Part shown: one piece after another, positions 1 through 64,000 of the stretch | How positions within the stretch are numbered: position 1 is the stretch's first letter | Layout of the letters: every line of letters begins with the position of its first letter | Origin: an uncultured Oscillospiraceae bacterium | GTDB lineage: Bacteria; Bacillota; Clostridia; Oscillospirales; Oscillospiraceae | NCBI GenBank assembly: GCA_944386055.1 | Contig: CALWZP010000011.1 | Coordinates: 1 to 64,000 of the forward strand | Direction of reading: 5' to 3' | Length of the DNA stretch: 64,000 nucleotides | Notes under the pieces: generated by a model | Told to the model about the DNA's origin: nothing | Databases searched by the model: none | Seen by the model: only the letters and a program-made list of their open reading frames with translations | Position numbers and translations under genes: made by a program

Positions 1-429
1 GAAGCTGTGCGTCAGATGGTGCTGGCAAAACGAGAAGATAGCACGAACGACCTCTATCTCCGCACACTGGAATTGGCCCAGGTGCCGGAGGAAGAATACT
101 TCGGTCATGTAGTCGCGGATGACCTGACCAAGATACTCCGCGATATTCGGGAAGCCCACAAGACTGACAGCACAACGGCAGACGAACCTTCCGCCGCCGC
201 ACAAGCCCAGCAGCAGTTGCAGACCGCCATGAATTTCGAGGGCAGCAGCGACGAAAAGAAGGCGAGGGCCTTTCTGGTGACATTTGGCATTGACTACGAT
301 GCGATCACCAAAGAACAGTTCGTCAATCTGATTGAAGTGCTGCGTCTGTCCAAGCACATGAAAAGCCCAATAAGCCAGCGGGGCAAAGGCAACATGACAC
401 ATGGAAAAGGGAAAAGAAAACGCAAATAG
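1..429 (+). CDS. Unidentified protein, 3' part only (gene begins outside the window)
   Basis: The frame is open from base 1 and stops at TAG 427-429, so this is the C-terminal part (142 residues) of a longer protein. A GTG at 7 has no ribosome site. The fragment is hydrophilic, with an Ala/Gln-rich linker in the middle (about residues 65-75) and a very basic Gly/Lys/Arg tail ending in KGKRKRK, which suggests nucleic-acid contact. No family was recognised. Base composition is visibly less GC-rich than the neighbours, which fits a gene of mobile or foreign origin, but that is inference. A strong hairpin follows directly. Confidence 0.55.
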   Translation, partial: EAVRQMVLAKREDSTNDLYLRTLELAQVPEEEYFGHVVADDLTKILRDIREAHKTDSTTADEPSAAAQAQQQLQTAMNFEGSSDEKKARAFLVTFGIDYDAITKEQFVNLIEVLRLSKHMKSPISQRGKGNMTHGKGKRKRK

Positions 430-435
430 GCAAGA

Positions 436-478
436 AAATACGCCGTATCCAGCAAAATTTGCTGAATGCGGCGTATTT
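436..478 (+). terminator. Rho-independent terminator after the left-edge gene
   Basis: Bases 436-445 (AAATACGCCG) pair perfectly with 469-478, and an inner stem (CAGC...GCTG) extends the hairpin almost to its centre. It begins 7 nt after the stop codon. The 3' side runs into a short T-rich stretch. Confidence 0.75.
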
Positions 479-542
479 CTTCATTGCCCAACCCTGCCTG
501 ACAGATGCCATAATTGTAATTCTTTCAAATTACTTTCTTATG

Positions 543-571
543 AGCACCTGTCCGAAGCGGGGGTGCTTTTT
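543..571 (+). terminator. Second terminator hairpin with T-run
   Basis: AGCACC (543-548) pairs with GGTGCT (562-567) and is followed by TTTTT. The T-run is on the plus strand, so it acts against transcription from the left. It also lies just past the 3' end of the minus-strand permease gene. Confidence 0.6.
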
Positions 572-603
572 ATGTGTGGGTGTATCCGCGGACCTGCCGG
601 CAA

Positions 604-2109
604 TCAACTGACCAGATTGGCGATGGGGTAGCAGAGCAGCGCGCAGATGATGGCACTGACAATACACATGACCAAACCGTTCAGGAATACCGTCTTGCCG
701 TTGCAGTACGGGTCGGCATAGGCCACGCCGATGGGCACATAGGCCGGCGGAATGGTGAAGGCCAGGTTGGCGCCCACGCAGACAGCCAGGGCCAGGGGGA
801 AGGGGTTGATGCCCAGCTCCAGGCACATGGGGACGCCGGCGCTGACGAAGATGATACCCACAGGCACATTGTTGGCAATATTGGTCAGGATGACGCACAG
901 CACGGCGATGATGGCCACCATGGCAAAGGGACTCAGGCCGGACACCAGCGGCACGATGTTGGCGGAAATCCAGGCAGGAATGCCGGTGGGGTTCTCGCCC
1001 ATGGCGGAGGCAATCATCATGATACCGGCCAGCAGCACCACAGGCAGCCAGTTGATCTTCTGGAACGCTTCGCCCAGATCCAGCAGAGGCTCGCCGTCCA
1101 CGCGGATCACCGCCAGCAGCACCACGGCCAGGAACAGCCAGCCGGAATCCGTGATGCGCGCCATAAAGGTATAGACGGGGTTGGTGGGAGCCACCAGAGA
1201 GATGATGCTGGGAACCACCCAGCAGAGCAGCAGCAGGATGGAGATCACGATGGTGATCTTCTCGCGCTTCTCCATGGGGCCGGGCTTCATGGCCTCGATC
1301 TTCTCCCACTGGATATTCTGCAGCTCAGGCACATCCTTGTCTACCTTGATAACAAACTTCATCCAGACCATCATGATGATCCAGATAATGGCGCCGATGG
1401 GCATACCGGCTGCCACATAGGACAGGATGCTGTAGGGCTGGCCCACGATGTTGGAGTAGATGCTCATCCAAAGGATGGGCAGGGTGTGGCAGATGGGGGT
1501 CATAGTGAAGCCGATGACCGCCGTAAAGGTGATCATGACCACCACATACTTGGGCCAGCGGTCGCCCTTGTTAAAGCCCAGGATCTTAAACATCTCATGA
1601 GCAATGCCCAGCATAAAGAACTGAGCGGGAGTGACATCCAGGAACAGAGCGATCACCAGGCCGGACAGGATCAGCATGAAGGTGAAGCTCCAGGGGCTCT
1701 TGCGGGCGACCTTGGTGGTGATGAACCACATACAGATGCGCCGCAGAGTACCGGCCTTTTCCAGTGCATAGACCACCAGCAGCGTGGCCAGCACGAACAG
1801 CACAATCCAGTTGCCGAAGGACTGCATACCAGCCTCGTAAACGCCGGACTGCTGCCAGGAGTTGGGATAGATGACCTGGGCGTCCAGCCCGAACATGACG
1901 ATGCCCAGGAAGGTGGGCCACATCATATCCACCGCCACCCACAGGTAGATCATCCCGATGAACTCACCAATGATGGCCATACCGGCGGGGGTAATGGGGT
2001 CCAGGGGCGGCAGGAAACGGAACAGGATCATGATCGCGACACCGATCAAGGATTTGACGATGTACTTGGCATCGATCTTCCCTTTTGCCGCTTGAGCAAG
2101 TGTACTCAT
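604..2109 (-). CDS. SLC13-like anion permease (IT superfamily)
   Basis: This is a 501-aa integral membrane protein with about a dozen hydrophobic segments. The family (SLC13/DASS and the wider ion transporter superfamily) imports dicarboxylates, citrate, sulfate or other organic anions, usually with Na+. The C-terminal half has a TNIANNVPVG stretch at the place of the second family SNT-type motif. The N-terminal counterpart is degenerate (DVTPAQF), so the substrate cannot be predicted. Start: ATG preceded by AAAAGGAGG. It is transcribed divergently from the molybdopterin operon across a 590-bp spacer, which suggests, without proving, that it brings in that system's substrate or exports its product. 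Confidence 0.75.
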   Translation of the reverse strand: MSTLAQAAKGKIDAKYIVKSLIGVAIMILFRFLPPLDPITPAGMAIIGEFIGMIYLWVAVDMMWPTFLGIVMFGLDAQVIYPNSWQQSGVYEAGMQSFGNWIVLFVLATLLVVYALEKAGTLRRICMWFITTKVARKSPWSFTFMLILSGLVIALFLDVTPAQFFMLGIAHEMFKILGFNKGDRWPKYVVVMITFTAVIGFTMTPICHTLPILWMSIYSNIVGQPYSILSYVAAGMPIGAIIWIIMMVWMKFVIKVDKDVPELQNIQWEKIEAMKPGPMEKREKITIVISILLLLCWVVPSIISLVAPTNPVYTFMARITDSGWLFLAVVLLAVIRVDGEPLLDLGEAFQKINWLPVVLLAGIMMIASAMGENPTGIPAWISANIVPLVSGLSPFAMVAIIAVLCVILTNIANNVPVGIIFVSAGVPMCLELGINPFPLALAVCVGANLAFTIPPAYVPIGVAYADPYCNGKTVFLNGLVMCIVSAIICALLCYPIANLVS

Positions 2110-2699
2110 TTGGGTGCCTCCTTTTAAAACTTTTCTCTCTCCCCTGAGCCGTTGACAGCGGCTGTCGGCTCAGGGCTTCTCTCCGCTCTGCTGGAGCGAC
2201 TGTTGGTGAGCAGAACCGGCTGAGCGGGCCGGTATGCTCAGGTGTGCTGGTCCGGGAATGTCCTCACGGCTGTTACTCTAAAGTATCGAGTAACCCGAAA
2301 GTCAAGCTGTTTTTCCCCAAAAGCAGGAATTTCGCTGTCCGTTTTGTTACATTGCCAATTTTTTAACAGCTGTTTTTGGATAATTCGTCAATTTTATCTT
2401 CCTCCTTTTGGAGTTTTTCCCCATTCTCACGAGCTTTAAAACTCCCATTTTTTTATTTTCCCCCCTTTTTCTTCCGTCCAAAACCTTTGAGCCTCTCCAG
2501 AGTTTTTCTGCTTCCGCCTTAAAATTTTTTCTCACAACGCTCCGGTTGTCAGCCGTTTTCTTTTGATGTTTCCCATCCCCCACCTCCGATGCTAAAATAA
2601 TTATCGACAGCGGAAGAACCGTTGAGGCTGTGTCTGGCCCTCCGGTGTGAGCAGCCGGAGCCCCTGGTCAGCATATGAGGAAAATAAGGAGGAATTACC
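2110..2699. other. 590-bp divergent intergenic region, no gene
   Basis: This spacer separates the permease (minus) from the molybdopterin operon (plus) and must hold both promoters. About 2380-2580 is strikingly pyrimidine-rich on the plus strand and AT-rich overall. Short reading frames here lack ribosome sites and show no coding character. A CTCCGG/CCGGAG inverted repeat lies at about 2640-2662, about 40 nt before the operon start. No known riboswitch was recognised. The length is ample for a LysR-type activator site. Confidence 0.6.
2142..2175 (-). promoter_or_regulatory. Leader hairpin upstream of the permease gene
   Basis: CCCTGAGCCG (2142-2151) pairs with 2166-2175, with an inner ACAGC/GCTGT stem. 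It lies in the 5' leader of the permease gene, about 30 nt before its start codon. There is no T-run on the minus strand, so an mRNA-stabilising or translational role is more likely than termination. Confidence 0.4.
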
Positions 2700-5051
2700 A
2701 TGAGCATCGAGTATGATCGCGTCGTAACTTCCACCGCCTGGTCCCCCGGCCCCGGCTGCCACGGCGGCTGCGGCGTCAAGATCTATGTCAAGGGCGACAA
2801 GGTGGTCAAGGTCGAGGGCGACAGAGATCACCCCTATAACCACGGGCGCGGATGTTCCCGCCTGCTGGCCATGACCCAGTTCATGTACCATCCCGAGCGC
2901 ATCCTCTATCCCCTGAAGCGCATCGGTCCCCGGGGCGACGGCCGCTTCGAGCGCATCACCTGGGATGAGGCCTATGACATCATTGAGGAGAAGTTCAACA
3001 AGATCAAGGAAGAGTACGGCGCCAACTCCGTCATCTTCATTCAGGGCACCGGCCGCGACATCGGCGGCCCCATGTCCATCGTGGCCTATAACTACGGCAG
3101 CGCCAACTGGTCTCAGCTGGGTCTGGCCGGTCAGGCCTGCTACGGCCCCCGTCTGGGCGCCATGTCCGCCGTGCAGGGCGACAACTCCATCTGCGACTGC
3201 TCTCAGTTCCTGGAGAAGCGTTATGACGATCCCCGGTGGAAGGCCCCCAAGGTCATTATCATCTGGGCCCAGGACCCCACCCGCGGATGCCAGGACGGCT
3301 TCTATGGCAACTGGATTGTGGACTGCATGAAGCGCGGCTCCAAGCTGATCGTGGTGGATCCCCGCCAAAACTGGCTGACCTCCCGTGCCGAGTACCATCT
3401 GCAGCTGCGCCCCGGCACCGACGCCGCCATCGCCATGGCCATGATCAATGTGATCATCGAGAACGACTGGTATGACCACGAGTTCGTGGAGAAGTGGTGC
3501 TCCGGCTTCGAGGAGCTGAAGGAGCGCGCCAAGGAGTACACCCTGGAGAAGGTGTCCGCCCTGACCTGGGTGCCCAAGGAGACCATCTACGAGGCGGCCA
3601 AGATGTACGCCGAGAACTCCCCCGGCTCCGCCATCCAGTGGGGCCTGCCCCTGGACCAGATCGCCGACGGCGTTCACGCCGCCCAGGCGGTGAACGACCT
3701 GTGGGCCATCACCGGCAATCTGGATGTTCCCGGCGGCCAGGTCATCGCCCGCAACGGCTATCATGTCTCCGCCTATCCCTTCGACAACTATCAGCTGGCC
3801 GATATGTTCGGCGAGGAGTTCGTGGAGGATGTGGTCCAGAAGCGCATCGGCTCTGACGAGTACGGCTGGCTGCGCAAATGGCGCTGCTACATCCAGCCCG
3901 ACCTGGCCATCGACCAGATGCTGACTCAGAAGCCCTATCCCATCAAGGCCACCTGGACCCAGACCGCCAACCCCGTGGCCCGGGGCGCCGATGTGAAGCT
4001 GCACTATCAGGCCATGATGGCCATGGACTTCAATGTGGTGGTGGACCTGTTCCACAACGCCACCACCATGGCGGTGGCCGACATCATCCTGCCCGCCTCC
4101 ACCTTTGCCGAGCGCACCGGCTTCCGCAGCTGGTTCGAGCCCGTTCAGATCATCCAGCCCGCCGTCCAGGTCGGCGAGTGCAAGAACGACTGGGACATCG
4201 CCTGCGAGATGGCCGCCCGCTTCAACCCCGACTTTGCCAAGCGCTTCCCCAACGGCTTCAAGGACTATATGGACTGGCGCCTGGAGCCCTCCGGCGAGAC
4301 CTATGAGAGCCTGAAGGCCAAGGGCGGCTGGAAGTGGGCCGACGCCGAGTGCAAGACCGAGGAAGTGGAGTCCAAGGTACCCTGGATCCCCTACTACCGC
4401 TATAAGACCGGCGCGCTGCGCGCCGACGGCAAGCCCGGCTTCCGTACTCCCTCCGGCAAGGTGGAGCTGTATTCCACTCAGAATGTGGATTGGGGCGCCA
4501 CCGGCTCCACTCTCGTGGATCCTCTGCCCCACTTCACCGAGCCCATCGAGTCCCCTGTCTCCACCCCCGACATCTACAAGCACTTCCCGCTGATCATGAT
4601 CACCGGCCGCCGCTCCCCCGTGTTCTTCCACGCGGAGCACCGCAACATCCCCTGGCTGCGTGAGCTGGACCCCTATCCCGATGTGGAGCTTCCCCCCAAT
4701 GTGGCCCGGGACGCCAAGGTCGAGGAAGGCGAGTGGGTCTGGGTGGAGAGCGCCCGCGGGCGTGTCCGCCGCAAGGTCAAGATCAACCCCGGCCTGCACC
4801 CCAAGACCATCTCCTGCGAGCATGGCTGGTGGCTGCCTGAGACTGAGGGCCGCTCCCCCTACCTGTACGGCTGCTTCGATGTGTCCATCAACAACCTGAC
4901 CCCCCACGGCGCTCAGGGCGTCACCGGCTACAGCGGCAGCGGCTACAAGACCACCCTGGTCCGCATCAAGAAGATGGGCGAGGGCAGCCCCTGCTGGCCC
5001 CCTGTTACGGTGTGGGGCAGATGGCCTCAGTACTACAAGGACAGCAAGTGA
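2700..5051 (+). CDS. Molybdopterin oxidoreductase, DMSO reductase family, catalytic subunit
   Basis: This 783-aa protein has the usual order of the family: an N-terminal Fe-S segment, a long molybdopterin domain (about 55-560) and a C-terminal dinucleotide-binding domain (about 590-770, starting near MITGRRSPVFF). The Fe-S segment has C20-X3-C24-X27-C52; the position of the usual first Cys is Gly17. C147 in QACYGPR is the probable Mo ligand. There is no Tat signal and no membrane segment, so the enzyme is cytoplasmic. Start: ATG after AAGGAGG. The next gene encodes a small Fe-S electron carrier. Related enzymes include acetylene hydratase and gut catechol dehydroxylases, but the reaction cannot be assigned from sequence alone. 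Confidence 0.9.
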   Translation: MSIEYDRVVTSTAWSPGPGCHGGCGVKIYVKGDKVVKVEGDRDHPYNHGRGCSRLLAMTQFMYHPERILYPLKRIGPRGDGRFERITWDEAYDIIEEKFNKIKEEYGANSVIFIQGTGRDIGGPMSIVAYNYGSANWSQLGLAGQACYGPRLGAMSAVQGDNSICDCSQFLEKRYDDPRWKAPKVIIIWAQDPTRGCQDGFYGNWIVDCMKRGSKLIVVDPRQNWLTSRAEYHLQLRPGTDAAIAMAMINVIIENDWYDHEFVEKWCSGFEELKERAKEYTLEKVSALTWVPKETIYEAAKMYAENSPGSAIQWGLPLDQIADGVHAAQAVNDLWAITGNLDVPGGQVIARNGYHVSAYPFDNYQLADMFGEEFVEDVVQKRIGSDEYGWLRKWRCYIQPDLAIDQMLTQKPYPIKATWTQTANPVARGADVKLHYQAMMAMDFNVVVDLFHNATTMAVADIILPASTFAERTGFRSWFEPVQIIQPAVQVGECKNDWDIACEMAARFNPDFAKRFPNGFKDYMDWRLEPSGETYESLKAKGGWKWADAECKTEEVESKVPWIPYYRYKTGALRADGKPGFRTPSGKVELYSTQNVDWGATGSTLVDPLPHFTEPIESPVSTPDIYKHFPLIMITGRRSPVFFHAEHRNIPWLRELDPYPDVELPPNVARDAKVEEGEWVWVESARGRVRRKVKINPGLHPKTISCEHGWWLPETEGRSPYLYGCFDVSINNLTPHGAQGVTGYSGSGYKTTLVRIKKMGEGSPCWPPVTVWGRWPQYYKDSK

Positions 5052-5068
5052 GGAAGGAGTGAGTACAC

Positions 5069-5413
5069 ATGGCTAAAAAAGGTATTCTGGTTGATATGAA
5101 CTACTGCACCGGCTGCCACGCCTGCGAGGTGGCCTGCAAGCAGGAGAATCAGTTCCCCGTGGGGATCTGCGGCATCAAGATCCATGAGCTGATCATGGAG
5201 GAGGGGCTGAACACCGACCGCGTCCACTTCGACTACTATCCCCACTTCACCACCCACTGCAATCTGTGTGCCTCCCGTATTTCCTCCGGCGAGGATACCG
5301 AGCCCGCCTGCTGCAAGCACTGCGGCACCTTCTCTCTCCACTATGGCGATATTGAAGACCTGGTGAAGATGATGGAGACCATGCCCCGCGCCGTGCTGCA
5401 CAGCCCCCTGTAA
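5069..5413 (+). CDS. Small two-cluster [4Fe-4S] electron-transfer subunit
   Basis: This 114-aa protein starts 17 nt after the molybdopterin subunit, with a GGAAGGAG ribosome site. C13-X2-C16-X2-C19-X3-C23 and C64-X2-C67...C81/C82-X2-C85 supply ligands for two cubane clusters in the interleaved pattern of DmsB/FdhB-type subunits (for example C13, C16, C19, C85 and C23, C64, C67, C81). Usual beta subunits bind four clusters in about 180-250 residues, so this is a minimal version. It lacks a membrane anchor. It most likely hands electrons to the catalytic subunit in the cytoplasm, from an unknown donor. Confidence 0.85.
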   Translation: MAKKGILVDMNYCTGCHACEVACKQENQFPVGICGIKIHELIMEEGLNTDRVHFDYYPHFTTHCNLCASRISSGEDTEPACCKHCGTFSLHYGDIEDLVKMMETMPRAVLHSPL

Positions 5414-5437
5414 GGTACACAACTCAATCAAGGATCC

Positions 5438-5466
5438 GCGGACGGCCGGTCCGGCCGGCCGTCCGC
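5438..5466 (+). promoter_or_regulatory. Strong intercistronic hairpin without T-run
   Basis: A perfect 12-bp stem of only G, C and one A-T pair (5438-5449 with 5455-5466) lies between the Fe-S gene and the 66-aa gene. No T-run follows and the downstream gene has its own ribosome site. An RNA processing or stabilising element that sets relative subunit levels is more likely than a full terminator. Confidence 0.5.
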
Positions 5467-5487
5467 CCTCTGAAAGGAGAGACCGGA

Positions 5488-5688
5488 ATGGCTCAGTTAA
5501 CTTATTCCTATTGCCGCCATGAATACGACCGCATCCCCTATCAGCTGAAGAAGGACCTGGACACCATCCTTGGTGACTCCAAGGCTGATGAGGAGACCAA
5601 GAAGCTGGTGGCCGATGTCTGCAAGGCGATGGAGCGTGCTGTGAACGACATGTGCCGCCTCGCCAGCGACCAGCTGATCCCCCGCTGA
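5488..5688 (+). CDS. Small protein of unknown function, 66 aa
   Basis: The ATG follows an AAAGGAGAG ribosome site, and the gene sits between the Fe-S subunit and the acetyltransferase on the same strand, 74 and 32 bp away. The protein is charged and probably all-helical, with His10, Cys9, Cys42 and Cys56 as the only evident metal-capable residues. It has no membrane segment and no family was recognised. Its position suggests a third subunit, assembly factor or chaperone for the molybdopterin enzyme; that is inference from context only. Confidence 0.7.
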   Translation: MAQLTYSYCRHEYDRIPYQLKKDLDTILGDSKADEETKKLVADVCKAMERAVNDMCRLASDQLIPR

Positions 5689-5720
5689 GGCGACGCCCTA
5701 TCCCAAGGAGGTTTTGTCCC

Positions 5721-6284
5721 ATGAGCGATCATATCCTGACCTACCATGAGATCAAGCGTGAGGAGATCCCCCGCAGCGCTGAGATCGTCTTTCGCGCGTT
5801 CAATCAGGCTGCGGAGCGGGAGAACTATCCCAAGACCCCCAGCATCGAGCCGGTGACCACCCGCCTCACCGAGTATCTGGACGACAAGGGGATCCCCGGG
5901 CTGCTCTATGGCGGCTATGTGGACGGCGTTCAAGTGGGGTTCTTCATGCTGCGCAAGCTGGGCATCGACGAGGAGACCTGGGAGATCAGTATGCTCAGTG
6001 TGGACCCGGAGTATCAGGGCCAGGGCTACGGCGCCAGACTGCTGGAGCGGGCCCTCCAGAAGATTCTGGATCTCAAGGGTGTGCTGGCCGTGGCCGCGGT
6101 GATGGAACGCAGCACCCATGTGCTGACCATGCTGGCAAATCACGGCTTCACCTGCGAGGCCTCCGGAGTCCCGGTGGGGCAGGATCTGTCCATCTGGATG
6201 CTGCGCAAGGACATGAAAAACGCGGCGGCCGCCTCCTGCTCTCCCGAGAGCTGCGAGGGCTGCTCCGGCGGCTGCGCGGGTTGA
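5721..6284 (+). CDS. GNAT-family N-acetyltransferase with Cys-rich tail
   Basis: This 187-aa protein starts at the ATG after AAGGAGG at 5706-5712; an earlier in-frame start at 5652 overlaps the previous gene and lacks a ribosome site. Motif A of the GNAT fold is clear: a beta strand LSVDPEYQGQGYGARLL followed by a helix (about residues 91-110), which binds acetyl-CoA. The last 16 residues are unusual, four Cys in SCSPESCEGCSGGCAG, resembling short metal-binding tails. It is the last gene before a strong terminator. The acceptor substrate is unknown; small molecules or a partner in the operon are possible. Confidence 0.8.
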   Translation: MSDHILTYHEIKREEIPRSAEIVFRAFNQAAERENYPKTPSIEPVTTRLTEYLDDKGIPGLLYGGYVDGVQVGFFMLRKLGIDEETWEISMLSVDPEYQGQGYGARLLERALQKILDLKGVLAVAAVMERSTHVLTMLANHGFTCEASGVPVGQDLSIWMLRKDMKNAAAASCSPESCEGCSGGCAG

Positions 6285-6307
6285 ACGCGTTCCCCTGCCG
6301 GGAAGTC

Positions 6308-6343
6308 AATCGGGCGCCCTGCCTTTTGGCAGGGCGCCCGATT
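6308..6343. terminator. Bidirectional terminator between convergent genes
   Basis: A perfect 16-bp GC-rich stem (6308-6323 with 6328-6343) with a TTTT loop lies between the acetyltransferase (plus) and LysR (minus) genes, which converge here. Confidence 0.85.
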
Positions 6344-6365
6344 CTGTCTTTCTGTCATTGCAACC

Positions 6366-7295
6366 TTATAAATCCCAGTTCCGGTATTTCAGATAGTGCT
6401 CCTCCACCCGCTGGTACTCCTTCTGAAGCTGTTTTGCGTACCGTTCCAGGTACTTGCCCGCGTTCTGATCCTGCCAGACGCAGAACAGGGTCTCCAGCAC
6501 ATCGGTGTCAAAGTGGGTAAGGCTGGCGTTCTGCGCCGTCTGCGCCATGCAGCTGCCGAAGAAGATCCCCCGGTCCAGCTCCGCCGCGGTATAGATGGAA
6601 TCCCGGTTGGGGACGATGACGATCTCCGCCGGAGCAAAGCCGTACCGGCGGCTTTCTTTTCTGGCCCGCAGCTGGGTGCTGGCCTCGCTCTCCCCTTCAA
6701 AGGAGTCGATGAGCATGGGCTGCCTGGCAAAGACATGATAGTCCGCCCCCGGCTGGTTGAGCCGGTTGTACCTGGACACCACCACCTGCATGGGGGTGGT
6801 GATCAGAGGCAGTTTGTGCAGTCCCTCCACCTTGGGCAGAAACCGCTTGTGGATCAGGATCATATCCAGCTCGTTTTTGTACAGCATGTCCAGCAGTTTG
6901 TTGGGCTCGTGCCGCTCCCCCAGCAGGAACAGGTCGGGAAAATCCTTTCGCAGCACCGCCATGGCCGTCCCCGGTGCGGGGCCGAAATCGATCCAATTCT
7001 GATAGCCGATGCGAATGTTCCGCACCTGGCTTGCCCGGCTCTCCTCGATCTCCGCCTGCAGCGCCTGGAAGCCGTCCACCACACTGCGGAAGAAGTTATA
7101 GTATTTCAGGCCGTTTTCCGTCAGCTCCACCCGATTGCGGGAACGGTAAAGCAGCTGTACCCCCAGGTCTTCCTCCAAACCGGCGATGTGTTTGCTTACC
7201 GCCTGCTGGGAGATGTACATCTGCTTCCCCACCTCGGTGAAATTCAGCGTCTCCGCCAGGCACAGAAAATATTTGATGTTCAGCTCATTGATCAC
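6366..7295 (-). CDS. LysR-family transcriptional regulator
   Basis: This 309-aa regulator has an N-terminal winged helix-turn-helix (about residues 3-60, with FTEVGKQMYISQQAVSKHI as the recognition region) and a LysR substrate-binding domain. The start is GTG at 7295, placed 10 nt after GGGAGGA; a longer in-frame ATG start at 7349 would add an Arg/Glu-rich extension unlike the family. The gene converges on the molybdopterin operon and is the nearest candidate for its inducer-responsive regulator. The ligand is unknown. Confidence 0.85.
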   Translation of the reverse strand: MINELNIKYFLCLAETLNFTEVGKQMYISQQAVSKHIAGLEEDLGVQLLYRSRNRVELTENGLKYYNFFRSVVDGFQALQAEIEESRASQVRNIRIGYQNWIDFGPAPGTAMAVLRKDFPDLFLLGERHEPNKLLDMLYKNELDMILIHKRFLPKVEGLHKLPLITTPMQVVVSRYNRLNQPGADYHVFARQPMLIDSFEGESEASTQLRARKESRRYGFAPAEIVIVPNRDSIYTAAELDRGIFFGSCMAQTAQNASLTHFDTDVLETLFCVWQDQNAGKYLERYAKQLQKEYQRVEEHYLKYRNWDL

Positions 7296-7434
7296 GGCTT
7301 CTGATTCCTCCCCCGGGTCCTCTTCCCGCCTTCGCCGCGCTTGGGACACAAAACCAATCTATTTTTTCTCTGAATACCAATATTATATTACAACAATCTG
7401 GTTGTGACAAGAGGGAGTTGCCCGACAGACGCAG

Positions 7435-7473
7435 ACAGCGGCGGCCTGCGCACAATGCGCAGGCCGCCGCTGT
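7435..7473 (-). terminator. Hairpin terminator after the feo operon
   Basis: An 18-bp perfect stem (7435-7452 with 7456-7473) follows the stop codon of the small FeoB-associated gene. No clear T-run is present on the minus strand, so termination is inferred from stem strength and position. Confidence 0.65.
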
Positions 7474-7489
7474 GATTTCTGATTCCGGT

Positions 7490-7669
7490 TCAGGCGCTGG
7501 GGTGGTTCTCCTTGCGGGATGGGCCGCCGCAGTGGCAGCTCCCGCTGCACCCGGGGCACCCCCCGGCGCAGCCGCCCTGCCGTTTGGTCTTGAGGATAGA
7601 CCGTACCGCAAGGGCCACCACGCCAGCCAGGATCAGAATTGCGATCAGATTGGGAAGAAACTCTGGCAT
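7490..7669 (-). CDS. FeoB-associated Cys-rich membrane protein
   Basis: A 59-aa gene follows feoB by 40 bp, with a ribosome site AAGGAGG before its ATG. One N-terminal membrane segment (about residues 7-25) is followed by a basic stretch and a Cys/Gly-rich tail with five Cys (GGCAGGCPGCSGSCHC). This is the layout of the FeoB-associated Cys-rich proteins found beside feoB in Firmicutes. It probably binds or hands over Fe2+ at the inner face of the membrane. Confidence 0.88.
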   Translation of the reverse strand: MPEFLPNLIAILILAGVVALAVRSILKTKRQGGCAGGCPGCSGSCHCGGPSRKENHPSA

Positions 7670-7709
7670 ATCGCCTCACCCTCCTTGGGGAATTGTCGTG
7701 CGAAACGGC

Positions 7710-9902
7710 TCAGGCCTTCACCGCATCCACGGCACGGAGATGCACGGTGGCCTCGCCGCGGTAGCCCTTGCGGACCAGCAGGAAGATCAGGCCGGCCAGC
7801 AGCGCGATGGCGACCACGGTGAACACTCCGAAAGTGGCCTCGCCGGAGATCAGGCCGCCGATCTGGAAGACGATGAGGGAGACCACATAGGCAAAGCCGC
7901 ACATATAGCCGATGGCGCCCAGGGTCCACTTCCAGTTGTTCATCTCCCGCTTGATGGCGCCCATGGCAGCGAAGCAGGGGGCGCACAGCAGGTTGAAGAT
8001 CAGGAAGCTGTACGCGCTCATGGCGCCGAAGTCGGCGCCCACCAGGGCCCAGATCTCGTCGCCGGCCTCGCTGAGCTCGCCGGCATAGTTGTACAGCACG
8101 CCGAAGGTGGCGACCACCTCCTCCTTGGCGATGAGGCCGGTGATGGTGGCCACGGCGGCCTTCCAGGCCCAGTCGCCGGCCCAGCCCAGGGGGTAGAAGA
8201 TCCAGGCGATGGCGTTGCCGATGGAGGCCAGCAGGGAGTGGTTGTTGTCCTCCACCGCCTGGAACACGCCGTCCACAAAGCCGTAGCCCTGGAGGAACCA
8301 CAGCACGATGGTGGACAGCAGGATCACGGTGCCGGCCCGCTTAATGAAAGACCAGCCCCGCTCCCAGGTGCCCCGGAGCACATTGGAGACGGCGGGGGCG
8401 TGATAGGCGGGCAGCTCCATGACGAAGGGGGCGGGCTCCCCGGCGAACATCTTGAACTTCTTCAGGATGATGCCGGAGACGATCACCGCGGCCACGCCGA
8501 TGAAGTAGGCGGACACCGCCACCCACCAGGCGCTGCCGAACAGAGCGCCGGCAATGAGGCCCACGATGGGCATCTTGGCGCCGCAGGGGATGAAGCCGGT
8601 GGTCATGATGGTCATCTTGCGGTCACGGTCCTGCTCGATGGTGCGGGAGGCCATGATGCCGGGCACGCCGCAGCCGGTGGCCACCAGCATGGGGATGAAG
8701 CTCTTGCCGGACAGGCCGAAGCGGCGGAAGATCCGGTCCATGATGAAGGCCACGCGGGACATATAGCCGATGTCCTCCAGGATGCACAGCATCAGGAACA
8801 GCACCAGCATCTGAGGCACGAAGCCCAGCACGGCGCCCACGCCGCCCACGATGCCGTCCATGATCAGGCCGTACAGCCAGCCCGTCACCACCGGCTCGCC
8901 GGCGGCGTTGAGCAGGAAGCCGTTGAAGAAGTTGGGCACGATCTCCGCGAAGAGCACATCGTTGGTCCATTCGGTGGCCATGGTGCCGATGGAGATGGGG
9001 AAGCCGCCCATGGCGACAGCGTACACCACGCACATCACCACCACGAAAATGGGCAGGGCCAGGATGCGGTTGGTGACGATGCGGTCGATCTTGTCCGAGG
9101 TGGTCATGCCGGTGCGCTTTTTCTTCACACTGGTCTGGACCACCTTGGCGATGTACTCATAGCGCTCGTTGGTGATGATGGACTCCGCGTCGTCGTCCAT
9201 CTCCTCCTCGCAGCCGCGGACGATCTCCTCCACGGCGGTCCCCACCGCGCCCAGGTTCAGCTGTTCCAGCACCTTCTCGTCCCGCTCGAACAGCTTCACC
9301 GCGTACCAGCGGATGGTCTGCTGGGGCACCTTGCCCTGGATCAGTGCCTCGATCTCGGACAAGGCCTCCTCCACCCTGTCGCAGAAGGTGTGCTTGGGCT
9401 GTATCCCTGCGCCCGACTGCACCAGCCGGATGGCCGCCTCCGCAGCGGCCAGAGTGCCCTCCCCCTTCAGCGCGGAGGTCTCCACCACCGGGCAGCCCAT
9501 GGCCTCGGAGAGCTTTTTGGTGTCGATGACATCCCCGTTCTTTTTCACCACATCCATCATGTTCAGGGCGATGACCACGGGGATGCCCATCTCGGTGAGC
9601 TGGGTGGTGAGGTAGAGGTTGCGTTCGATGTTGGTGGCGTCCACCAGGTTCAGGATGGCGTCGGGCCGGTCGTTGACCAGGTAATTCCGGGCCACCACCT
9701 CCTCCAGCGTGTAGGGGGAGAGGGAGTAGATGCCGGGCAGGTCGGTGATGGTCACATCCTTGTGACCCTTCAGCTTGCCGCCCTTCTTTTCCACCGTGAC
9801 GCCGGGCCAGTTGCCCACATATTGATTGGAGCCGGTCAGGTCATTGAACATGGTGGTCTTGCCACAGTTCGGGTTGCCTGCCAGCGCGATGCTGATTGAC
9901 AT
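7710..9902 (-). CDS. feoB: Ferrous iron transporter FeoB
   Basis: This 730-aa protein imports Fe2+ through the cytoplasmic membrane. The N-terminal G domain has G1 GNPNCGKTT, G2/G3 around NWPGVTVE and DLPGIYSLSP, and G4 NMMD. A helical linker follows, then a membrane domain with two gate-type repeats (CGVPGIMASRTIE and a later LLCAPCFAAMGAI). The start is taken at ATG 9902, spaced 10 nt from GGAGG; upstream in-frame codons sit on the ribosome site itself. It is in an operon with two feoA genes upstream and a small Cys-rich partner downstream. A TTAGC-N4-GCTAA operator lies just before it. Confidence 0.97.
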   Translation of the reverse strand: MSISIALAGNPNCGKTTMFNDLTGSNQYVGNWPGVTVEKKGGKLKGHKDVTITDLPGIYSLSPYTLEEVVARNYLVNDRPDAILNLVDATNIERNLYLTTQLTEMGIPVVIALNMMDVVKKNGDVIDTKKLSEAMGCPVVETSALKGEGTLAAAEAAIRLVQSGAGIQPKHTFCDRVEEALSEIEALIQGKVPQQTIRWYAVKLFERDEKVLEQLNLGAVGTAVEEIVRGCEEEMDDDAESIITNERYEYIAKVVQTSVKKKRTGMTTSDKIDRIVTNRILALPIFVVVMCVVYAVAMGGFPISIGTMATEWTNDVLFAEIVPNFFNGFLLNAAGEPVVTGWLYGLIMDGIVGGVGAVLGFVPQMLVLFLMLCILEDIGYMSRVAFIMDRIFRRFGLSGKSFIPMLVATGCGVPGIMASRTIEQDRDRKMTIMTTGFIPCGAKMPIVGLIAGALFGSAWWVAVSAYFIGVAAVIVSGIILKKFKMFAGEPAPFVMELPAYHAPAVSNVLRGTWERGWSFIKRAGTVILLSTIVLWFLQGYGFVDGVFQAVEDNNHSLLASIGNAIAWIFYPLGWAGDWAWKAAVATITGLIAKEEVVATFGVLYNYAGELSEAGDEIWALVGADFGAMSAYSFLIFNLLCAPCFAAMGAIKREMNNWKWTLGAIGYMCGFAYVVSLIVFQIGGLISGEATFGVFTVVAIALLAGLIFLLVRKGYRGEATVHLRAVDAVKA

Positions 9903-9928
9903 TGATTTCATTCCTCCCTGTTTGCTGA

Positions 9929-9942
9929 TTAGCACCAGCTAA
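9929..9942. promoter_or_regulatory. DtxR-type operator (copy 1) before feoB
   Basis: TTAGC-ACCA-GCTAA is an inverted repeat with 4-nt spacing that matches three other sites in the feo region. It lies between feoA and feoB, 27 bp before the feoB start. Confidence 0.65.
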
Positions 9943-9984
9943 CTCTTGAGTGGACCGCTTCGGTCCGCTTTCCCTTTCAGGCGG

Positions 9985-10206
9985 TTATTCCACCAGGATC
10001 TTGGACGCGTCGCTCTTGCGCAGGGAGAGCTCATATCCCCGGACGGTGACCTCCACCGGGTCCCCCAGCGGCGCCACCTTGCGCACGAACACCTGGGCCC
10101 CCTTGGTGATCCCCATGTCCATGATGCGGCGCTTTACAGCGCCCTCGCCCTCCAGCTTGGTCACCCGGACGGTCTGTCCGCACGGCACATCTCGCAGTGT
10201 TTTCAT
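9985..10206 (-). CDS. feoA: FeoA-domain protein (73 aa)
   Basis: This small SH3-like FeoA protein carries the usual features: an MKTLRDVPCGQTVRVTKLEG start, the RRIMDMGITKGAQV turn, and a GDPVEVTVRGYELSLRKSDA strand pair. FeoA is a cytoplasmic partner that interacts with FeoB during Fe2+ uptake. It lies directly upstream of feoB and downstream of a second feoA gene, on the same strand. Confidence 0.93.
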   Translation of the reverse strand: MKTLRDVPCGQTVRVTKLEGEGAVKRRIMDMGITKGAQVFVRKVAPLGDPVEVTVRGYELSLRKSDASKILVE

Positions 10207-10262
10207 CGGCTGTTCCCTCTTTCCTCTCTGGCATTCCAGAAGATAGTATCATCCCGCCGGAT

Positions 10263-10472
10263 TCAGATCATGATCCGGCTGGCCATGGCGGTGGACAGGG
10301 CAATCCGGCTGTCCCTTACATTGACAATCAGATTTCCCCCGATCTGCGTCACCACCACCACCTGTCCGCCCACTGTGAAACCGAGGCTCTCCAGAAAGCG
10401 GCGGGTCTCGTCCTTTCCGCAGATTTTCTTCACCGTGTTTGGTTGTCCTGTCGTGGCAAAGGTCAATGGCAT
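10263..10472 (-). CDS. feoA: Second FeoA-domain protein (69 aa)
   Basis: The sequence is a FeoA domain of the shorter type (MPLTFATTGQPNTVKKICGK, then ETRRFLESLGFTVGGQV). The start is set at ATG 10472, 11 nt after AAAGGAG; an upstream GTG at 10484 overlaps the ribosome site. It is the first gene of the feo operon. Two tandem operators lie just upstream. The two FeoA proteins are clearly different in sequence, so this is not a recent duplication. Confidence 0.92.
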   Translation of the reverse strand: MPLTFATTGQPNTVKKICGKDETRRFLESLGFTVGGQVVVVTQIGGNLIVNVRDSRIALSTAMASRIMI

Positions 10473-10503
10473 GATGGTAATCACTCCTTTTCACCTGCGG
10501 AGA

Positions 10504-10517
10504 TTAGCACTCGCTAA
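10504..10517. promoter_or_regulatory. DtxR-type operator (copy 2) before feoA
   Basis: TTAGC-ACTC-GCTAA is the same inverted repeat and spacing as the other three. It lies about 30 bp upstream of the first feoA start. Confidence 0.7.
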
Positions 10518-10535
10518 CCCATTGCCAACAAAAAT

Positions 10536-10553
10536 GGTTAGTATGTACTAACC
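10536..10553. promoter_or_regulatory. DtxR-type operator (copy 3) before feoA
   Basis: GGTTAGTATGTACTAACC is a perfect 18-bp palindrome, with 14 bp between its TTAG and the end of copy 2's repeat. Two adjacent sites suggest cooperative repressor binding over the feo promoter. Confidence 0.75.
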
Positions 10554-10633
10554 GCAGATTCGAGCAAAGTTTACCACAGCCCCCCGCCATTGTCAACCAC
10601 TTCCTGAAAAATTTTTTCTCCGCCGAATTTCCC

Positions 10634-10662
10634 TTGCCCAACCAGTCATCTTATAGTATAAT
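10634..10662 (+). promoter_or_regulatory. Sigma-A promoter of the DtxR-type regulator gene
   Basis: TTGCCC (10634-10639), a 17-nt spacer and a perfect TATAAT (10657-10662) lie 64 bp upstream of the regulator start. Confidence 0.7.
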
Positions 10663-10726
10663 ATGACCAATTCCTATGGTCCGATGCCTGAGGCTTCTTC
10701 CTCCACATCAGAAAGGGGGCTTTCCC

Positions 10727-11104
10727 ATGACGAGAAATAACGAGTCTGCCGAGGATTATCTGGAGGCGATCCTGATGCTCTCCCAGCAAAAGGGCCTGGT
10801 CCGTTCCATTGACATTGCCCATCAGATGAACTATACCAAACCCAGCGTCAGCCGGGCCATGAGCCTGCTGCGGGAGCGGGGGCATATCGTCATGGACAAG
10901 GACGGGTGGATCACCCTTACTGATACTGGCCGCGCCATTGCCGAGCGGATCTACGAACGGCACCGTCTGCTTACCCAGTGGCTGACCCAGCTGGGTGTCT
11001 CTCCCCAGGTGGCCGCAGAGGATGCCTGCCGGCTGGAACACGACCTCAGCGACGAGACCTTCCAGCGGATGAAGGAGCATATCGCCGCGTCGAAGCAGCC
11101 TTAG
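10727..11104 (+). CDS. DtxR/MntR-family metal-dependent regulator
   Basis: This 125-aa regulator has a winged helix-turn-helix (about 5-65, SAEDYLEAILML then MNYTKPSVSRAMSLLRERG) and a short dimerisation/metal domain with candidate ligands His87, Glu104, His106 and His118. It lacks the C-terminal SH3 domain of long DtxR proteins, like MntR. It is divergent from the feo operon and lies among four matching palindromes, so it is the probable repressor that senses Fe2+ (or Mn2+). Start: the ATG after AAAGGGGG; a longer frame from 10676 has no ribosome site. Confidence 0.9.
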   Translation: MTRNNESAEDYLEAILMLSQQKGLVRSIDIAHQMNYTKPSVSRAMSLLRERGHIVMDKDGWITLTDTGRAIAERIYERHRLLTQWLTQLGVSPQVAAEDACRLEHDLSDETFQRMKEHIAASKQP

Positions 11105-11171
11105 CGGCAGGGCCGCCGCGCCGCCGCGGTCCCTGCCGCAGAAATATTTTTCCTTTTTTGCGGGTTTCCTA

Positions 11172-11220
11172 TTGACAAAGTGTGTTTTTTATATTACCCT
11201 TTGGTTAGCTAATGCTAACC
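11172..11220 (+). promoter_or_regulatory. Promoter with DtxR-type operator (copy 4) before the DUF2325 gene
   Basis: TTGACA (11172-11177), a 17-nt spacer and TACCCT (11195-11200) are followed at once by the perfect palindrome GGTTAGCTAATGCTAACC (11203-11220). A repressor bound there would cover the transcription start. Confidence 0.75.
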
Positions 11221-11246
11221 TCCATGAGAACAGAAAGGAGTTTCCC

Positions 11247-11537
11247 ATGAGTGTCGTCATCGTCGGAGGCAACGAGAGAATGGAGCGGCAATACAAGGAT
11301 ATCTGCAAAAGCCATGGCTGCCGGGCCAAAGTATTCGCCAAAATGCCCGCAGATTTCAAGAGAAAGATCGGCTCCCCCGACCTGATTATCCTGTTCACCA
11401 GCACGGTGTCCCATAAAATGGTGGAGTGTGCCACCACCGAGGCCAAACGGCAGAATGCCATCGTCGCACGCAGTCACAGCAGCAGCGCCTGCGCGCTGAA
11501 GGAGCTTCTCCAGCTGCACTGTCCCGTTCACGCATAA
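11247..11537 (+). CDS. DUF2325 domain protein
   Basis: This 96-aa protein starts at the ATG after AAAGGAG. It fits the DUF2325 family: an MSVVIVGGNERMERQYKDIC start, a central LIILFTSTVSHKMVECA segment and an RSHSSSACALKELL end. Such genes often sit beside feo genes. The nucleotide-binding-like fold is of unknown function. The operator at its promoter places it in the same metal regulon as feoAB, so a role in iron handling is likely but unproven. Confidence 0.85.
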   Translation: MSVVIVGGNERMERQYKDICKSHGCRAKVFAKMPADFKRKIGSPDLIILFTSTVSHKMVECATTEAKRQNAIVARSHSSSACALKELLQLHCPVHA

Positions 11538-11590
11538 CCATTAGTTAGTCATTGCTTACTCTTTTTCTTCCTTGCTCAAACTACCTCCTT

Positions 11591-11640
11591 CCCCAAAGCA
11601 CAGCGGGCCGCCGATCTCGGCGGCCCGCTGTGCTTTGGGG
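11591..11640. terminator. Long hairpin terminator after the DUF2325 gene
   Basis: Bases 11591-11614 and 11617-11640 form a near-perfect inverted repeat of 24 bp. It lies between the DUF2325 gene (plus) and the DUF1275 gene (minus), which converge, so it probably serves both. The 137 bp to the DUF1275 stop hold no credible gene. Confidence 0.8.
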
Positions 11641-11777
11641 CAAAAGTCAAACTGGAAGCGGCCGTGATACCGCTCCGACGGGGGTTCGCCCTCACCGCCC
11701 CATGCCTTAGGCGCTTCTCCCTCGGATTTTGGAGTCGTACGCCGTCCCGCACGCAATGGTGTTGAGCGCGGGCTGTT

Positions 11778-12464
11778 TCATTCCGGCTCCTCCTTCCCGC
11801 CCTTCTGAAACATGAGCAGGAAGGCCAGCAGCTGGATTCCCGCCGGGATCAGCACCACCCGCCCGTTCCCAGCAAGATGACCGGACACGCCCCCCAAAGC
11901 GGCCCCCGCCGCAAAGGCCAGGATGATGCCGTAATACTCCCATGCCCGGTGGAGCAGCGGCCGCTCCCCCGTTCTTTGGAAGCGGAAAAGCAGTTCGGTC
12001 CCGCTGCGCAGATTACCGGTGCACATGGTGGTGGCCATGCTGTTTCCGTCCACCTTGCGGAAGGTCTGTACCTGAAGGGCGCAGACGAAGGACACCAGCA
12101 TGTTGGCCGGAGCGTCCCACTCTCCCAGCGGGAGGAACGCCACTGCAATCAGCGCCGCGATCTCCGCCCCCAGGGTCACCTGCCGCCAGTGGATGCGGCC
12201 TGCGGCGGGAGCGCGCTCCCGCACCGCCTGGGTAAGCCAAACACCGGCGGCAAAGGTAAGAATGAGCAGCAGGCAGTGTCCCGCGTGGAGCCAGTCTCCC
12301 TCCGCCAGGCTGATGCCCAGCAGCACCACATTTCCCGTCTGTGCATTGGCGAACACCCCACCCCGCAGCAGATAGGTGTACGCATCCAGAAAGCCGCCCG
12401 CCGCAGCCAGCAGCACGCCCAGAAAATAGCTGTCCGACATCTGCCCCCGCTGCAGTCTGCTCAC
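11778..12464 (-). CDS. DUF1275 (YoaK-like) membrane protein
   Basis: This 228-aa protein has six or seven membrane segments and the family signature GGFLDAYTYLLRGGVFANAQ near its N-terminus, followed by TGNVVLLG. YoaK-type proteins are cytoplasmic membrane proteins of unknown function. The start is GTG 12464, which forms a 4-nt GTGA overlap with the stop of the upstream acetyltransferase and has GGGAGGG five bases before it; ATG 12440 lacks a well-spaced site. Translational coupling with the upstream gene is expected. Confidence 0.85.
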   Translation of the reverse strand: MSRLQRGQMSDSYFLGVLLAAAGGFLDAYTYLLRGGVFANAQTGNVVLLGISLAEGDWLHAGHCLLLILTFAAGVWLTQAVRERAPAAGRIHWRQVTLGAEIAALIAVAFLPLGEWDAPANMLVSFVCALQVQTFRKVDGNSMATTMCTGNLRSGTELLFRFQRTGERPLLHRAWEYYGIILAFAAGAALGGVSGHLAGNGRVVLIPAGIQLLAFLLMFQKGGKEEPE

Positions 12465-13225
12465 CGTGTCCCTCCCCGGGGCGGGAGCCGGAAGCGCTCC
12501 CACAGCAGGCGGTCCCGCTCCTCCTCCGTCACCGGTTTGGCCTCGGGGCTCTGCCCCGGGCGCTCCATCAGAAGAAAGTCATCCCGAAGCGTGAGCCGTC
12601 CCTCTGGCAGCTCCCGGGAACAGACCAGCATATAAGTAAATTTGCACTGGGGAGAGGCGCACAGGAAATCACACATCTCCCGATACTCCTCCCGCCGGCG
12701 GGGCGTGTCGGTAAAACGATACTCCTCTGTGACCGTCCCGTCCGATTTCTCCCGCTCCAGCAGATACCAATCCCCTTCCCGGCGCAGGCGGTATCGGAAG
12801 CGGCCGTCCCACTGCCAGTCCTCCTCATCCAGGCGCAGAGGGCGCAGATACCCCCGTCCAAAGCCCGCGTCCGCGATATACCGTCCCTGGGGCAGCTGCG
12901 CCAACACCAGGGCGTGGGCAAAGTCCCCCCCGGCGCCGCCGGCCACGATCCCCGAGAGCAGGGCGGTGTCCAGCCCCAGGCGGCGGAGCACCTCCTCCAT
13001 CAGGAAGTTCAGTTCATAGCACACCCCGCCCCGCCGGCGCTCCAGCAGCTTCTCCGCCAGCTCGTCGGTGCCGAACCGGAGCGGAACGCCCTGCAGGATA
13101 TCCAGATTTTCATAGGGGATCTCCGCCAGGCTCTGCCGCTGGACGGCACGCAGGAGCTCCAGTCCGTCCTGCGGCACTTCAGCCAGTCTCAGCCGCTCCA
13201 GATAGGCACGCAGCATCGAGTCCAT
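12461..13225 (-). CDS. Arylamine N-acetyltransferase
   Basis: This 254-aa enzyme transfers acetyl (or acyl) from CoA to arylamines and similar substrates. The Cys-His-Asp triad is visible: C69 in RRGGVCYELN, H104 in GDFAHALVLA and D119 in YIADAGFG. The length is normal for the family. Its ribosome site AAGGAG lies inside the end of recO, and its stop overlaps the start of the DUF1275 gene, so the three genes are probably co-transcribed. Confidence 0.93.
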   Translation of the reverse strand: MDSMLRAYLERLRLAEVPQDGLELLRAVQRQSLAEIPYENLDILQGVPLRFGTDELAEKLLERRRGGVCYELNFLMEEVLRRLGLDTALLSGIVAGGAGGDFAHALVLAQLPQGRYIADAGFGRGYLRPLRLDEEDWQWDGRFRYRLRREGDWYLLEREKSDGTVTEEYRFTDTPRRREEYREMCDFLCASPQCKFTYMLVCSRELPEGRLTLRDDFLLMERPGQSPEAKPVTEEERDRLLWERFRLPPRGGTR

Positions 13226-13231
13226 CCCGCT

Positions 13232-13984
13232 TCACTCCTTCATGGTCAGCTGTTTGTAAAAATCCAGGGTCCGGAAGCCGCGCTCCAGCTGGGTGAGCAG
13301 ATAGGCCTCCGCCAGATCCCTCAGCTGTCCCAGCGACTGAGGGTCCAGCCGAAAGGAGAACAGCCGCTTTGGATCTCCCCACAGCACATGGCGCAGGGCG
13401 GCCAGTGCCGCCGTGGTCAGGGGCATGGAGATTCCCTCCCCCACTTCCCCGCGGCAGGTGTCGCAGTGGAGCACCCCCTGGGACAGGTGGAGCATGGGCC
13501 GCTCCGGCTGCCGTCCGCAGACGGCACAGGCATCCGCCAGCGGCTCATATCCCGCCAGGGCCAGGATGCGCAGCTCAAAGGCCGCCTTCACCTGGTCCTG
13601 GGGCCAGCTTCCCTGGTCCAGGGCATACAGGCTGTTCAGCAGCAGGGAGAGTACCTCCGGCGCGGGGAGGTCCTCCTGGGTGAGCTGCTCGGTGAGCTCG
13701 GCAAAATAGCTGGCCAGCGCCAGCTTTTCCAGATCGTCCCGCAGTCCCCGAAACTGCCGCAGGGAGGAGGCCTCCTTCACCGCCCAGCGGCCCTGGTATT
13801 CATACAGGGCGAACTCGCCATACACCAGCTGCTGGCAGGCGGCGGAGCTCTGGCTTCCCTTTTTCCGGCAGCCCCGGGCGGTGACCGTCTGCTTCCCCAT
13901 CTCCCGGGTGAGCAGGGTAAGGATCTTGTCCGACTCCTTGTAATTCACTTCCCGCAGCACCACCGCCGTGGTCGTCGTGTGCAT
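13232..13984 (-). CDS. recO: DNA repair protein RecO
   Basis: This 250-aa protein has an N-terminal OB fold (MHTTTTAVVLREVNYKESDK onward), a helical C-terminal part and a zinc-binding module (CAVCGR...CDTCRG, about residues 155-178). RecO helps RecR load RecA on SSB-coated DNA in gap repair. The neighbours yqzL and era immediately upstream are the usual Firmicutes order. Confidence 0.95.
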   Translation of the reverse strand: MHTTTTAVVLREVNYKESDKILTLLTREMGKQTVTARGCRKKGSQSSAACQQLVYGEFALYEYQGRWAVKEASSLRQFRGLRDDLEKLALASYFAELTEQLTQEDLPAPEVLSLLLNSLYALDQGSWPQDQVKAAFELRILALAGYEPLADACAVCGRQPERPMLHLSQGVLHCDTCRGEVGEGISMPLTTAALAALRHVLWGDPKRLFSFRLDPQSLGQLRDLAEAYLLTQLERGFRTLDFYKQLTMKE

Positions 13985-14023
13985 GATATCACCTGATTTT
14001 ATGTACCGCCCCCGCCCCAGTCG

Positions 14024-14197
14024 CTAAGACAGCGCCTGGGGCGGCCGGGACGGCGGGTCTTCCCGGATGTCCGGTCCCATCTGAGGGTGGGACCGGGCGG
14101 GACCATGGCGGGGTCCGGCCTGTTCTCCCTTCGCTGCCAAATAGGCTTGGGGCAGTCCCGTCTGCCAGAACAGCGCCCAATATCCATCCTGAACCAT
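14024..14197 (-). CDS. YqzL-like small protein
   Basis: A 57-aa gene lies between era and recO with a strong ribosome site (GGAAGGAGG) before its ATG. The N-terminal half matches the short YqzL type seen at this place in Firmicutes: an aromatic start (GYWALFWQTGLPQAYL) followed by a polar stretch. The Pro-rich remainder looks poorly structured. Function is unknown; its value is as a conserved positional marker of the era-recO operon. Confidence 0.75.
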   Translation of the reverse strand: MVQDGYWALFWQTGLPQAYLAAKGEQAGPRHGPARSHPQMGPDIREDPPSRPPQALS

Positions 14198-14271
14198 CTC
14201 CGCCGCCCTCCTTCCGGAGTTAGGCTGTGCGCCGGGGCAAAAACTATGTCAGGGAATTGCAGGGGTCCCGC

Positions 14272-15168
14272 TTACCGCTCGTTCGTATAGCCGAAATTGC
14301 GGATCATGGCCAGGCGGTCCCGCCAGTTGTCCTTGACCTTCACCCAGGTGCCAAGATAGACCTTAGTCCCCAAAAAGCGCTCCATGTCCTCCCGGGCCTG
14401 GGTGGAGATCTTCTTCAGCATGGCCCCCTGCTTGCCGATGATGATGCCCTTGTGGCTCTCCTTCTCGCAGTAGATCACCGCCTCGATCTCGACGACGCCG
14501 TCCTCCCGCTCGCGAAAGCGCTCGATGGTCACAGCGGTGCCGTGAGGGATCTCCTTGTCCAGATTCAGCAGCAACTTTTCCCGGACGATCTCCGCCATGA
14601 TCTGCCGTTCCGGCTGATCGGTGATCATGTCGGTGGGGAACAGCGCCGGGCCGGGGGGCAGCAGTTTTTCCAGCTCGTCCAGAAGGGTGTCCATTCCGTC
14701 TCCCTCCCGGGCGGAGATGGGGACCACCGCCTGGAAGGGGTGGGCCTGCCGGTACAGGTCCATCACCTGGAGCAGGGTCTCCTTTTTCACCGTGTCGATC
14801 TTGTTGATGACCAGCACCGCCGGAAGCTTCCGCTCCCCGATGCGGCGGATGAGCTCCTCCTCCTGGGGGCCCATGCTGGGAATGGGTTCCACCAGCAGAC
14901 ACACGCCGTCCACATCGGCCACGCTCTCCTCCACCACCTGGACCATATAGTCGCCCAGCCGGGTACGCGGCTTATGCAGGCCCGGTGTATCCAGGAAGAC
15001 GAACTGGCACTCTCCCCGATTGAGGATGGCCGTGATGCGGTTGCGGGTGGTCTGAGGCTTGTCGGTGACAATGGCCACCTTCTCCCCCACCAGCGCGTTG
15101 GTCAGGGTGGACTTGCCCACATTGGGCCGTCCGCAGATGGTGATAATGCCGGATCGTTTGATCTCCAT
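14272..15168 (-). CDS. era: GTPase Era
   Basis: This 298-aa ribosome assembly GTPase has G1 GRPNVGKST, G3 DTPGLHKP and G4 NKID, followed by a C-terminal KH domain (about 205-290, with the GKQGAMLKKI RNA-binding loop). Era binds 16S rRNA near its 3' end during 30S maturation. It is grouped with ybeY, also a 16S processing factor, on the same strand. Confidence 0.97.
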   Translation of the reverse strand: MEIKRSGIITICGRPNVGKSTLTNALVGEKVAIVTDKPQTTRNRITAILNRGECQFVFLDTPGLHKPRTRLGDYMVQVVEESVADVDGVCLLVEPIPSMGPQEEELIRRIGERKLPAVLVINKIDTVKKETLLQVMDLYRQAHPFQAVVPISAREGDGMDTLLDELEKLLPPGPALFPTDMITDQPERQIMAEIVREKLLLNLDKEIPHGTAVTIERFREREDGVVEIEAVIYCEKESHKGIIIGKQGAMLKKISTQAREDMERFLGTKVYLGTWVKVKDNWRDRLAMIRNFGYTNER

Positions 15169-15212
15169 GGACTCCTCCTGTTCTTCTCCGCGCCTTGCGG
15201 CGCCTTATTCTC

Positions 15213-15461
15213 TCACCATCCCAGGGTGCTGATATAAAAGTAGATCCCCATGGCCGCCAGGATCGCCGCGATGATCAGATTCAGCACCGTGATCTTGCGG
15301 TACTCTTTTTTCTTGTCCATTTTTTCCTTCTGCTCCTTGGTCGCCCCCAGATAGGGCGGGCAGAGGATGGGCCCCTTGCCCCGCGCGGTAAAGGCCGCAT
15401 AGATCAAAAAGATCAACGCCGCCACGCCGAAAAAAATCAGGGAAAACAGTCCCGGTGTCAT
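15213..15461 (-). CDS. Small membrane protein, two segments (82 aa)
   Basis: The protein has two hydrophobic segments (about residues 5-25 and 58-80) separated by a basic, Lys-rich loop (KEQKEKMDKKKEYRK). It resembles the DUF3784-type small membrane proteins, though the match is by eye. It starts 4 bp after ybeY stops, so it is part of the ybeY-era operon. Confidence 0.65.
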   Translation of the reverse strand: MTPGLFSLIFFGVAALIFLIYAAFTARGKGPILCPPYLGATKEQKEKMDKKKEYRKITVLNLIIAAILAAMGIYFYISTLGW

Positions 15462-15465
15462 GTCC

Positions 15466-15978
15466 TTATCCTCCTTGTTTCTCTTGTTTTTGTCCCATCA
15501 GCTCCGGCCGGGCAAGGATCTCCTCCTCCCGCCGGCGCATGAGGCGCTTGTCCTCCCCCTCGTCCACATGGTCGTACCCCAGCAGATGGAGCACCGAGTG
15601 GACGGTGAGATAGCACAGCTCCCGCCGCAGGCCGTGGCCGTACTCCTCTCCCTGGGCGGCGGCCCGCTCCAGGGAGATGGCCATATCCCCCAGGGGGACC
15701 AGTCCCGTCTCCGGGTCCGCCCACTCCGCCGCGGGCTTGTCCCCCGCCGCCAGGCGGAACATGGGAAAGGAGAGCACATCGGTGGGCCGGTCCAGCCCCC
15801 GCATCTCCCGGTTGATCTCCCGGATGCCCTCGTCGTCGGTGAGAAGCACATCCACCTCGCAGGGCAGCTCAACCCCTTCCGCCTGCAGGGCGGAGGTGAT
15901 GGCCTGTGTGATCAGCGCAGCCTGCTCCTGAGGGACCTCCCCGGTCAGGTCGCTGTCGATGAGGATCCGATGGTCCAT
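15466..15978 (-). CDS. ybeY: Endoribonuclease YbeY
   Basis: This 170-aa metalloprotein is a 16S rRNA maturation and ribosome quality-control RNase. The zinc-binding HSVLHLLGYDH motif is intact at about residues 127-137, and TDVLSFPM is the other family signature. It stands 3 bp downstream of the SRPBCC-like gene and is followed by the small membrane protein gene and era. Confidence 0.95.
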   Translation of the reverse strand: MDHRILIDSDLTGEVPQEQAALITQAITSALQAEGVELPCEVDVLLTDDEGIREINREMRGLDRPTDVLSFPMFRLAAGDKPAAEWADPETGLVPLGDMAISLERAAAQGEEYGHGLRRELCYLTVHSVLHLLGYDHVDEGEDKRLMRRREEEILARPELMGQKQEKQGG

Positions 15979-15981
15979 CTC

Positions 15982-16392
15982 TCACTCCTCCTCTTTCGGG
16001 GGACACAGCCGCCGGCGCAGATCGCGCAGATACGCCCTTTGCGACCGGCGGAGATAGGCGCCCTCCATCAGATCGGCGAACACCGACTCCCCCATGGTCT
16101 CGCTGTATATCGTCACCGTGGTCCCACCGCTGGACTCCTCCAGCAGCAGTTCCCGCTTCCCATAGGTGTTTCGGCCGGTCACCCGCAGCACCACACGGCG
16201 CTCCGGCTCCCATACCACCTGTTCCAGCCGGTAGCGGCTTCCGTCCGTCCCCGTCTCCAGCCAGATCCCCTCTGCCTCCTGCTCCAGCGCCTTCAGGCCG
16301 GTGCGCCAGCTCAGCTGGTCCTCTCCGGTCACGGTGCGCCACACCAGCTGTGCCGGGCAGGGCAGGGTCTCACGCTCCTTTGCCTGTGCCAT
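15982..16392 (-). CDS. SRPBCC/START-like domain protein (136 aa)
   Basis: The sequence has the beta-rich layout of small polyketide cyclase/START-like proteins: LPCPAQLVWRTVTGEDQLSW, then paired strands (YRLEQVVWEPERRVVLRVTG, GGTTVTIYSETMG) and a C-terminal helix. The assignment is by pattern and only moderately secure. It is inserted between phoH and ybeY, which are usually adjacent, with gaps of only 15 and 3 bp. Confidence 0.55.
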   Translation of the reverse strand: MAQAKERETLPCPAQLVWRTVTGEDQLSWRTGLKALEQEAEGIWLETGTDGSRYRLEQVVWEPERRVVLRVTGRNTYGKRELLLEESSGGTTVTIYSETMGESVFADLMEGAYLRRSQRAYLRDLRRRLCPPKEEE

Positions 16393-16407
16393 GGTCTGTC
16401 CTCCCCG

Positions 16408-17379
16408 TCACCGCTTCTTCTGCTCCCGGCGCTTCTCATCCTCCTCATAGGCCCGGATGATGCGCTGCACGATCACATGGCGCACCACATCGCTGTCCGT
16501 CAGGCGGCAGATGGCAATGTCCTCCACCCCCCGGAGCACCCGCATGGCCTCCCGCAGGCCGGACACCTTGTCGGGGGGCAGGTCGATCTGGGTGATGTCG
16601 CCGGTGATGACGATCTTGGAGTTAAAGCCCAGACGGGTGAGGAACATCTTCATCTGCTCCCGGGAGGTGTTCTGGGCCTCGTCCAGGATGATGAAGGAGT
16701 CGTCCAAGGTACGCCCCCGCATGTAGGCCAGGGGAGCCACCTCGATGTTGCCCCGCTCCACATACTTCTGATAGGTCTCCGCCCCCAGCATGTCGAACAG
16801 CGCGTCGTACAGCGGCCGGAGATAGGGGTCCACCTTGGACTGCAGGTCGCCGGGCAGGAAGCCCAGCCGCTCCCCCGCCTCCACCGCCGGGCGGGTGAGG
16901 ATGATGCGGTTGACCTGCTTCTCCCGGAAGGCGGCCACCGCCGCGGCCACCGCCAGATAGGTCTTGCCGGTGCCCGCCGGGCCGATGCCCAGGGTGACGA
17001 TGTTCTCCTTGATGGCGTCCACATACCGCTTCTGCCCGATGGTCTTGGCCTTGATGGGCTTTCCCTTGGCGGTGACGCAGATCACATCCCCCGCCAGCTG
17101 GCTGAGCTTGTCCTCGTTTCCGGTGCGCACCATCTGGAGGATGTAGCGCACATTCTGCTGGTTGATGGCCTCCCCCCGGGCGGCGAGGGAGAGCAGCGCC
17201 TGAATCGCCTTGACGGCGAACATCACCGCCTCCCCCTCGCCGGTCACCTTCAGGTCGGAGTCCCGGCTGACCACCGTGACCCCCAGTTCCGCCTCGATGA
17301 GGCGGATGTTCTCATCAAAGGAGCCGAACACATTGATGGCCTGCTCCATTCTCTCGATGCTGATGCTCTGTTCTGTCAT
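16408..17379 (-). CDS. PhoH-family ATPase
   Basis: This 323-aa protein has Walker A GPAGTGKTYLA (about 140-150) and Walker B FIILDEAQN. An N-terminal KH-like/R3H-associated segment precedes the ATPase core. PhoH-like proteins work with YbeY in RNA metabolism; the operon order here supports that link. Start: the ATG at 17379, 39 bp after yqfD. Confidence 0.93.
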   Translation of the reverse strand: MTEQSISIERMEQAINVFGSFDENIRLIEAELGVTVVSRDSDLKVTGEGEAVMFAVKAIQALLSLAARGEAINQQNVRYILQMVRTGNEDKLSQLAGDVICVTAKGKPIKAKTIGQKRYVDAIKENIVTLGIGPAGTGKTYLAVAAAVAAFREKQVNRIILTRPAVEAGERLGFLPGDLQSKVDPYLRPLYDALFDMLGAETYQKYVERGNIEVAPLAYMRGRTLDDSFIILDEAQNTSREQMKMFLTRLGFNSKIVITGDITQIDLPPDKVSGLREAMRVLRGVEDIAICRLTDSDVVRHVIVQRIIRAYEEDEKRREQKKR

Positions 17380-17418
17380 GAGCTGTGGTCTCCTTCGTAT
17401 CTGCTGTGTCCGCCGCCT

Positions 17419-18630
17419 TCATTCCGCCGGCGGCTGTCCCGGCCGCTCCGTGCCGATCTCCTCCCGGCAGGCCGCCGTCAGGGTGACGGTGAGCAGCCCG
17501 TTCTCCTCCCGGGCGGTGACGGTGGTGTCCAGGACCTCCCCGTCCTCCCCCAGCAGTTCTGTCACCCGGGCCAGCAGCTGCTCCTCCAGCAGTTCTCTGG
17601 CGGCCTCCGGGTCCACCTGGGCCTGGACGGTGTCATAGGCCCGGCACACCTGAGTGGTCAGACTAATGGGAAGGGCGCGCCCGCCCGGCAGGGTGAGGAC
17701 TCTTGTTTCGTTTATTTTATCATACTGCGGCCATGAAATGCCACTGTTTTGATAAAAATTGATGCGCCTGCCCAGAAGATTCAGGGAAAACAGCCGTTTT
17801 TCCTCCCCGGTGTACTCCTTGACCTGGGCGGTAAGGGGGATAACGGCGCTCACGGTGCGCCTGGTATCCGCCCAGACCCGGCCGGCGGCGTGAACGGTAT
17901 AGCTTTCCGGCTCCATCTCACTCCCTGCGGGCGGCTGGAGCACCACCTGGCCGGAGATAAGCGTCTCTCCCTCCAGCACCGCCTCCCCCACCTGGACCCT
18001 CGCCTGGCCGGTGAGGGTCTCCAGGCGGCGGATCACCCCGTCGGTCTCCGCCACCACATCCACCCAGCTGTCTTCGTCCACCATTTCCGGCGGCGGCGTG
18101 GCCTCCCGGACGATGACCTCCGCCCGGCTGCCCCGGATGTTCACCGACATCCAGGACAGCTCCTGCAGCTCAATGAGCGCCTGCTGCCCCACGGCGTTTC
18201 CGTTGATGGAGGGCCCGAACGCACCGGGGTATACCCCCAGCCGCCGCAGTTCGGTGAGCACTCTGGCCTGAGACACTGTTTCACAGCCGCTGACATCCAC
18301 CCACAGGATAAAGTTGGACAGCACGCACACCAGCAGCATGGAGATTCCCAGCCCCACCAGGAAGGCGTACCGCCGCCGGAATCGGGCGAGAAACGCAGGC
18401 AGTCCCGCCTGACGGTCCTGGCAGACAGTGCATCTGGCCCGCTCCGCCAGGGGAGGCAGCGCCGACACCCACCGGTTCGGCACCCGAAACCGGAAGGTGT
18501 CCTCATCCACCCACTCCACCCCCCAGAAAGGCACCCGCCGCTGGCCACAGAGATTGAGCATCCGCTCGGGGAATACTCCGGTGACGGTGAGCTGGGTCCA
18601 TCCCCGGAGAAAATTCACCAGCTTCCTCAT
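17419..18630 (-). CDS. yqfD: Sporulation protein YqfD
   Basis: This 403-aa protein has a small cytoplasmic domain, one membrane segment (about 92-112, AFLVGLGISMLLVCVLSNFI) and a long extracytoplasmic part. It is conserved in spore formers, under mother-cell sigma-E control in Bacillus, and needed for efficient sporulation. Its start overlaps the yqfC stop by 4 nt (ATGA), which indicates translational coupling. Confidence 0.93.
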   Translation of the reverse strand: MRKLVNFLRGWTQLTVTGVFPERMLNLCGQRRVPFWGVEWVDEDTFRFRVPNRWVSALPPLAERARCTVCQDRQAGLPAFLARFRRRYAFLVGLGISMLLVCVLSNFILWVDVSGCETVSQARVLTELRRLGVYPGAFGPSINGNAVGQQALIELQELSWMSVNIRGSRAEVIVREATPPPEMVDEDSWVDVVAETDGVIRRLETLTGQARVQVGEAVLEGETLISGQVVLQPPAGSEMEPESYTVHAAGRVWADTRRTVSAVIPLTAQVKEYTGEEKRLFSLNLLGRRINFYQNSGISWPQYDKINETRVLTLPGGRALPISLTTQVCRAYDTVQAQVDPEAARELLEEQLLARVTELLGEDGEVLDTTVTAREENGLLTVTLTAACREEIGTERPGQPPAE

Positions 18631-18908
18631 TCCAGCTCCACCGCCCGCAGCCGCCCGGTGATGAGCAGCTCGGAGCTGTTCATGGCCTTCAGGCTCAGCT
18701 CCTCCCCCACCACCCGGATGATCAGCCGGCCGCCGCTGACCCGGATCTCCTCCGTCCCATAGGCCAGGATCCCATGGTGGTTCTCCATGCGCAGCTCACT
18801 GTCCCCGGTGAGCTCCACCCGGGGCACTCCCGCCACCACATCGGCGGGCAGATCCAGCAGCTGGGCGGTCCGCTCCAGCAGGCTCTCCTTCCGCCTGGTC
18901 TTTCCCAT
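18627..18908 (-). CDS. yqfC: Sporulation protein YqfC
   Basis: This 93-aa beta-rich protein of the YabP/YqfC family (VAGVPRVELTGDSELRMENH, then GTEEIRVSGGRLIIRVVG) is coat- and sporulation-associated. It is the first gene of the yqfC-yqfD-phoH-ybeY-era-recO series. It strongly supports a spore-forming host. Confidence 0.93.
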   Translation of the reverse strand: MGKTRRKESLLERTAQLLDLPADVVAGVPRVELTGDSELRMENHHGILAYGTEEIRVSGGRLIIRVVGEELSLKAMNSSELLITGRLRAVELE

Positions 18909-18972
18909 GGCTTCGCCCTCCTCTCCCGTTATTGTTATGTGCGGGAGAGCGGGAAAAGACCTGACCGCAAGC

Positions 18973-19008
18973 AGGCGGGACGGCGCTCTTTCCAGCGCCG
19001 TCCCGCCT
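18973..19008. terminator. Hairpin terminator between yqfC and the 68-aa gene
   Basis: AGGCGGGACGGCGCT (18973-18987) pairs perfectly with 18994-19008. It lies downstream of the minus-strand 68-aa gene and upstream of yqfC. Confidence 0.75.
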
Positions 19009-19056
19009 CATCCGCCCAAAGGCGGCCTATATCTTCTCTGTCCAAAGCGGAGTTCG

Positions 19057-19263
19057 TCACAGGAGGAAATCCTCGTCCTTCCACTGGGTGAAGTCCACCC
19101 GGGCAGGCTTGGGGGGCACCCGTTTCAGCGGGTCATACACAAAGCCCCTGCAGTACCCCGCCGGATCCATGACTCCCTTTCTGGCACAGATCACCCGCTC
19201 CCCCAGCGGACGGCCCCTCTGGCAGTAGGCACACCTGGGCTCGATGTCCTTCCGGAACAGCAT
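19057..19263 (-). CDS. Small four-Cys protein of unknown function (68 aa)
   Basis: The gene has a good start (ATG 19263 with GGGAGGGGG upstream) and its own terminator. The protein has C11-X2-C14, C26 and C38, which could bind one zinc, and a polar tail rich in Pro and acidic residues (VDFTQWKDEDFLL). It follows ylbJ on the same strand by 31 bp. No family was recognised. Confidence 0.65.
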   Translation of the reverse strand: MLFRKDIEPRCAYCQRGRPLGERVICARKGVMDPAGYCRGFVYDPLKRVPPKPARVDFTQWKDEDFLL

Positions 19264-19294
19264 GGTACTCCCCCCTCTCCCGCATTTTTCTCTA

Positions 19295-20473
19295 TTATAC
19301 TACGCGCCGGCGCCCTTTTCCACTGTTTTTTCTCACCATGACCGCCGCGGCCGCTACAAAGGCCGACCACATCAGCCAGGCGCACACCAGGGAGAGGATC
19401 AGCGCCTGCTGAAAATCCACCTGAGCCAGCGTCTCCACCTGCTCGGTGAGGGCGGCGGACACCTCCAGCTCCGGCAGAAACGCCCGGGCCAGCAGCCACA
19501 TCCCCCCCGCGGACAGCACGCCGTGAAGCAGCTTGCCCAGCACATAGGTGCGGGGGGAGAGCCCGCTGTCCCCCAGAAAGGAGAGCACCTGACAGTGGAC
19601 CGATACCCCCGCCCAGCCCAGGATAAACGCCGCCATGGACAGCCGCCCCGCCAGCGCCCCTGTCCCTGTCAGCGAGGTGACGCCGGAGGAGATCTCGATG
19701 ATTCCTGTGAGCAGCGACTCGATCCACTTCCGCTCCACCCCCAGGGCGGTGCTGAGGATCTGGGCCAGAGCCGCCAGCACCCCGGTATGGAACAGCAGGC
19801 GGATCACCACGGTGAACAGAAGCACAAAGGCGCAGATATTCAGGGTGGACTGCAGCGCCCCCCGCACCGCCCGGGTGAACGCCACCGAGAAGCGCGCGGT
19901 CTCGATGCGCACCGGACGGGCGCACGCGCCGCCCCGGTCCCCCTTCTCCCCGGGGTAGAACCGGAAGATCAGCCCCACCGCCACCGACGCCAGGGCGTGC
20001 ACCAGATACAGCAGCAGCCCCGCCCGACTGCTGGAGAACACTCCGGCACCCACCACCCCCAGGATGAAGGCGGGCCCTGAGTTGTTGCAGAACGCCAGCA
20101 GCCGCTGAGCCTCCGTCCGGGAGCACATCCCCTGCTGGTACAGCTGGATGGCGGTGCGCGCCCCCACCGGGTAACCCCCCACGAAGCCCAGGGCCACCGC
20201 GCTGGCGCAGGCGCCGCTCACCCGGAACAGGGGCCGCATCAGCGGTTCCAGGGCCCGGCCCAAATACTGGGCAAAGCCCAGCTCCACCACCAGAGAGGAC
20301 AGCACAAAAAAGGGGAACAGGGAGGGAACGATCACATTTCCGCACAGCTGCAGCCCTGTCCGCGCGGCCTCCATCGCCTCGTCGGGACACAGCACCAGCG
20401 CCGCTCCGGCCGCCGTCAGGGCGATCCCCAGCAGGATGTCCCGCAGCCCCGGGTCTCTCAGCAGCCTTGTCAT
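19295..20473 (-). CDS. ylbJ: Sporulation integral membrane protein YlbJ
   Basis: This 392-aa membrane protein with nucleoside recognition (Gate) domains has GYPVGARTA and CNNSGPAFILGVVGAGVF in the first half and an IEISSGV repeat in the second. YlbJ is mother-cell expressed and affects cortex formation in Bacillus. The start is ATG 20473 with GGGAGGAGG before it; the longer frame to 20572 runs into the divergent promoter region and lacks a site. Confidence 0.92.
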   Translation of the reverse strand: MTRLLRDPGLRDILLGIALTAAGAALVLCPDEAMEAARTGLQLCGNVIVPSLFPFFVLSSLVVELGFAQYLGRALEPLMRPLFRVSGACASAVALGFVGGYPVGARTAIQLYQQGMCSRTEAQRLLAFCNNSGPAFILGVVGAGVFSSSRAGLLLYLVHALASVAVGLIFRFYPGEKGDRGGACARPVRIETARFSVAFTRAVRGALQSTLNICAFVLLFTVVIRLLFHTGVLAALAQILSTALGVERKWIESLLTGIIEISSGVTSLTGTGALAGRLSMAAFILGWAGVSVHCQVLSFLGDSGLSPRTYVLGKLLHGVLSAGGMWLLARAFLPELEVSAALTEQVETLAQVDFQQALILSLVCAWLMWSAFVAAAAVMVRKNSGKGRRRVV

Positions 20474-20579
20474 ATTTTCTCCCTCCTCCCTTGGTATCCC
20501 CTTATCCCTATGCGCCCACCGGCGGAATTTTGCCTGTCCCGGCCGCCGCGTCTCAGAGGGGCGCTCTGTCAAACGAATC

Positions 20580-20608
20580 TTGTGCTTTCCCCCCAGGTGT
20601 GTTACACT
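20580..20608 (+). promoter_or_regulatory. Promoter of the DUF2804 gene
   Basis: TTGTGC (20580-20585), a 17-nt spacer and TACACT (20603-20608) lie 32 bp upstream of the DUF2804 start codon. Confidence 0.6.
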
Positions 20609-20640
20609 GCTCTTATCTGCGGAACAAGGAGGCGGAAATC

Positions 20641-21690
20641 ATGCAGCGTGAGCTTCTCTCCCCCTTCCCCCTGCTGAACGGGGAGGGCGACCTCACTCAA
20701 CCGGGTTTTTCCCGGCGTCCCCTGGCGGAATACCGCCGCGGCGCGGTCCGGTCCGCTCCGTTCTCCATCAGGGAGTGGGACGACTACTATGTGGGAAACC
20801 AGCGCTTCGGGATTTCCCTCACCGTTGCGGACATCGGGTATGCCAAAGCGGATGCCGCCGCGGTGTTCTCCTTCTCCGGCCCTGACGCTCCCCGCCAGAC
20901 CGCCAAGGTCGTGCTGCGCCCCTGCTCCCCAGGCCAGTCAGGGCTCCCCGCCTCCTCTCAGCAGGGTGTCACCGCCTCTTCCGGGCGGACCCACGCTCTT
21001 CTCTTCCGCCACACAGACCACCCCACGCTGGGCAGAACCAGAGAGCTTCTCTTTCATATGGACCGCTTCCAGGACGGACAGCCGCTCCACGGCCGCATCC
21101 TGCTGTCTCAGGAGCCTCGGGACTCCATGGTCCTGTATGCCCCCTTTGACCGGCCGGGCCGCTTTCTCTTCTCCCGAAAGCTCTGCTGTCTCCGGGCCAG
21201 CGGGGCCGTCTTCCTGGGGGAGCGGCGTTTTACCTTTGATCCGGCGGACTCCTTCGGCGTGCTGAATTGGGGGCGGGGCGCCTTCCCCCGCCGCGGCAGC
21301 TGGTGCTGGGCCTCCGCCTCCGGTCTGGCGGCCGGCGTACCTGTTGGGTTCAGTGTGGGCCATGGTTCTCAGAACGCCCTGGCCGCCACGGAAAATATGG
21401 CCTTTTTCAACGGGGCGGGGCACAAGCTCTCCGGCGTCATCTTCCACCTCCCCGCCGCCGGCGGGGCTGCGGCAGCGGCCCCCTGGATCTTCTCCAGCGA
21501 CGACGGGCGGCTCTCTCTGCGCTTCTTCCCGGTCCTGGAGCGGACCGGCCAGTGCGGGGCAGGGCCTCTGCGTCTGGTGCGGCGCCGCGCCTTCGGGCGT
21601 TTTTCCGGCTGGGTGCGCCTGGACAGCGGTGCAAAGCTGGAGCTTACCCAGCTCATGGGCTTTGCGGAAAGAGGGGAATATCGATGGTAA
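20641..21690 (+). CDS. DUF2804 domain protein
   Basis: This 349-aa protein matches the DUF2804 family across its length, with the typical aromatic opening (REWDDYYVGNQRFGISLTVA), the SFGVLNWGRGAFPRRGSW centre and the FSVGHGSQNALAATENM segment that follows. The fold is lipocalin/tocopherol-cyclase-like and the role is unknown. Start: the ATG after AAGGAGG. The next gene overlaps its end by 7 nt, so the two are coupled. Confidence 0.88.
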   Translation: MQRELLSPFPLLNGEGDLTQPGFSRRPLAEYRRGAVRSAPFSIREWDDYYVGNQRFGISLTVADIGYAKADAAAVFSFSGPDAPRQTAKVVLRPCSPGQSGLPASSQQGVTASSGRTHALLFRHTDHPTLGRTRELLFHMDRFQDGQPLHGRILLSQEPRDSMVLYAPFDRPGRFLFSRKLCCLRASGAVFLGERRFTFDPADSFGVLNWGRGAFPRRGSWCWASASGLAAGVPVGFSVGHGSQNALAATENMAFFNGAGHKLSGVIFHLPAAGGAAAAAPWIFSSDDGRLSLRFFPVLERTGQCGAGPLRLVRRRAFGRFSGWVRLDSGAKLELTQLMGFAERGEYRW

Positions 21691-22367
21691 AACGGCACGC
21701 GGCGCTTTTTGCCGGTCGGCTGCTCTTCTACCTGGCGGGACAGCTGATCCTGTGTGCCGGCATTATCCTGAATACAAAAACAGGGCTTGGGGTCGCCCCC
21801 ATCAACTCCCTGCCCTATCTGGTCTCGGAGATCACCCCCATCACCCTGGGACAGGCCACCTCCATCCTGTACCTGCTGTGCATCACCGCTCAGTGCCTCA
21901 TCCGGCGCAGACTCTCTCTTCAGATCCTTCTCCAGTTCCCCTTCAGCTATGTGTTCGGCCTGCTCATTGACCTGTTCAACCACCTGTTGGATGTGGTCCA
22001 GCCCTCCAATCTGCTGTGGGCGCTGTTCTGGCTGGCGGCGGCCAATGTGTGCACCGCGCTGGGCGTCACCATGGGGGTGTCCATGAATCTGGTGGCCGCT
22101 CCGCCCGACTGCACGGTCCAGACCATCTCCCAGGTGTACCGCAAGGACTTCGGTCTGGTGAAAAACTGCTTTGACCTGTCCATGCTGCTCCTCTCCGTTC
22201 TGGGCGGTCTTCTGTTCCCTCACCGGCTGGTGGGCATCGGCGCGGGTACCATCATCACCGCCCTGCTGGTGGGGCGCTTTGCCGGGCTGTTCCGCCGGCT
22301 CTTGGATCCGGTCATCCAATCTCTGACCAGCGCCACCCTCCGGAACACTTTCACAACAGGGGAGTGA
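21684..22367 (+). CDS. YczE/YitT-like membrane protein (DUF6198 type)
   Basis: This 227-aa protein has about five membrane segments, an LGQLILCAG-like N-terminal helix and the GLGVAPINSLPYL motif of the YczE/YyaS group. The start is ATG 21684, overlapping the end of the DUF2804 gene; the longer frame from 21267 is a shadow in that gene. Function is unknown; related proteins accompany lipopeptide synthesis or act as putative transporters. Confidence 0.8.
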   Translation: MVKRHAALFAGRLLFYLAGQLILCAGIILNTKTGLGVAPINSLPYLVSEITPITLGQATSILYLLCITAQCLIRRRLSLQILLQFPFSYVFGLLIDLFNHLLDVVQPSNLLWALFWLAAANVCTALGVTMGVSMNLVAAPPDCTVQTISQVYRKDFGLVKNCFDLSMLLLSVLGGLLFPHRLVGIGAGTIITALLVGRFAGLFRRLLDPVIQSLTSATLRNTFTTGE

Positions 22368-22692
22368 ATTGCGCTTCTTCTTTTTGTCGGAAATGCGATA
22401 GACTTTGATGCACTGCCGTGATATACTGAATTATATAACAAATATTTCAATTCAAATTAAATTACCCATTGTTTCCGCGCATGCAGGTCTAAAGGTTCGC
22501 CCATGATCTGTCTGCCTGAGCCGTCCGGCTCACGGGGCCAGGAAAGAAATGACCTGACCCTCCCGCTTTGAGAAGGAAGCAGGAGCGCCGCTCGCCATCG
22601 GGCGGCGCTGTTTGGATTCGGACGGTCTGTCTTGCATTGGCAAGCAGGCCGTTTTCCGCTGTACCGGCTTCCTCTCCACACAGGAGGCCGCC
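22368..22692 (+). other. 325-bp intergenic region before the Crp/Fnr gene
   Basis: The first half is AT-rich (about 22380-22475, with several TATA-type hexamers near 22422-22442) and probably carries the promoter of the regulator gene. The rest is GC-rich and looks untranslated. No gene, hairpin terminator or known RNA was recognised. Confidence 0.5.
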
Positions 22693-23364
22693 ATGAAGTC
22701 ACTTTGTCATCAACTCTCCCCACTCCCTCTGTTCTCCGGTTTCACCGATGACGAACTGGAGCAGCTCCAAAGCGCACTATCCCTGTCCATCGCCTTTTTG
22801 AAGCCGGAGGAGTATCTTCTCCAGGCGGATGATCCCGCGCCCACTCTGGGGTATCTTCTCTCAGGCCGGACTCAGGTGTTCCTTACAGATTACTGGGGGC
22901 GCCGCTCCATTATCAACAACCTTCAGCCGGGGGATCTGCTGGGGGGCGCGGCCGCCTTTCTCTCCGCCTCCTCCCTGCCCGTCAATGCGGTGGCGCTTAC
23001 CGCCTGTACGGTGCTGTCCATCGACCCTCAGCCTCTGCGGCAGCCGGAGGCGAAGTGCGCCGAACTGTTAAACCGGCTGCAGCACCGCATTGGTGTGGTC
23101 ATCGCTCAGACCAACCTCTCTCTGATCCAAAAGCTGAGCATTCTCTCCCGCCGCTCCACCCGGGAGAAGGCCATGGCCTATTTCTCCAGCGAGGCGCTTC
23201 GGGCGGGCAGCTCCACCTTCCAGATCCCCTTCTCCCGGGACGAGCTGGCCGACTATCTCTGCGTCAACTGCAGCGCCCTGTCCACTGAGCTGTCCAAGCT
23301 TCAGCGGGAGGGCTACATCCAATTCCGGCGCAATCACTTCCAGCTGCTGCGTCATGATTTCTGA
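22693..23364 (+). CDS. Crp/Fnr-family transcriptional regulator
   Basis: This 223-aa protein has an N-terminal cyclic-nucleotide-binding-like beta barrel (about 15-115) and a C-terminal winged helix (IPFSRDELADYLCVNCSALSTELSKL, in parts). The cAMP-contact motif is not conserved, and there is no N-terminal Cys cluster as in FNR, so the signal is unknown. The start is the ATG after AGGAGG at 22682-22687. Confidence 0.88.
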   Translation: MKSLCHQLSPLPLFSGFTDDELEQLQSALSLSIAFLKPEEYLLQADDPAPTLGYLLSGRTQVFLTDYWGRRSIINNLQPGDLLGGAAAFLSASSLPVNAVALTACTVLSIDPQPLRQPEAKCAELLNRLQHRIGVVIAQTNLSLIQKLSILSRRSTREKAMAYFSSEALRAGSSTFQIPFSRDELADYLCVNCSALSTELSKLQREGYIQFRRNHFQLLRHDF

Positions 23365-23376
23365 ATACCACAACAA

Positions 23377-23420
23377 GAAGACACCGCCCCCGCCGCAGCT
23401 GCGGCGGGGGCGGTGTCTTC
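23377..23420. terminator. Bidirectional terminator between crp-like gene and rpoC
   Basis: A perfect 22-bp palindrome without loop bases (centre between 23398 and 23399) is followed by a T-rich run on the plus strand. It separates two convergent genes. Confidence 0.88.
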
Positions 23421-23446
23421 TCTGTTTTTCTTTTCCTGTCTTTTGT

Positions 23447-27238
<3,792 letters not shown>

Positions 27239-27257
27239 ATTTGCTCTCCTCCCTTTC

Positions 27258-30959
<3,702 letters not shown>

Positions 30960-31334
30960 TGCTCTCGATCACTCTCCGTTTCCGTATACTCGCGGACCGG
31001 CCCGCGGACCGGACTCTTCCTCTCCGCCGGTGCGGCATCTCCGGCGGCGTGTTGCGAACACCCGGCAGTGTTGATAATTTCTCCCCGCCCGCTCTTGCCA
31101 CAGTGCATGACCTATGCTATACTTGCATCAAGCTGGGGGACTGTCCGGATCGGGTTGTTTGGCATAGTAGCATTTAAGTTTACCATACGCCGCAGCGGAA
31201 GTCAACCATTTTATGCAGGAATCTCAGGATTTTTTCCTGGGATTTTTCTTTTTTCCTCCAAATCAACTGCAACCAGGCCCCGCGGCGGGAGGTGGAATCC
31301 TCCTCCCGCCGCGGGGCCTGGTTCACTTCTTCTC
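30960..31334. other. 375-bp region upstream of rpoB with a large hairpin
   Basis: It holds the rpoB leader and promoter on the minus strand (around 31110-31180) and, next to recD2, a 22-bp inverted repeat (31271-31292 with 31302-31323) that acts as the recD2 terminator. A second, weaker CAGGA/TCCTG hairpin with T-runs lies at about 31227-31260 on the plus strand. No gene was seen. Confidence 0.6.
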
Positions 31335-33551
31335 TTATGGCGTCTGTCTGCCGCCTTCCCTGCTCAGCCGCCAGCGCAGACCGGAATACCGCCGGGTCTG
31401 CCGGTTGTTGTCTACCATACGGTGGAGGATCTCCTCCTCCCCCACGGCGATGAACAGCTCCCGCGCCCGGGTCACCGCAGTGTACAGCACCCCCCGGGTA
31501 AGCAGCAGAGGCGGCCCCGGCAGTGCCGCCAGGATCACCGCCCGGTATTCGCTGCCCTGGGCCTTGTGGACGGTAACGGCATAGGCCAGCTCCAGCTCGT
31601 TGAGGGTGTCCCCGGTATAGGCGATCTCCTTCCCCTCGAAGTCCACGGTGAGCTCGCCCCCCTCCACCCGGAGGATGGTGCCGATGTCCCCGTTGAAGAT
31701 GCCCATGCCGCTCTCCCCGGTGGCATGCTCCCGCCACAGGACATCATAGTTGTTCTTCACCTGCATCACCCGGTCCCCCGCCCGGAACACCGTGTCCCCG
31801 AAGGGGCGCTCCCCCTTCTCCGGGGACGGCGGGTTCAGGGCCGCCTGGAGCGCCCGGTTCAGCGCGCCGGTGCCTGCGGGACCTTTCCGGGTGGGAGAGA
31901 GCACCTGGATCTGCTGGCTGGGGATGCCCATGTTCCGGGGCAGCCGCGCTCCGCACAGCTCCACAATGGTCTCCACCGCCCGGGCGGGGTCATACCGGGT
32001 GAGAAGGAAAAAGTCCCGCTGGTTCTCCCGGAAGGAGGGGTGCTCCCCCCGGTTGATCTGATGGGCATTGCAGATGATGGCGCTCTCGGCGGCCTGCCGA
32101 AACACCTCCGTCAGCCGCACGGCGGGCAGCGCTCCGCTGCGCAGCAGGTCCCCCAGCAGGTTCCCCGGTCCCACCGAGGGCAGCTGATCCGGGTCCCCCA
32201 CCAGGATCAGGCGGCAGTCTCCCCGCAGGGCGGACAGCAGCGCCCGCATCAGCGGCACATCCACCATGGAGGTCTCGTCCACGATCACCGCGTCGGCGGG
32301 AAGGGGCTCGTCCTCGCCGTGGCTGAACGCCAGCGTCCCGGTCTGGGGATCGAACCGGGTCTCCAGCAGGCGGTGGATGGTGGCCGCCTCCGCGCCGCAC
32401 AGCTCCCCCAGCCGTTTGGCCGCCCGGCCGGTGGGGGCCGCCAGGGCGGTCGCCAGCCCCAGCCGTTCAAACAGCGCCAATACCCCCCGCAGGGAGGTGG
32501 TCTTCCCCGTGCCCGGCCCGCCGGTGAGGAGCATCACCTGCCGGGTGGCCGCCAGGTATACCGCCTGGCTCTGCTGGGGGGCATACCGGATGCCCTGCTC
32601 CCGCTGGATGGCCTCCAGCAGCTCCTCCATGCCGTCGGGGGGACACAGCTCCCGGCTGCCCATCTCCTGCAGCCGGTGGGTGATGTACTCCTCCGCCTCG
32701 TGCAGCTCCGGCAGGTATACCGCCGTCTCCCCCGCCGCCTCCTCCTGGACCAGGAGCCCCCGGTCCAGCAGCTCGTCCAGGCTGATCTCCAGCTTGTCCT
32801 CCGGAAGGTCCAGCAGCTGCCCCGTGGCGGCAAGCAGCTTGCCCCGGGGCAGAAAGGTATGTCCGTTGGTCAGGTTGTGCTCCAGCTCGTACCGCAGCCC
32901 CGCCTCCCGCCGGATGGGGTCGTCGGGGGCCATTCCGCCGCTCAGGGCAAGGGCGTCCGCGTCGGAGAACTCCACCCCGATCTCCCGGTCCACCAGCAGG
33001 TAGGGGTCGCTTTTCAGCAGCTCCAGGGCCAGGGGGCCGTGGCGGCGGTACAGGGGCAGCCCCAACTGGGGGGACAGCCCGTGCCCTGCCAGATAGTCCA
33101 GCAGCAGCCGCATCCCCATCTGACTTCGGAAGGTATCGCTGATGCTCCGGGCCCGCTTCAGGGTGATCCCCTTGATGCGGGTGAGCTTCTCCGGGGACTC
33201 CTCGATGACGGTGAGGGCCTCCTCCCCGAACTCCTCCACCAGCCGCCGGGCGGTGGCGCCGCCGATGCCCCGGATCACCCCGGAGGCCAGGTACTCATAG
33301 ATGGCCCTGGCTCCCTCGGGCATCCGCCGCTCCGCCACCGCCGCCCTGAACTGCCGGCCGTAGGAGGGGTGGACCGACCACTCCCCGTGGAGGGTCAGGC
33401 TCTCCCCCGGGGCGGCCCCGGGCATGCAGCCCACCGCGGTGACCTCCTCCTGGCCCACCTCCAGGCGCAGGACGGTGTAGCCGCTCTCCTCGTTCTGGTA
33501 GATCACATCGGACACCACGCCCTCCAGCACCTCGGTGTGCCTCTCCGTCAT
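31335..33551 (-). CDS. recD2: ATP-dependent RecD2-type DNA helicase
   Basis: This 738-aa SF1B helicase has an N-terminal OB/HhH region (GVIRGIGGATARRLVEEFGE, about 85-105), Walker A TGGPGTGKTTS, Walker B VDETSMVD and motif VI VLYTAVTRAR at the end. RecD2 works without RecBC in Firmicutes and assists repair and fork maintenance. The start is ATG 33551, which overlaps the upstream stop (ATGA); the longer frame to 34016 runs through the upstream gene and is a shadow. Confidence 0.93.
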   Translation of the reverse strand: MTERHTEVLEGVVSDVIYQNEESGYTVLRLEVGQEEVTAVGCMPGAAPGESLTLHGEWSVHPSYGRQFRAAVAERRMPEGARAIYEYLASGVIRGIGGATARRLVEEFGEEALTVIEESPEKLTRIKGITLKRARSISDTFRSQMGMRLLLDYLAGHGLSPQLGLPLYRRHGPLALELLKSDPYLLVDREIGVEFSDADALALSGGMAPDDPIRREAGLRYELEHNLTNGHTFLPRGKLLAATGQLLDLPEDKLEISLDELLDRGLLVQEEAAGETAVYLPELHEAEEYITHRLQEMGSRELCPPDGMEELLEAIQREQGIRYAPQQSQAVYLAATRQVMLLTGGPGTGKTTSLRGVLALFERLGLATALAAPTGRAAKRLGELCGAEAATIHRLLETRFDPQTGTLAFSHGEDEPLPADAVIVDETSMVDVPLMRALLSALRGDCRLILVGDPDQLPSVGPGNLLGDLLRSGALPAVRLTEVFRQAAESAIICNAHQINRGEHPSFRENQRDFFLLTRYDPARAVETIVELCGARLPRNMGIPSQQIQVLSPTRKGPAGTGALNRALQAALNPPSPEKGERPFGDTVFRAGDRVMQVKNNYDVLWREHATGESGMGIFNGDIGTILRVEGGELTVDFEGKEIAYTGDTLNELELAYAVTVHKAQGSEYRAVILAALPGPPLLLTRGVLYTAVTRARELFIAVGEEEILHRMVDNNRQTRRYSGLRWRLSREGGRQTP

Positions 33552-33898
33552 GGCCCCCGGCCGCCTCCTCTCTCCCGCAGTATCTGCTCCACTTGGGCGG
33601 CGGCACACAGGCGCACCTGCCCGCTGCCCCGGCACAGCACCTCCGCCATCCGCCGGCCCTCCTCGTCCAGGCCGCAGTCGGCGATGACCACCACATAGTC
33701 GATGAGGTCGTCTCCCCGAAGCCACAGCAGTCCCCGCACCGTCTGCTCCAGGCCCGCGCCGTCCCCCGCGGCGGGCACCACGGCGAACACCGGCTCCGGC
33801 CCCACCGGGACCAGGAGCTTCCCATACAGGTGCCAGGCCAGGGCCAGCACTCCCACCGCCGCCAGGGCGGCCATCACGATCTCCATCACGCTTGTCAC
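33548..33898 (-). CDS. Membrane-anchored protein of unknown function (116 aa)
   Basis: One N-terminal membrane segment (about 5-27) precedes a cytoplasmic domain with alternating strands and helices (FAVVPAAGDGAGLEQTVRGL, DYVVVIADCGLDEEG). The gene is coupled to recD2 by a 4-nt overlap, so the products are made in fixed ratio. The family is unknown. The C-terminal part looks like a small Rossmann-like domain, but this is inference. Confidence 0.65.
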   Translation of the reverse strand: MTSVMEIVMAALAAVGVLALAWHLYGKLLVPVGPEPVFAVVPAAGDGAGLEQTVRGLLWLRGDDLIDYVVVIADCGLDEEGRRMAEVLCRGSGQVRLCAAAQVEQILRERGGGRGP

Positions 33899-33985
33899 GC
33901 TGCCCCACCTCCATGTACCGCATCCTATGCGGCCAAACGGCGGCGGGTGACCACCCTTCTGCGCCGTTGTTTCGCCTGAGGGCGA

Positions 33986-34013
33986 GTTCCTTTCTGCGCG
34001 CGCAGAAAGGAAC
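33986..34013. repeat. Perfect 28-bp palindrome
   Basis: GTTCCTTTCTGCGC is followed directly by its reverse complement. There is no loop, and no T-run follows, so this is not a standard terminator. Confidence 0.6.
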
Positions 34014-34023
34014 CAAAGACGCG

Positions 34024-34047
34024 CTTAAGAACCGAATGGTTCTTAAG
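34024..34047. repeat. Hairpin with 10-bp stem and GAAT loop
   Basis: CTTAAGAACC (34024-34033) pairs with GGTTCTTAAG (34038-34047). It lies 10 bp after the 28-bp palindrome. Confidence 0.55.
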
Positions 34048-34328
34048 GATCTCCTTTTTATGGTGCCCTGGGGGGTGGTGCCGCTCCCCTCGGCGCATCA
34101 AAATCGGATGGACTCTCTCCCGCCTGCTGCCGCCCCTTGGCGGGGGTCGATTCCCCGGTGCGCCCGACGGGGGAGCGCCTTACTGCGGCGGTGCCCTGAG
34201 GGCGTGGATATGCAGGCGAATGAGATCTACCCCTATATTGGGGACAGCTTGCGTGGCGCGCGCCGGGGCCGTCGGCCACGGACGGGGCGGGGACCTCCAT
34301 GCAGGGGCAGGGTGCCAAACGGCCCCTT

Positions 34329-37151
<2,823 letters not shown>

Positions 37152-37189
37152 TGCGATCTGCAGCTCCTTGCTCTATGGGTTTTCTCGAT

Positions 37190-38203
37190 TCAGCGGCCGA
37201 ATTCCGCCGCCACCTCCCGGAGCATCTCCCGGATGGGCAGCTCGTAGGGACAGCGCGTCTCACACGCACCGCAGTCCACGCACTCCCCGGCGTGGTGGGC
37301 CGCCCCGTCGTACCGCGCCCTGGCCCAGTCCGCCAGGTCGTATTTGCGCAGGTAGTTCACCAGCAGGAAGCTGGTGGGGATGTCGATGCCCACGGTACAC
37401 GGGGCGCAGTAGCCGCACCGGCGGCAGAACCGGGTGCCCAGCTCCCGCCGGATCTCCCCGCACCGCGCCAGCTCCTCCGCCGTCAGGGGGGAGAGGTCCT
37501 CCGCGGCGGCGGCGTTGCGCTCCACCTCCTGGGGGCTGCCCATGCCGGGGATGTCCACATCGATGACCCCGGAGGCGGCCACATACCGCAGCGCCAGCCG
37601 CCAGTCCTCCAGGTTGCCCCCTGCCAGGGGCTTCATGGCGATGGTGCCCATCCCCTTCTCCCGGGCGCGGCGGAGCAGCGCCTCCCCCTGATTCTCCACG
37701 ATGTTGTAGGGGAACATCACCGTCTCGATCTGGCCGGCGTGCTCCTCCACCGCCTTTTTCAGGGCGTCCGCACTGTGGAAGGTGGCGCCGATGTGGCCCA
37801 CCTTCCCCGCCGCCTTGGCCTCCGCCAGGGCCTCATAGGCCCCGCCGGGGCCGAACACCCGCTCAAAATCCTTCAGGGGCAGATTGTGGATCTGGTACAC
37901 CTCGATGCGGCCGGTGCGCAGGTTTTTCAGGCTCAGGTCGATGTCCCGGGCCATCCCCTCCCGGCTGCGGGCCATGGACTTGGAGGCCAGGATAAATTTG
38001 TCCCGCCGCCCCTCCAGTGCCGCCCCCAGGTACTCCTCGGACACGGTGTAGGCCCGTGCGGTGTCGATGTAGTTCATGCCGTGCCGCTCCAGGGCGTCCA
38101 CCACCGCGGCAGTGTTGGCGGCGTCGGCGCGCTGGATGGGGATGCCGCCGAAGGACACGGCGGCGCACCGCAGGCCGGTGCGGCCCAAAGTCACATAGTT
38201 CAT
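37190..38203 (-). CDS. Aldo/keto reductase with C-terminal ferredoxin domain
   Basis: This 337-aa protein has a TIM-barrel reductase with the tetrad D47, Y52, K75 and H106, then a C-terminal Fe-S part with two Cys motifs ([10 protein letters not shown] and [12 protein letters not shown]). This fusion is common in anaerobes, and the substrate is unknown. The start is ATG 38203, giving a 4-nt overlap with the upstream yjbR-like gene; the longer frame is a shadow of that gene. Confidence 0.9.
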
Positions 38204-38610
38204 CCTTTGCTCTCCTCCTCGTTCTCCCTCTCGGGGATGTTCGCCAGTTCCCGCTGGACATATTTGGGCAGCCGCTCCACCGTCAGCTGCCAGGAGTGCA
38301 GGCACAGCGCCCTCAGCTCGTCGTCGGGCATCTCCCCGTCCAGCAGCACGGCGATCCAAGTGCGCTTGTCCGCGTAGAACCCCGGCAGCACCTCCGGGTG
38401 GAGGGCGGCCAGCAGCTCCCCCTCCCCCGGGGCGCACCGCAGATTGACCAGGTCGTGGCCGCCGTAGGTCCGGTACCTCTCCTCCGGGGAACACACGGCG
38501 GCGAACTGCTTCCCCCGCACCTCATAGAGGAACATCTTCCACGCCGGGTGGTACCGCTTCTCCGCCCCGGGGAGGGACAGCAGGCAGCCGTCCAGCCACT
38601 CATACCGCAC
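38200..38610 (-). CDS. MmcQ/YjbR-family protein
   Basis: This 136-aa protein has the CyaY-like/double-wing fold of the family: GAEKRYHPAWKMFLYEVRGK, then DLVNLRCAPGEGE and the KRTWIAVLL strand. These DNA-binding-like proteins have no established role. It is translationally coupled to the downstream aldo/keto reductase. Confidence 0.85.
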   Translation of the reverse strand: MRYEWLDGCLLSLPGAEKRYHPAWKMFLYEVRGKQFAAVCSPEERYRTYGGHDLVNLRCAPGEGELLAALHPEVLPGFYADKRTWIAVLLDGEMPDDELRALCLHSWQLTVERLPKYVQRELANIPERENEEESKG

Positions 38611-38641
38611 GCTCCCACCTCCGATTTCTGACCTTCAGCCC

Positions 38642-39133
38642 TTAACTCTCCGCCGTCAGGTCCGCCGTGCTCCCCCGCACCAGAGCGATCAGGTCCGCCG
38701 GGCGGACCTCCACCTGAAAGCCGATCTTCCCCGCGGAGACACAGATAGCCTCCCGCTCCAGGCAGCTCTTATGGAACACGGTGGGGAACAGCTTCTTCAT
38801 CCCCACCGGGGAGCAGCCCCCGTGGACATAGCCGGTGAGGGGGAGCAGCTCCTTCTGATGGAGCATGGCGATGGACTTCTCCCCCACCGCCCTGGCCGCC
38901 TTCTTCAGGTCCAGGGTGGCCTCCACCGGGATGTCGAAGACATAGTAGCCCCCCGAGGCACCCCGGGCCACCAGGGTCTTGAACACCGCCGCCGGGTCCT
39001 GTCCCAGCTGCCGGGCCACCGAGGCCCCGTCCACCGCCCCGTCCGGGTGGTCGTAGGTGTGGGGGACATAGGGGATCTTCCTCTGCTCCAGCACCCGCAT
39101 CACATTGGTCTTTTCCTCTTTGCTTTTCGCCAT
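38642..39133 (-). CDS. ybaK: Cys-tRNA(Pro)/Cys-tRNA(Cys) deacylase, YbaK/EbsC type
   Basis: This 163-aa editing protein removes mischarged Cys from tRNA(Pro). The YbaK fold is clear: VFKTLVARGASGGYYVFDIP, LDLKKAARAVGEKSIAM and GYVHGGCSPVGMKKLFP, in order. The start is ATG 39133; a much longer in-frame extension is antisense-like shadow of the EamA gene. It stands 5 bp downstream of the EamA transporter stop. Confidence 0.92.
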   Translation of the reverse strand: MAKSKEEKTNVMRVLEQRKIPYVPHTYDHPDGAVDGASVARQLGQDPAAVFKTLVARGASGGYYVFDIPVEATLDLKKAARAVGEKSIAMLHQKELLPLTGYVHGGCSPVGMKKLFPTVFHKSCLEREAICVSAGKIGFQVEVRPADLIALVRGSTADLTAES

Positions 39134-39138
39134 CTCTC

Positions 39139-39999
39139 TCACCTCAGAAGATATACCGAGATCAGGATGCACCCCAGCCCCAGCAGCACCCCGGGCCCCA
39201 TGACCTCTCCAAAGGCGGCCACCCCCACCAGGGCGGCGGCCACCGGCTCCACGCTGGCCAGGATGGCGGCCCTGCCGCTGTCCACCCGGGACAGCCCCCT
39301 GGTGTACAGCAGATAGGGCAGCACCGTGGCGATCACCACCAACCCCGCCGTCAGGGGCAGGGCGTCCCCGTGGGAGAAGGCCGCAGCCAGCTCCCACGGC
39401 CGCAGCACCGCCAGCGACCCCGCCCCGGCGAACAGGAAGGTGTAGAAGGTCACGGTGGCGGGCTGGTAGTGGGCCAGGGCGTACCGCCCGAAGATGGAGT
39501 ACAGCCCGTAGAAAAATCCGCTGCCCACCCCCAGGGCCAGCCCCAGGGGGGTGACGGACAGTCCGCCGCTGAACACCCCCGACACGCACATACACCCCAG
39601 GAAGGCCAGCCCCAGCGCCCCCAGCTTCCGCCGGGTGATGGGGTCGCGCCACAGCAGGGCGGACAGCAGCACCACGAAGGCCGGGGCGGTGTACAGCAGG
39701 ATGGCCGCCGCCGCCAGGGAGCACAGCTGCTGGCAGGTGAAATAGCACAGGGTGAACAGCAGCACGCTCACCACCCCGGTGCCGAAGAAGTAGGGCAGAT
39801 GCCGCCATTGGATGCGGAACACCGACCGGTCGGTGGCCAGAAACACCAGTCCCAGCACCAGCAGTCCGCCCAGGTTGCGCACCACCACGATGGAGCCGGC
39901 CGACAGCCCGTCCGCCGCCAGTCCCCGGTTGAACAGCCCGATCAGCCCCCACAGCACCCCGGCGGCCAGGATGCAGCCGCAGGAACGATAGTCTTTCAC
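39139..39999 (-). CDS. EamA-family (DMT) transporter
   Basis: This 286-aa protein has ten membrane segments in two EamA repeats. The start is GTG 39999, with GGAGGAGGGG 15-24 nt upstream and a 4-nt GTGA overlap with the RAYT stop. The DMT group exports amino acids, nucleosides or other metabolites; the substrate is unknown. The overlap suggests the RAYT gene now drives or shares its transcription. Confidence 0.88.
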   Translation of the reverse strand: MKDYRSCGCILAAGVLWGLIGLFNRGLAADGLSAGSIVVVRNLGGLLVLGLVFLATDRSVFRIQWRHLPYFFGTGVVSVLLFTLCYFTCQQLCSLAAAAILLYTAPAFVVLLSALLWRDPITRRKLGALGLAFLGCMCVSGVFSGGLSVTPLGLALGVGSGFFYGLYSIFGRYALAHYQPATVTFYTFLFAGAGSLAVLRPWELAAAFSHGDALPLTAGLVVIATVLPYLLYTRGLSRVDSGRAAILASVEPVAAALVGVAAFGEVMGPGVLLGLGCILISVYLLR

Positions 40000-40508
40000 G
40001 CGCGCTCTGTCCCCTCCTCCATCCCGGGATGATAGCGGTCCTCCCGCCATTTGGCGGGGTTGGTGTCGATGTAGTCCCAAATGCGGAGATAATCCGCGTC
40101 GTTGCGAATGATGTGGTCGTGATAGCCCTTTTGCCAGATGGGGATGCCGACGGACTTTGTCACAGCCTCTTTCATCATTTTGATCACACACGCAACAGAT
40201 GGCCTTTTTGTAGGGGCGCACAGTGTGCGCCCGCCATTTTTGATCCGCAAAAGAAGATGAACATGATTGGGCATTACCACATATTTGTCCACCGATATCA
40301 TCTCATAATGTTCCGATATCCCCTTGATCGCCTGTTCCACTGCGCGGCCAGCTTCTGTTAATGGCGGCAAATCAGACGCGGGCGCACACTGTGCGCCCCT
40401 ACGCAAAAGGGACTGCCGGTCCTTGGTACAGATGGTGACAAAGTAGCACCCAGGTTGGCTGTAATCATACTCCCGCAGGCGGTTTGGCTTTCGTACGGGC
40501 CGCTCCAT
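39996..40508 (-). CDS. REP-associated tyrosine transposase (RAYT), Y1 type
   Basis: This 170-aa single-strand DNA transposase-like protein has the HUH motif (VMPNHVHLLLRI, about residues 78-89) and a C-terminal helix with candidate catalytic Tyr near GYHDHIIRNDADYLRIWDYI. These proteins are usually domesticated and act on REP palindromes. Two 26-bp inverted REP-like palindromes lie inside the reading frame (40210-40235 and 40377-40402) and are translated as GAQCAP- and GRTLCAPT-like insertions. The frame is intact; a deleted paralogue lies 0.6 kb upstream. Confidence 0.88.
   Translation of the reverse strand: MERPVRKPNRLREYDYSQPGCYFVTICTKDRQSLLRRGAQCAPASDLPPLTEAGRAVEQAIKGISEHYEMISVDKYVVMPNHVHLLLRIKNGGRTLCAPTKRPSVACVIKMMKEAVTKSVGIPIWQKGYHDHIIRNDADYLRIWDYIDTNPAKWREDRYHPGMEEGTERA
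40210..40235 (+). repeat. REP-like palindrome inside the RAYT gene, copy 1
   Basis: The element begins GTAGGGGCGCAC and contains the stem GGGCGCAC-AGT-GTGCGCCC. The same 26 nt, 25 identical, occurs inverted at 40377-40402. Confidence 0.75.
40377..40402 (-). repeat. REP-like palindrome inside the RAYT gene, copy 2 (inverted)
   Basis: This is the reverse complement of copy 1 with one end-base difference. The two are 141 bp apart and could form a large cruciform or a transposase target pair. Confidence 0.75.
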
Positions 40509-40509
40509 G

Positions 40510-40743
40510 TCACCGGTTGACCTCCCGCTTGTCCGTGCGGCCCAGGAGGTAGTCGGCGGAGACCTGGAAGTAGTCGCCCAGGAAAATCAGGCTGCTGCCC
40601 GGCGCGTCTATCTCTCCATACTCCCACCGCTGATAGTTTCTGGTTTTTATTCCCATCAATTCAGCCATATCGCTCTGCTTCAGCTTCTTCTCCTTTCGAA
40701 GCTGCCGCAGCCGTTGTGCAAAAATCTCCATCTCAGGTCTCAA
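40510..40743 (-). CDS. XRE-family helix-turn-helix regulator
   Basis: This short repressor-like protein has an XRE domain from about residue 5 to 60: LRQLRKEKKLKQSDMAELMG, IKTRNYQRWEYG, then YFQVSADYLLGRTD. The start is set at TTG 40743, 6 nt after GGGGGAGGA; ATG 40731 is an alternative with a poorer site, and ATGs further up lie in the operator. It is divergent from the 82-aa gene, and two matching palindromes separate them. Confidence 0.85.
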   Translation of the reverse strand: MRPEMEIFAQRLRQLRKEKKLKQSDMAELMGIKTRNYQRWEYGEIDAPGSSLIFLGDYFQVSADYLLGRTDKREVNR

Positions 40744-40760
40744 AAAAATTCCTCCCCCTC

Positions 40761-40816
40761 TTGACATGATGTGTTGCATCATTTATAATATGGTCCAGAT
40801 GATGTGTTACATCATC
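40761..40816 (+). promoter_or_regulatory. Consensus promoter overlapped by two XRE operators
   Basis: TTGACA (40761-40766), a 17-nt spacer and TATAAT (40784-40789) form a perfect sigma-A promoter for the 82-aa gene. The palindrome ATGATG-TGTTG-CATCAT (40766-40782) fills the spacer, and GATGATGT-GTT-ACATCATC (40798-40816) covers the start region. Repression by the adjacent XRE protein is the simplest reading. Confidence 0.85.
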
Positions 40817-40833
40817 TGTTTGGAGTGTTTTCA

Positions 40834-41082
40834 ATGAATGGATTTTACGACTGGCTCTATGACCACTACGCGGATCCCCGGCTCAATGACGACGCGTTTC
40901 CCTCCGCTTATCACACCCAAAAGCGGCAGTGGCAGGCCGTCGCGGACCGGCTGGACGCCGGAGACCAGCTGGCCTGGCAGGACTATCTCAATCTGTTGAA
41001 AGCCTACTGGGGAACGGCGGCCTTCACCCTGGGCGTCCAGGTGGGCCTGTTCCTCTCCCCCCTCACACCGGAGGAGGAGTGA
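40834..41082 (+). CDS. Small protein of unknown function, partner of the XRE regulator (82 aa)
   Basis: The ATG has TTTGGAG ten bases upstream and is driven by the consensus promoter. The protein is rich in Tyr, Trp and acidic residues, with a helical core (YHTQKRQWQAVADRLDAGDQ) and a hydrophobic C-terminal helix (YWGTAAFTLGVQVGLFLSPL). No family was recognised. The regulator-target arrangement resembles a toxin-antitoxin or phage-derived switch, but nothing in the sequence proves toxicity. Confidence 0.7.
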   Translation: MNGFYDWLYDHYADPRLNDDAFPSAYHTQKRQWQAVADRLDAGDQLAWQDYLNLLKAYWGTAAFTLGVQVGLFLSPLTPEEE

Positions 41083-41452
41083 CGGGCCGTACCATGCGCG
41101 CTCCGGAATAAAAGCGGTCCTCCCGCCATTTGGCGGGGTTGGTGTTCATGTACTCCCAAATACGGAGATAATCCGCGTCGTTGCGGATGATGTGGTCGTG
41201 GTAGCCCCGTTGCCAGACCGGCGCGCCCGAGGTCCCACGGGCGGTATTGACGCGCCGGGCCGAAAATGATTTGAACTGCCGCATGACCTCGCTCAATGCG
41301 ACGGGAGAGCGGGCGGGTCCCAGACCCGCCCGTTCCTGTTCCCAAAACAGCTCTTTTCTCCCCTTTGTACACACTGTCACAAAATAATACCCCGCCTGGC
41401 TGTAATCGTACCCTTTTAACCGGTTTGGCCTTCTCTTTGGAAGATCCCCCAC
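41063..41452 (-). pseudogene. RAYT transposase paralogue with internal deletion
   Basis: The frame (129 aa) aligns with the neighbouring RAYT at both ends (RPNRLKGYDYSQAGYYFVTV and GYHDHIIRNDADYLRIWEY) but lacks the middle, including the HUH motif. It joins directly at AGLGPARSPVALSEVMRQF. A REP-like palindrome (41310-41332) lies close to the deletion point. Without the HUH motif it cannot cut DNA, so it is a deletion derivative even though the frame is open. Confidence 0.8.
41310..41332. repeat. REP-like palindrome inside the deleted RAYT copy
   Basis: CGGGCGGGTC (41310-41319) and GACCCGCCCG (41323-41332) pair across CCA. It occupies the position equivalent to the REP insert in the intact RAYT gene. 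Confidence 0.65.
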
Positions 41453-41460
41453 GATGATCC

Positions 41461-41534
41461 CTCACTCCCCCCGCAGCTGGATGATCTGATCCCGCAGTGC
41501 CGCGGCCAGCTCGAACTCCAGCATCTTCGCCGCC
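41461..41534 (-). repeat. Duplicated 3' end of uvrB (remnant copy)
   Basis: A 74-bp stretch repeats the last 24 codons region and stop of uvrB (41681-41754) with three mismatches, all synonymous; it encodes [20 protein letters not shown] and stop. The 146 bp between the copies holds several palindromes and no gene. Confidence 0.9.
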
Positions 41535-41680
41535 ACCCCACGGGCAGAGCCCGCGGGGACCCCGACGATTTCAAATCCTCGGCGGAAGTGAATTCCGCCT
41601 GCGGCGATCCTCCGCTCCACTCCGAATCGACGCGCCATCCGGCGCGCCCGCGCCGTGCGCGGGTGGAAAGAGGCGGCCCG

Positions 41681-41754
41681 CTCACTCCCCCCGCAGCTGG
41701 ATGATCTGATCCCGTAGCGCGGCGGCCAGCTCGAACTCCAGCATCTTCGCCGCC
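41681..41754 (-). repeat. 3' end of uvrB, functional copy of the direct repeat
   Basis: This is the genuine uvrB end, partner of the 74-bp repeat at 41461-41534 in direct orientation. The duplicated part covers the UVR domain that contacts UvrC. Confidence 0.9.
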
Positions 41755-43652
41755 TCTTTCATGGCTTTTTCCAGGCGGGCGATCTCGGCGGCCTTCTCCT
41801 GCTTGGTCATGGCCTTCACCCGGCCCTGGCGGGCGGCGGAGGGCTTCTCCTCCTCGGGCTCCAGCTCCAGCAGGGCGCGCACCGACTTGACCACCGTCTT
41901 GGGGGTGATGCCGTGGGCCTTGTTGAAGGCGTCCTGCTTCTCCCGGCGGCGCTGGGTCTCGTCCATGGCCCGGCGCATGGAGGGGGTGACGGTGTCGGCG
42001 TACAGGATGACCATGCCGTCGGCGTTGCGGGCGGCCCGGCCGATGGTCTGGATGAGGGAGGTCTCGGAGCGGAGGAAGCCCTCCTTGTCCGCGTCCAGAA
42101 TGGCCACCAGGGACACCTCGGGCAAGTCCAGCCCCTCCCGGAGGAGGTTGATGCCCACCAGCACATCGAAGGTGCCCAGGCGCAGGTCCCGGATGATCTC
42201 CATGCGCTCGATGGTGTCGATGTCGTGGTGCATATAGCGCACCTTGATCCCCGCCTTCTGGAGATAGGCGGTCAGGTCCTCCGCCATCCGCTTGGTGAGG
42301 GTGGTGACCAGCACCCGCTCGCCCCGCTGGGTGCGCTGGTTGATCTCCCCGATCAGGTCGTCGATCTGCCCCTCCACCGGCCGTACCTCCACCCGGGGAT
42401 CCAGCAGGCCGGTGGGGCGGATGACCTGCTCCACGATCTGTCCCGACCGGGTGCGCTCGTACTCCCCGGGGGTGGCGGAGACATAGATCACCTGGTTGAG
42501 GCGCTTTTCAAACTCGTCGAACTTCAGCGGGCGGTTGTCAAAGGCGCAGGGCAGACGGAAGCCGTAATCCACCAGGGTGGTCTTCCGGGCGCGGTCCCCG
42601 TTGTACATGGCCCGCACCTGGGGAAGGGTCACATGACTCTCGTCGATGAACAGGACGAAGTCCTTGGGGAAATAGTCCAGCAGGGTGTGGGGCGGCGAGC
42701 CCGCGGGCCGCCCCTCGATGACCCGGGAGTAGTTTTCGATGCCCGAACAGTAGCCCAGCTCCTGCATCATCTCCACATCGTACATAGTGCGCTGCTTCAG
42801 CCGCTGGGCCTCCACCAGCTTGCCCTCCGACTCGAAGAAGGCCACCCGCTCCTCCAGCTCCTTATAGATCTCCTGGATGGCGGCGTCCATCTTCTCCTTG
42901 GGGGTGACATAGTGGGTGGCGGGCCAGATGGGCACATTGTTCAGCCGGCGGATAGGGGCGCCGGTGACCACATTGATCTCGGAGATGCGGTCCACCTCGT
43001 CCCCGAAAAATTCGATGCGCAGGGCGGTGTCCTTCCAATAGGCGGGCCACACCTCCACCGTGTCCCCCCGGACCCGGAACATGTTGCGCTCGAAGGCGAT
43101 GTCGTTGCGCTCGTACCGGATGGCCACCAGCCGGCGCAGCAGTTCGTCCCGCTTCAGCTCCGCCCCCACCCGGACGGACACCATCATCTTGGCGAAGTCC
43201 TCCGGCTCCCCCAGTCCGTAGATGCAGGACACCGAGGAGACCACGATGACATCCCGCCGCTCCATCAGCGACGCCGTGGCCGACAGGCGCAGCCGGTCGA
43301 TCTCCTCGTTGATGGCGGAGTCCTTCTCGATGAAGGTGTCGGTGTGGGGGATATACGCCTCGGGCTGGTAATAGTCGTAGTAGGACACGAAGTACTCCAC
43401 CGCGTTGTTGGGAAAGAACTCCCGGAACTCGGCGCACAGCTGCGCGGCCAGGGTCTTGTTGTGGGCCAGCACCAGGGTGGGGCGCTGCACCGCCTCGATG
43501 ACCTTGGCCATGGTATAGGTCTTGCCCGAGCCGGTGACCCCCAGCAGGGTCTGCTCGTCCAGGCCGTTCTCAATGCCCGCCGCCAGGGCGGCGATGGCCT
43601 CGGGCTGGTCCCCCGCGGGGCTGTATTCCGATACCACTTCAAACCGGGGCAT
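41682..43652 (-). CDS. uvrB: Excinuclease ABC subunit B
   Basis: This 656-aa repair helicase-like subunit has Walker [13 protein letters not shown], the beta-hairpin region, [11 protein letters not shown] and the C-terminal UVR domain. UvrB loads on damage after UvrA and recruits UvrC. The start is ATG 43652 after GGAGGTGGGG; an extension to 43688 has no site. The downstream sequence repeats the gene's last 74 bp. Confidence 0.97.
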
Positions 43653-43778
43653 CTCCCCACCTCCTCTCGGGCGCATCCGCCCTGTCAAAGTCTATCATAG
43701 CAGAACAAGTGTTCGATTGCAACTGTCATCTCACGAAAAAGATACCTGCCGCGCCCGGGCAGGTATCTCTCTTTTGGT

Positions 43779-44465
43779 TCACAGCTGGTCCAGCAGTCCG
43801 CTCTCCCGCATGGACACCATGTCGTCGTCCACAAAGATCATGTGGTCCCGCAGCTCGATGTCCATCTCTGACAGCAGCCGCTTCAGCCGGGCGGTGGTGG
43901 CCTTGTCCTCCGCAGAAGGAGCGGCAATGCCGCTGGGGTGGTTGTGGGCCAGCACCACCGCCGAGGCGTTGAGGGAAAGCGCATGCTCCGCCACCTTCCG
44001 CCCGGTGAGGACGATGCTGTTCACCGACCCCTCCGAGATGCGCCGTACTCCCAGCAGCTTCAGCTTGGCGTCCATCCCCAGCAGGAAGAACATCTCGTTG
44101 CGCGCCCCGAAAAAATAGGGGGCCAGCACCCTGCGCACCGCGCCGGTGGTGCGCAGGATGTCGTCGGGCTCCATGCTGCTCCGGCTGGCCAGGTACCGCC
44201 CGCCCAGGGCGGGGACCAGGTTCAGGAGAATGGCGGTGTGCTCCCCCACGCCGGGGACCTTCATCAGCTCGCCCACCGGCGCGTCCAGCACCCCGGACAG
44301 GGAGCCGAACCGGTCGATGAGTGCGTGGGCCAGGCCGTTCACATCCCCCTGGGGGATGGCGTAGAACAGCAGCAGCTCCAGCACCTTATGCTCCGGCATC
44401 CCCTCCAGGCCCCGGGCGAGATATTCCGTTTTCATCCGCTGCCGGTGACCGCTGTGGATGGACAC
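43779..44465 (-). CDS. radC: RadC/JAMM-domain protein
   Basis: This 228-aa protein has an N-terminal helix-hairpin-helix region (MKVPGVGEHTAILL) and a JAMM/MPN domain with HNHPSG. RadC-type proteins are often called DNA repair proteins, although the repair role in E. coli has been disputed. It lies between uvrB and pyrE. Confidence 0.92.
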   Translation of the reverse strand: MSIHSGHRQRMKTEYLARGLEGMPEHKVLELLLFYAIPQGDVNGLAHALIDRFGSLSGVLDAPVGELMKVPGVGEHTAILLNLVPALGGRYLASRSSMEPDDILRTTGAVRRVLAPYFFGARNEMFFLLGMDAKLKLLGVRRISEGSVNSIVLTGRKVAEHALSLNASAVVLAHNHPSGIAAPSAEDKATTARLKRLLSEMDIELRDHMIFVDDDMVSMRESGLLDQL

Positions 44466-44490
44466 TGTATGCTCCCTTCCCTCCGCGCCG

Positions 44491-45165
44491 TTACCCTCTG
44501 GCGCCGTACCGCTCCAGATATGCCTCCATTTTGGCCTTCATTTCGTCGTCGATATAGATCCTGCCGTCCACGGGGTTGTTGTGGAGGAAGTCGATGACCT
44601 GCCGCACGGTGACGATGGGGAAGACCTGGATGCCATAATCCTGGCGCAGCTCGTCCAGGGTGGAGCACTCCCGGGTGCCCCGCTCCATCCGGTCCACGCT
44701 GACGAACAGGGCCTTGATGTTCACATCGGCCACATGCTTGAACAGCTCGATGGACTCCCGCACGGCAGTGCCGGCGGTGACCACATCCTCCACAATGGCG
44801 ATGTCGTCCCCGTCCTGGGGCTTGTAGCCCACCATGGAGCCGCCTTCTCCGTGGTCCTTGACCTCCTTGCGGTTGAAGCAGTAGGGCAGGTCCCGGCCGT
44901 AATTGCGGTACAGGGACGCCGCGGCGGACACCGCCAAGGGGATCCCCTTATAAGCCGGGCCGAACAGAGCGGTGATGCCCTGGGGCATATGCTCCTGGAT
45001 GCAGGCGGCGTAGTAATCCCCCAGCCGGGCGGCCTGGGCTCCGGTCTTATAGTTGCCGGTATTCACGAAATAGGGAGTCTTGCGCCCCGATTTGGTGGTG
45101 AAGTCCCCAAAGGTCAGCACGCCGGAGCGCACCATAAAGGCGATGAATTCCTCCTGATAGGTCAT
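44491..45165 (-). CDS. pyrE: Orotate phosphoribosyltransferase
   Basis: This 224-aa enzyme makes OMP from orotate and PRPP in pyrimidine synthesis. The PRPP-binding loop is DIAIVEDVVTAGTAVRES and the flexible loop contains RKEVKDHGEGG. The gene is alone, without other pyr genes nearby, and has its own promoter. Confidence 0.95.
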   Translation of the reverse strand: MTYQEEFIAFMVRSGVLTFGDFTTKSGRKTPYFVNTGNYKTGAQAARLGDYYAACIQEHMPQGITALFGPAYKGIPLAVSAAASLYRNYGRDLPYCFNRKEVKDHGEGGSMVGYKPQDGDDIAIVEDVVTAGTAVRESIELFKHVADVNIKALFVSVDRMERGTRECSTLDELRQDYGIQVFPIVTVRQVIDFLHNNPVDGRIYIDDEMKAKMEAYLERYGARG

Positions 45166-45200
45166 ACGGATCCCTCTCTGTCCTCAAATTTGATCGAATT

Positions 45201-45229
45201 ATTATATCATTGAAACCCTGCCGGCACAA
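45201..45229 (-). promoter_or_regulatory. Promoter of pyrE
   Basis: On the minus strand, TTGTGC (45224-45229), a 17-nt spacer and TATAAT (45201-45206) lie 36 bp upstream of the start codon. Confidence 0.75.
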
Positions 45230-45354
45230 GGGTGTGTCCCTACATTTTCGTCAAACTTTTCTTCCAGGGCAGGGCTGTGAGCCGGTCCCGCAGCCACAGC
45301 CCCCTTCCGCGTCCTCTCCTCCCCCGCGGCCCGCCTGTTTCAACCTTTTCCTTT

Positions 45355-45405
45355 ATACTGCGCAACCAAGTCTTACTTCTCCTCCCGGTCCGGCGTCTTT
45401 ATAAT
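45355..45405 (+). promoter_or_regulatory. Shared 51-nt cluster promoter, box A
   Basis: ATACTGC-N13-ACTTCTCC-N17-TATAAT, 94 bp upstream of the first lipoprotein hydrolase. The same spacing occurs three more times in the next 8 kb. Confidence 0.8.
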
Positions 45406-45498
45406 GGAGGACATCAGGCAGGAGCGCCGCGCCCCGTGTTCCGCCCCTGGCGGTCCTTCTCTCGGGGCACGGCGCAGAATCGGACGGGAGGACAGGAC

Positions 45499-46473
45499 AT
45501 GAGACGATGGACCGTTGTCGGCGCGCTTTTGCTCGCCGTTCTTCTCTCCGGCTGCACCGGGCCGCCGGAGCAGGGGTCTGTGCAGGAGGGGGAGTTGGCC
45601 TTGGACGCTGAATTTACTGTGGACACGCCCATCGAAACGGTGCGGAACGATCCCGCCTTTGGGGACTACGGCCGGCTGCTTTTTCCCGTCAACGACCGTT
45701 ATTACAGCGGCAGCACCCTGGGGACGCTGCACCTGACCTACTACAGCCACATCGACCCCAACAAGACGGTGGAGATTGTCAACACGCTGAAGGAGCGGGC
45801 TCTGGCCGGGGAGACCATCTTCTATGATATTTATACCGACGAGGAGAAGGCCGCCGATCCGGCCAAGGAGGATACGGGACTCTTCTTTTTCCGGGGGGAG
45901 GCGGGGGCGCGGTTCGCCGTGTGCAACGCGGGAGGTGCTTTCGCCTATGTGGGCGCCATGCACGACAGCTTTCCTCACGCCCTGGAGCTGTCCGGCATGG
46001 GCTACAACGCCTTTGCCCTCATCTACCGTCCCGGGGCGCAGACCGCCTGCGAGGATCTGGCCCGGGCCATCACCTTTATCTTTGACCACGCCGGCGAGCT
46101 GGAGGTGGACACCACCTGCTACTCCCTGTGGGGCGGCTCGGCGGGCGCACGGATGGCGGCCTGGCTTGGAACCTACGGCCCCGCAGCCTTCGGCGGCGAT
46201 GATCTGCCCCGCCCCGGCGCAGTGATCATGCAGTACACCGGACTGAGCGAGTACTCCCCTTACGATCCCCCCACCTACGCCTGCGTGGGAGATTCCGACG
46301 GCATCGCCCCCTGGCAGATCATGGAGGCCCGTCTGGAGGCACTGTCCAGCCTGGGGATTGACACGGAATTTCACTGCTATCCCGGTCTGGGGCATGGCTT
46401 CGGCCTGGGGACCGGCACCGCCGCGGAGGGCTGGATCGAGGACGCCGCCTCCTTCTGGGCCCGGCAGATGTAG
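45499..46473 (+). CDS. Lipoprotein alpha/beta hydrolase
   Basis: This 324-aa protein begins with a lipoprotein signal peptide (lipobox LLSGC, Cys19) and continues with an alpha/beta hydrolase domain. The serine nucleophile lies in WGGSAGARMAAW and the likely His in YPGLGHGFGLG. It is anchored outside the membrane and resembles esterase/dienelactone-hydrolase-like lipoproteins found in redox clusters of gut Clostridia. The start is ATG 45499 with GGGAGGACAGG before it. The next gene, 67 bp on, is a lipoprotein flavodoxin. Confidence 0.82.
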   Translation: MRRWTVVGALLLAVLLSGCTGPPEQGSVQEGELALDAEFTVDTPIETVRNDPAFGDYGRLLFPVNDRYYSGSTLGTLHLTYYSHIDPNKTVEIVNTLKERALAGETIFYDIYTDEEKAADPAKEDTGLFFFRGEAGARFAVCNAGGAFAYVGAMHDSFPHALELSGMGYNAFALIYRPGAQTACEDLARAITFIFDHAGELEVDTTCYSLWGGSAGARMAAWLGTYGPAAFGGDDLPRPGAVIMQYTGLSEYSPYDPPTYACVGDSDGIAPWQIMEARLEALSSLGIDTEFHCYPGLGHGFGLGTGTAAEGWIEDAASFWARQM

Positions 46474-46540
46474 TTTCTCTTCTGGGAAAGCGCACCATCC
46501 TTTCACACGAAAATACCATAACGAACGGAGGAATTTCAAC

Positions 46541-47230
46541 ATGACAACCCTGAAACGATTGATAAGCGCCTTGACGGCCGGGTGCCTTCTCTTTGCTCTG
46601 ACCGCCTGCAGCCAGCCGGGTGCCCAGTCCGCCCCGGAGGAAAGCGGGCCCCAGGAGTCCTCTGTCTCCCAGGCGCCGGAAGGAACCCGGACGCCGGAGC
46701 CCCCCGCTCCCTCGGCGGGCGGAGAGGAGGCTTCGCCGGCGGGCGGCACCCTGGTGGTCTATTTCTCCGCCACCGGCAACACCGAGACCATCGCCGGATA
46801 TCTTGCGGAGGCCCTGGGGGCGGACCTCTTTGAGATCACGCCGGCACAGCCCTATACCTCCGACGATCTGAACTGGACGGACGACAACAGCCGGGTAAGC
46901 CGCGAGCACGCCGACCCCTCCCTGCAGACGGTGGAGCTGACCACCACAGAGGTGGAAAATTGGGACTCCTATGATACCGTTTTCATCGGATATCCCATCT
47001 GGTGGGGCGCCGCCGCCTGGCCGGTGAGCAGCTTTGTGGCGGCCAATGATTTCACCGGGAAGACCGTCATCCCCTTCTGCACCTCGTCCTCCTCCGGTCT
47101 GGGACAGAGTGGTGAACTTCTGGCCCAGCTCACCGGAACCGGGGACTGGCTGGATGGGGAACGCTTCCGGGGCAGTTCGGAACAATCCGATGTGGAGGAG
47201 TGGCTGGGCACACTCGGGCTGGACGCCTGA
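46541..47230 (+). CDS. Lipoprotein flavodoxin
   Basis: This 229-aa protein has a signal peptide and lipobox (LTAC, Cys23), a Pro/Ser/Glu-rich linker to about residue 68, and a flavodoxin domain with the FMN phosphate loop VVYFSATGNTE and an IGYPIWWGAAAWPV strand. A flavodoxin outside the membrane is unusual; it could move electrons in the cell envelope or reduce external substrates. Start: the ATG after ACGGAGGA. It follows the lipoprotein hydrolase and ends in a terminator. Confidence 0.88.
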   Translation: MTTLKRLISALTAGCLLFALTACSQPGAQSAPEESGPQESSVSQAPEGTRTPEPPAPSAGGEEASPAGGTLVVYFSATGNTETIAGYLAEALGADLFEITPAQPYTSDDLNWTDDNSRVSREHADPSLQTVELTTTEVENWDSYDTVFIGYPIWWGAAAWPVSSFVAANDFTGKTVIPFCTSSSSGLGQSGELLAQLTGTGDWLDGERFRGSSEQSDVEEWLGTLGLDA

Positions 47231-47247
47231 CCTCTTCCCGGGAAAGG

Positions 47248-47280
47248 ACGCCGGAGGCCGGTCGGCCTCCGGCGTTTCTC
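47248..47280 (+). terminator. Terminator after the flavodoxin gene
   Basis: A 13-bp stem (47248-47260 with 47263-47275) is followed by TTTCTCC. It ends the hydrolase-flavodoxin unit. Confidence 0.8.
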
Positions 47281-47320
47281 CGTCTCAACGCACAAAAACC
47301 GGCCGTCTGCGGGAAAACAC

Positions 47321-47349
47321 TTGCATTTCCCACTTCCGCGCTCTAAAAT
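47321..47349 (+). promoter_or_regulatory. Promoter of the cluster LysR gene
   Basis: TTGCAT (47321-47326), 17-nt spacer, TAAAAT (47344-47349). It does not have the 51-nt box, so the regulator gene itself is under a standard promoter. Confidence 0.65.
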
Positions 47350-47391
47350 AGAGGAAAAAAGCGCCGCATCCGGCGCAGTGGGGGCGGTATC

Positions 47392-48285
47392 ATGTATAAT
47401 CCTCAGCTGGAGACCTTTCTCCGGGTGGCGGATGCGGGCAGCTTCAACCGGGCGGCAGAGGAGCTGTACATCACGCCGCCGGCGGTGATCAAGCAGATTT
47501 CCTCCCTCGAGTCCAGTTTGGACCTCCAGTTATTCATCCGCAGTCCCCGCGGTCTGAAGCTCACGGAAGCGGGCAAGTCCCTCTATCGGGATGCCCAGTA
47601 TGTGATCCAATACTGCAAAGACTCGGTGGTGCGGGCTAAGAACGCCGTGGAGGACGGGGACCGGGTCATCCGCATCGGCACCTCTCCCATGACGCCGGGA
47701 CAGTTTCTGCTGGACCTGTGGCCCAGCCTCCACGCTCACTGCCCGGATGTCAAATTTCAGCTTGTCCCCTATGAAAACACCCCGGAGAACGCCAGGGAGA
47801 TCCTTCGGAATCTGGGGCAGAACATCGACATCGTGGCCGGCCCCTTCGACCAGCGGGCCCTGGAGACATGGCACTGCTCCGCGCTGGAGCTCTCCCGGGA
47901 GCCCATCCGCTGCGCTGTATCTTTCTACCATCCTCTGGCGTCCAAAGAGCTGCTGACGGTGGAGGACCTCCACGGGGAAAATTTCCTGCTCATCCGCCGT
48001 GGCTGGAACCACTATCTGGATCAGCTGCGGGACGACCTGTGGCGGGATCACCCCCAGATCCGCATCGTGGACTTTGATTTCTTCAGCATCCAGGTGTTCA
48101 ACCAGTGCGAGAACTCCGAGGACATCATGATGACCATCGACAACTGGCAGCACATTCACCCCTTGCTGAAGACCATCCCGGTGGACTGGGAATATACCAT
48201 CCCCTTCGGCCTGCTTCACTCTCCCCGGCCGTCCGCCACGGTCAAACGCTTTCTGAATGCCGTCCGAACCGTCCTTCAGCTTTGA
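47392..48285 (+). CDS. LysR-family regulator of the redox cluster
   Basis: This 297-aa protein has an N-terminal winged helix (FNRAAEELYITPPAVIKQIS) and a C-terminal substrate-binding domain. It lies in the middle of a group of redox genes, four transcription units of which share the 51-nt box; it is the best candidate activator. The inducer is unknown, possibly an electrophile or aromatic compound. The start ATG has GGGGGCGG before it. Confidence 0.88.
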   Translation: MYNPQLETFLRVADAGSFNRAAEELYITPPAVIKQISSLESSLDLQLFIRSPRGLKLTEAGKSLYRDAQYVIQYCKDSVVRAKNAVEDGDRVIRIGTSPMTPGQFLLDLWPSLHAHCPDVKFQLVPYENTPENAREILRNLGQNIDIVAGPFDQRALETWHCSALELSREPIRCAVSFYHPLASKELLTVEDLHGENFLLIRRGWNHYLDQLRDDLWRDHPQIRIVDFDFFSIQVFNQCENSEDIMMTIDNWQHIHPLLKTIPVDWEYTIPFGLLHSPRPSATVKRFLNAVRTVLQL

Positions 48286-48307
48286 TCTGCTTGTTACAAA
48301 AAGGTTC

Positions 48308-48358
48308 ATACTGCATAAAAAATCGGGTCTTCTGCGGAAGACCCGGTTTTTCTATAAT
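48308..48358 (+). promoter_or_regulatory. Shared cluster promoter, box E, overlapping a hairpin
   Basis: ATACTGC-N13-TCTTCTGC-N17-TATAAT, 35 bp before the degenerate iron-ADH gene. A 12-bp hairpin (48321-48332 with 48337-48348) followed by T residues, probably the lysR terminator, lies between the upstream box and the -10. Confidence 0.78.
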
Positions 48359-48392
48359 GAGGACACAGCAGGCAGGAAAGGAGGCGGCAGGG

Positions 48393-49562
48393 ATGAACAA
48401 TTTTATCTTCCAGCATCACACGGATGTGGTCTTTGGTCAGGGCTGTGTGAAGGAGTATCTGGCCAGCTTCGTGGAGCCCTACGGTCCCCATGTCCTGCTG
48501 GCCTGCGGCGGCGGCTGGGTCAAGCGCAGCGGCGTCTATGACCAGGTGTACCGCATTCTCCGGAAAACCGGCAAACAGGTGACGGAGCTGTCCGGTATTC
48601 TGCCCGGCCCCACCCTTTCCAAGGTGCAGGAGGGGGCCCGGATGGCCCGGGAGAGCCATGCCGATCTGCTTTTGGCCGTGGGGAGCGGCTCTGTCGTCGA
48701 CTGCTGCAAGGCGGTGTCTCTGGCCGCCGTCAGCGGCGGCGACCTGTGGGAGGACTTCTGGGCGCGGCAGGGTGTGGTGGATTTCGACCCGCTCCCGCTG
48801 GGCGCGGTAGTCACCGCGCCCGGGGCGGGCAGCGGGATGAACGGCCGGGCGGTGCTCACCAACGAGACGCTCGGTGTGACGATCGGCCGGGACTACCCCC
48901 AGTGCGGCCCCCGGTTCACATTGATGGACCCATCCTATACCGCCTCTGTCCCCAGGTCCCGGCTGATCTCCGGCGGTTTTGATGCCCTCAGCCGCCTGAT
49001 CGAACTCTACTTCAGTCCTCCGGACCGGGAGACCGTCACCGACGATCTGGCGGAGGCCCTGATGCGGGGGATGGTACGGGACCTGCGTGCCGTCGCGGAG
49101 GCGCCGGAGGACGACAACGCCCGCAGTAATCTGATGTGGGAGACAGCCCTGGCCGGGGACAAGCTGCTCCAGCTGGGCAAGCATGCCGCATTCCCCTGCC
49201 GTCAGCTGGCCCGGCGGCTGGAGCGCTGTACCGGCCGTCCTTTCGCCGTCTGTCTGGCCGTGCTCCAGCCCCGCTGCCTCCGCCAAGCCTGTCTGCGGGA
49301 CCCCCGCCGCTTCGCCCGGTTTGCCCGCCGGGTCTGGGACCTCTCCCCAGAGGGAAGGACCGCAGAGGAGCTGGCACTGGCAGGGCTGGAGGCGCTGACG
49401 GAATTCATCCGGGCGCTGGGCTTTCCCGCCGCTCTGCATGGGACGGGAGAACTCCCTCCGGAGGTGCTGGCGGCAGCGGCCGGAGAGCCTGTGCCCCCAT
49501 TCTCCGGGGAGGAGGTCCTGGCGCTGCTTCAGGCCTGTCTGTCCGGCGTGGCGGAGAGATGA
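48393..49562 (+). CDS. Iron-ADH paralogue without metal-binding histidines
   Basis: This 389-aa protein has the fold and length of an iron-containing alcohol dehydrogenase and aligns end to end with the gene at 55017. Of the four metal ligands only Asp197 is kept; the three His positions are Arg201, Arg270 and Phe284, and the nearby His is Arg274. The dinucleotide motif is GSGS instead of GGGS. The frame is intact with a GGAGG site (start ATG 48393). It is probably not a catalytic dehydrogenase; a regulatory or structural role is possible. Confidence 0.85.
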   Translation: MNNFIFQHHTDVVFGQGCVKEYLASFVEPYGPHVLLACGGGWVKRSGVYDQVYRILRKTGKQVTELSGILPGPTLSKVQEGARMARESHADLLLAVGSGSVVDCCKAVSLAAVSGGDLWEDFWARQGVVDFDPLPLGAVVTAPGAGSGMNGRAVLTNETLGVTIGRDYPQCGPRFTLMDPSYTASVPRSRLISGGFDALSRLIELYFSPPDRETVTDDLAEALMRGMVRDLRAVAEAPEDDNARSNLMWETALAGDKLLQLGKHAAFPCRQLARRLERCTGRPFAVCLAVLQPRCLRQACLRDPRRFARFARRVWDLSPEGRTAEELALAGLEALTEFIRALGFPAALHGTGELPPEVLAAAAGEPVPPFSGEEVLALLQACLSGVAER

Positions 49563-49634
49563 ACCGCCGGCACCGGAGGCCCGCGAACCCGTCCATGGCG
49601 GATCTTCTCACCGGCGGTGTGTTCCAAATGGTAT

Positions 49635-49685
49635 ATACTGCAAAACAAATGGAAACTTCCCCGCTCCGCATTCCCCGGCTATGAT
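49635..49685 (+). promoter_or_regulatory. Shared cluster promoter, box B
   Basis: ATACTGC-N13-ACTTCCCC-N17-TATGAT, 85 bp upstream of the second lipoprotein hydrolase. Confidence 0.8.
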
Positions 49686-49769
49686 AAAAAGCAGCCAGAG
49701 GCGTCGCCCCTCTTTCCGGACCGGCGCCCCTTCCGCCCATTCAACAAGCACACGAAAGGAGTCCTCTCT

Positions 49770-50906
49770 ATGAATCGACATCGTAAATGGCTCGTCCTGG
49801 CTTTGGCCGGAGCGCTGTCCCTCTCTCTGCTGGCCGGGTGCAGCACCCCCGCCGGCGATGCGGATGACACCCAGTCTCCCCAGCCGTCTTCGGAGTCCAC
49901 CGGTTCCGTGTCCTCCGACGCTCTGGTCATCGCCGATCAGGGCATCTTCTCCGCCGGCGGCACGGTCATCTCCTCCGACGGCACCTTTGATGTGGCCAAC
50001 TATTACACCTCCCGCGAGGGATCCACCTCCCATGTAGACCACGCCAATGTGCTCTACCAAATCCCTGAGGACGCCACAGGGCTGCCCATGGTCTTTCTCC
50101 ACGGCTACGGCCAGTCCCGCATGGGTTGGATGACCACTCCTGACGGCCGGGAGGGCTGGTCCGACCTGTTTCTGCACATGGGGCACAGCGTGTGGCTCGT
50201 CGACCAGCCCCGCCGCGGCGAAGCTGGGCAGACCTCGGTGGCGGGCACCATGACCACCACCCCCTCGGACCAGACCTGGTACACCCAGTTCCGCATCGGC
50301 ACCTATCTCAATGACGAGTTCACCTACAACGAGGGCTCCCAGTTCCCCCAGGGGGAGGAGGTCCTGGACCAGTTCTTCCGCCAGATGACCCCGGACATCG
50401 GCATGGACAACGCCGCCGGGGATCAGAATATCGACAATGCCGTGGTGGCCCAGGCAGTGGCGGCCGCCATCGATGAGATCTATGCGCGCACCGGTCAGGA
50501 CTCCATCCTGGTGACCCACTCCCAGGGCGGCCTGCCCGGTTGGGAGGTCCCTCTGTACACCGACCATGTGGCCGCCATCGTGGCCATCGAGCCCGGCATG
50601 GCCCCGGTGGTGGACAGCGAGGCCTACAACGCCCTGCTGGAGCAGGGGATCCCCGTCGCATTCTATTATGGCGACTATATCGGTGAGGAGTTCACCGATG
50701 TGCCTGCGGCGGCCATGTGGTCTATGATGGCCGCCAGTGCGGATACCTTCACCGAGGCATACACTGCCGCCGGCGGGACCAGCACCGTGGTCCATCTGCC
50801 CGACGAGGGCATCACCGGGAACTCCCACTTCATGTTCCAGGAGCTGAACAACGATGTCATCGCCGATCATATCGAGGCGTGGCTTCAGGAGAATACGGCG
50901 GCCTGA
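49770..50906 (+). CDS. Second lipoprotein alpha/beta hydrolase
   Basis: This 378-aa protein has a signal peptide and lipobox (LLAGC, Cys24), an oxyanion HGYGQS loop (about 112-117) and the nucleophile elbow THSQGGLPGW. It is a different alpha/beta hydrolase subtype from the first lipoprotein. It is anchored outside the membrane. The start is ATG 49770 with AAAGGAG. It is expressed from box B in the same presumed regulon. Confidence 0.85.
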   Translation: MNRHRKWLVLALAGALSLSLLAGCSTPAGDADDTQSPQPSSESTGSVSSDALVIADQGIFSAGGTVISSDGTFDVANYYTSREGSTSHVDHANVLYQIPEDATGLPMVFLHGYGQSRMGWMTTPDGREGWSDLFLHMGHSVWLVDQPRRGEAGQTSVAGTMTTTPSDQTWYTQFRIGTYLNDEFTYNEGSQFPQGEEVLDQFFRQMTPDIGMDNAAGDQNIDNAVVAQAVAAAIDEIYARTGQDSILVTHSQGGLPGWEVPLYTDHVAAIVAIEPGMAPVVDSEAYNALLEQGIPVAFYYGDYIGEEFTDVPAAAMWSMMAASADTFTEAYTAAGGTSTVVHLPDEGITGNSHFMFQELNNDVIADHIEAWLQENTAA

Positions 50907-51010
50907 GGGCACTCCCCCCTCACCGCCTCTGCGCGGCGGCGCAGGGGAGCGGCACATCTGTGCCGGCTCCCCCGCCGCCGCTTCAGCCGGAAGATCAGGC
51001 AGAATTTTGC

Positions 51011-51041
51011 TTGACATGGAGCGTGCTCCAGGTCGTATGCT
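51011..51041 (+). promoter_or_regulatory. MerR-type promoter with 19-bp spacer
   Basis: TTGACA and TATGCT are separated by 19 nt, and the perfect palindrome TGGAGC-GT-GCTCCA (51017-51030) lies in the spacer. This is the standard layout of promoters twisted open by MerR-family activators. No merR gene is in the window. Confidence 0.8.
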
Positions 51042-51109
51042 GGCTGCGGAACCGGACGCGGTCCATACCACGCAGACAGCGTGTTCCAAAATCAGAAGGA
51101 GGTATTTTT

Positions 51110-51643
51110 ATGGGCAAAAAGGTTTTGATCCTGGCGGGCAGTCCCCGGAAGGGCGGAAACTCCGACCTGTTGTGCGATGAGTTCGCCCGGGGGGCAGAGG
51201 AGGCCGGTCACAAGGTGGAGAAGATCTATGTACAGGAGCAGAAAATCGGCTTCTGCCGGGCCTGCTACGGCTGCCGGGGCACCGGGAGCTGTGTACAGAG
51301 GGATGACATGGCCCCGCTGTTGGACAAAATGGTGGAGGCGGATGTCATTGTTCTGGCCACGCCGGTCTATTTTTACTCCATGGACGGACAGCTGAAAACG
51401 CTCATCGACCGTACCCTTCCCCGCTATACCGAGATCCGAAACAAGGACTTCTATTTCATCGCCACCGCCGCAGCCGGTCCGGCCGCCATGGAGCGCACAA
51501 TGGACGCTCTGGAGGGCTTTACCGACTGTCTCCCCGGCGCGAAGGTGAAGGACCGGATCTATGGCTCCGGCGTCTATCAGAAGGGGGAGGTCCGCTCCTC
51601 CCAGGCGATGTCAAAAGCCTATCAGGACGGCCGGACACTGTAA
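51110..51643 (+). CDS. NAD(P)H-dependent FMN reductase / iron-sulfur flavoprotein
   Basis: This 177-aa protein has the flavodoxin-like fold of the NADPH-dependent FMN reductase family: GSPRKGGNSDLL for the FMN phosphate and TPVYFYSMDGQLK for the ring. C49-X2-C52-X2-C55-X5-C61 is the compact Cys motif of archaeal/clostridial iron-sulfur flavoproteins. It is preceded by a MerR-type promoter and followed by the MATE gene, 30 bp away. It is probably a cytoplasmic flavin or quinone reductase. Confidence 0.85.
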   Translation: MGKKVLILAGSPRKGGNSDLLCDEFARGAEEAGHKVEKIYVQEQKIGFCRACYGCRGTGSCVQRDDMAPLLDKMVEADVIVLATPVYFYSMDGQLKTLIDRTLPRYTEIRNKDFYFIATAAAGPAAMERTMDALEGFTDCLPGAKVKDRIYGSGVYQKGEVRSSQAMSKAYQDGRTL

Positions 51644-51673
51644 TCGCTCCGGAAAGAAGGCAGACCCGATCTT

Positions 51674-51732
51674 ATGGCGGACTACACCGAAAAGGAACTG
51701 TTCGAGACCCTTCCCGTCCCGTCCCCCGGGCG
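51674..51732 (+). other. N-terminal coding part of the MATE gene, out of frame
   Basis: ATG 51674 opens MADYTEKELFETLPVP, the usual start of MATE proteins, but its frame stops soon after. Removing 5 bp (51716-51720) would join it exactly to the main frame, giving LPVPRAVAVMALPT. Confidence 0.7.
51713..51722 (+). repeat. 5-bp tandem duplication at the MATE frameshift
   Basis: CCCGT occurs twice in a row and runs into CCCCC. One copy less restores the frame; two copies break it. Confidence 0.8.
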
Positions 51733-53049
51733 GTGGCAGTCATGGCCCTCCCCACCGTCATCAGCCAGGTTGTGACCATGATCTACAGTCTGGCCGACAC
51801 CTTTTTTATCGGCCAGTTGGGGGATCCCGCCATGGTGGCGGCCGTCTCTCTGGTCTCTCCGTGGTACAACCTGCTCACCGCCCTGGGGAATCTGTTCGGC
51901 CTGGGGGGCAGCAGTCTGATCTCCCGGATGCTGGGGGTGAAAAACCACGGGGACATCAAATATGTCTCCGCCTTCAGCATCTGGGGCGGCGCGGCGGTGA
52001 CTGTCTGCTTCTTCCTGGTCACCTGGCTGGCCCGCACCCCTCTGCTGCGCTTTTTGGGCGCCAGTCCGGATACCTACGGCTATGCGGAGGGCTATCTGTT
52101 CTGGGTGGCGGTGCTGGGCGGTGTGCCCACCATGGTCAGTCTGTCCATGGGCCATCTGCTGCGCAGCGAGGGCCACGCCCGCCAGGCCAGCACCGGCATG
52201 ATGTTCGGCGGAGTCCTGAATGTGGTTCTGGATCCGGTGCTGATCTTCGGCCTGCATCTGGATGTGGCGGGGGCCGCCATCGCCACGGCCTTTTCCAACA
52301 CCGCCTCAGTGGTGTTCTTTGCCGTCCAGTACCTCCGGCTGGGGGAACACACCGCAGTCTCCCTCCACCCCAGATTTTTCACTTTCCGGTTCGTCCGGCC
52401 CATCTTCTCGGTGGGGCTGGCCTCCGCCCTGGCCACCACGCTGGGCAACCTGTCCAACATGACCATGGTGCACCTGGCCGCCGCCTATGGCGACATTCCG
52501 GTGGCGGCCTACGGCATCGTCAAGCGCATCGACCAGTTCCCTCTGAATGTATCCATGGGGCTGTGCCAGGGCTTCATGCCGCTGGTGGGCTATAACTATG
52601 CCGCCCGGAACTATCAGCGGATGCGGGCCATCTCCTACTTTTCCTGGAAGATCGCCCTGCTGCTGTCCGCCTGCTTTGTGGTGTGCTTCGCCGTCTTTGC
52701 GCCTCAGCTGCTTCATCTGTTCATCCCGGAGGCGGAGACCAGCGCCCTGGGCGCGGAGTTTCTCCGCATCGCCTGCCTGGCCGTGCCCCTGACTGCGGTG
52801 AACTTTCTCATCAGCTATACCCTTCAGGCCATGGGCAAGGGGATTCCGTCCGCCCTGCTCACCTTCAGCCGCCAGGGCCTTCTGAACATCCCGCTTCTCA
52901 TCCTCATGGATGTGACGCTGGGGCTGTACGGCATGATCTGGACCCAGCTGGTGGTGGAGGTCATCATGCTGCCGGTGTCTCTGGGGATATACCGCGCCAC
53001 CTTCCGGCATCTGCCGCCCCAGACCGTGGAACAGAGCAGTTCTTCTTAA
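51733..53049 (+). CDS. MATE-family efflux transporter (frameshifted near its start)
   Basis: The main frame encodes 438 residues with twelve membrane segments and MATE signatures (MIYSLADTFFIGQLGDPA, then SRMLGVKNHGDI). MATE proteins export cationic drugs or metabolites with Na+ or H+. The natural start is at 51674, but a 5-bp duplication separates it from this frame, and GTG 51733 has no ribosome site. In this state little protein is expected. Either phase variation by slippage, a real null mutation, or assembly error is possible. Confidence 0.78.
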   Translation: MAVMALPTVISQVVTMIYSLADTFFIGQLGDPAMVAAVSLVSPWYNLLTALGNLFGLGGSSLISRMLGVKNHGDIKYVSAFSIWGGAAVTVCFFLVTWLARTPLLRFLGASPDTYGYAEGYLFWVAVLGGVPTMVSLSMGHLLRSEGHARQASTGMMFGGVLNVVLDPVLIFGLHLDVAGAAIATAFSNTASVVFFAVQYLRLGEHTAVSLHPRFFTFRFVRPIFSVGLASALATTLGNLSNMTMVHLAAAYGDIPVAAYGIVKRIDQFPLNVSMGLCQGFMPLVGYNYAARNYQRMRAISYFSWKIALLLSACFVVCFAVFAPQLLHLFIPEAETSALGAEFLRIACLAVPLTAVNFLISYTLQAMGKGIPSALLTFSRQGLLNIPLLILMDVTLGLYGMIWTQLVVEVIMLPVSLGIYRATFRHLPPQTVEQSSSS

Positions 53050-53062
53050 AACAAAAAGGTTT

Positions 53063-53113
53063 ACACTGGAGAACTTATCGAAACTTCTCCCACCATCCCG
53101 ATGGGATTATAAT
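53063..53113 (+). promoter_or_regulatory. Shared cluster promoter, box C
   Basis: ACACTGG-N13-ACTTCTCC-N17-TATAAT, 64 bp upstream of the SDR gene. Confidence 0.8.
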
Positions 53114-53176
53114 GGAATCAGATACCAGAGATTCTGTGTAAACTCCAGGTATCGTATAACAAAGGAGGCAGGCAAC

Positions 53177-53929
53177 ATGGAAAGGTTAGCGGGAAAGACC
53201 GCGGTGGTCACCGGCGGCAGCTCCGGCATCGGTCGGGCCATCGCCCAGCGCTTTGCCCGGGAGGGCGCCCGGGTGCTCATCGTGGGACGAAAAGAACAGC
53301 CCCTGCAGGAGACCGCCGCCGCAGACGGCAGGATCTCCTATGTCGTCGGGGATATGACCCGGGACGACACTGTGGAGCGGATCATGGACGCCGTGCAGGA
53401 CCGCTTCGGCGGGCAGCTGGACATCCTGGTGAACAACGCCGGCTGGTGCCCGGTGCAGCCCATCACAGAGCTCACCATCCGGGATTACGACAGGGCCTTT
53501 GACCTGGATGTGCGCGCGGTGGTGAGCATGACCATCCACGCCCTGCCTCTGCTTCGAAAGGCCAAGGGCAATATCATCAACCTGTCCAGCGTGGGCGCCA
53601 CCCACCGCGCCGCCAATCTGTCCATGTATGTGGGGGCCAAGGCCGCAGTGGAGAACTTCACCCGGGTCTGGGCCCTGGAGCTGGCGCAGGACGGCATGCG
53701 TGTGAACGCCATCGCGCCGGGGGCGGCCCGCACCAATATCTGGAATGTCCCCAGCCTGTCCCCGGAGGACGCCCAAAGGCACCAGGACGGCATCGCCGCC
53801 GGCATCCCCTGCGGACGCTTCGCCGCCCCGGAGGAGATCGCCAATGTGGCTGCCTTTCTGGTCTCTGACGAGGCCAGCTATGTCACCGGCGCCGTCTATG
53901 CGGTGGACGGCGGTTCCGGCGCTCTCTGA
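53177..53929 (+). CDS. Short-chain dehydrogenase/reductase (SDR)
   Basis: This 250-aa NAD(P)(H) enzyme has TGGSSGIG (residues 12-19), NNAG (86-89) and the triad S138, Y151, K155. It ends in a C-terminal block (VTGAVYAVDGG) like FabG-type SDRs. The substrate is unknown; sugar, steroid or keto-compounds are all possible. Start: the ATG after AAGGAGG. It is followed by the aldo/keto reductase without a clear terminator. Confidence 0.9.
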   Translation: MERLAGKTAVVTGGSSGIGRAIAQRFAREGARVLIVGRKEQPLQETAAADGRISYVVGDMTRDDTVERIMDAVQDRFGGQLDILVNNAGWCPVQPITELTIRDYDRAFDLDVRAVVSMTIHALPLLRKAKGNIINLSSVGATHRAANLSMYVGAKAAVENFTRVWALELAQDGMRVNAIAPGAARTNIWNVPSLSPEDAQRHQDGIAAGIPCGRFAAPEEIANVAAFLVSDEASYVTGAVYAVDGGSGAL

Positions 53930-54021
53930 GAAAGCGGCCCGCGCCCTCCCCAGAGCAAATGGTCCCGGCGGCCATTCAGATTTTCATTCTGCTTTTCATT
54001 TTTTGAGAAAGGATGTTCCGT

Positions 54022-54868
54022 ATGGAGTTCGCGACATTGAACAACGGCGTAAAGATGCCCATGGCCGGCATCTGCACCTTCCTGCTGAGTCCTGACGAGG
54101 CGGAGTCCTCCGTCCTCAGCGCCCTCCAATGCGGCTACCGGCTCATTGACACCGCCAACGCCTATGTGAATGAGAAGGCGGTGGGCCGGGCCATGAAGAA
54201 GTCCGGCGTGGACCGCAAGGAGATCTTCCTGGAGACCAAGCTGTGGCCCAGCTTCTATGAGCAGGCCGACGCGGTGGACAAGACTCTGGAGCGCCTGGAC
54301 ACCGACTATATCGACCTGCTGCTCATCCATCAGCCCGCCGGCAACTATGTGGCCGGGTACCAGCTCATGGAGAAGGCTTACAAGGAGGGCAAGGTGAAGG
54401 CCATCGGTCTGTCCAACTTCTCCCCCAACCAGATCCGGGAGATCCTGGCCATCTGCCAGGTGAAGCCCTCCGTCCTCCAGACCGAGGTCCATCCTTACGC
54501 TCAGGAGAAGGAGCTGAAAGAGTTCCTCAGCAAGGAGAGCATGGTCATCCAGGCCTGGTATCCCCTGGGCCATGGGGACAAGGCTCTGATTCAGGAGCCC
54601 CTGTTCACCGAGCTTGCCAGGAAGTACGGCAAGTCCAACGCCCAGGTCATCCTCCGCTGGCACATCCAGGCCGGCAACATCGTCATCCCCGGCTCCAAGG
54701 ACCCCCGACCACATCAAGGCCAACCTGGACCTGTTCGACTTTGCCCTCACCGATGAGGAGATGGGGAAAATCGCCGCCATGGACCGGCAGAAGCGCTATT
54801 ATCACAGCACCCCGGAGCTGCTCAGACAGTACGCTGAGATGGTCCCTCCGGCGGACGAGCAGAAGTAA
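54022..54868 (+). pseudogene. Aldo/keto reductase, frameshifted by one base in a C run
   Basis: The first frame (54022-54756) gives an AKR barrel with GYRLIDTANAY, LETKLWPSFY and LLLIHQPAG. It departs from the family after GSKDP, where C5 at 54702-54706 replaces an expected C4. Deleting one C restores DHIKANLDLFDFALTDEEMG and the end EMVPPADEQK at 54868, 281 aa in total. Without the repair the C-terminal 50 residues are lost. The start ATG 54022 lies 8 nt after AAAGGA. Confidence 0.82.
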
Positions 54869-55016
54869 GTCCGCCCCTGGCAGCCCCATTCTCCCGTCAC
54901 TCCGCAGAATCGCTGTGGGGGCGCGGATTACGGAGATGCTGGCCGGCCTTGTGCGGAAGGTATAAGAGTCATGCCTGCTAAAACCTAAGAAACAGTATAA
55001 AAAAGGAGCGTTTTCC

Positions 55017-56189
55017 ATGGACAGCTTTGTCTTTGAATACCCCACGAAGGTCTATTTTGGAAAGGGCGCGGCCCAGACGCACCTGCCCGGTATTCTGGCC
55101 GCCAGCGGCCCCCGGGTCATGCTTGCCTATGGCGGCGGTTCCATCAAGAAAAACGGAATCTATAAGGAGCTGATGGGTCTTCTGAAGTCGGCGGGCAAGA
55201 CCGTCACGGAATTTTCCGGCATCATGTCCAACCCCACCTGGGCCAAGGTGCAGGAGGGGACAAAGCTGGCCCGGGAGCATGAGATCGATCTGGTGCTGGC
55301 CGTGGGCGGCGGCTCTGTCATCGACTGCTGCAAGGTCGTATGCGCTCAGGCGGTGGAGGACGCCGACCTGTGGGAGCTGGAGATGATCCAGCACAAGGCC
55401 CCCTCCAAGCCCTCCATCCCCCTGGGCGCGGTGGTCACCGCCTCGGGCACCGGGGCGGAGATGAACGGCGGCGCCGTCATCACCAACGAGGAGGTCAAAA
55501 TCAAGGGCGGCATGTTCGCCGCAGCGCCCCGCTTTGCAATCCTGGATCCCCAGTACACCATGTCGCTGCCCGCTTCCCAGGTTCTCTCCGGCGCTTTTGA
55601 CACCCTCAGCCACGCCATGGAGACCTACTTCGGCCGTTCCGACCGGGACAATGTCTCCGACGCGGTGGCGGAGGCCGTCATGCAAAGCACCATCAGCAAT
55701 ATGTACACCCTGCTCACCGACCTGCACGACTACACCGCCCGGAGCAATCTGATGTGGACCTCCGCCATGGCGGAAAACGGGATTCTGAAGGTGGGCCGCC
55801 TCACCGATTTCGAGTGTCACCAGATCGAGCACCAGCTGGGCGCCTACACCGACTGTAACCACGGTCAGGGACTGGCGGTGATCCATCCCGTCTATTACCG
55901 CCATATCTGCAAGGATGCCGCGGAAAAGTTTGCCCGCTTCGCCCGCAATGTGTGGGGTATCTCCGGGGAGGGGATCAGCGAGGAGGAGACCGCCCGCGCC
56001 GGCGTCCAGGCACTGGAGGACTTCATCCGGGCCTGTGGCCTGCCCACCCGGCTGAGTCAGCTGCATACCCGTACGGAGATCACGCCGGCGCTGCTGCGCC
56101 AGGTGGCGGACAGCACCAATCTGCTCCAGGGCGGCTACCGCCAGCTGACCCACGACGAGGTCTATGAGATTCTGATGGAGTGTCTGTAA
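55017..56189 (+). CDS. Iron-containing alcohol dehydrogenase
   Basis: This 390-aa enzyme is a full member of the YqhD/BDH branch, with GGGSVIDCCK for the dinucleotide and complete metal ligands D195, H199, H268 and H282 (plus H272). It reduces aldehydes with NAD(P)H. It ends the redox cluster. The ribosome site is AAAAAGGAG. It is the catalytic counterpart of the metal-free paralogue 6.6 kb upstream. Confidence 0.94.
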   Translation: MDSFVFEYPTKVYFGKGAAQTHLPGILAASGPRVMLAYGGGSIKKNGIYKELMGLLKSAGKTVTEFSGIMSNPTWAKVQEGTKLAREHEIDLVLAVGGGSVIDCCKVVCAQAVEDADLWELEMIQHKAPSKPSIPLGAVVTASGTGAEMNGGAVITNEEVKIKGGMFAAAPRFAILDPQYTMSLPASQVLSGAFDTLSHAMETYFGRSDRDNVSDAVAEAVMQSTISNMYTLLTDLHDYTARSNLMWTSAMAENGILKVGRLTDFECHQIEHQLGAYTDCNHGQGLAVIHPVYYRHICKDAAEKFARFARNVWGISGEGISEEETARAGVQALEDFIRACGLPTRLSQLHTRTEITPALLRQVADSTNLLQGGYRQLTHDEVYEILMECL

Positions 56190-56205
56190 CCCTCTTCCTA
56201 TGCGT

Positions 56206-56251
56206 GCGCGGGGCGCCCCGTCTCCCTCTGGGGAGACGGGGCGCCCCGCGC
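56206..56251. terminator. Bidirectional terminator at the end of the redox cluster
   Basis: A 21-bp GC-rich stem (56206-56226 with 56231-56251) lies between convergent genes. Confidence 0.85.
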
Positions 56252-56263
56252 CTGTTTGCCGCC

Positions 56264-56986
56264 TTATTCCTTCTCCGTCGCCGGAGATTCGTCCTGCCGC
56301 GCCTGAATCATCTGGTGCAGGCTGTCCAGGGCGTCCGCCAGGCCGCCGATCCGGTCGATGAGGCCGATTTTTACCGCCTCCTCCCCATACAGCACCGAGC
56401 CCATGTCCGCCGCCAGCTCCCCGGTCTTCATCATCCGGGCGGTGAAGTCCGCCTCATCCACCCGGCTGTTTTCCACCACGAAGCGGGTGATGCGCTCCTG
56501 AATGCGCTGGAAATAGTGGAAGGTCTGGGGTGCACCGATCACCAGCCCGTTCAGGCGCACCGGATGCACGGTCATGGCCGCAGTGGGGGCGATGAAGGAC
56601 ACCTTGGCCGCCACCGCCAGCGGCACCCCGATGGAGTGTCCGCCTCCCAGCACCAGGGAGACGGTGGGCTTGCGCATCCCCGCGATGAGCTCCGCGATGC
56701 CCAGCCCCGCCTCGATGTCCCCGCCCATGGTGTTGAGCAGGATGAGCAGGCCGTCCACCTCGTCGCTCTCCTCGATGGAGGCCAGCAGCGGCATCACATG
56801 CTCATATTTGGTGCTCTTGGTGGTCTCGGGCAGCAGCTGGTGCCCCTCGATCTGTCCCGCGATGGTCAGGGTATGGATGGTGCCCCGGGCTGTCTTCACC
56901 GTGGCGCTGCCCAGCTCCACCAGCTGCTGCTGATCCGCGGTCTGCCCGCTCTGCTCCGCCGGCGCGGAGGATGTGCGCTCTTCCAT
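56264..56986 (-). CDS. ClpP-class serine protease, TepA-like
   Basis: This 240-aa protein has the ClpP/crotonase fold: NTMGGDIEAGLGIAELI, nucleophile S118 in GGGHSIG and H141 in MTVHPVR. It has no membrane segment. The Firmicutes relative TepA is a cytoplasmic, membrane-associated protease involved in secretion and linked to sporulation. Start: ATG 56986 with GGGGGAACC-type site. Confidence 0.85.
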   Translation of the reverse strand: MEERTSSAPAEQSGQTADQQQLVELGSATVKTARGTIHTLTIAGQIEGHQLLPETTKSTKYEHVMPLLASIEESDEVDGLLILLNTMGGDIEAGLGIAELIAGMRKPTVSLVLGGGHSIGVPLAVAAKVSFIAPTAAMTVHPVRLNGLVIGAPQTFHYFQRIQERITRFVVENSRVDEADFTARMMKTGELAADMGSVLYGEEAVKIGLIDRIGGLADALDSLHQMIQARQDESPATEKE

Positions 56987-57045
56987 GTATGGTTCCCCCT
57001 TCTGTCATTTTCCCTATTTTGACCCAAAGAAGGGGGCGGCATACC

Positions 57046-57080
57046 AAGAACAGCCTCTCCCGTCGGGAGAGGCTGTTCTT
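57046..57080. terminator. Hairpin between amidase and ClpP-like genes
   Basis: A 16-bp near-perfect stem (57046-57061 with 57065-57080) follows the amidase stop and precedes the ClpP-like gene on the minus strand; T residues follow on the plus strand. Confidence 0.7.
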
Positions 57081-57091
57081 TTTTGTCTTCC

Positions 57092-57937
57092 TTATTTGTA
57101 AATGTGCACTCTGTCGCTGGAGAGGGTATAGACATCCTCCCGGCGGCGGGCCAGGGAGGGCACCTGCTCCCGCACCTGTTGGATAAAGTCCAGGTCAATG
57201 TCCACCAGGGTGATGCCCGGCCGGTCGCTGGCCTTGGCGATCACATTTCCCCAGGGGTCCACCGCCAGGGATTTGCCATAGGCGTTCATCCCCGTCTTCT
57301 GGCCGATCTGGCTGGGACCCGCCATGTATACTCCGTTCTCGATGGCCCGGGCGCGCATCAGGGGCTCCCAGTGGTCCTTGCCGGTGTTCATGGTGAAGCT
57401 GGTGGGCACGATGATCACCTGGGCCCCGTGCATGGCCATCAGGCGGAAGAGTTCCGGGAAGCGCAGGTCGTAGCACACGGCGAACCCCAGCATCCCCAGC
57501 TCGGTATCCGCCAGGACGATCTCATCCCCCGGGGCGTTGTGGGCGGACTCGTGGTAGGAGGGGCCGTTGGTGATGTCCACATCGAACATGTGCATCTTGC
57601 TGTAGGTGCACACCAGCCGCCCGTCCGGCGCGATGAGCATGGCGGTGTTCCGGGGCCGGCCGTCCTCTGCCTTCTCGGGGATGCTGCCCGTCTCAATCCA
57701 CACCTGGTGCTCCCGGGCCAGGGCCCGGAACATCTCGCAGGTCTCCCCCCCAGGGATCTCCTCCGCCTGGCGGGAGTAGCCCCGTCCGATAAAATTCATG
57801 GTCTCGGGCAGGACGATGAGCTTTGCCCCCCGGTCCGCGGCCCGGGCCGTCAGCTCCTTCGCCGCGGCCAGGTTGGCGGCCTTGTCGTCCCGGCTGTCCA
57901 TCTGGATCAGCGCGAGCTGATAATTTTTCATGCTCAT
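57092..57937 (-). CDS. Carbon-nitrogen hydrolase (nitrilase superfamily)
   Basis: This 281-aa amidase has the Glu-Lys-Cys triad E45 (LPETMNF), K114 (TYSKMHMFD) and C155 (GFAVCYDLRFPE). It is closest in layout to the Nit1/Nit2 branch (omega-amidase or deaminated-glutathione amidase), which repairs side products of metabolism. The start is ATG 57937 with GGAGGGGGG; a longer frame is a shadow of the symporter end. Confidence 0.9.
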   Translation of the reverse strand: MSMKNYQLALIQMDSRDDKAANLAAAKELTARAADRGAKLIVLPETMNFIGRGYSRQAEEIPGGETCEMFRALAREHQVWIETGSIPEKAEDGRPRNTAMLIAPDGRLVCTYSKMHMFDVDITNGPSYHESAHNAPGDEIVLADTELGMLGFAVCYDLRFPELFRLMAMHGAQVIIVPTSFTMNTGKDHWEPLMRARAIENGVYMAGPSQIGQKTGMNAYGKSLAVDPWGNVIAKASDRPGITLVDIDLDFIQQVREQVPSLARRREDVYTLSSDRVHIYK

Positions 57938-57965
57938 GGCAGTTTCCCCCCTCCGCAGGGCAAGG

Positions 57966-59504
57966 TCAATTCTTCTCTTCTTTCTTGAGGAAGGACGCCT
58001 GGAAGGCATCCACGATGGGCTTCTCCGGCGCGGGGGTCAGCAGGCTGACCACCACGATGGCGATGGTGGCGCACACAAAGGCGGGCAGCAGCTCGTAAAT
58101 GGCCCACACTCCGCCCATGGGGGCGATGAGGAACTTCCAGATGAACACCATCGCGCCGCCCACCACCATGCCTGCCAGGGCGCCGTACTTGTTGGAGCGC
58201 TTCCAGAACAGGGCCATCAGCACCACCGGGCCGAAGGCCGCGCCGAAGCCCGCCCAGGCGAAGGACACCACCCGGAACACCGAGCTGTCCGGATCCCGGG
58301 CCAGGAAGGCGGCGATGATGGAGATGACCACCATGGTGGTGCGGGCCACCACCACGCCCCGCTTCCCCGACAGGTTCAGGCGCAGGAATTCGCAGCCCAG
58401 GTTCTGGGACACCGAGGAGGAGGCCGCCAGCAGCTGGCTGTCCGCCGTGGACATGGTGGCCGCCAGGATGCCCGCCAGGATCACACCGGCCAGCAGGGCG
58501 GGCACGATGCCCATCTGGCTGAGCAGGCTGGAGATCTGGACGATGATGGTCTCGGAATCCTCCAGCTCCCCCAGGGCACCGGCGCTGGTCATGGCGTTGC
58601 CCACCACGCCGATGATGATGGCCACCCCCATGGAGATGACCACCCAGCTGGTGGCGATGCGCCGGGACAGCTTCAGCTTCCGCTCGTCCTCGATGGCCAT
58701 GAAGCGCAGCAGGATATGGGGCATGCCGAAATAGCCCAGACCCCAGGCCAGCAGGGACACGATGGTCAGAGTGCTGTACGGGGTGCTGCCGCCGGTAGTG
58801 GGGTCATAGGTGGAGGTGAGGGAGAGATACCCCGCCATGGACTGGGCATTCTCGATCACCGCCCCCACTCCGCCGGCCTGGGCCACTCCGAAGCCCAGCA
58901 CCACGATGAGGGCCACCGTCATGATGATGGACTGCACCAGGTCGGTGGTGGAGGCGGCCAGAAAGCCGCCCATGACGGTATAGCCCACCACCACCGCGGC
59001 GCTGACCACCATGGCGGTGACATAGTCGATCCCAAACAAACTGGCGAACAGCTTGCCGCAGGCGGAGAAGCCGGAGGCCAGATAGGGGATGAAGAACACG
59101 ATGATGACCACCGCGGAGATGGCCGCCAGCAGGCTGCGCTCATCCCCCCAGCGCTTGGAGAAGAACTGGGGCACAGTGATGGCGTCCAGCTGGTGGGAGT
59201 ACCGGCGCAGGCGCCGGGCCACGATGAGCCAGTTCAGGTATGTACCGATGGCCAGGCCGATGGCGGTCCAGCTGGCCTCCGCCAAGCCGAACACATAGGC
59301 CAGGCCGGGCAGCCCCATCAGCAGCCAGGAGGACATGTCGGATGCTTCCGCGCTCATGGCGGTGACCAGGGGGCCCAGCTTGCGCCCGCCCAGGTAGAAG
59401 TCGTCCACCGAGCTGTTTTTCTTGGCGCAGAACCACCCGATCACCAGCATGGCCGCCAGATAGACCACGATGGCGATGCAGATACAGATTTGTGCTGTCG
59501 TCAT
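57966..59504 (-). CDS. Sodium/solute symporter, PutP (SSS) family
   Basis: This 512-aa protein has 13 predicted membrane segments and PutP-type motifs (NSSVDDFYLGGRKLGPLV, MSAEASDMSSWLLMGLPG). PutP imports proline with Na+; proline is the likely but unproven substrate. It stands 28 bp upstream of the amidase on the same strand. Start: ATG 59504. Confidence 0.9.
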   Translation of the reverse strand: MTTAQICICIAIVVYLAAMLVIGWFCAKKNSSVDDFYLGGRKLGPLVTAMSAEASDMSSWLLMGLPGLAYVFGLAEASWTAIGLAIGTYLNWLIVARRLRRYSHQLDAITVPQFFSKRWGDERSLLAAISAVVIIVFFIPYLASGFSACGKLFASLFGIDYVTAMVVSAAVVVGYTVMGGFLAASTTDLVQSIIMTVALIVVLGFGVAQAGGVGAVIENAQSMAGYLSLTSTYDPTTGGSTPYSTLTIVSLLAWGLGYFGMPHILLRFMAIEDERKLKLSRRIATSWVVISMGVAIIIGVVGNAMTSAGALGELEDSETIIVQISSLLSQMGIVPALLAGVILAGILAATMSTADSQLLAASSSVSQNLGCEFLRLNLSGKRGVVVARTTMVVISIIAAFLARDPDSSVFRVVSFAWAGFGAAFGPVVLMALFWKRSNKYGALAGMVVGGAMVFIWKFLIAPMGGVWAIYELLPAFVCATIAIVVVSLLTPAPEKPIVDAFQASFLKKEEKN

Positions 59505-59663
59505 AACTCTCTCTTTCCCTTTCCGATCAGAGCCGGCGGTGCCGGCTTCCAATAAAAAGATAGGTATGCCCGGCGCGAACTCCGGCCATACCTAATTATT
59601 ATATACCAGTCCAAGCCCCTGCGGCAAGACTGAATTTTATTTATTTTTCCTTTCTGTTCCACA

Positions 59664-62174
<2,511 letters not shown>

Positions 62175-62251
62175 AGACGCACCTCCTTGTTTTCATCCAC
62201 TCAGTTTGCCCACGGAAAGGAAAATATATCAGTTTAATCAAAAAATTATCA

Positions 62252-62279
62252 TTGATTTTTCGGCGGGATGTGTTAAAAT
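62252..62279 (+). promoter_or_regulatory. Promoter of the ferredoxin gene
   Basis: TTGATT (62252-62257), a 16-nt spacer and TAAAAT (62274-62279) lie 31 bp upstream of the ferredoxin start. Confidence 0.65.
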
Positions 62280-62310
62280 GGGAATACCGAATTTCAGGAG
62301 GTGTATTCCA

Positions 62311-62481
62311 ATGGCCTATGTCATCAGCAGTGCCTGCATCAGCTGCGGCGCATGTTCCGACGCCTGCCCTGTCGGCGCCATTTCCGCCGGCGACGAGCAG
62401 TACAACATCAACGCCGACGCCTGCATCGACTGCGGCGCATGTTCCGACACCTGCCCCACGGGTGCGATTTCCCAGGGCTGA
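62311..62481 (+). CDS. 2[4Fe-4S] ferredoxin
   Basis: This 56-aa clostridial-type ferredoxin has two near-identical cluster motifs, CISCGACSDACPVGAIS and CIDCGACSDTCPTGAIS. It is the standard low-potential electron carrier of the cytoplasm. Start: ATG 62311 after CAGGAGG. It is a single-gene unit with its own promoter and terminator. Confidence 0.97.
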   Translation: MAYVISSACISCGACSDACPVGAISAGDEQYNINADACIDCGACSDTCPTGAISQG

Positions 62482-62493
62482 TCGAAACGGCAA

Positions 62494-62534
62494 CGAAAAA
62501 GGGACGCGGCCTTTTGGGCCGCGTCCCTTTTTCG
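62494..62534. terminator. Terminator between ferredoxin and SNF transporter
   Basis: An 18-bp stem (62494-62511 with 62517-62534) with A-run and T-run on the two sides can act for both strands. Confidence 0.88.
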
Positions 62535-62570
62535 TCTCTTCTGTTTCTGCTTTCGGTCCGTTCCTTCTTC

Positions 62571-63944
62571 TCAGGCGGCGGAGGCAAAGAAGGACCACAG
62601 CGCCTGAACCAGCACCAGCACCACCATAATGGGCAGTACCCAGGTCAGATACACCCGCAGGCCGCGGGGCACCTTCAGCCCCTCGCCGGTGTTGGCCTCT
62701 TCGATGTAGCGGTCAAAGCCCCAGCCCCAGCGGCTGACGCAAAACAGCAGGTAGACCACCGAGCCGATGGGCAGGATCAGGTTGCTCACCAAAAAGTCCT
62801 CAAAGGTCTGGATGTCTCCGATATGGGGCACCACCACATCGCTCCACACATTGTAGCCCAGCACGCAGGGCATGGAGGCCGCCAGGATGATGACGAAGTT
62901 CACCAGCACGGCCTTCCGGCGGGAGAAGTTCCAGTTGTCCATCCAGCAGGAGACAATGTTCTCAAATACCGCGATGATGGTGGACAGGGCGGCAAAGAAC
63001 ATGAACAGGAAGAACATGGCGCCCCAGATCCGGCCGCCCGGCATCTCAGCGAACACATTGGGAAGGGTCAGGAAGATCAGCGGCGGGCCGCTGGTGGTGT
63101 CCACCCCGTATGCGAAGCATGCGGGGAAGATGATCAGGCCCGAGGTGAACGCCACAAAGGTGTCCAGGGCGGCAATGCGCACCGACTCGCCCAGCAGGGC
63201 GCGGTCCCGCTTCATATAGCTGCCGAAGATCTGCATGGCGCCGATGCCCAGGCTCAGGGTGAAGAAGGACTGGTTCATAGCGGCGCCCACGGTCTCCACC
63301 ACGCCGGCCTCCAGCATCCGGTCCAGGTCAGGCAGCAGGTAGAACTTCAGCCCCTCCATGCCTCCCTCCAAGGTCATGCTGTGGATGGCCAGCACCACGA
63401 TCAGCGCCAGCAGGGCCACCATGATCACCTTGGTGATGCGCTCCACGCCCTTCTGCAGGCCCAGGGAGCACACGCCAAAGCCCAGGATGACCACCACCGC
63501 CATCCAGAAGGTCATGCTCACCGGGTCGGCCAGCATGTCGTTGAACACCCCGTCGATCCCGTCGCCGGTCACTCCCTCGAAGCCGCCGGCGCAGTACTGG
63601 AAGAAGTAGTTCAGCATCCAGCCGGTGATGACAGTGTAGAACATCATCAGCAGATAGTTGCCCGCCATGGCCACATAGCCGTGGAGGTGCCATTTCTGTC
63701 CCGGCTTCTCCAGGGCTTTATAGGCCTGCACCGTGCTGCGCCGGGCGGCGCGGCCCACGGCGAACTCCATGGTCATCACGGGCACGCCCACCGCCACCAG
63801 AAAAAACACATAGATCAGCACGAAGATGGCGCCGCCGTATTCCCCGGTGATATAAGGAAAGCGCCAGACATTCCCCAGTCCGATGGCACAGCCCGCGGAC
63901 AGCAGGATGAAGCCCAGGCGCGACCCCAGCCTCTCACGCTCCAT
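62571..63944 (-). CDS. Sodium-dependent SNF (neurotransmitter:sodium symporter) family transporter
   Basis: This 457-aa protein has twelve membrane segments and the Na+ site of the LeuT fold (AIGLGNVWRFPY). Bacterial members import amino acids with Na+. The start is ATG 63944. The window ends 56 bp upstream, so the promoter is not fully seen. Confidence 0.92.
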   Translation of the reverse strand: MERERLGSRLGFILLSAGCAIGLGNVWRFPYITGEYGGAIFVLIYVFFLVAVGVPVMTMEFAVGRAARRSTVQAYKALEKPGQKWHLHGYVAMAGNYLLMMFYTVITGWMLNYFFQYCAGGFEGVTGDGIDGVFNDMLADPVSMTFWMAVVVILGFGVCSLGLQKGVERITKVIMVALLALIVVLAIHSMTLEGGMEGLKFYLLPDLDRMLEAGVVETVGAAMNQSFFTLSLGIGAMQIFGSYMKRDRALLGESVRIAALDTFVAFTSGLIIFPACFAYGVDTTSGPPLIFLTLPNVFAEMPGGRIWGAMFFLFMFFAALSTIIAVFENIVSCWMDNWNFSRRKAVLVNFVIILAASMPCVLGYNVWSDVVVPHIGDIQTFEDFLVSNLILPIGSVVYLLFCVSRWGWGFDRYIEEANTGEGLKVPRGLRVYLTWVLPIMVVLVLVQALWSFFASAA

Positions 63945-64000
63945 ACGCTTCTTTTTCTCTCCTTTTTCGGACAGCGCCGTCCCTTTCTCCCGCGCCGCCC

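Follow-up and report, generated by a model that had tools for sequence, protein, structure and literature searches.

A locus of an uncultured Oscillospiraceae bacterium probably encodes a little-studied branch of cytoplasmic phenol dehydroxylases linked to ring-opening genes

Detailed knowledge of phenol dehydroxylation by enzymes of the DMSO reductase family comes almost only from gut Coriobacteriia. The Gordonibacter-type catechol dehydroxylases are two-subunit enzymes of the cytoplasm, about 770 aa long and paired with a small 4Fe-4S protein (PMC7028382, PMC11585353, PMC12771579), and enzymes of the catechol dehydroxylase type require an ortho hydroxyl (PMC12771579). In anaerobic ring cleavage, the retro-Claisen ring opening requires a 1,3-diketone and hence a meta-dihydroxy ring (PMC10470551). 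Rumen communities are reported to convert gallate to phloroglucinol or resorcinol (PMC12249202), and soil enrichments convert protocatechuate to 3-hydroxybenzoate, a reaction that in 2015 had no known enzyme (PMC4585845).

The DNA analyzed here is a stretch of 64,000 nucleotides (the window) from an uncultured gut bacterium. It starts with the first base of contig C11, in a genome of 2.3 Mb that is 90% complete. The six open reading frames described in an earlier note on this DNA were all present where it had placed them. A MopB catalytic subunit of 783 aa (2700..5051, plus strand; PF04879, PF00384, and PF01568, with Fe4S4, molybdopterin, and dinucleotide-binding domains) is followed on the same strand by a small, ferredoxin-like Fe-S partner subunit of 114 aa with two [4Fe-4S]-type motifs (5069..5413), a two-helix protein of 66 aa (5488..5688) that belongs to no known family in Pfam or NCBIfam, and a GNAT acetyltransferase whose C-terminal tail is rich in Cys (5721..6284; PF00583, 9e-12). 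A DASS/CitMHS-type anion permease of 501 aa (604..2109, minus strand; PF03600, 9e-25; PF00939, 7e-18) is divergent from the enzyme operon; its score for the NCBIfam model TIGR00785 was under the cut-off of that model. The LysR-type regulator (PF00126 and PF03466) occupies 6366..7295 on the minus strand, with the GTG at 7295 taken as its start and an in-frame start at 7349 also possible.

The catalytic subunit begins with MSIEYDRVVTSTAWSPGPGCHGGCG and is thus without a Tat leader. No Tat motif or membrane segment was seen in the 783-aa protein, and a search of the 90% complete host assembly for PF02613 found no chaperone of the TorD/NarJ type, which confirmed what the earlier note had said on all three points. 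The idea that a minimal cytoplasmic system is special had to be given up, since the published Gordonibacter-type enzymes are likewise cytoplasmic, consist of two subunits, and have neither Tat signal nor anchor. The subunit contains the motifs W14-S15-x-G-P-G-C20-H21-G-G-C24 and C52-x-R54, as well as an HxEHR motif at residues 644-648. By alignment Cys147 is the Mo/W ligand, and it did not vary among the 36 family members compared. The usual Cx2Cx3C motif lacked its first Cys in 36/36 members, the position aligned with Asp13 of acetylene hydratase was His (His21) in 36/36, and the position aligned with Lys48 was Arg (Arg54), with Lys in 4 of the 36. Asp13 is the catalytic residue of acetylene hydratase. 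The best PDB match of the subunit was acetylene hydratase itself (2e7z; 262 bits with the single sequence, 418 bits with a profile), and the AF2 model (pLDDT 86) matched that fold with a VIA Z of 38.7 over 691 residues at 2.4 A, so that in sequence, profile, and fold the subunit was nearer to acetylene hydratase than to any other solved MopB enzyme. Although the fold is the same, membership of the acetylene hydratase family was rejected on account of the Asp13 to His and Lys48 to Arg exchanges and the incomplete four-Cys [4Fe-4S] motif.

In a 300-genome sample of the GTDB family to which the host belongs, a relative at 49% identity or above was present in 14 genomes in addition to the host, and the three-Cys motif was found in all of these relatives with a complete N-terminus; the next group, at 37-39% identity, kept all four Cys. 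A 95% identical orthologue came from an uncultured Oscillospiraceae MAG. The scan of named GTDB genomes, which selects for its own patterns and therefore gives biased motif counts, yielded 80 loci at 45-95% identity (one locus cut at a contig end reads 100%). Their hosts include Sporobacter termitidis (80%), termite-gut Clostridiales, Moorella, Sporomusaceae, Propionivibrio, Desulfopila, Dehalococcoidia, Rhodospirillaceae, and SAR324, among others. On plasmids there were four relatives, at only 30-33% identity, and none of the 68 pattern matches on viral contigs was a relative. Among 396 sampled Actinomycetota genomes, which had as many as 107 MopB candidates in one genome, the Coriobacteriia enzymes were 42-45% identical to the window's enzyme, had the same three-Cys motif, and were accompanied by an Fe-S partner of 111-117 aa, with MFS-like transporters at several loci. 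One Coriobacteriia genome held 37 such cytoplasmic enzymes, and over 30 are known in Gordonibacter/Ellagibacter (PMC12771579); the likeness drawn here between the two sets is one of architecture and copy number only.

The phylogeny that the earlier note had proposed joined the window's family and the Coriobacteriia cytoplasmic enzymes in one clade (bootstrap 100, SH-aLRT 99), in which the window's branch, mostly non-coriobacterial, was apart from the Coriobacteriia branch (100/99). The four-Cys enzymes and acetylene hydratase fell outside this joint clade, and AthL was distant. A first tree had put acetylene hydratase within the four-Cys group; that placement was discarded, as the careful tree separates it, at modest support (88/81), from both groups. 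Arg54, the HxEHR motif (644-648), Cys147, and the missing first Fe-S Cys are common to the window's family and the Coriobacteriia enzymes, and Arg54 and HxEHR are mostly absent from the four-Cys group. Judged from these sequences, the enzyme is likely of the dehydroxylase class, and the system appears to represent a little-studied branch of the cytoplasmic phenol dehydroxylases. The activity of this branch may differ from that of the Coriobacteriia enzymes, because the branch is separate.

The neighboring genes were conserved to different degrees. An Fe-S gene adjoined nearly every relative of the catalytic subunit in the 80 named loci. The Cys residues of the Fe-S protein have two-cluster spacing and resemble the first and last motifs of four-cluster subunits, and the protein shares 36-42% identity with the partner proteins of 111-117 aa that accompany the Coriobacteriia enzymes. 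The 66-aa protein had eight orthologues in other genomes (36-70% identity), each encoded directly 3' of the Fe-S gene, and the 66-aa ORF is a genuine gene. Its AF2 model (pLDDT 80) consists of helices 2-29 and 35-63. Neither sequence nor fold comparison gave a convincing PDB relative, and the best Foldseek matches were two-helix segments with E values of at least 0.3. We guess that the 66-aa protein is a third subunit or an assembly factor. Permease orthologues divergent from the enzyme were found in the sister species G158 (78%) and in L058 (70%), with related permeases in L061, L062, and L063. Conservation of the 66-aa, permease, OYE, and hydrolase genes was a feature of the near subclade. 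GNAT orthologues were confined to the closest relatives (L057, L058, L059, and G158), where the Cys-containing tail is kept; the GNAT protein may be an accessory, which is a guess. The occurrence of the LysR gene was patchy (L057 78%, G158 82%, L058 66%, Sporobacter 57%, and a more distant copy in L059, 37%). Joint conservation of the neighbors, which the earlier note had wanted checked, was thus found for the Fe-S, 66-aa, and permease genes, and it failed for GNAT and in part for LysR.

The window's subclade comprises ten rows with a support of 100. Its gene content was judged on the loci that were long enough (L058, L061, L062, L063, and G158), and all of these combined a DASS permease with an OYE-type flavoenzyme (PF00724 and Pyr_redox_2), a PF04199 hydrolase, and the 66-aa gene; a MerR gene was present in most. 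In L065 the transporter is of the TRAP type, and both OYE and PF04199 hydrolase are missing; L064 has no DASS or TRAP transporter, OYE, or PF04199 hydrolase. In G158, the MerR, ring-hydrolase, and OYE genes come after the permease. Contig C4 of the host begins with the orthologues of the OYE (95% to G158) and of the PF04199 hydrolase (91%), with MerR ahead of them. The host's cluster is larger than the window shows, and its halves are on contigs C11 and C4 of one assembly. A repeat or an inserted element may part the two halves, because a 48-base stretch is common to the starts of both contigs.

Further genes of aromatic degradation were found elsewhere in the host genome. There are three AthLS loci, one of them with thiolase, TAL, and CoA transferase genes, and a second PF04199 hydrolase is next to TfD. 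The SDR phloroglucinol reductase, PF04199 cyclohydrolase, TfD, and TAL were all absent from the six genes at the locus, and parts of this set are on contigs C4 and C27. The AthLS loci with their thiolase, TAL, and CoA transferase, together with the second hydrolase and TfD, therefore indicate that the host is very probably a polyphenol degrader with the canonical pyrogallol-phloroglucinol route. The OYE and PF04199 hydrolase of the split cluster are very probably the host's second pair for ring reduction and ring opening.

We propose that the 783-aa protein and its 114-aa partner make up a soluble Mo (or W) phenol dehydroxylase of the Gordonibacter kind. The permease would bring in a vicinally hydroxylated aromatic acid, the two-cluster Fe-S subunit would hand electrons to the Cys-ligated metal center, and the enzyme would strip one hydroxyl that has an ortho neighbor, leaving a meta-hydroxylated (resorcinol-type) ring. 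The OYE-type flavoenzyme would then reduce this ring to a cyclic 1,3-diketone, which the PF04199 hydrolase would open. That the dehydroxylation is reductive and that the electrons pass through the Fe-S subunit is what we infer from homology, and the order of the OYE and hydrolase steps is guessed. An unmodified catechol acid does not provide the 1,3-diketone required for ring opening, and with a vicinal triol the simple resorcinol pattern appears only after loss of the middle hydroxyl. An enzyme of the catechol dehydroxylase type would bring this about. A literature search found no known gene for an OYE-type resorcinol reductase. We hold the proposal as a whole, from import through dehydroxylation to ring reduction and hydrolysis, with moderate confidence. 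The earlier note had suggested an action like that of catechol dehydroxylases on an imported anion; the phylogeny, the residues, the Fe-S partner, and the aromatic-degradation neighbors support that action, and the substrate is still a guess.

Our best guess at the substrate is gallate, followed by protocatechuate or a pyrogallol-type relative; the DASS permease is weakly informative here. Conversion of gallate to 3,5-dihydroxybenzoate would be the neatest match to an anion permease. Demethylation turns syringate into gallate and vanillate into protocatechuate. Sporobacter termitidis has an 80% identical relative together with the same cluster, and its growth is limited to methoxylated aromatics, e.g., syringate and vanillate, with ring cleavage (PMC4585845). 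A more specific scheme for tannin and lignin acids can be drawn, in which the 66-aa protein is a third component and gallate loses its middle hydroxyl without decarboxylation, giving a resorcylate for the OYE and the PF04199 hydrolase; we offer it tentatively, with low confidence. If true, this gallate route would parallel the pyrogallol-phloroglucinol route and help to explain the resorcinol-type products of gallate in gut communities.

The same chemistry might instead serve detoxification or act as an electron sink, in which case the cell would export the product and draw no carbon from it. In other gut bacteria, catechol dehydroxylation is connected with respiration, and a detoxifying role has been put forward (PMC12771579). 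The OYE and hydrolase genes are on another contig in the host assembly. However, in sister species the genes for ring reduction and ring opening are part of the cluster itself, and we regard this explanation as unlikely.

A transhydroxylase or hydroxylase that moves or adds hydroxyls of polyphenols, e.g., making or using 1,2,3,5-tetrahydroxybenzene, was suggested by the strong co-location of the family with AthLS and phloroglucinol genes in several phyla. Genes of the pyrogallol transhydroxylase type (PF21423) were near the enzyme in 19 of the 80 named loci, in Bacillota, Alpha- and Betaproteobacteria, Desulfobacterota, and SAR324. Other loci, 14 from Actinomycetota (with Coriobacteriia) among them, were spot-checked, and the only ones with such genes were L041 and L042, both members of the window's family. 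This co-location was counted in favor of the proposed phenol dehydroxylase as well. At L071, L074, L076, L082, and L127, the enzyme is embedded among genes of a phloroglucinol pathway resembling the one in Clostridium scatologenes (SDR reductase, PF04199 hydrolases, TfD, TAL, thiolase, and CoA transferase, not all in each); several Bacillota have the enzyme in such a setting. The environmental relatives beside transhydroxylases could use another substrate. Against this function, and against membership of the pyrogallol transhydroxylase/resorcinol hydroxylase family, the metal ligand here is Cys147, whereas it is Ser in that family (PMC10100899). Moreover, PF21423, the AthL domain, is present in the neighboring AthL of the relatives' loci but absent from the window's enzyme, which groups far from AthL in the trees, and the Fe-S partner is without the extra C-terminal domain of AthS. 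We therefore consider a transhydroxylase quite improbable.

A terminal reductase for some other imported anion, such as an organic N- or S-oxide or an unsaturated acid, would make the aromatic genes chance neighbors. MopB enzymes are versatile, and the permease and LysR are generic, but OYE, PF04199 hydrolase, and AthLS recur across unrelated hosts and the clade consists of presumptive phenol-acting enzymes, which leaves little room for this reading. A non-redox hydratase or dehydratase is very improbable: acetylene hydratase is the nearest solved relative in sequence and fold, but its Asp13 and Lys48 positions and one Fe-S Cys are changed as described above, the conserved electron-transfer partner would be superfluous, and the nearest clade is of the Coriobacteriia type.

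As a candidate phenol dehydroxylase, the window's enzyme belongs to a branch that would extend the class to Bacillota, Proteobacteria, Desulfobacterota, Chloroflexota, and SAR324, and its genomic context ties it to ring-opening pathways. The branch offers candidate genes for community activities that lack an enzyme, i.e., the formation of resorcinol-type products from gallate in the rumen (PMC12249202) and of 3-hydroxybenzoate from protocatechuate in soil enrichments (PMC4585845). A direct test is possible in Sporobacter termitidis, which is in culture and has a close copy of the cluster.

Compared with described systems, the two-subunit cytoplasmic architecture is known, and the genomic link to anaerobic ring cleavage is new. 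The Gordonibacter-type enzymes (Dodh, Cldh, Gp Hcdh, and Eadh1-3) resemble the window's enzyme in having no Tat signal, a length of about 750-785 aa, and an adjoining small 4Fe-4S partner, transporter, and regulator. The window's enzyme shares a clade with Coriobacteriia enzymes of matching architecture but forms a separate branch, with DASS or TRAP transporters and LysR or MerR regulators in place of the MFS transporter and LuxR regulator. Furthermore, the Gordonibacter-type enzymes stand alone, whereas the window's subclade adds the 66-aa companion and the link to ring-opening genes. Acetylene hydratase (Ahy) of Pelobacter acetylenicus shares the Cys metal ligand and is the nearest solved fold; in the window's enzyme, Asp13 is replaced by His and Lys48 by Arg, the first Fe-S Cys is absent, and an electron-transfer partner is added. 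AthL/AthS is likewise a MopB enzyme of polyphenol metabolism, often encoded beside the window's family, but it has a Ser ligand, PF21423, and a larger Fe-S subunit and is distant in the tree. Homologues of the PF04199 hydrolase, TfD, TAL, and thiolase of the Clostridium scatologenes phloroglucinol pathway (PMC10470551) are found in the host and beside its relatives. That pathway uses an SDR-type phloroglucinol reductase, whereas the window's subclade has a different PF04199 hydrolase and an OYE-type reductase, together with the molybdoenzyme.

At the start of the contig, bases 1-604 contained an ORF of 140 aa (7-429), which matched no family in Pfam or NCBIfam. The 48 bases at 529-576 were similar to a stretch (50-96) near the start of another contig from this genome, C4, which opens with the remaining genes of the cluster. 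Genes for FeoB, a pair of FeoA-like proteins and a regulator resembling MntR/DtxR, recognized by reading the translations, adjoined the cluster at 7710-11104 and are predicted to serve ordinary iron uptake.

The N-terminal Fe-S motif varied among the relatives of the enzyme. In the Dehalococcoidia/Chloroflexi branch (loci L083, L075, L092, L102, L121, and L126), the motif was WSAGCGSHGGCG, in which Ser replaces the second Fe-S Cys and a Cys is present two residues before; the neighboring genes encoded acyl-CoA dehydrogenase, hydratase/dehydrogenase, and thiolase. A few paralogues from Coriobacteriia (among L207-L236; genomes G667 and G358) have lost further Fe-S Cys, as in WSPPGEHPVGW, and the N-terminal cluster may therefore be missing entirely in these proteins.

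Immediately upstream of the Sporobacter cluster, L061 carried a B12-dependent carbon-skeleton mutase-like set (2-2970), assigned by resemblance and composed of a protein of ~490 aa, a protein of 148 aa and a companion, and homologues of these genes were also present in L077. The enzyme occurred twice, adjacent or nearby, in L086, L110, L115, L117, and L082, whose hosts were marine Rhodospirillaceae, Betaproteobacteria, and one Clostridiales genome. The copies in L063 and L067, from MAGs labeled Synergistaceae and Accumulibacter, closely resembled those of gut Clostridiales, which would reflect either recent transfer or misbinning.

Moreover, the 2.3-Mb genome of the window harbored three separate loci for AthL/AthS subunits of the pyrogallol-phloroglucinol transhydroxylase type, L137 (contig C39), L140 (C7), and L141 (C4), two of which were adjoined by TRAP transporters.
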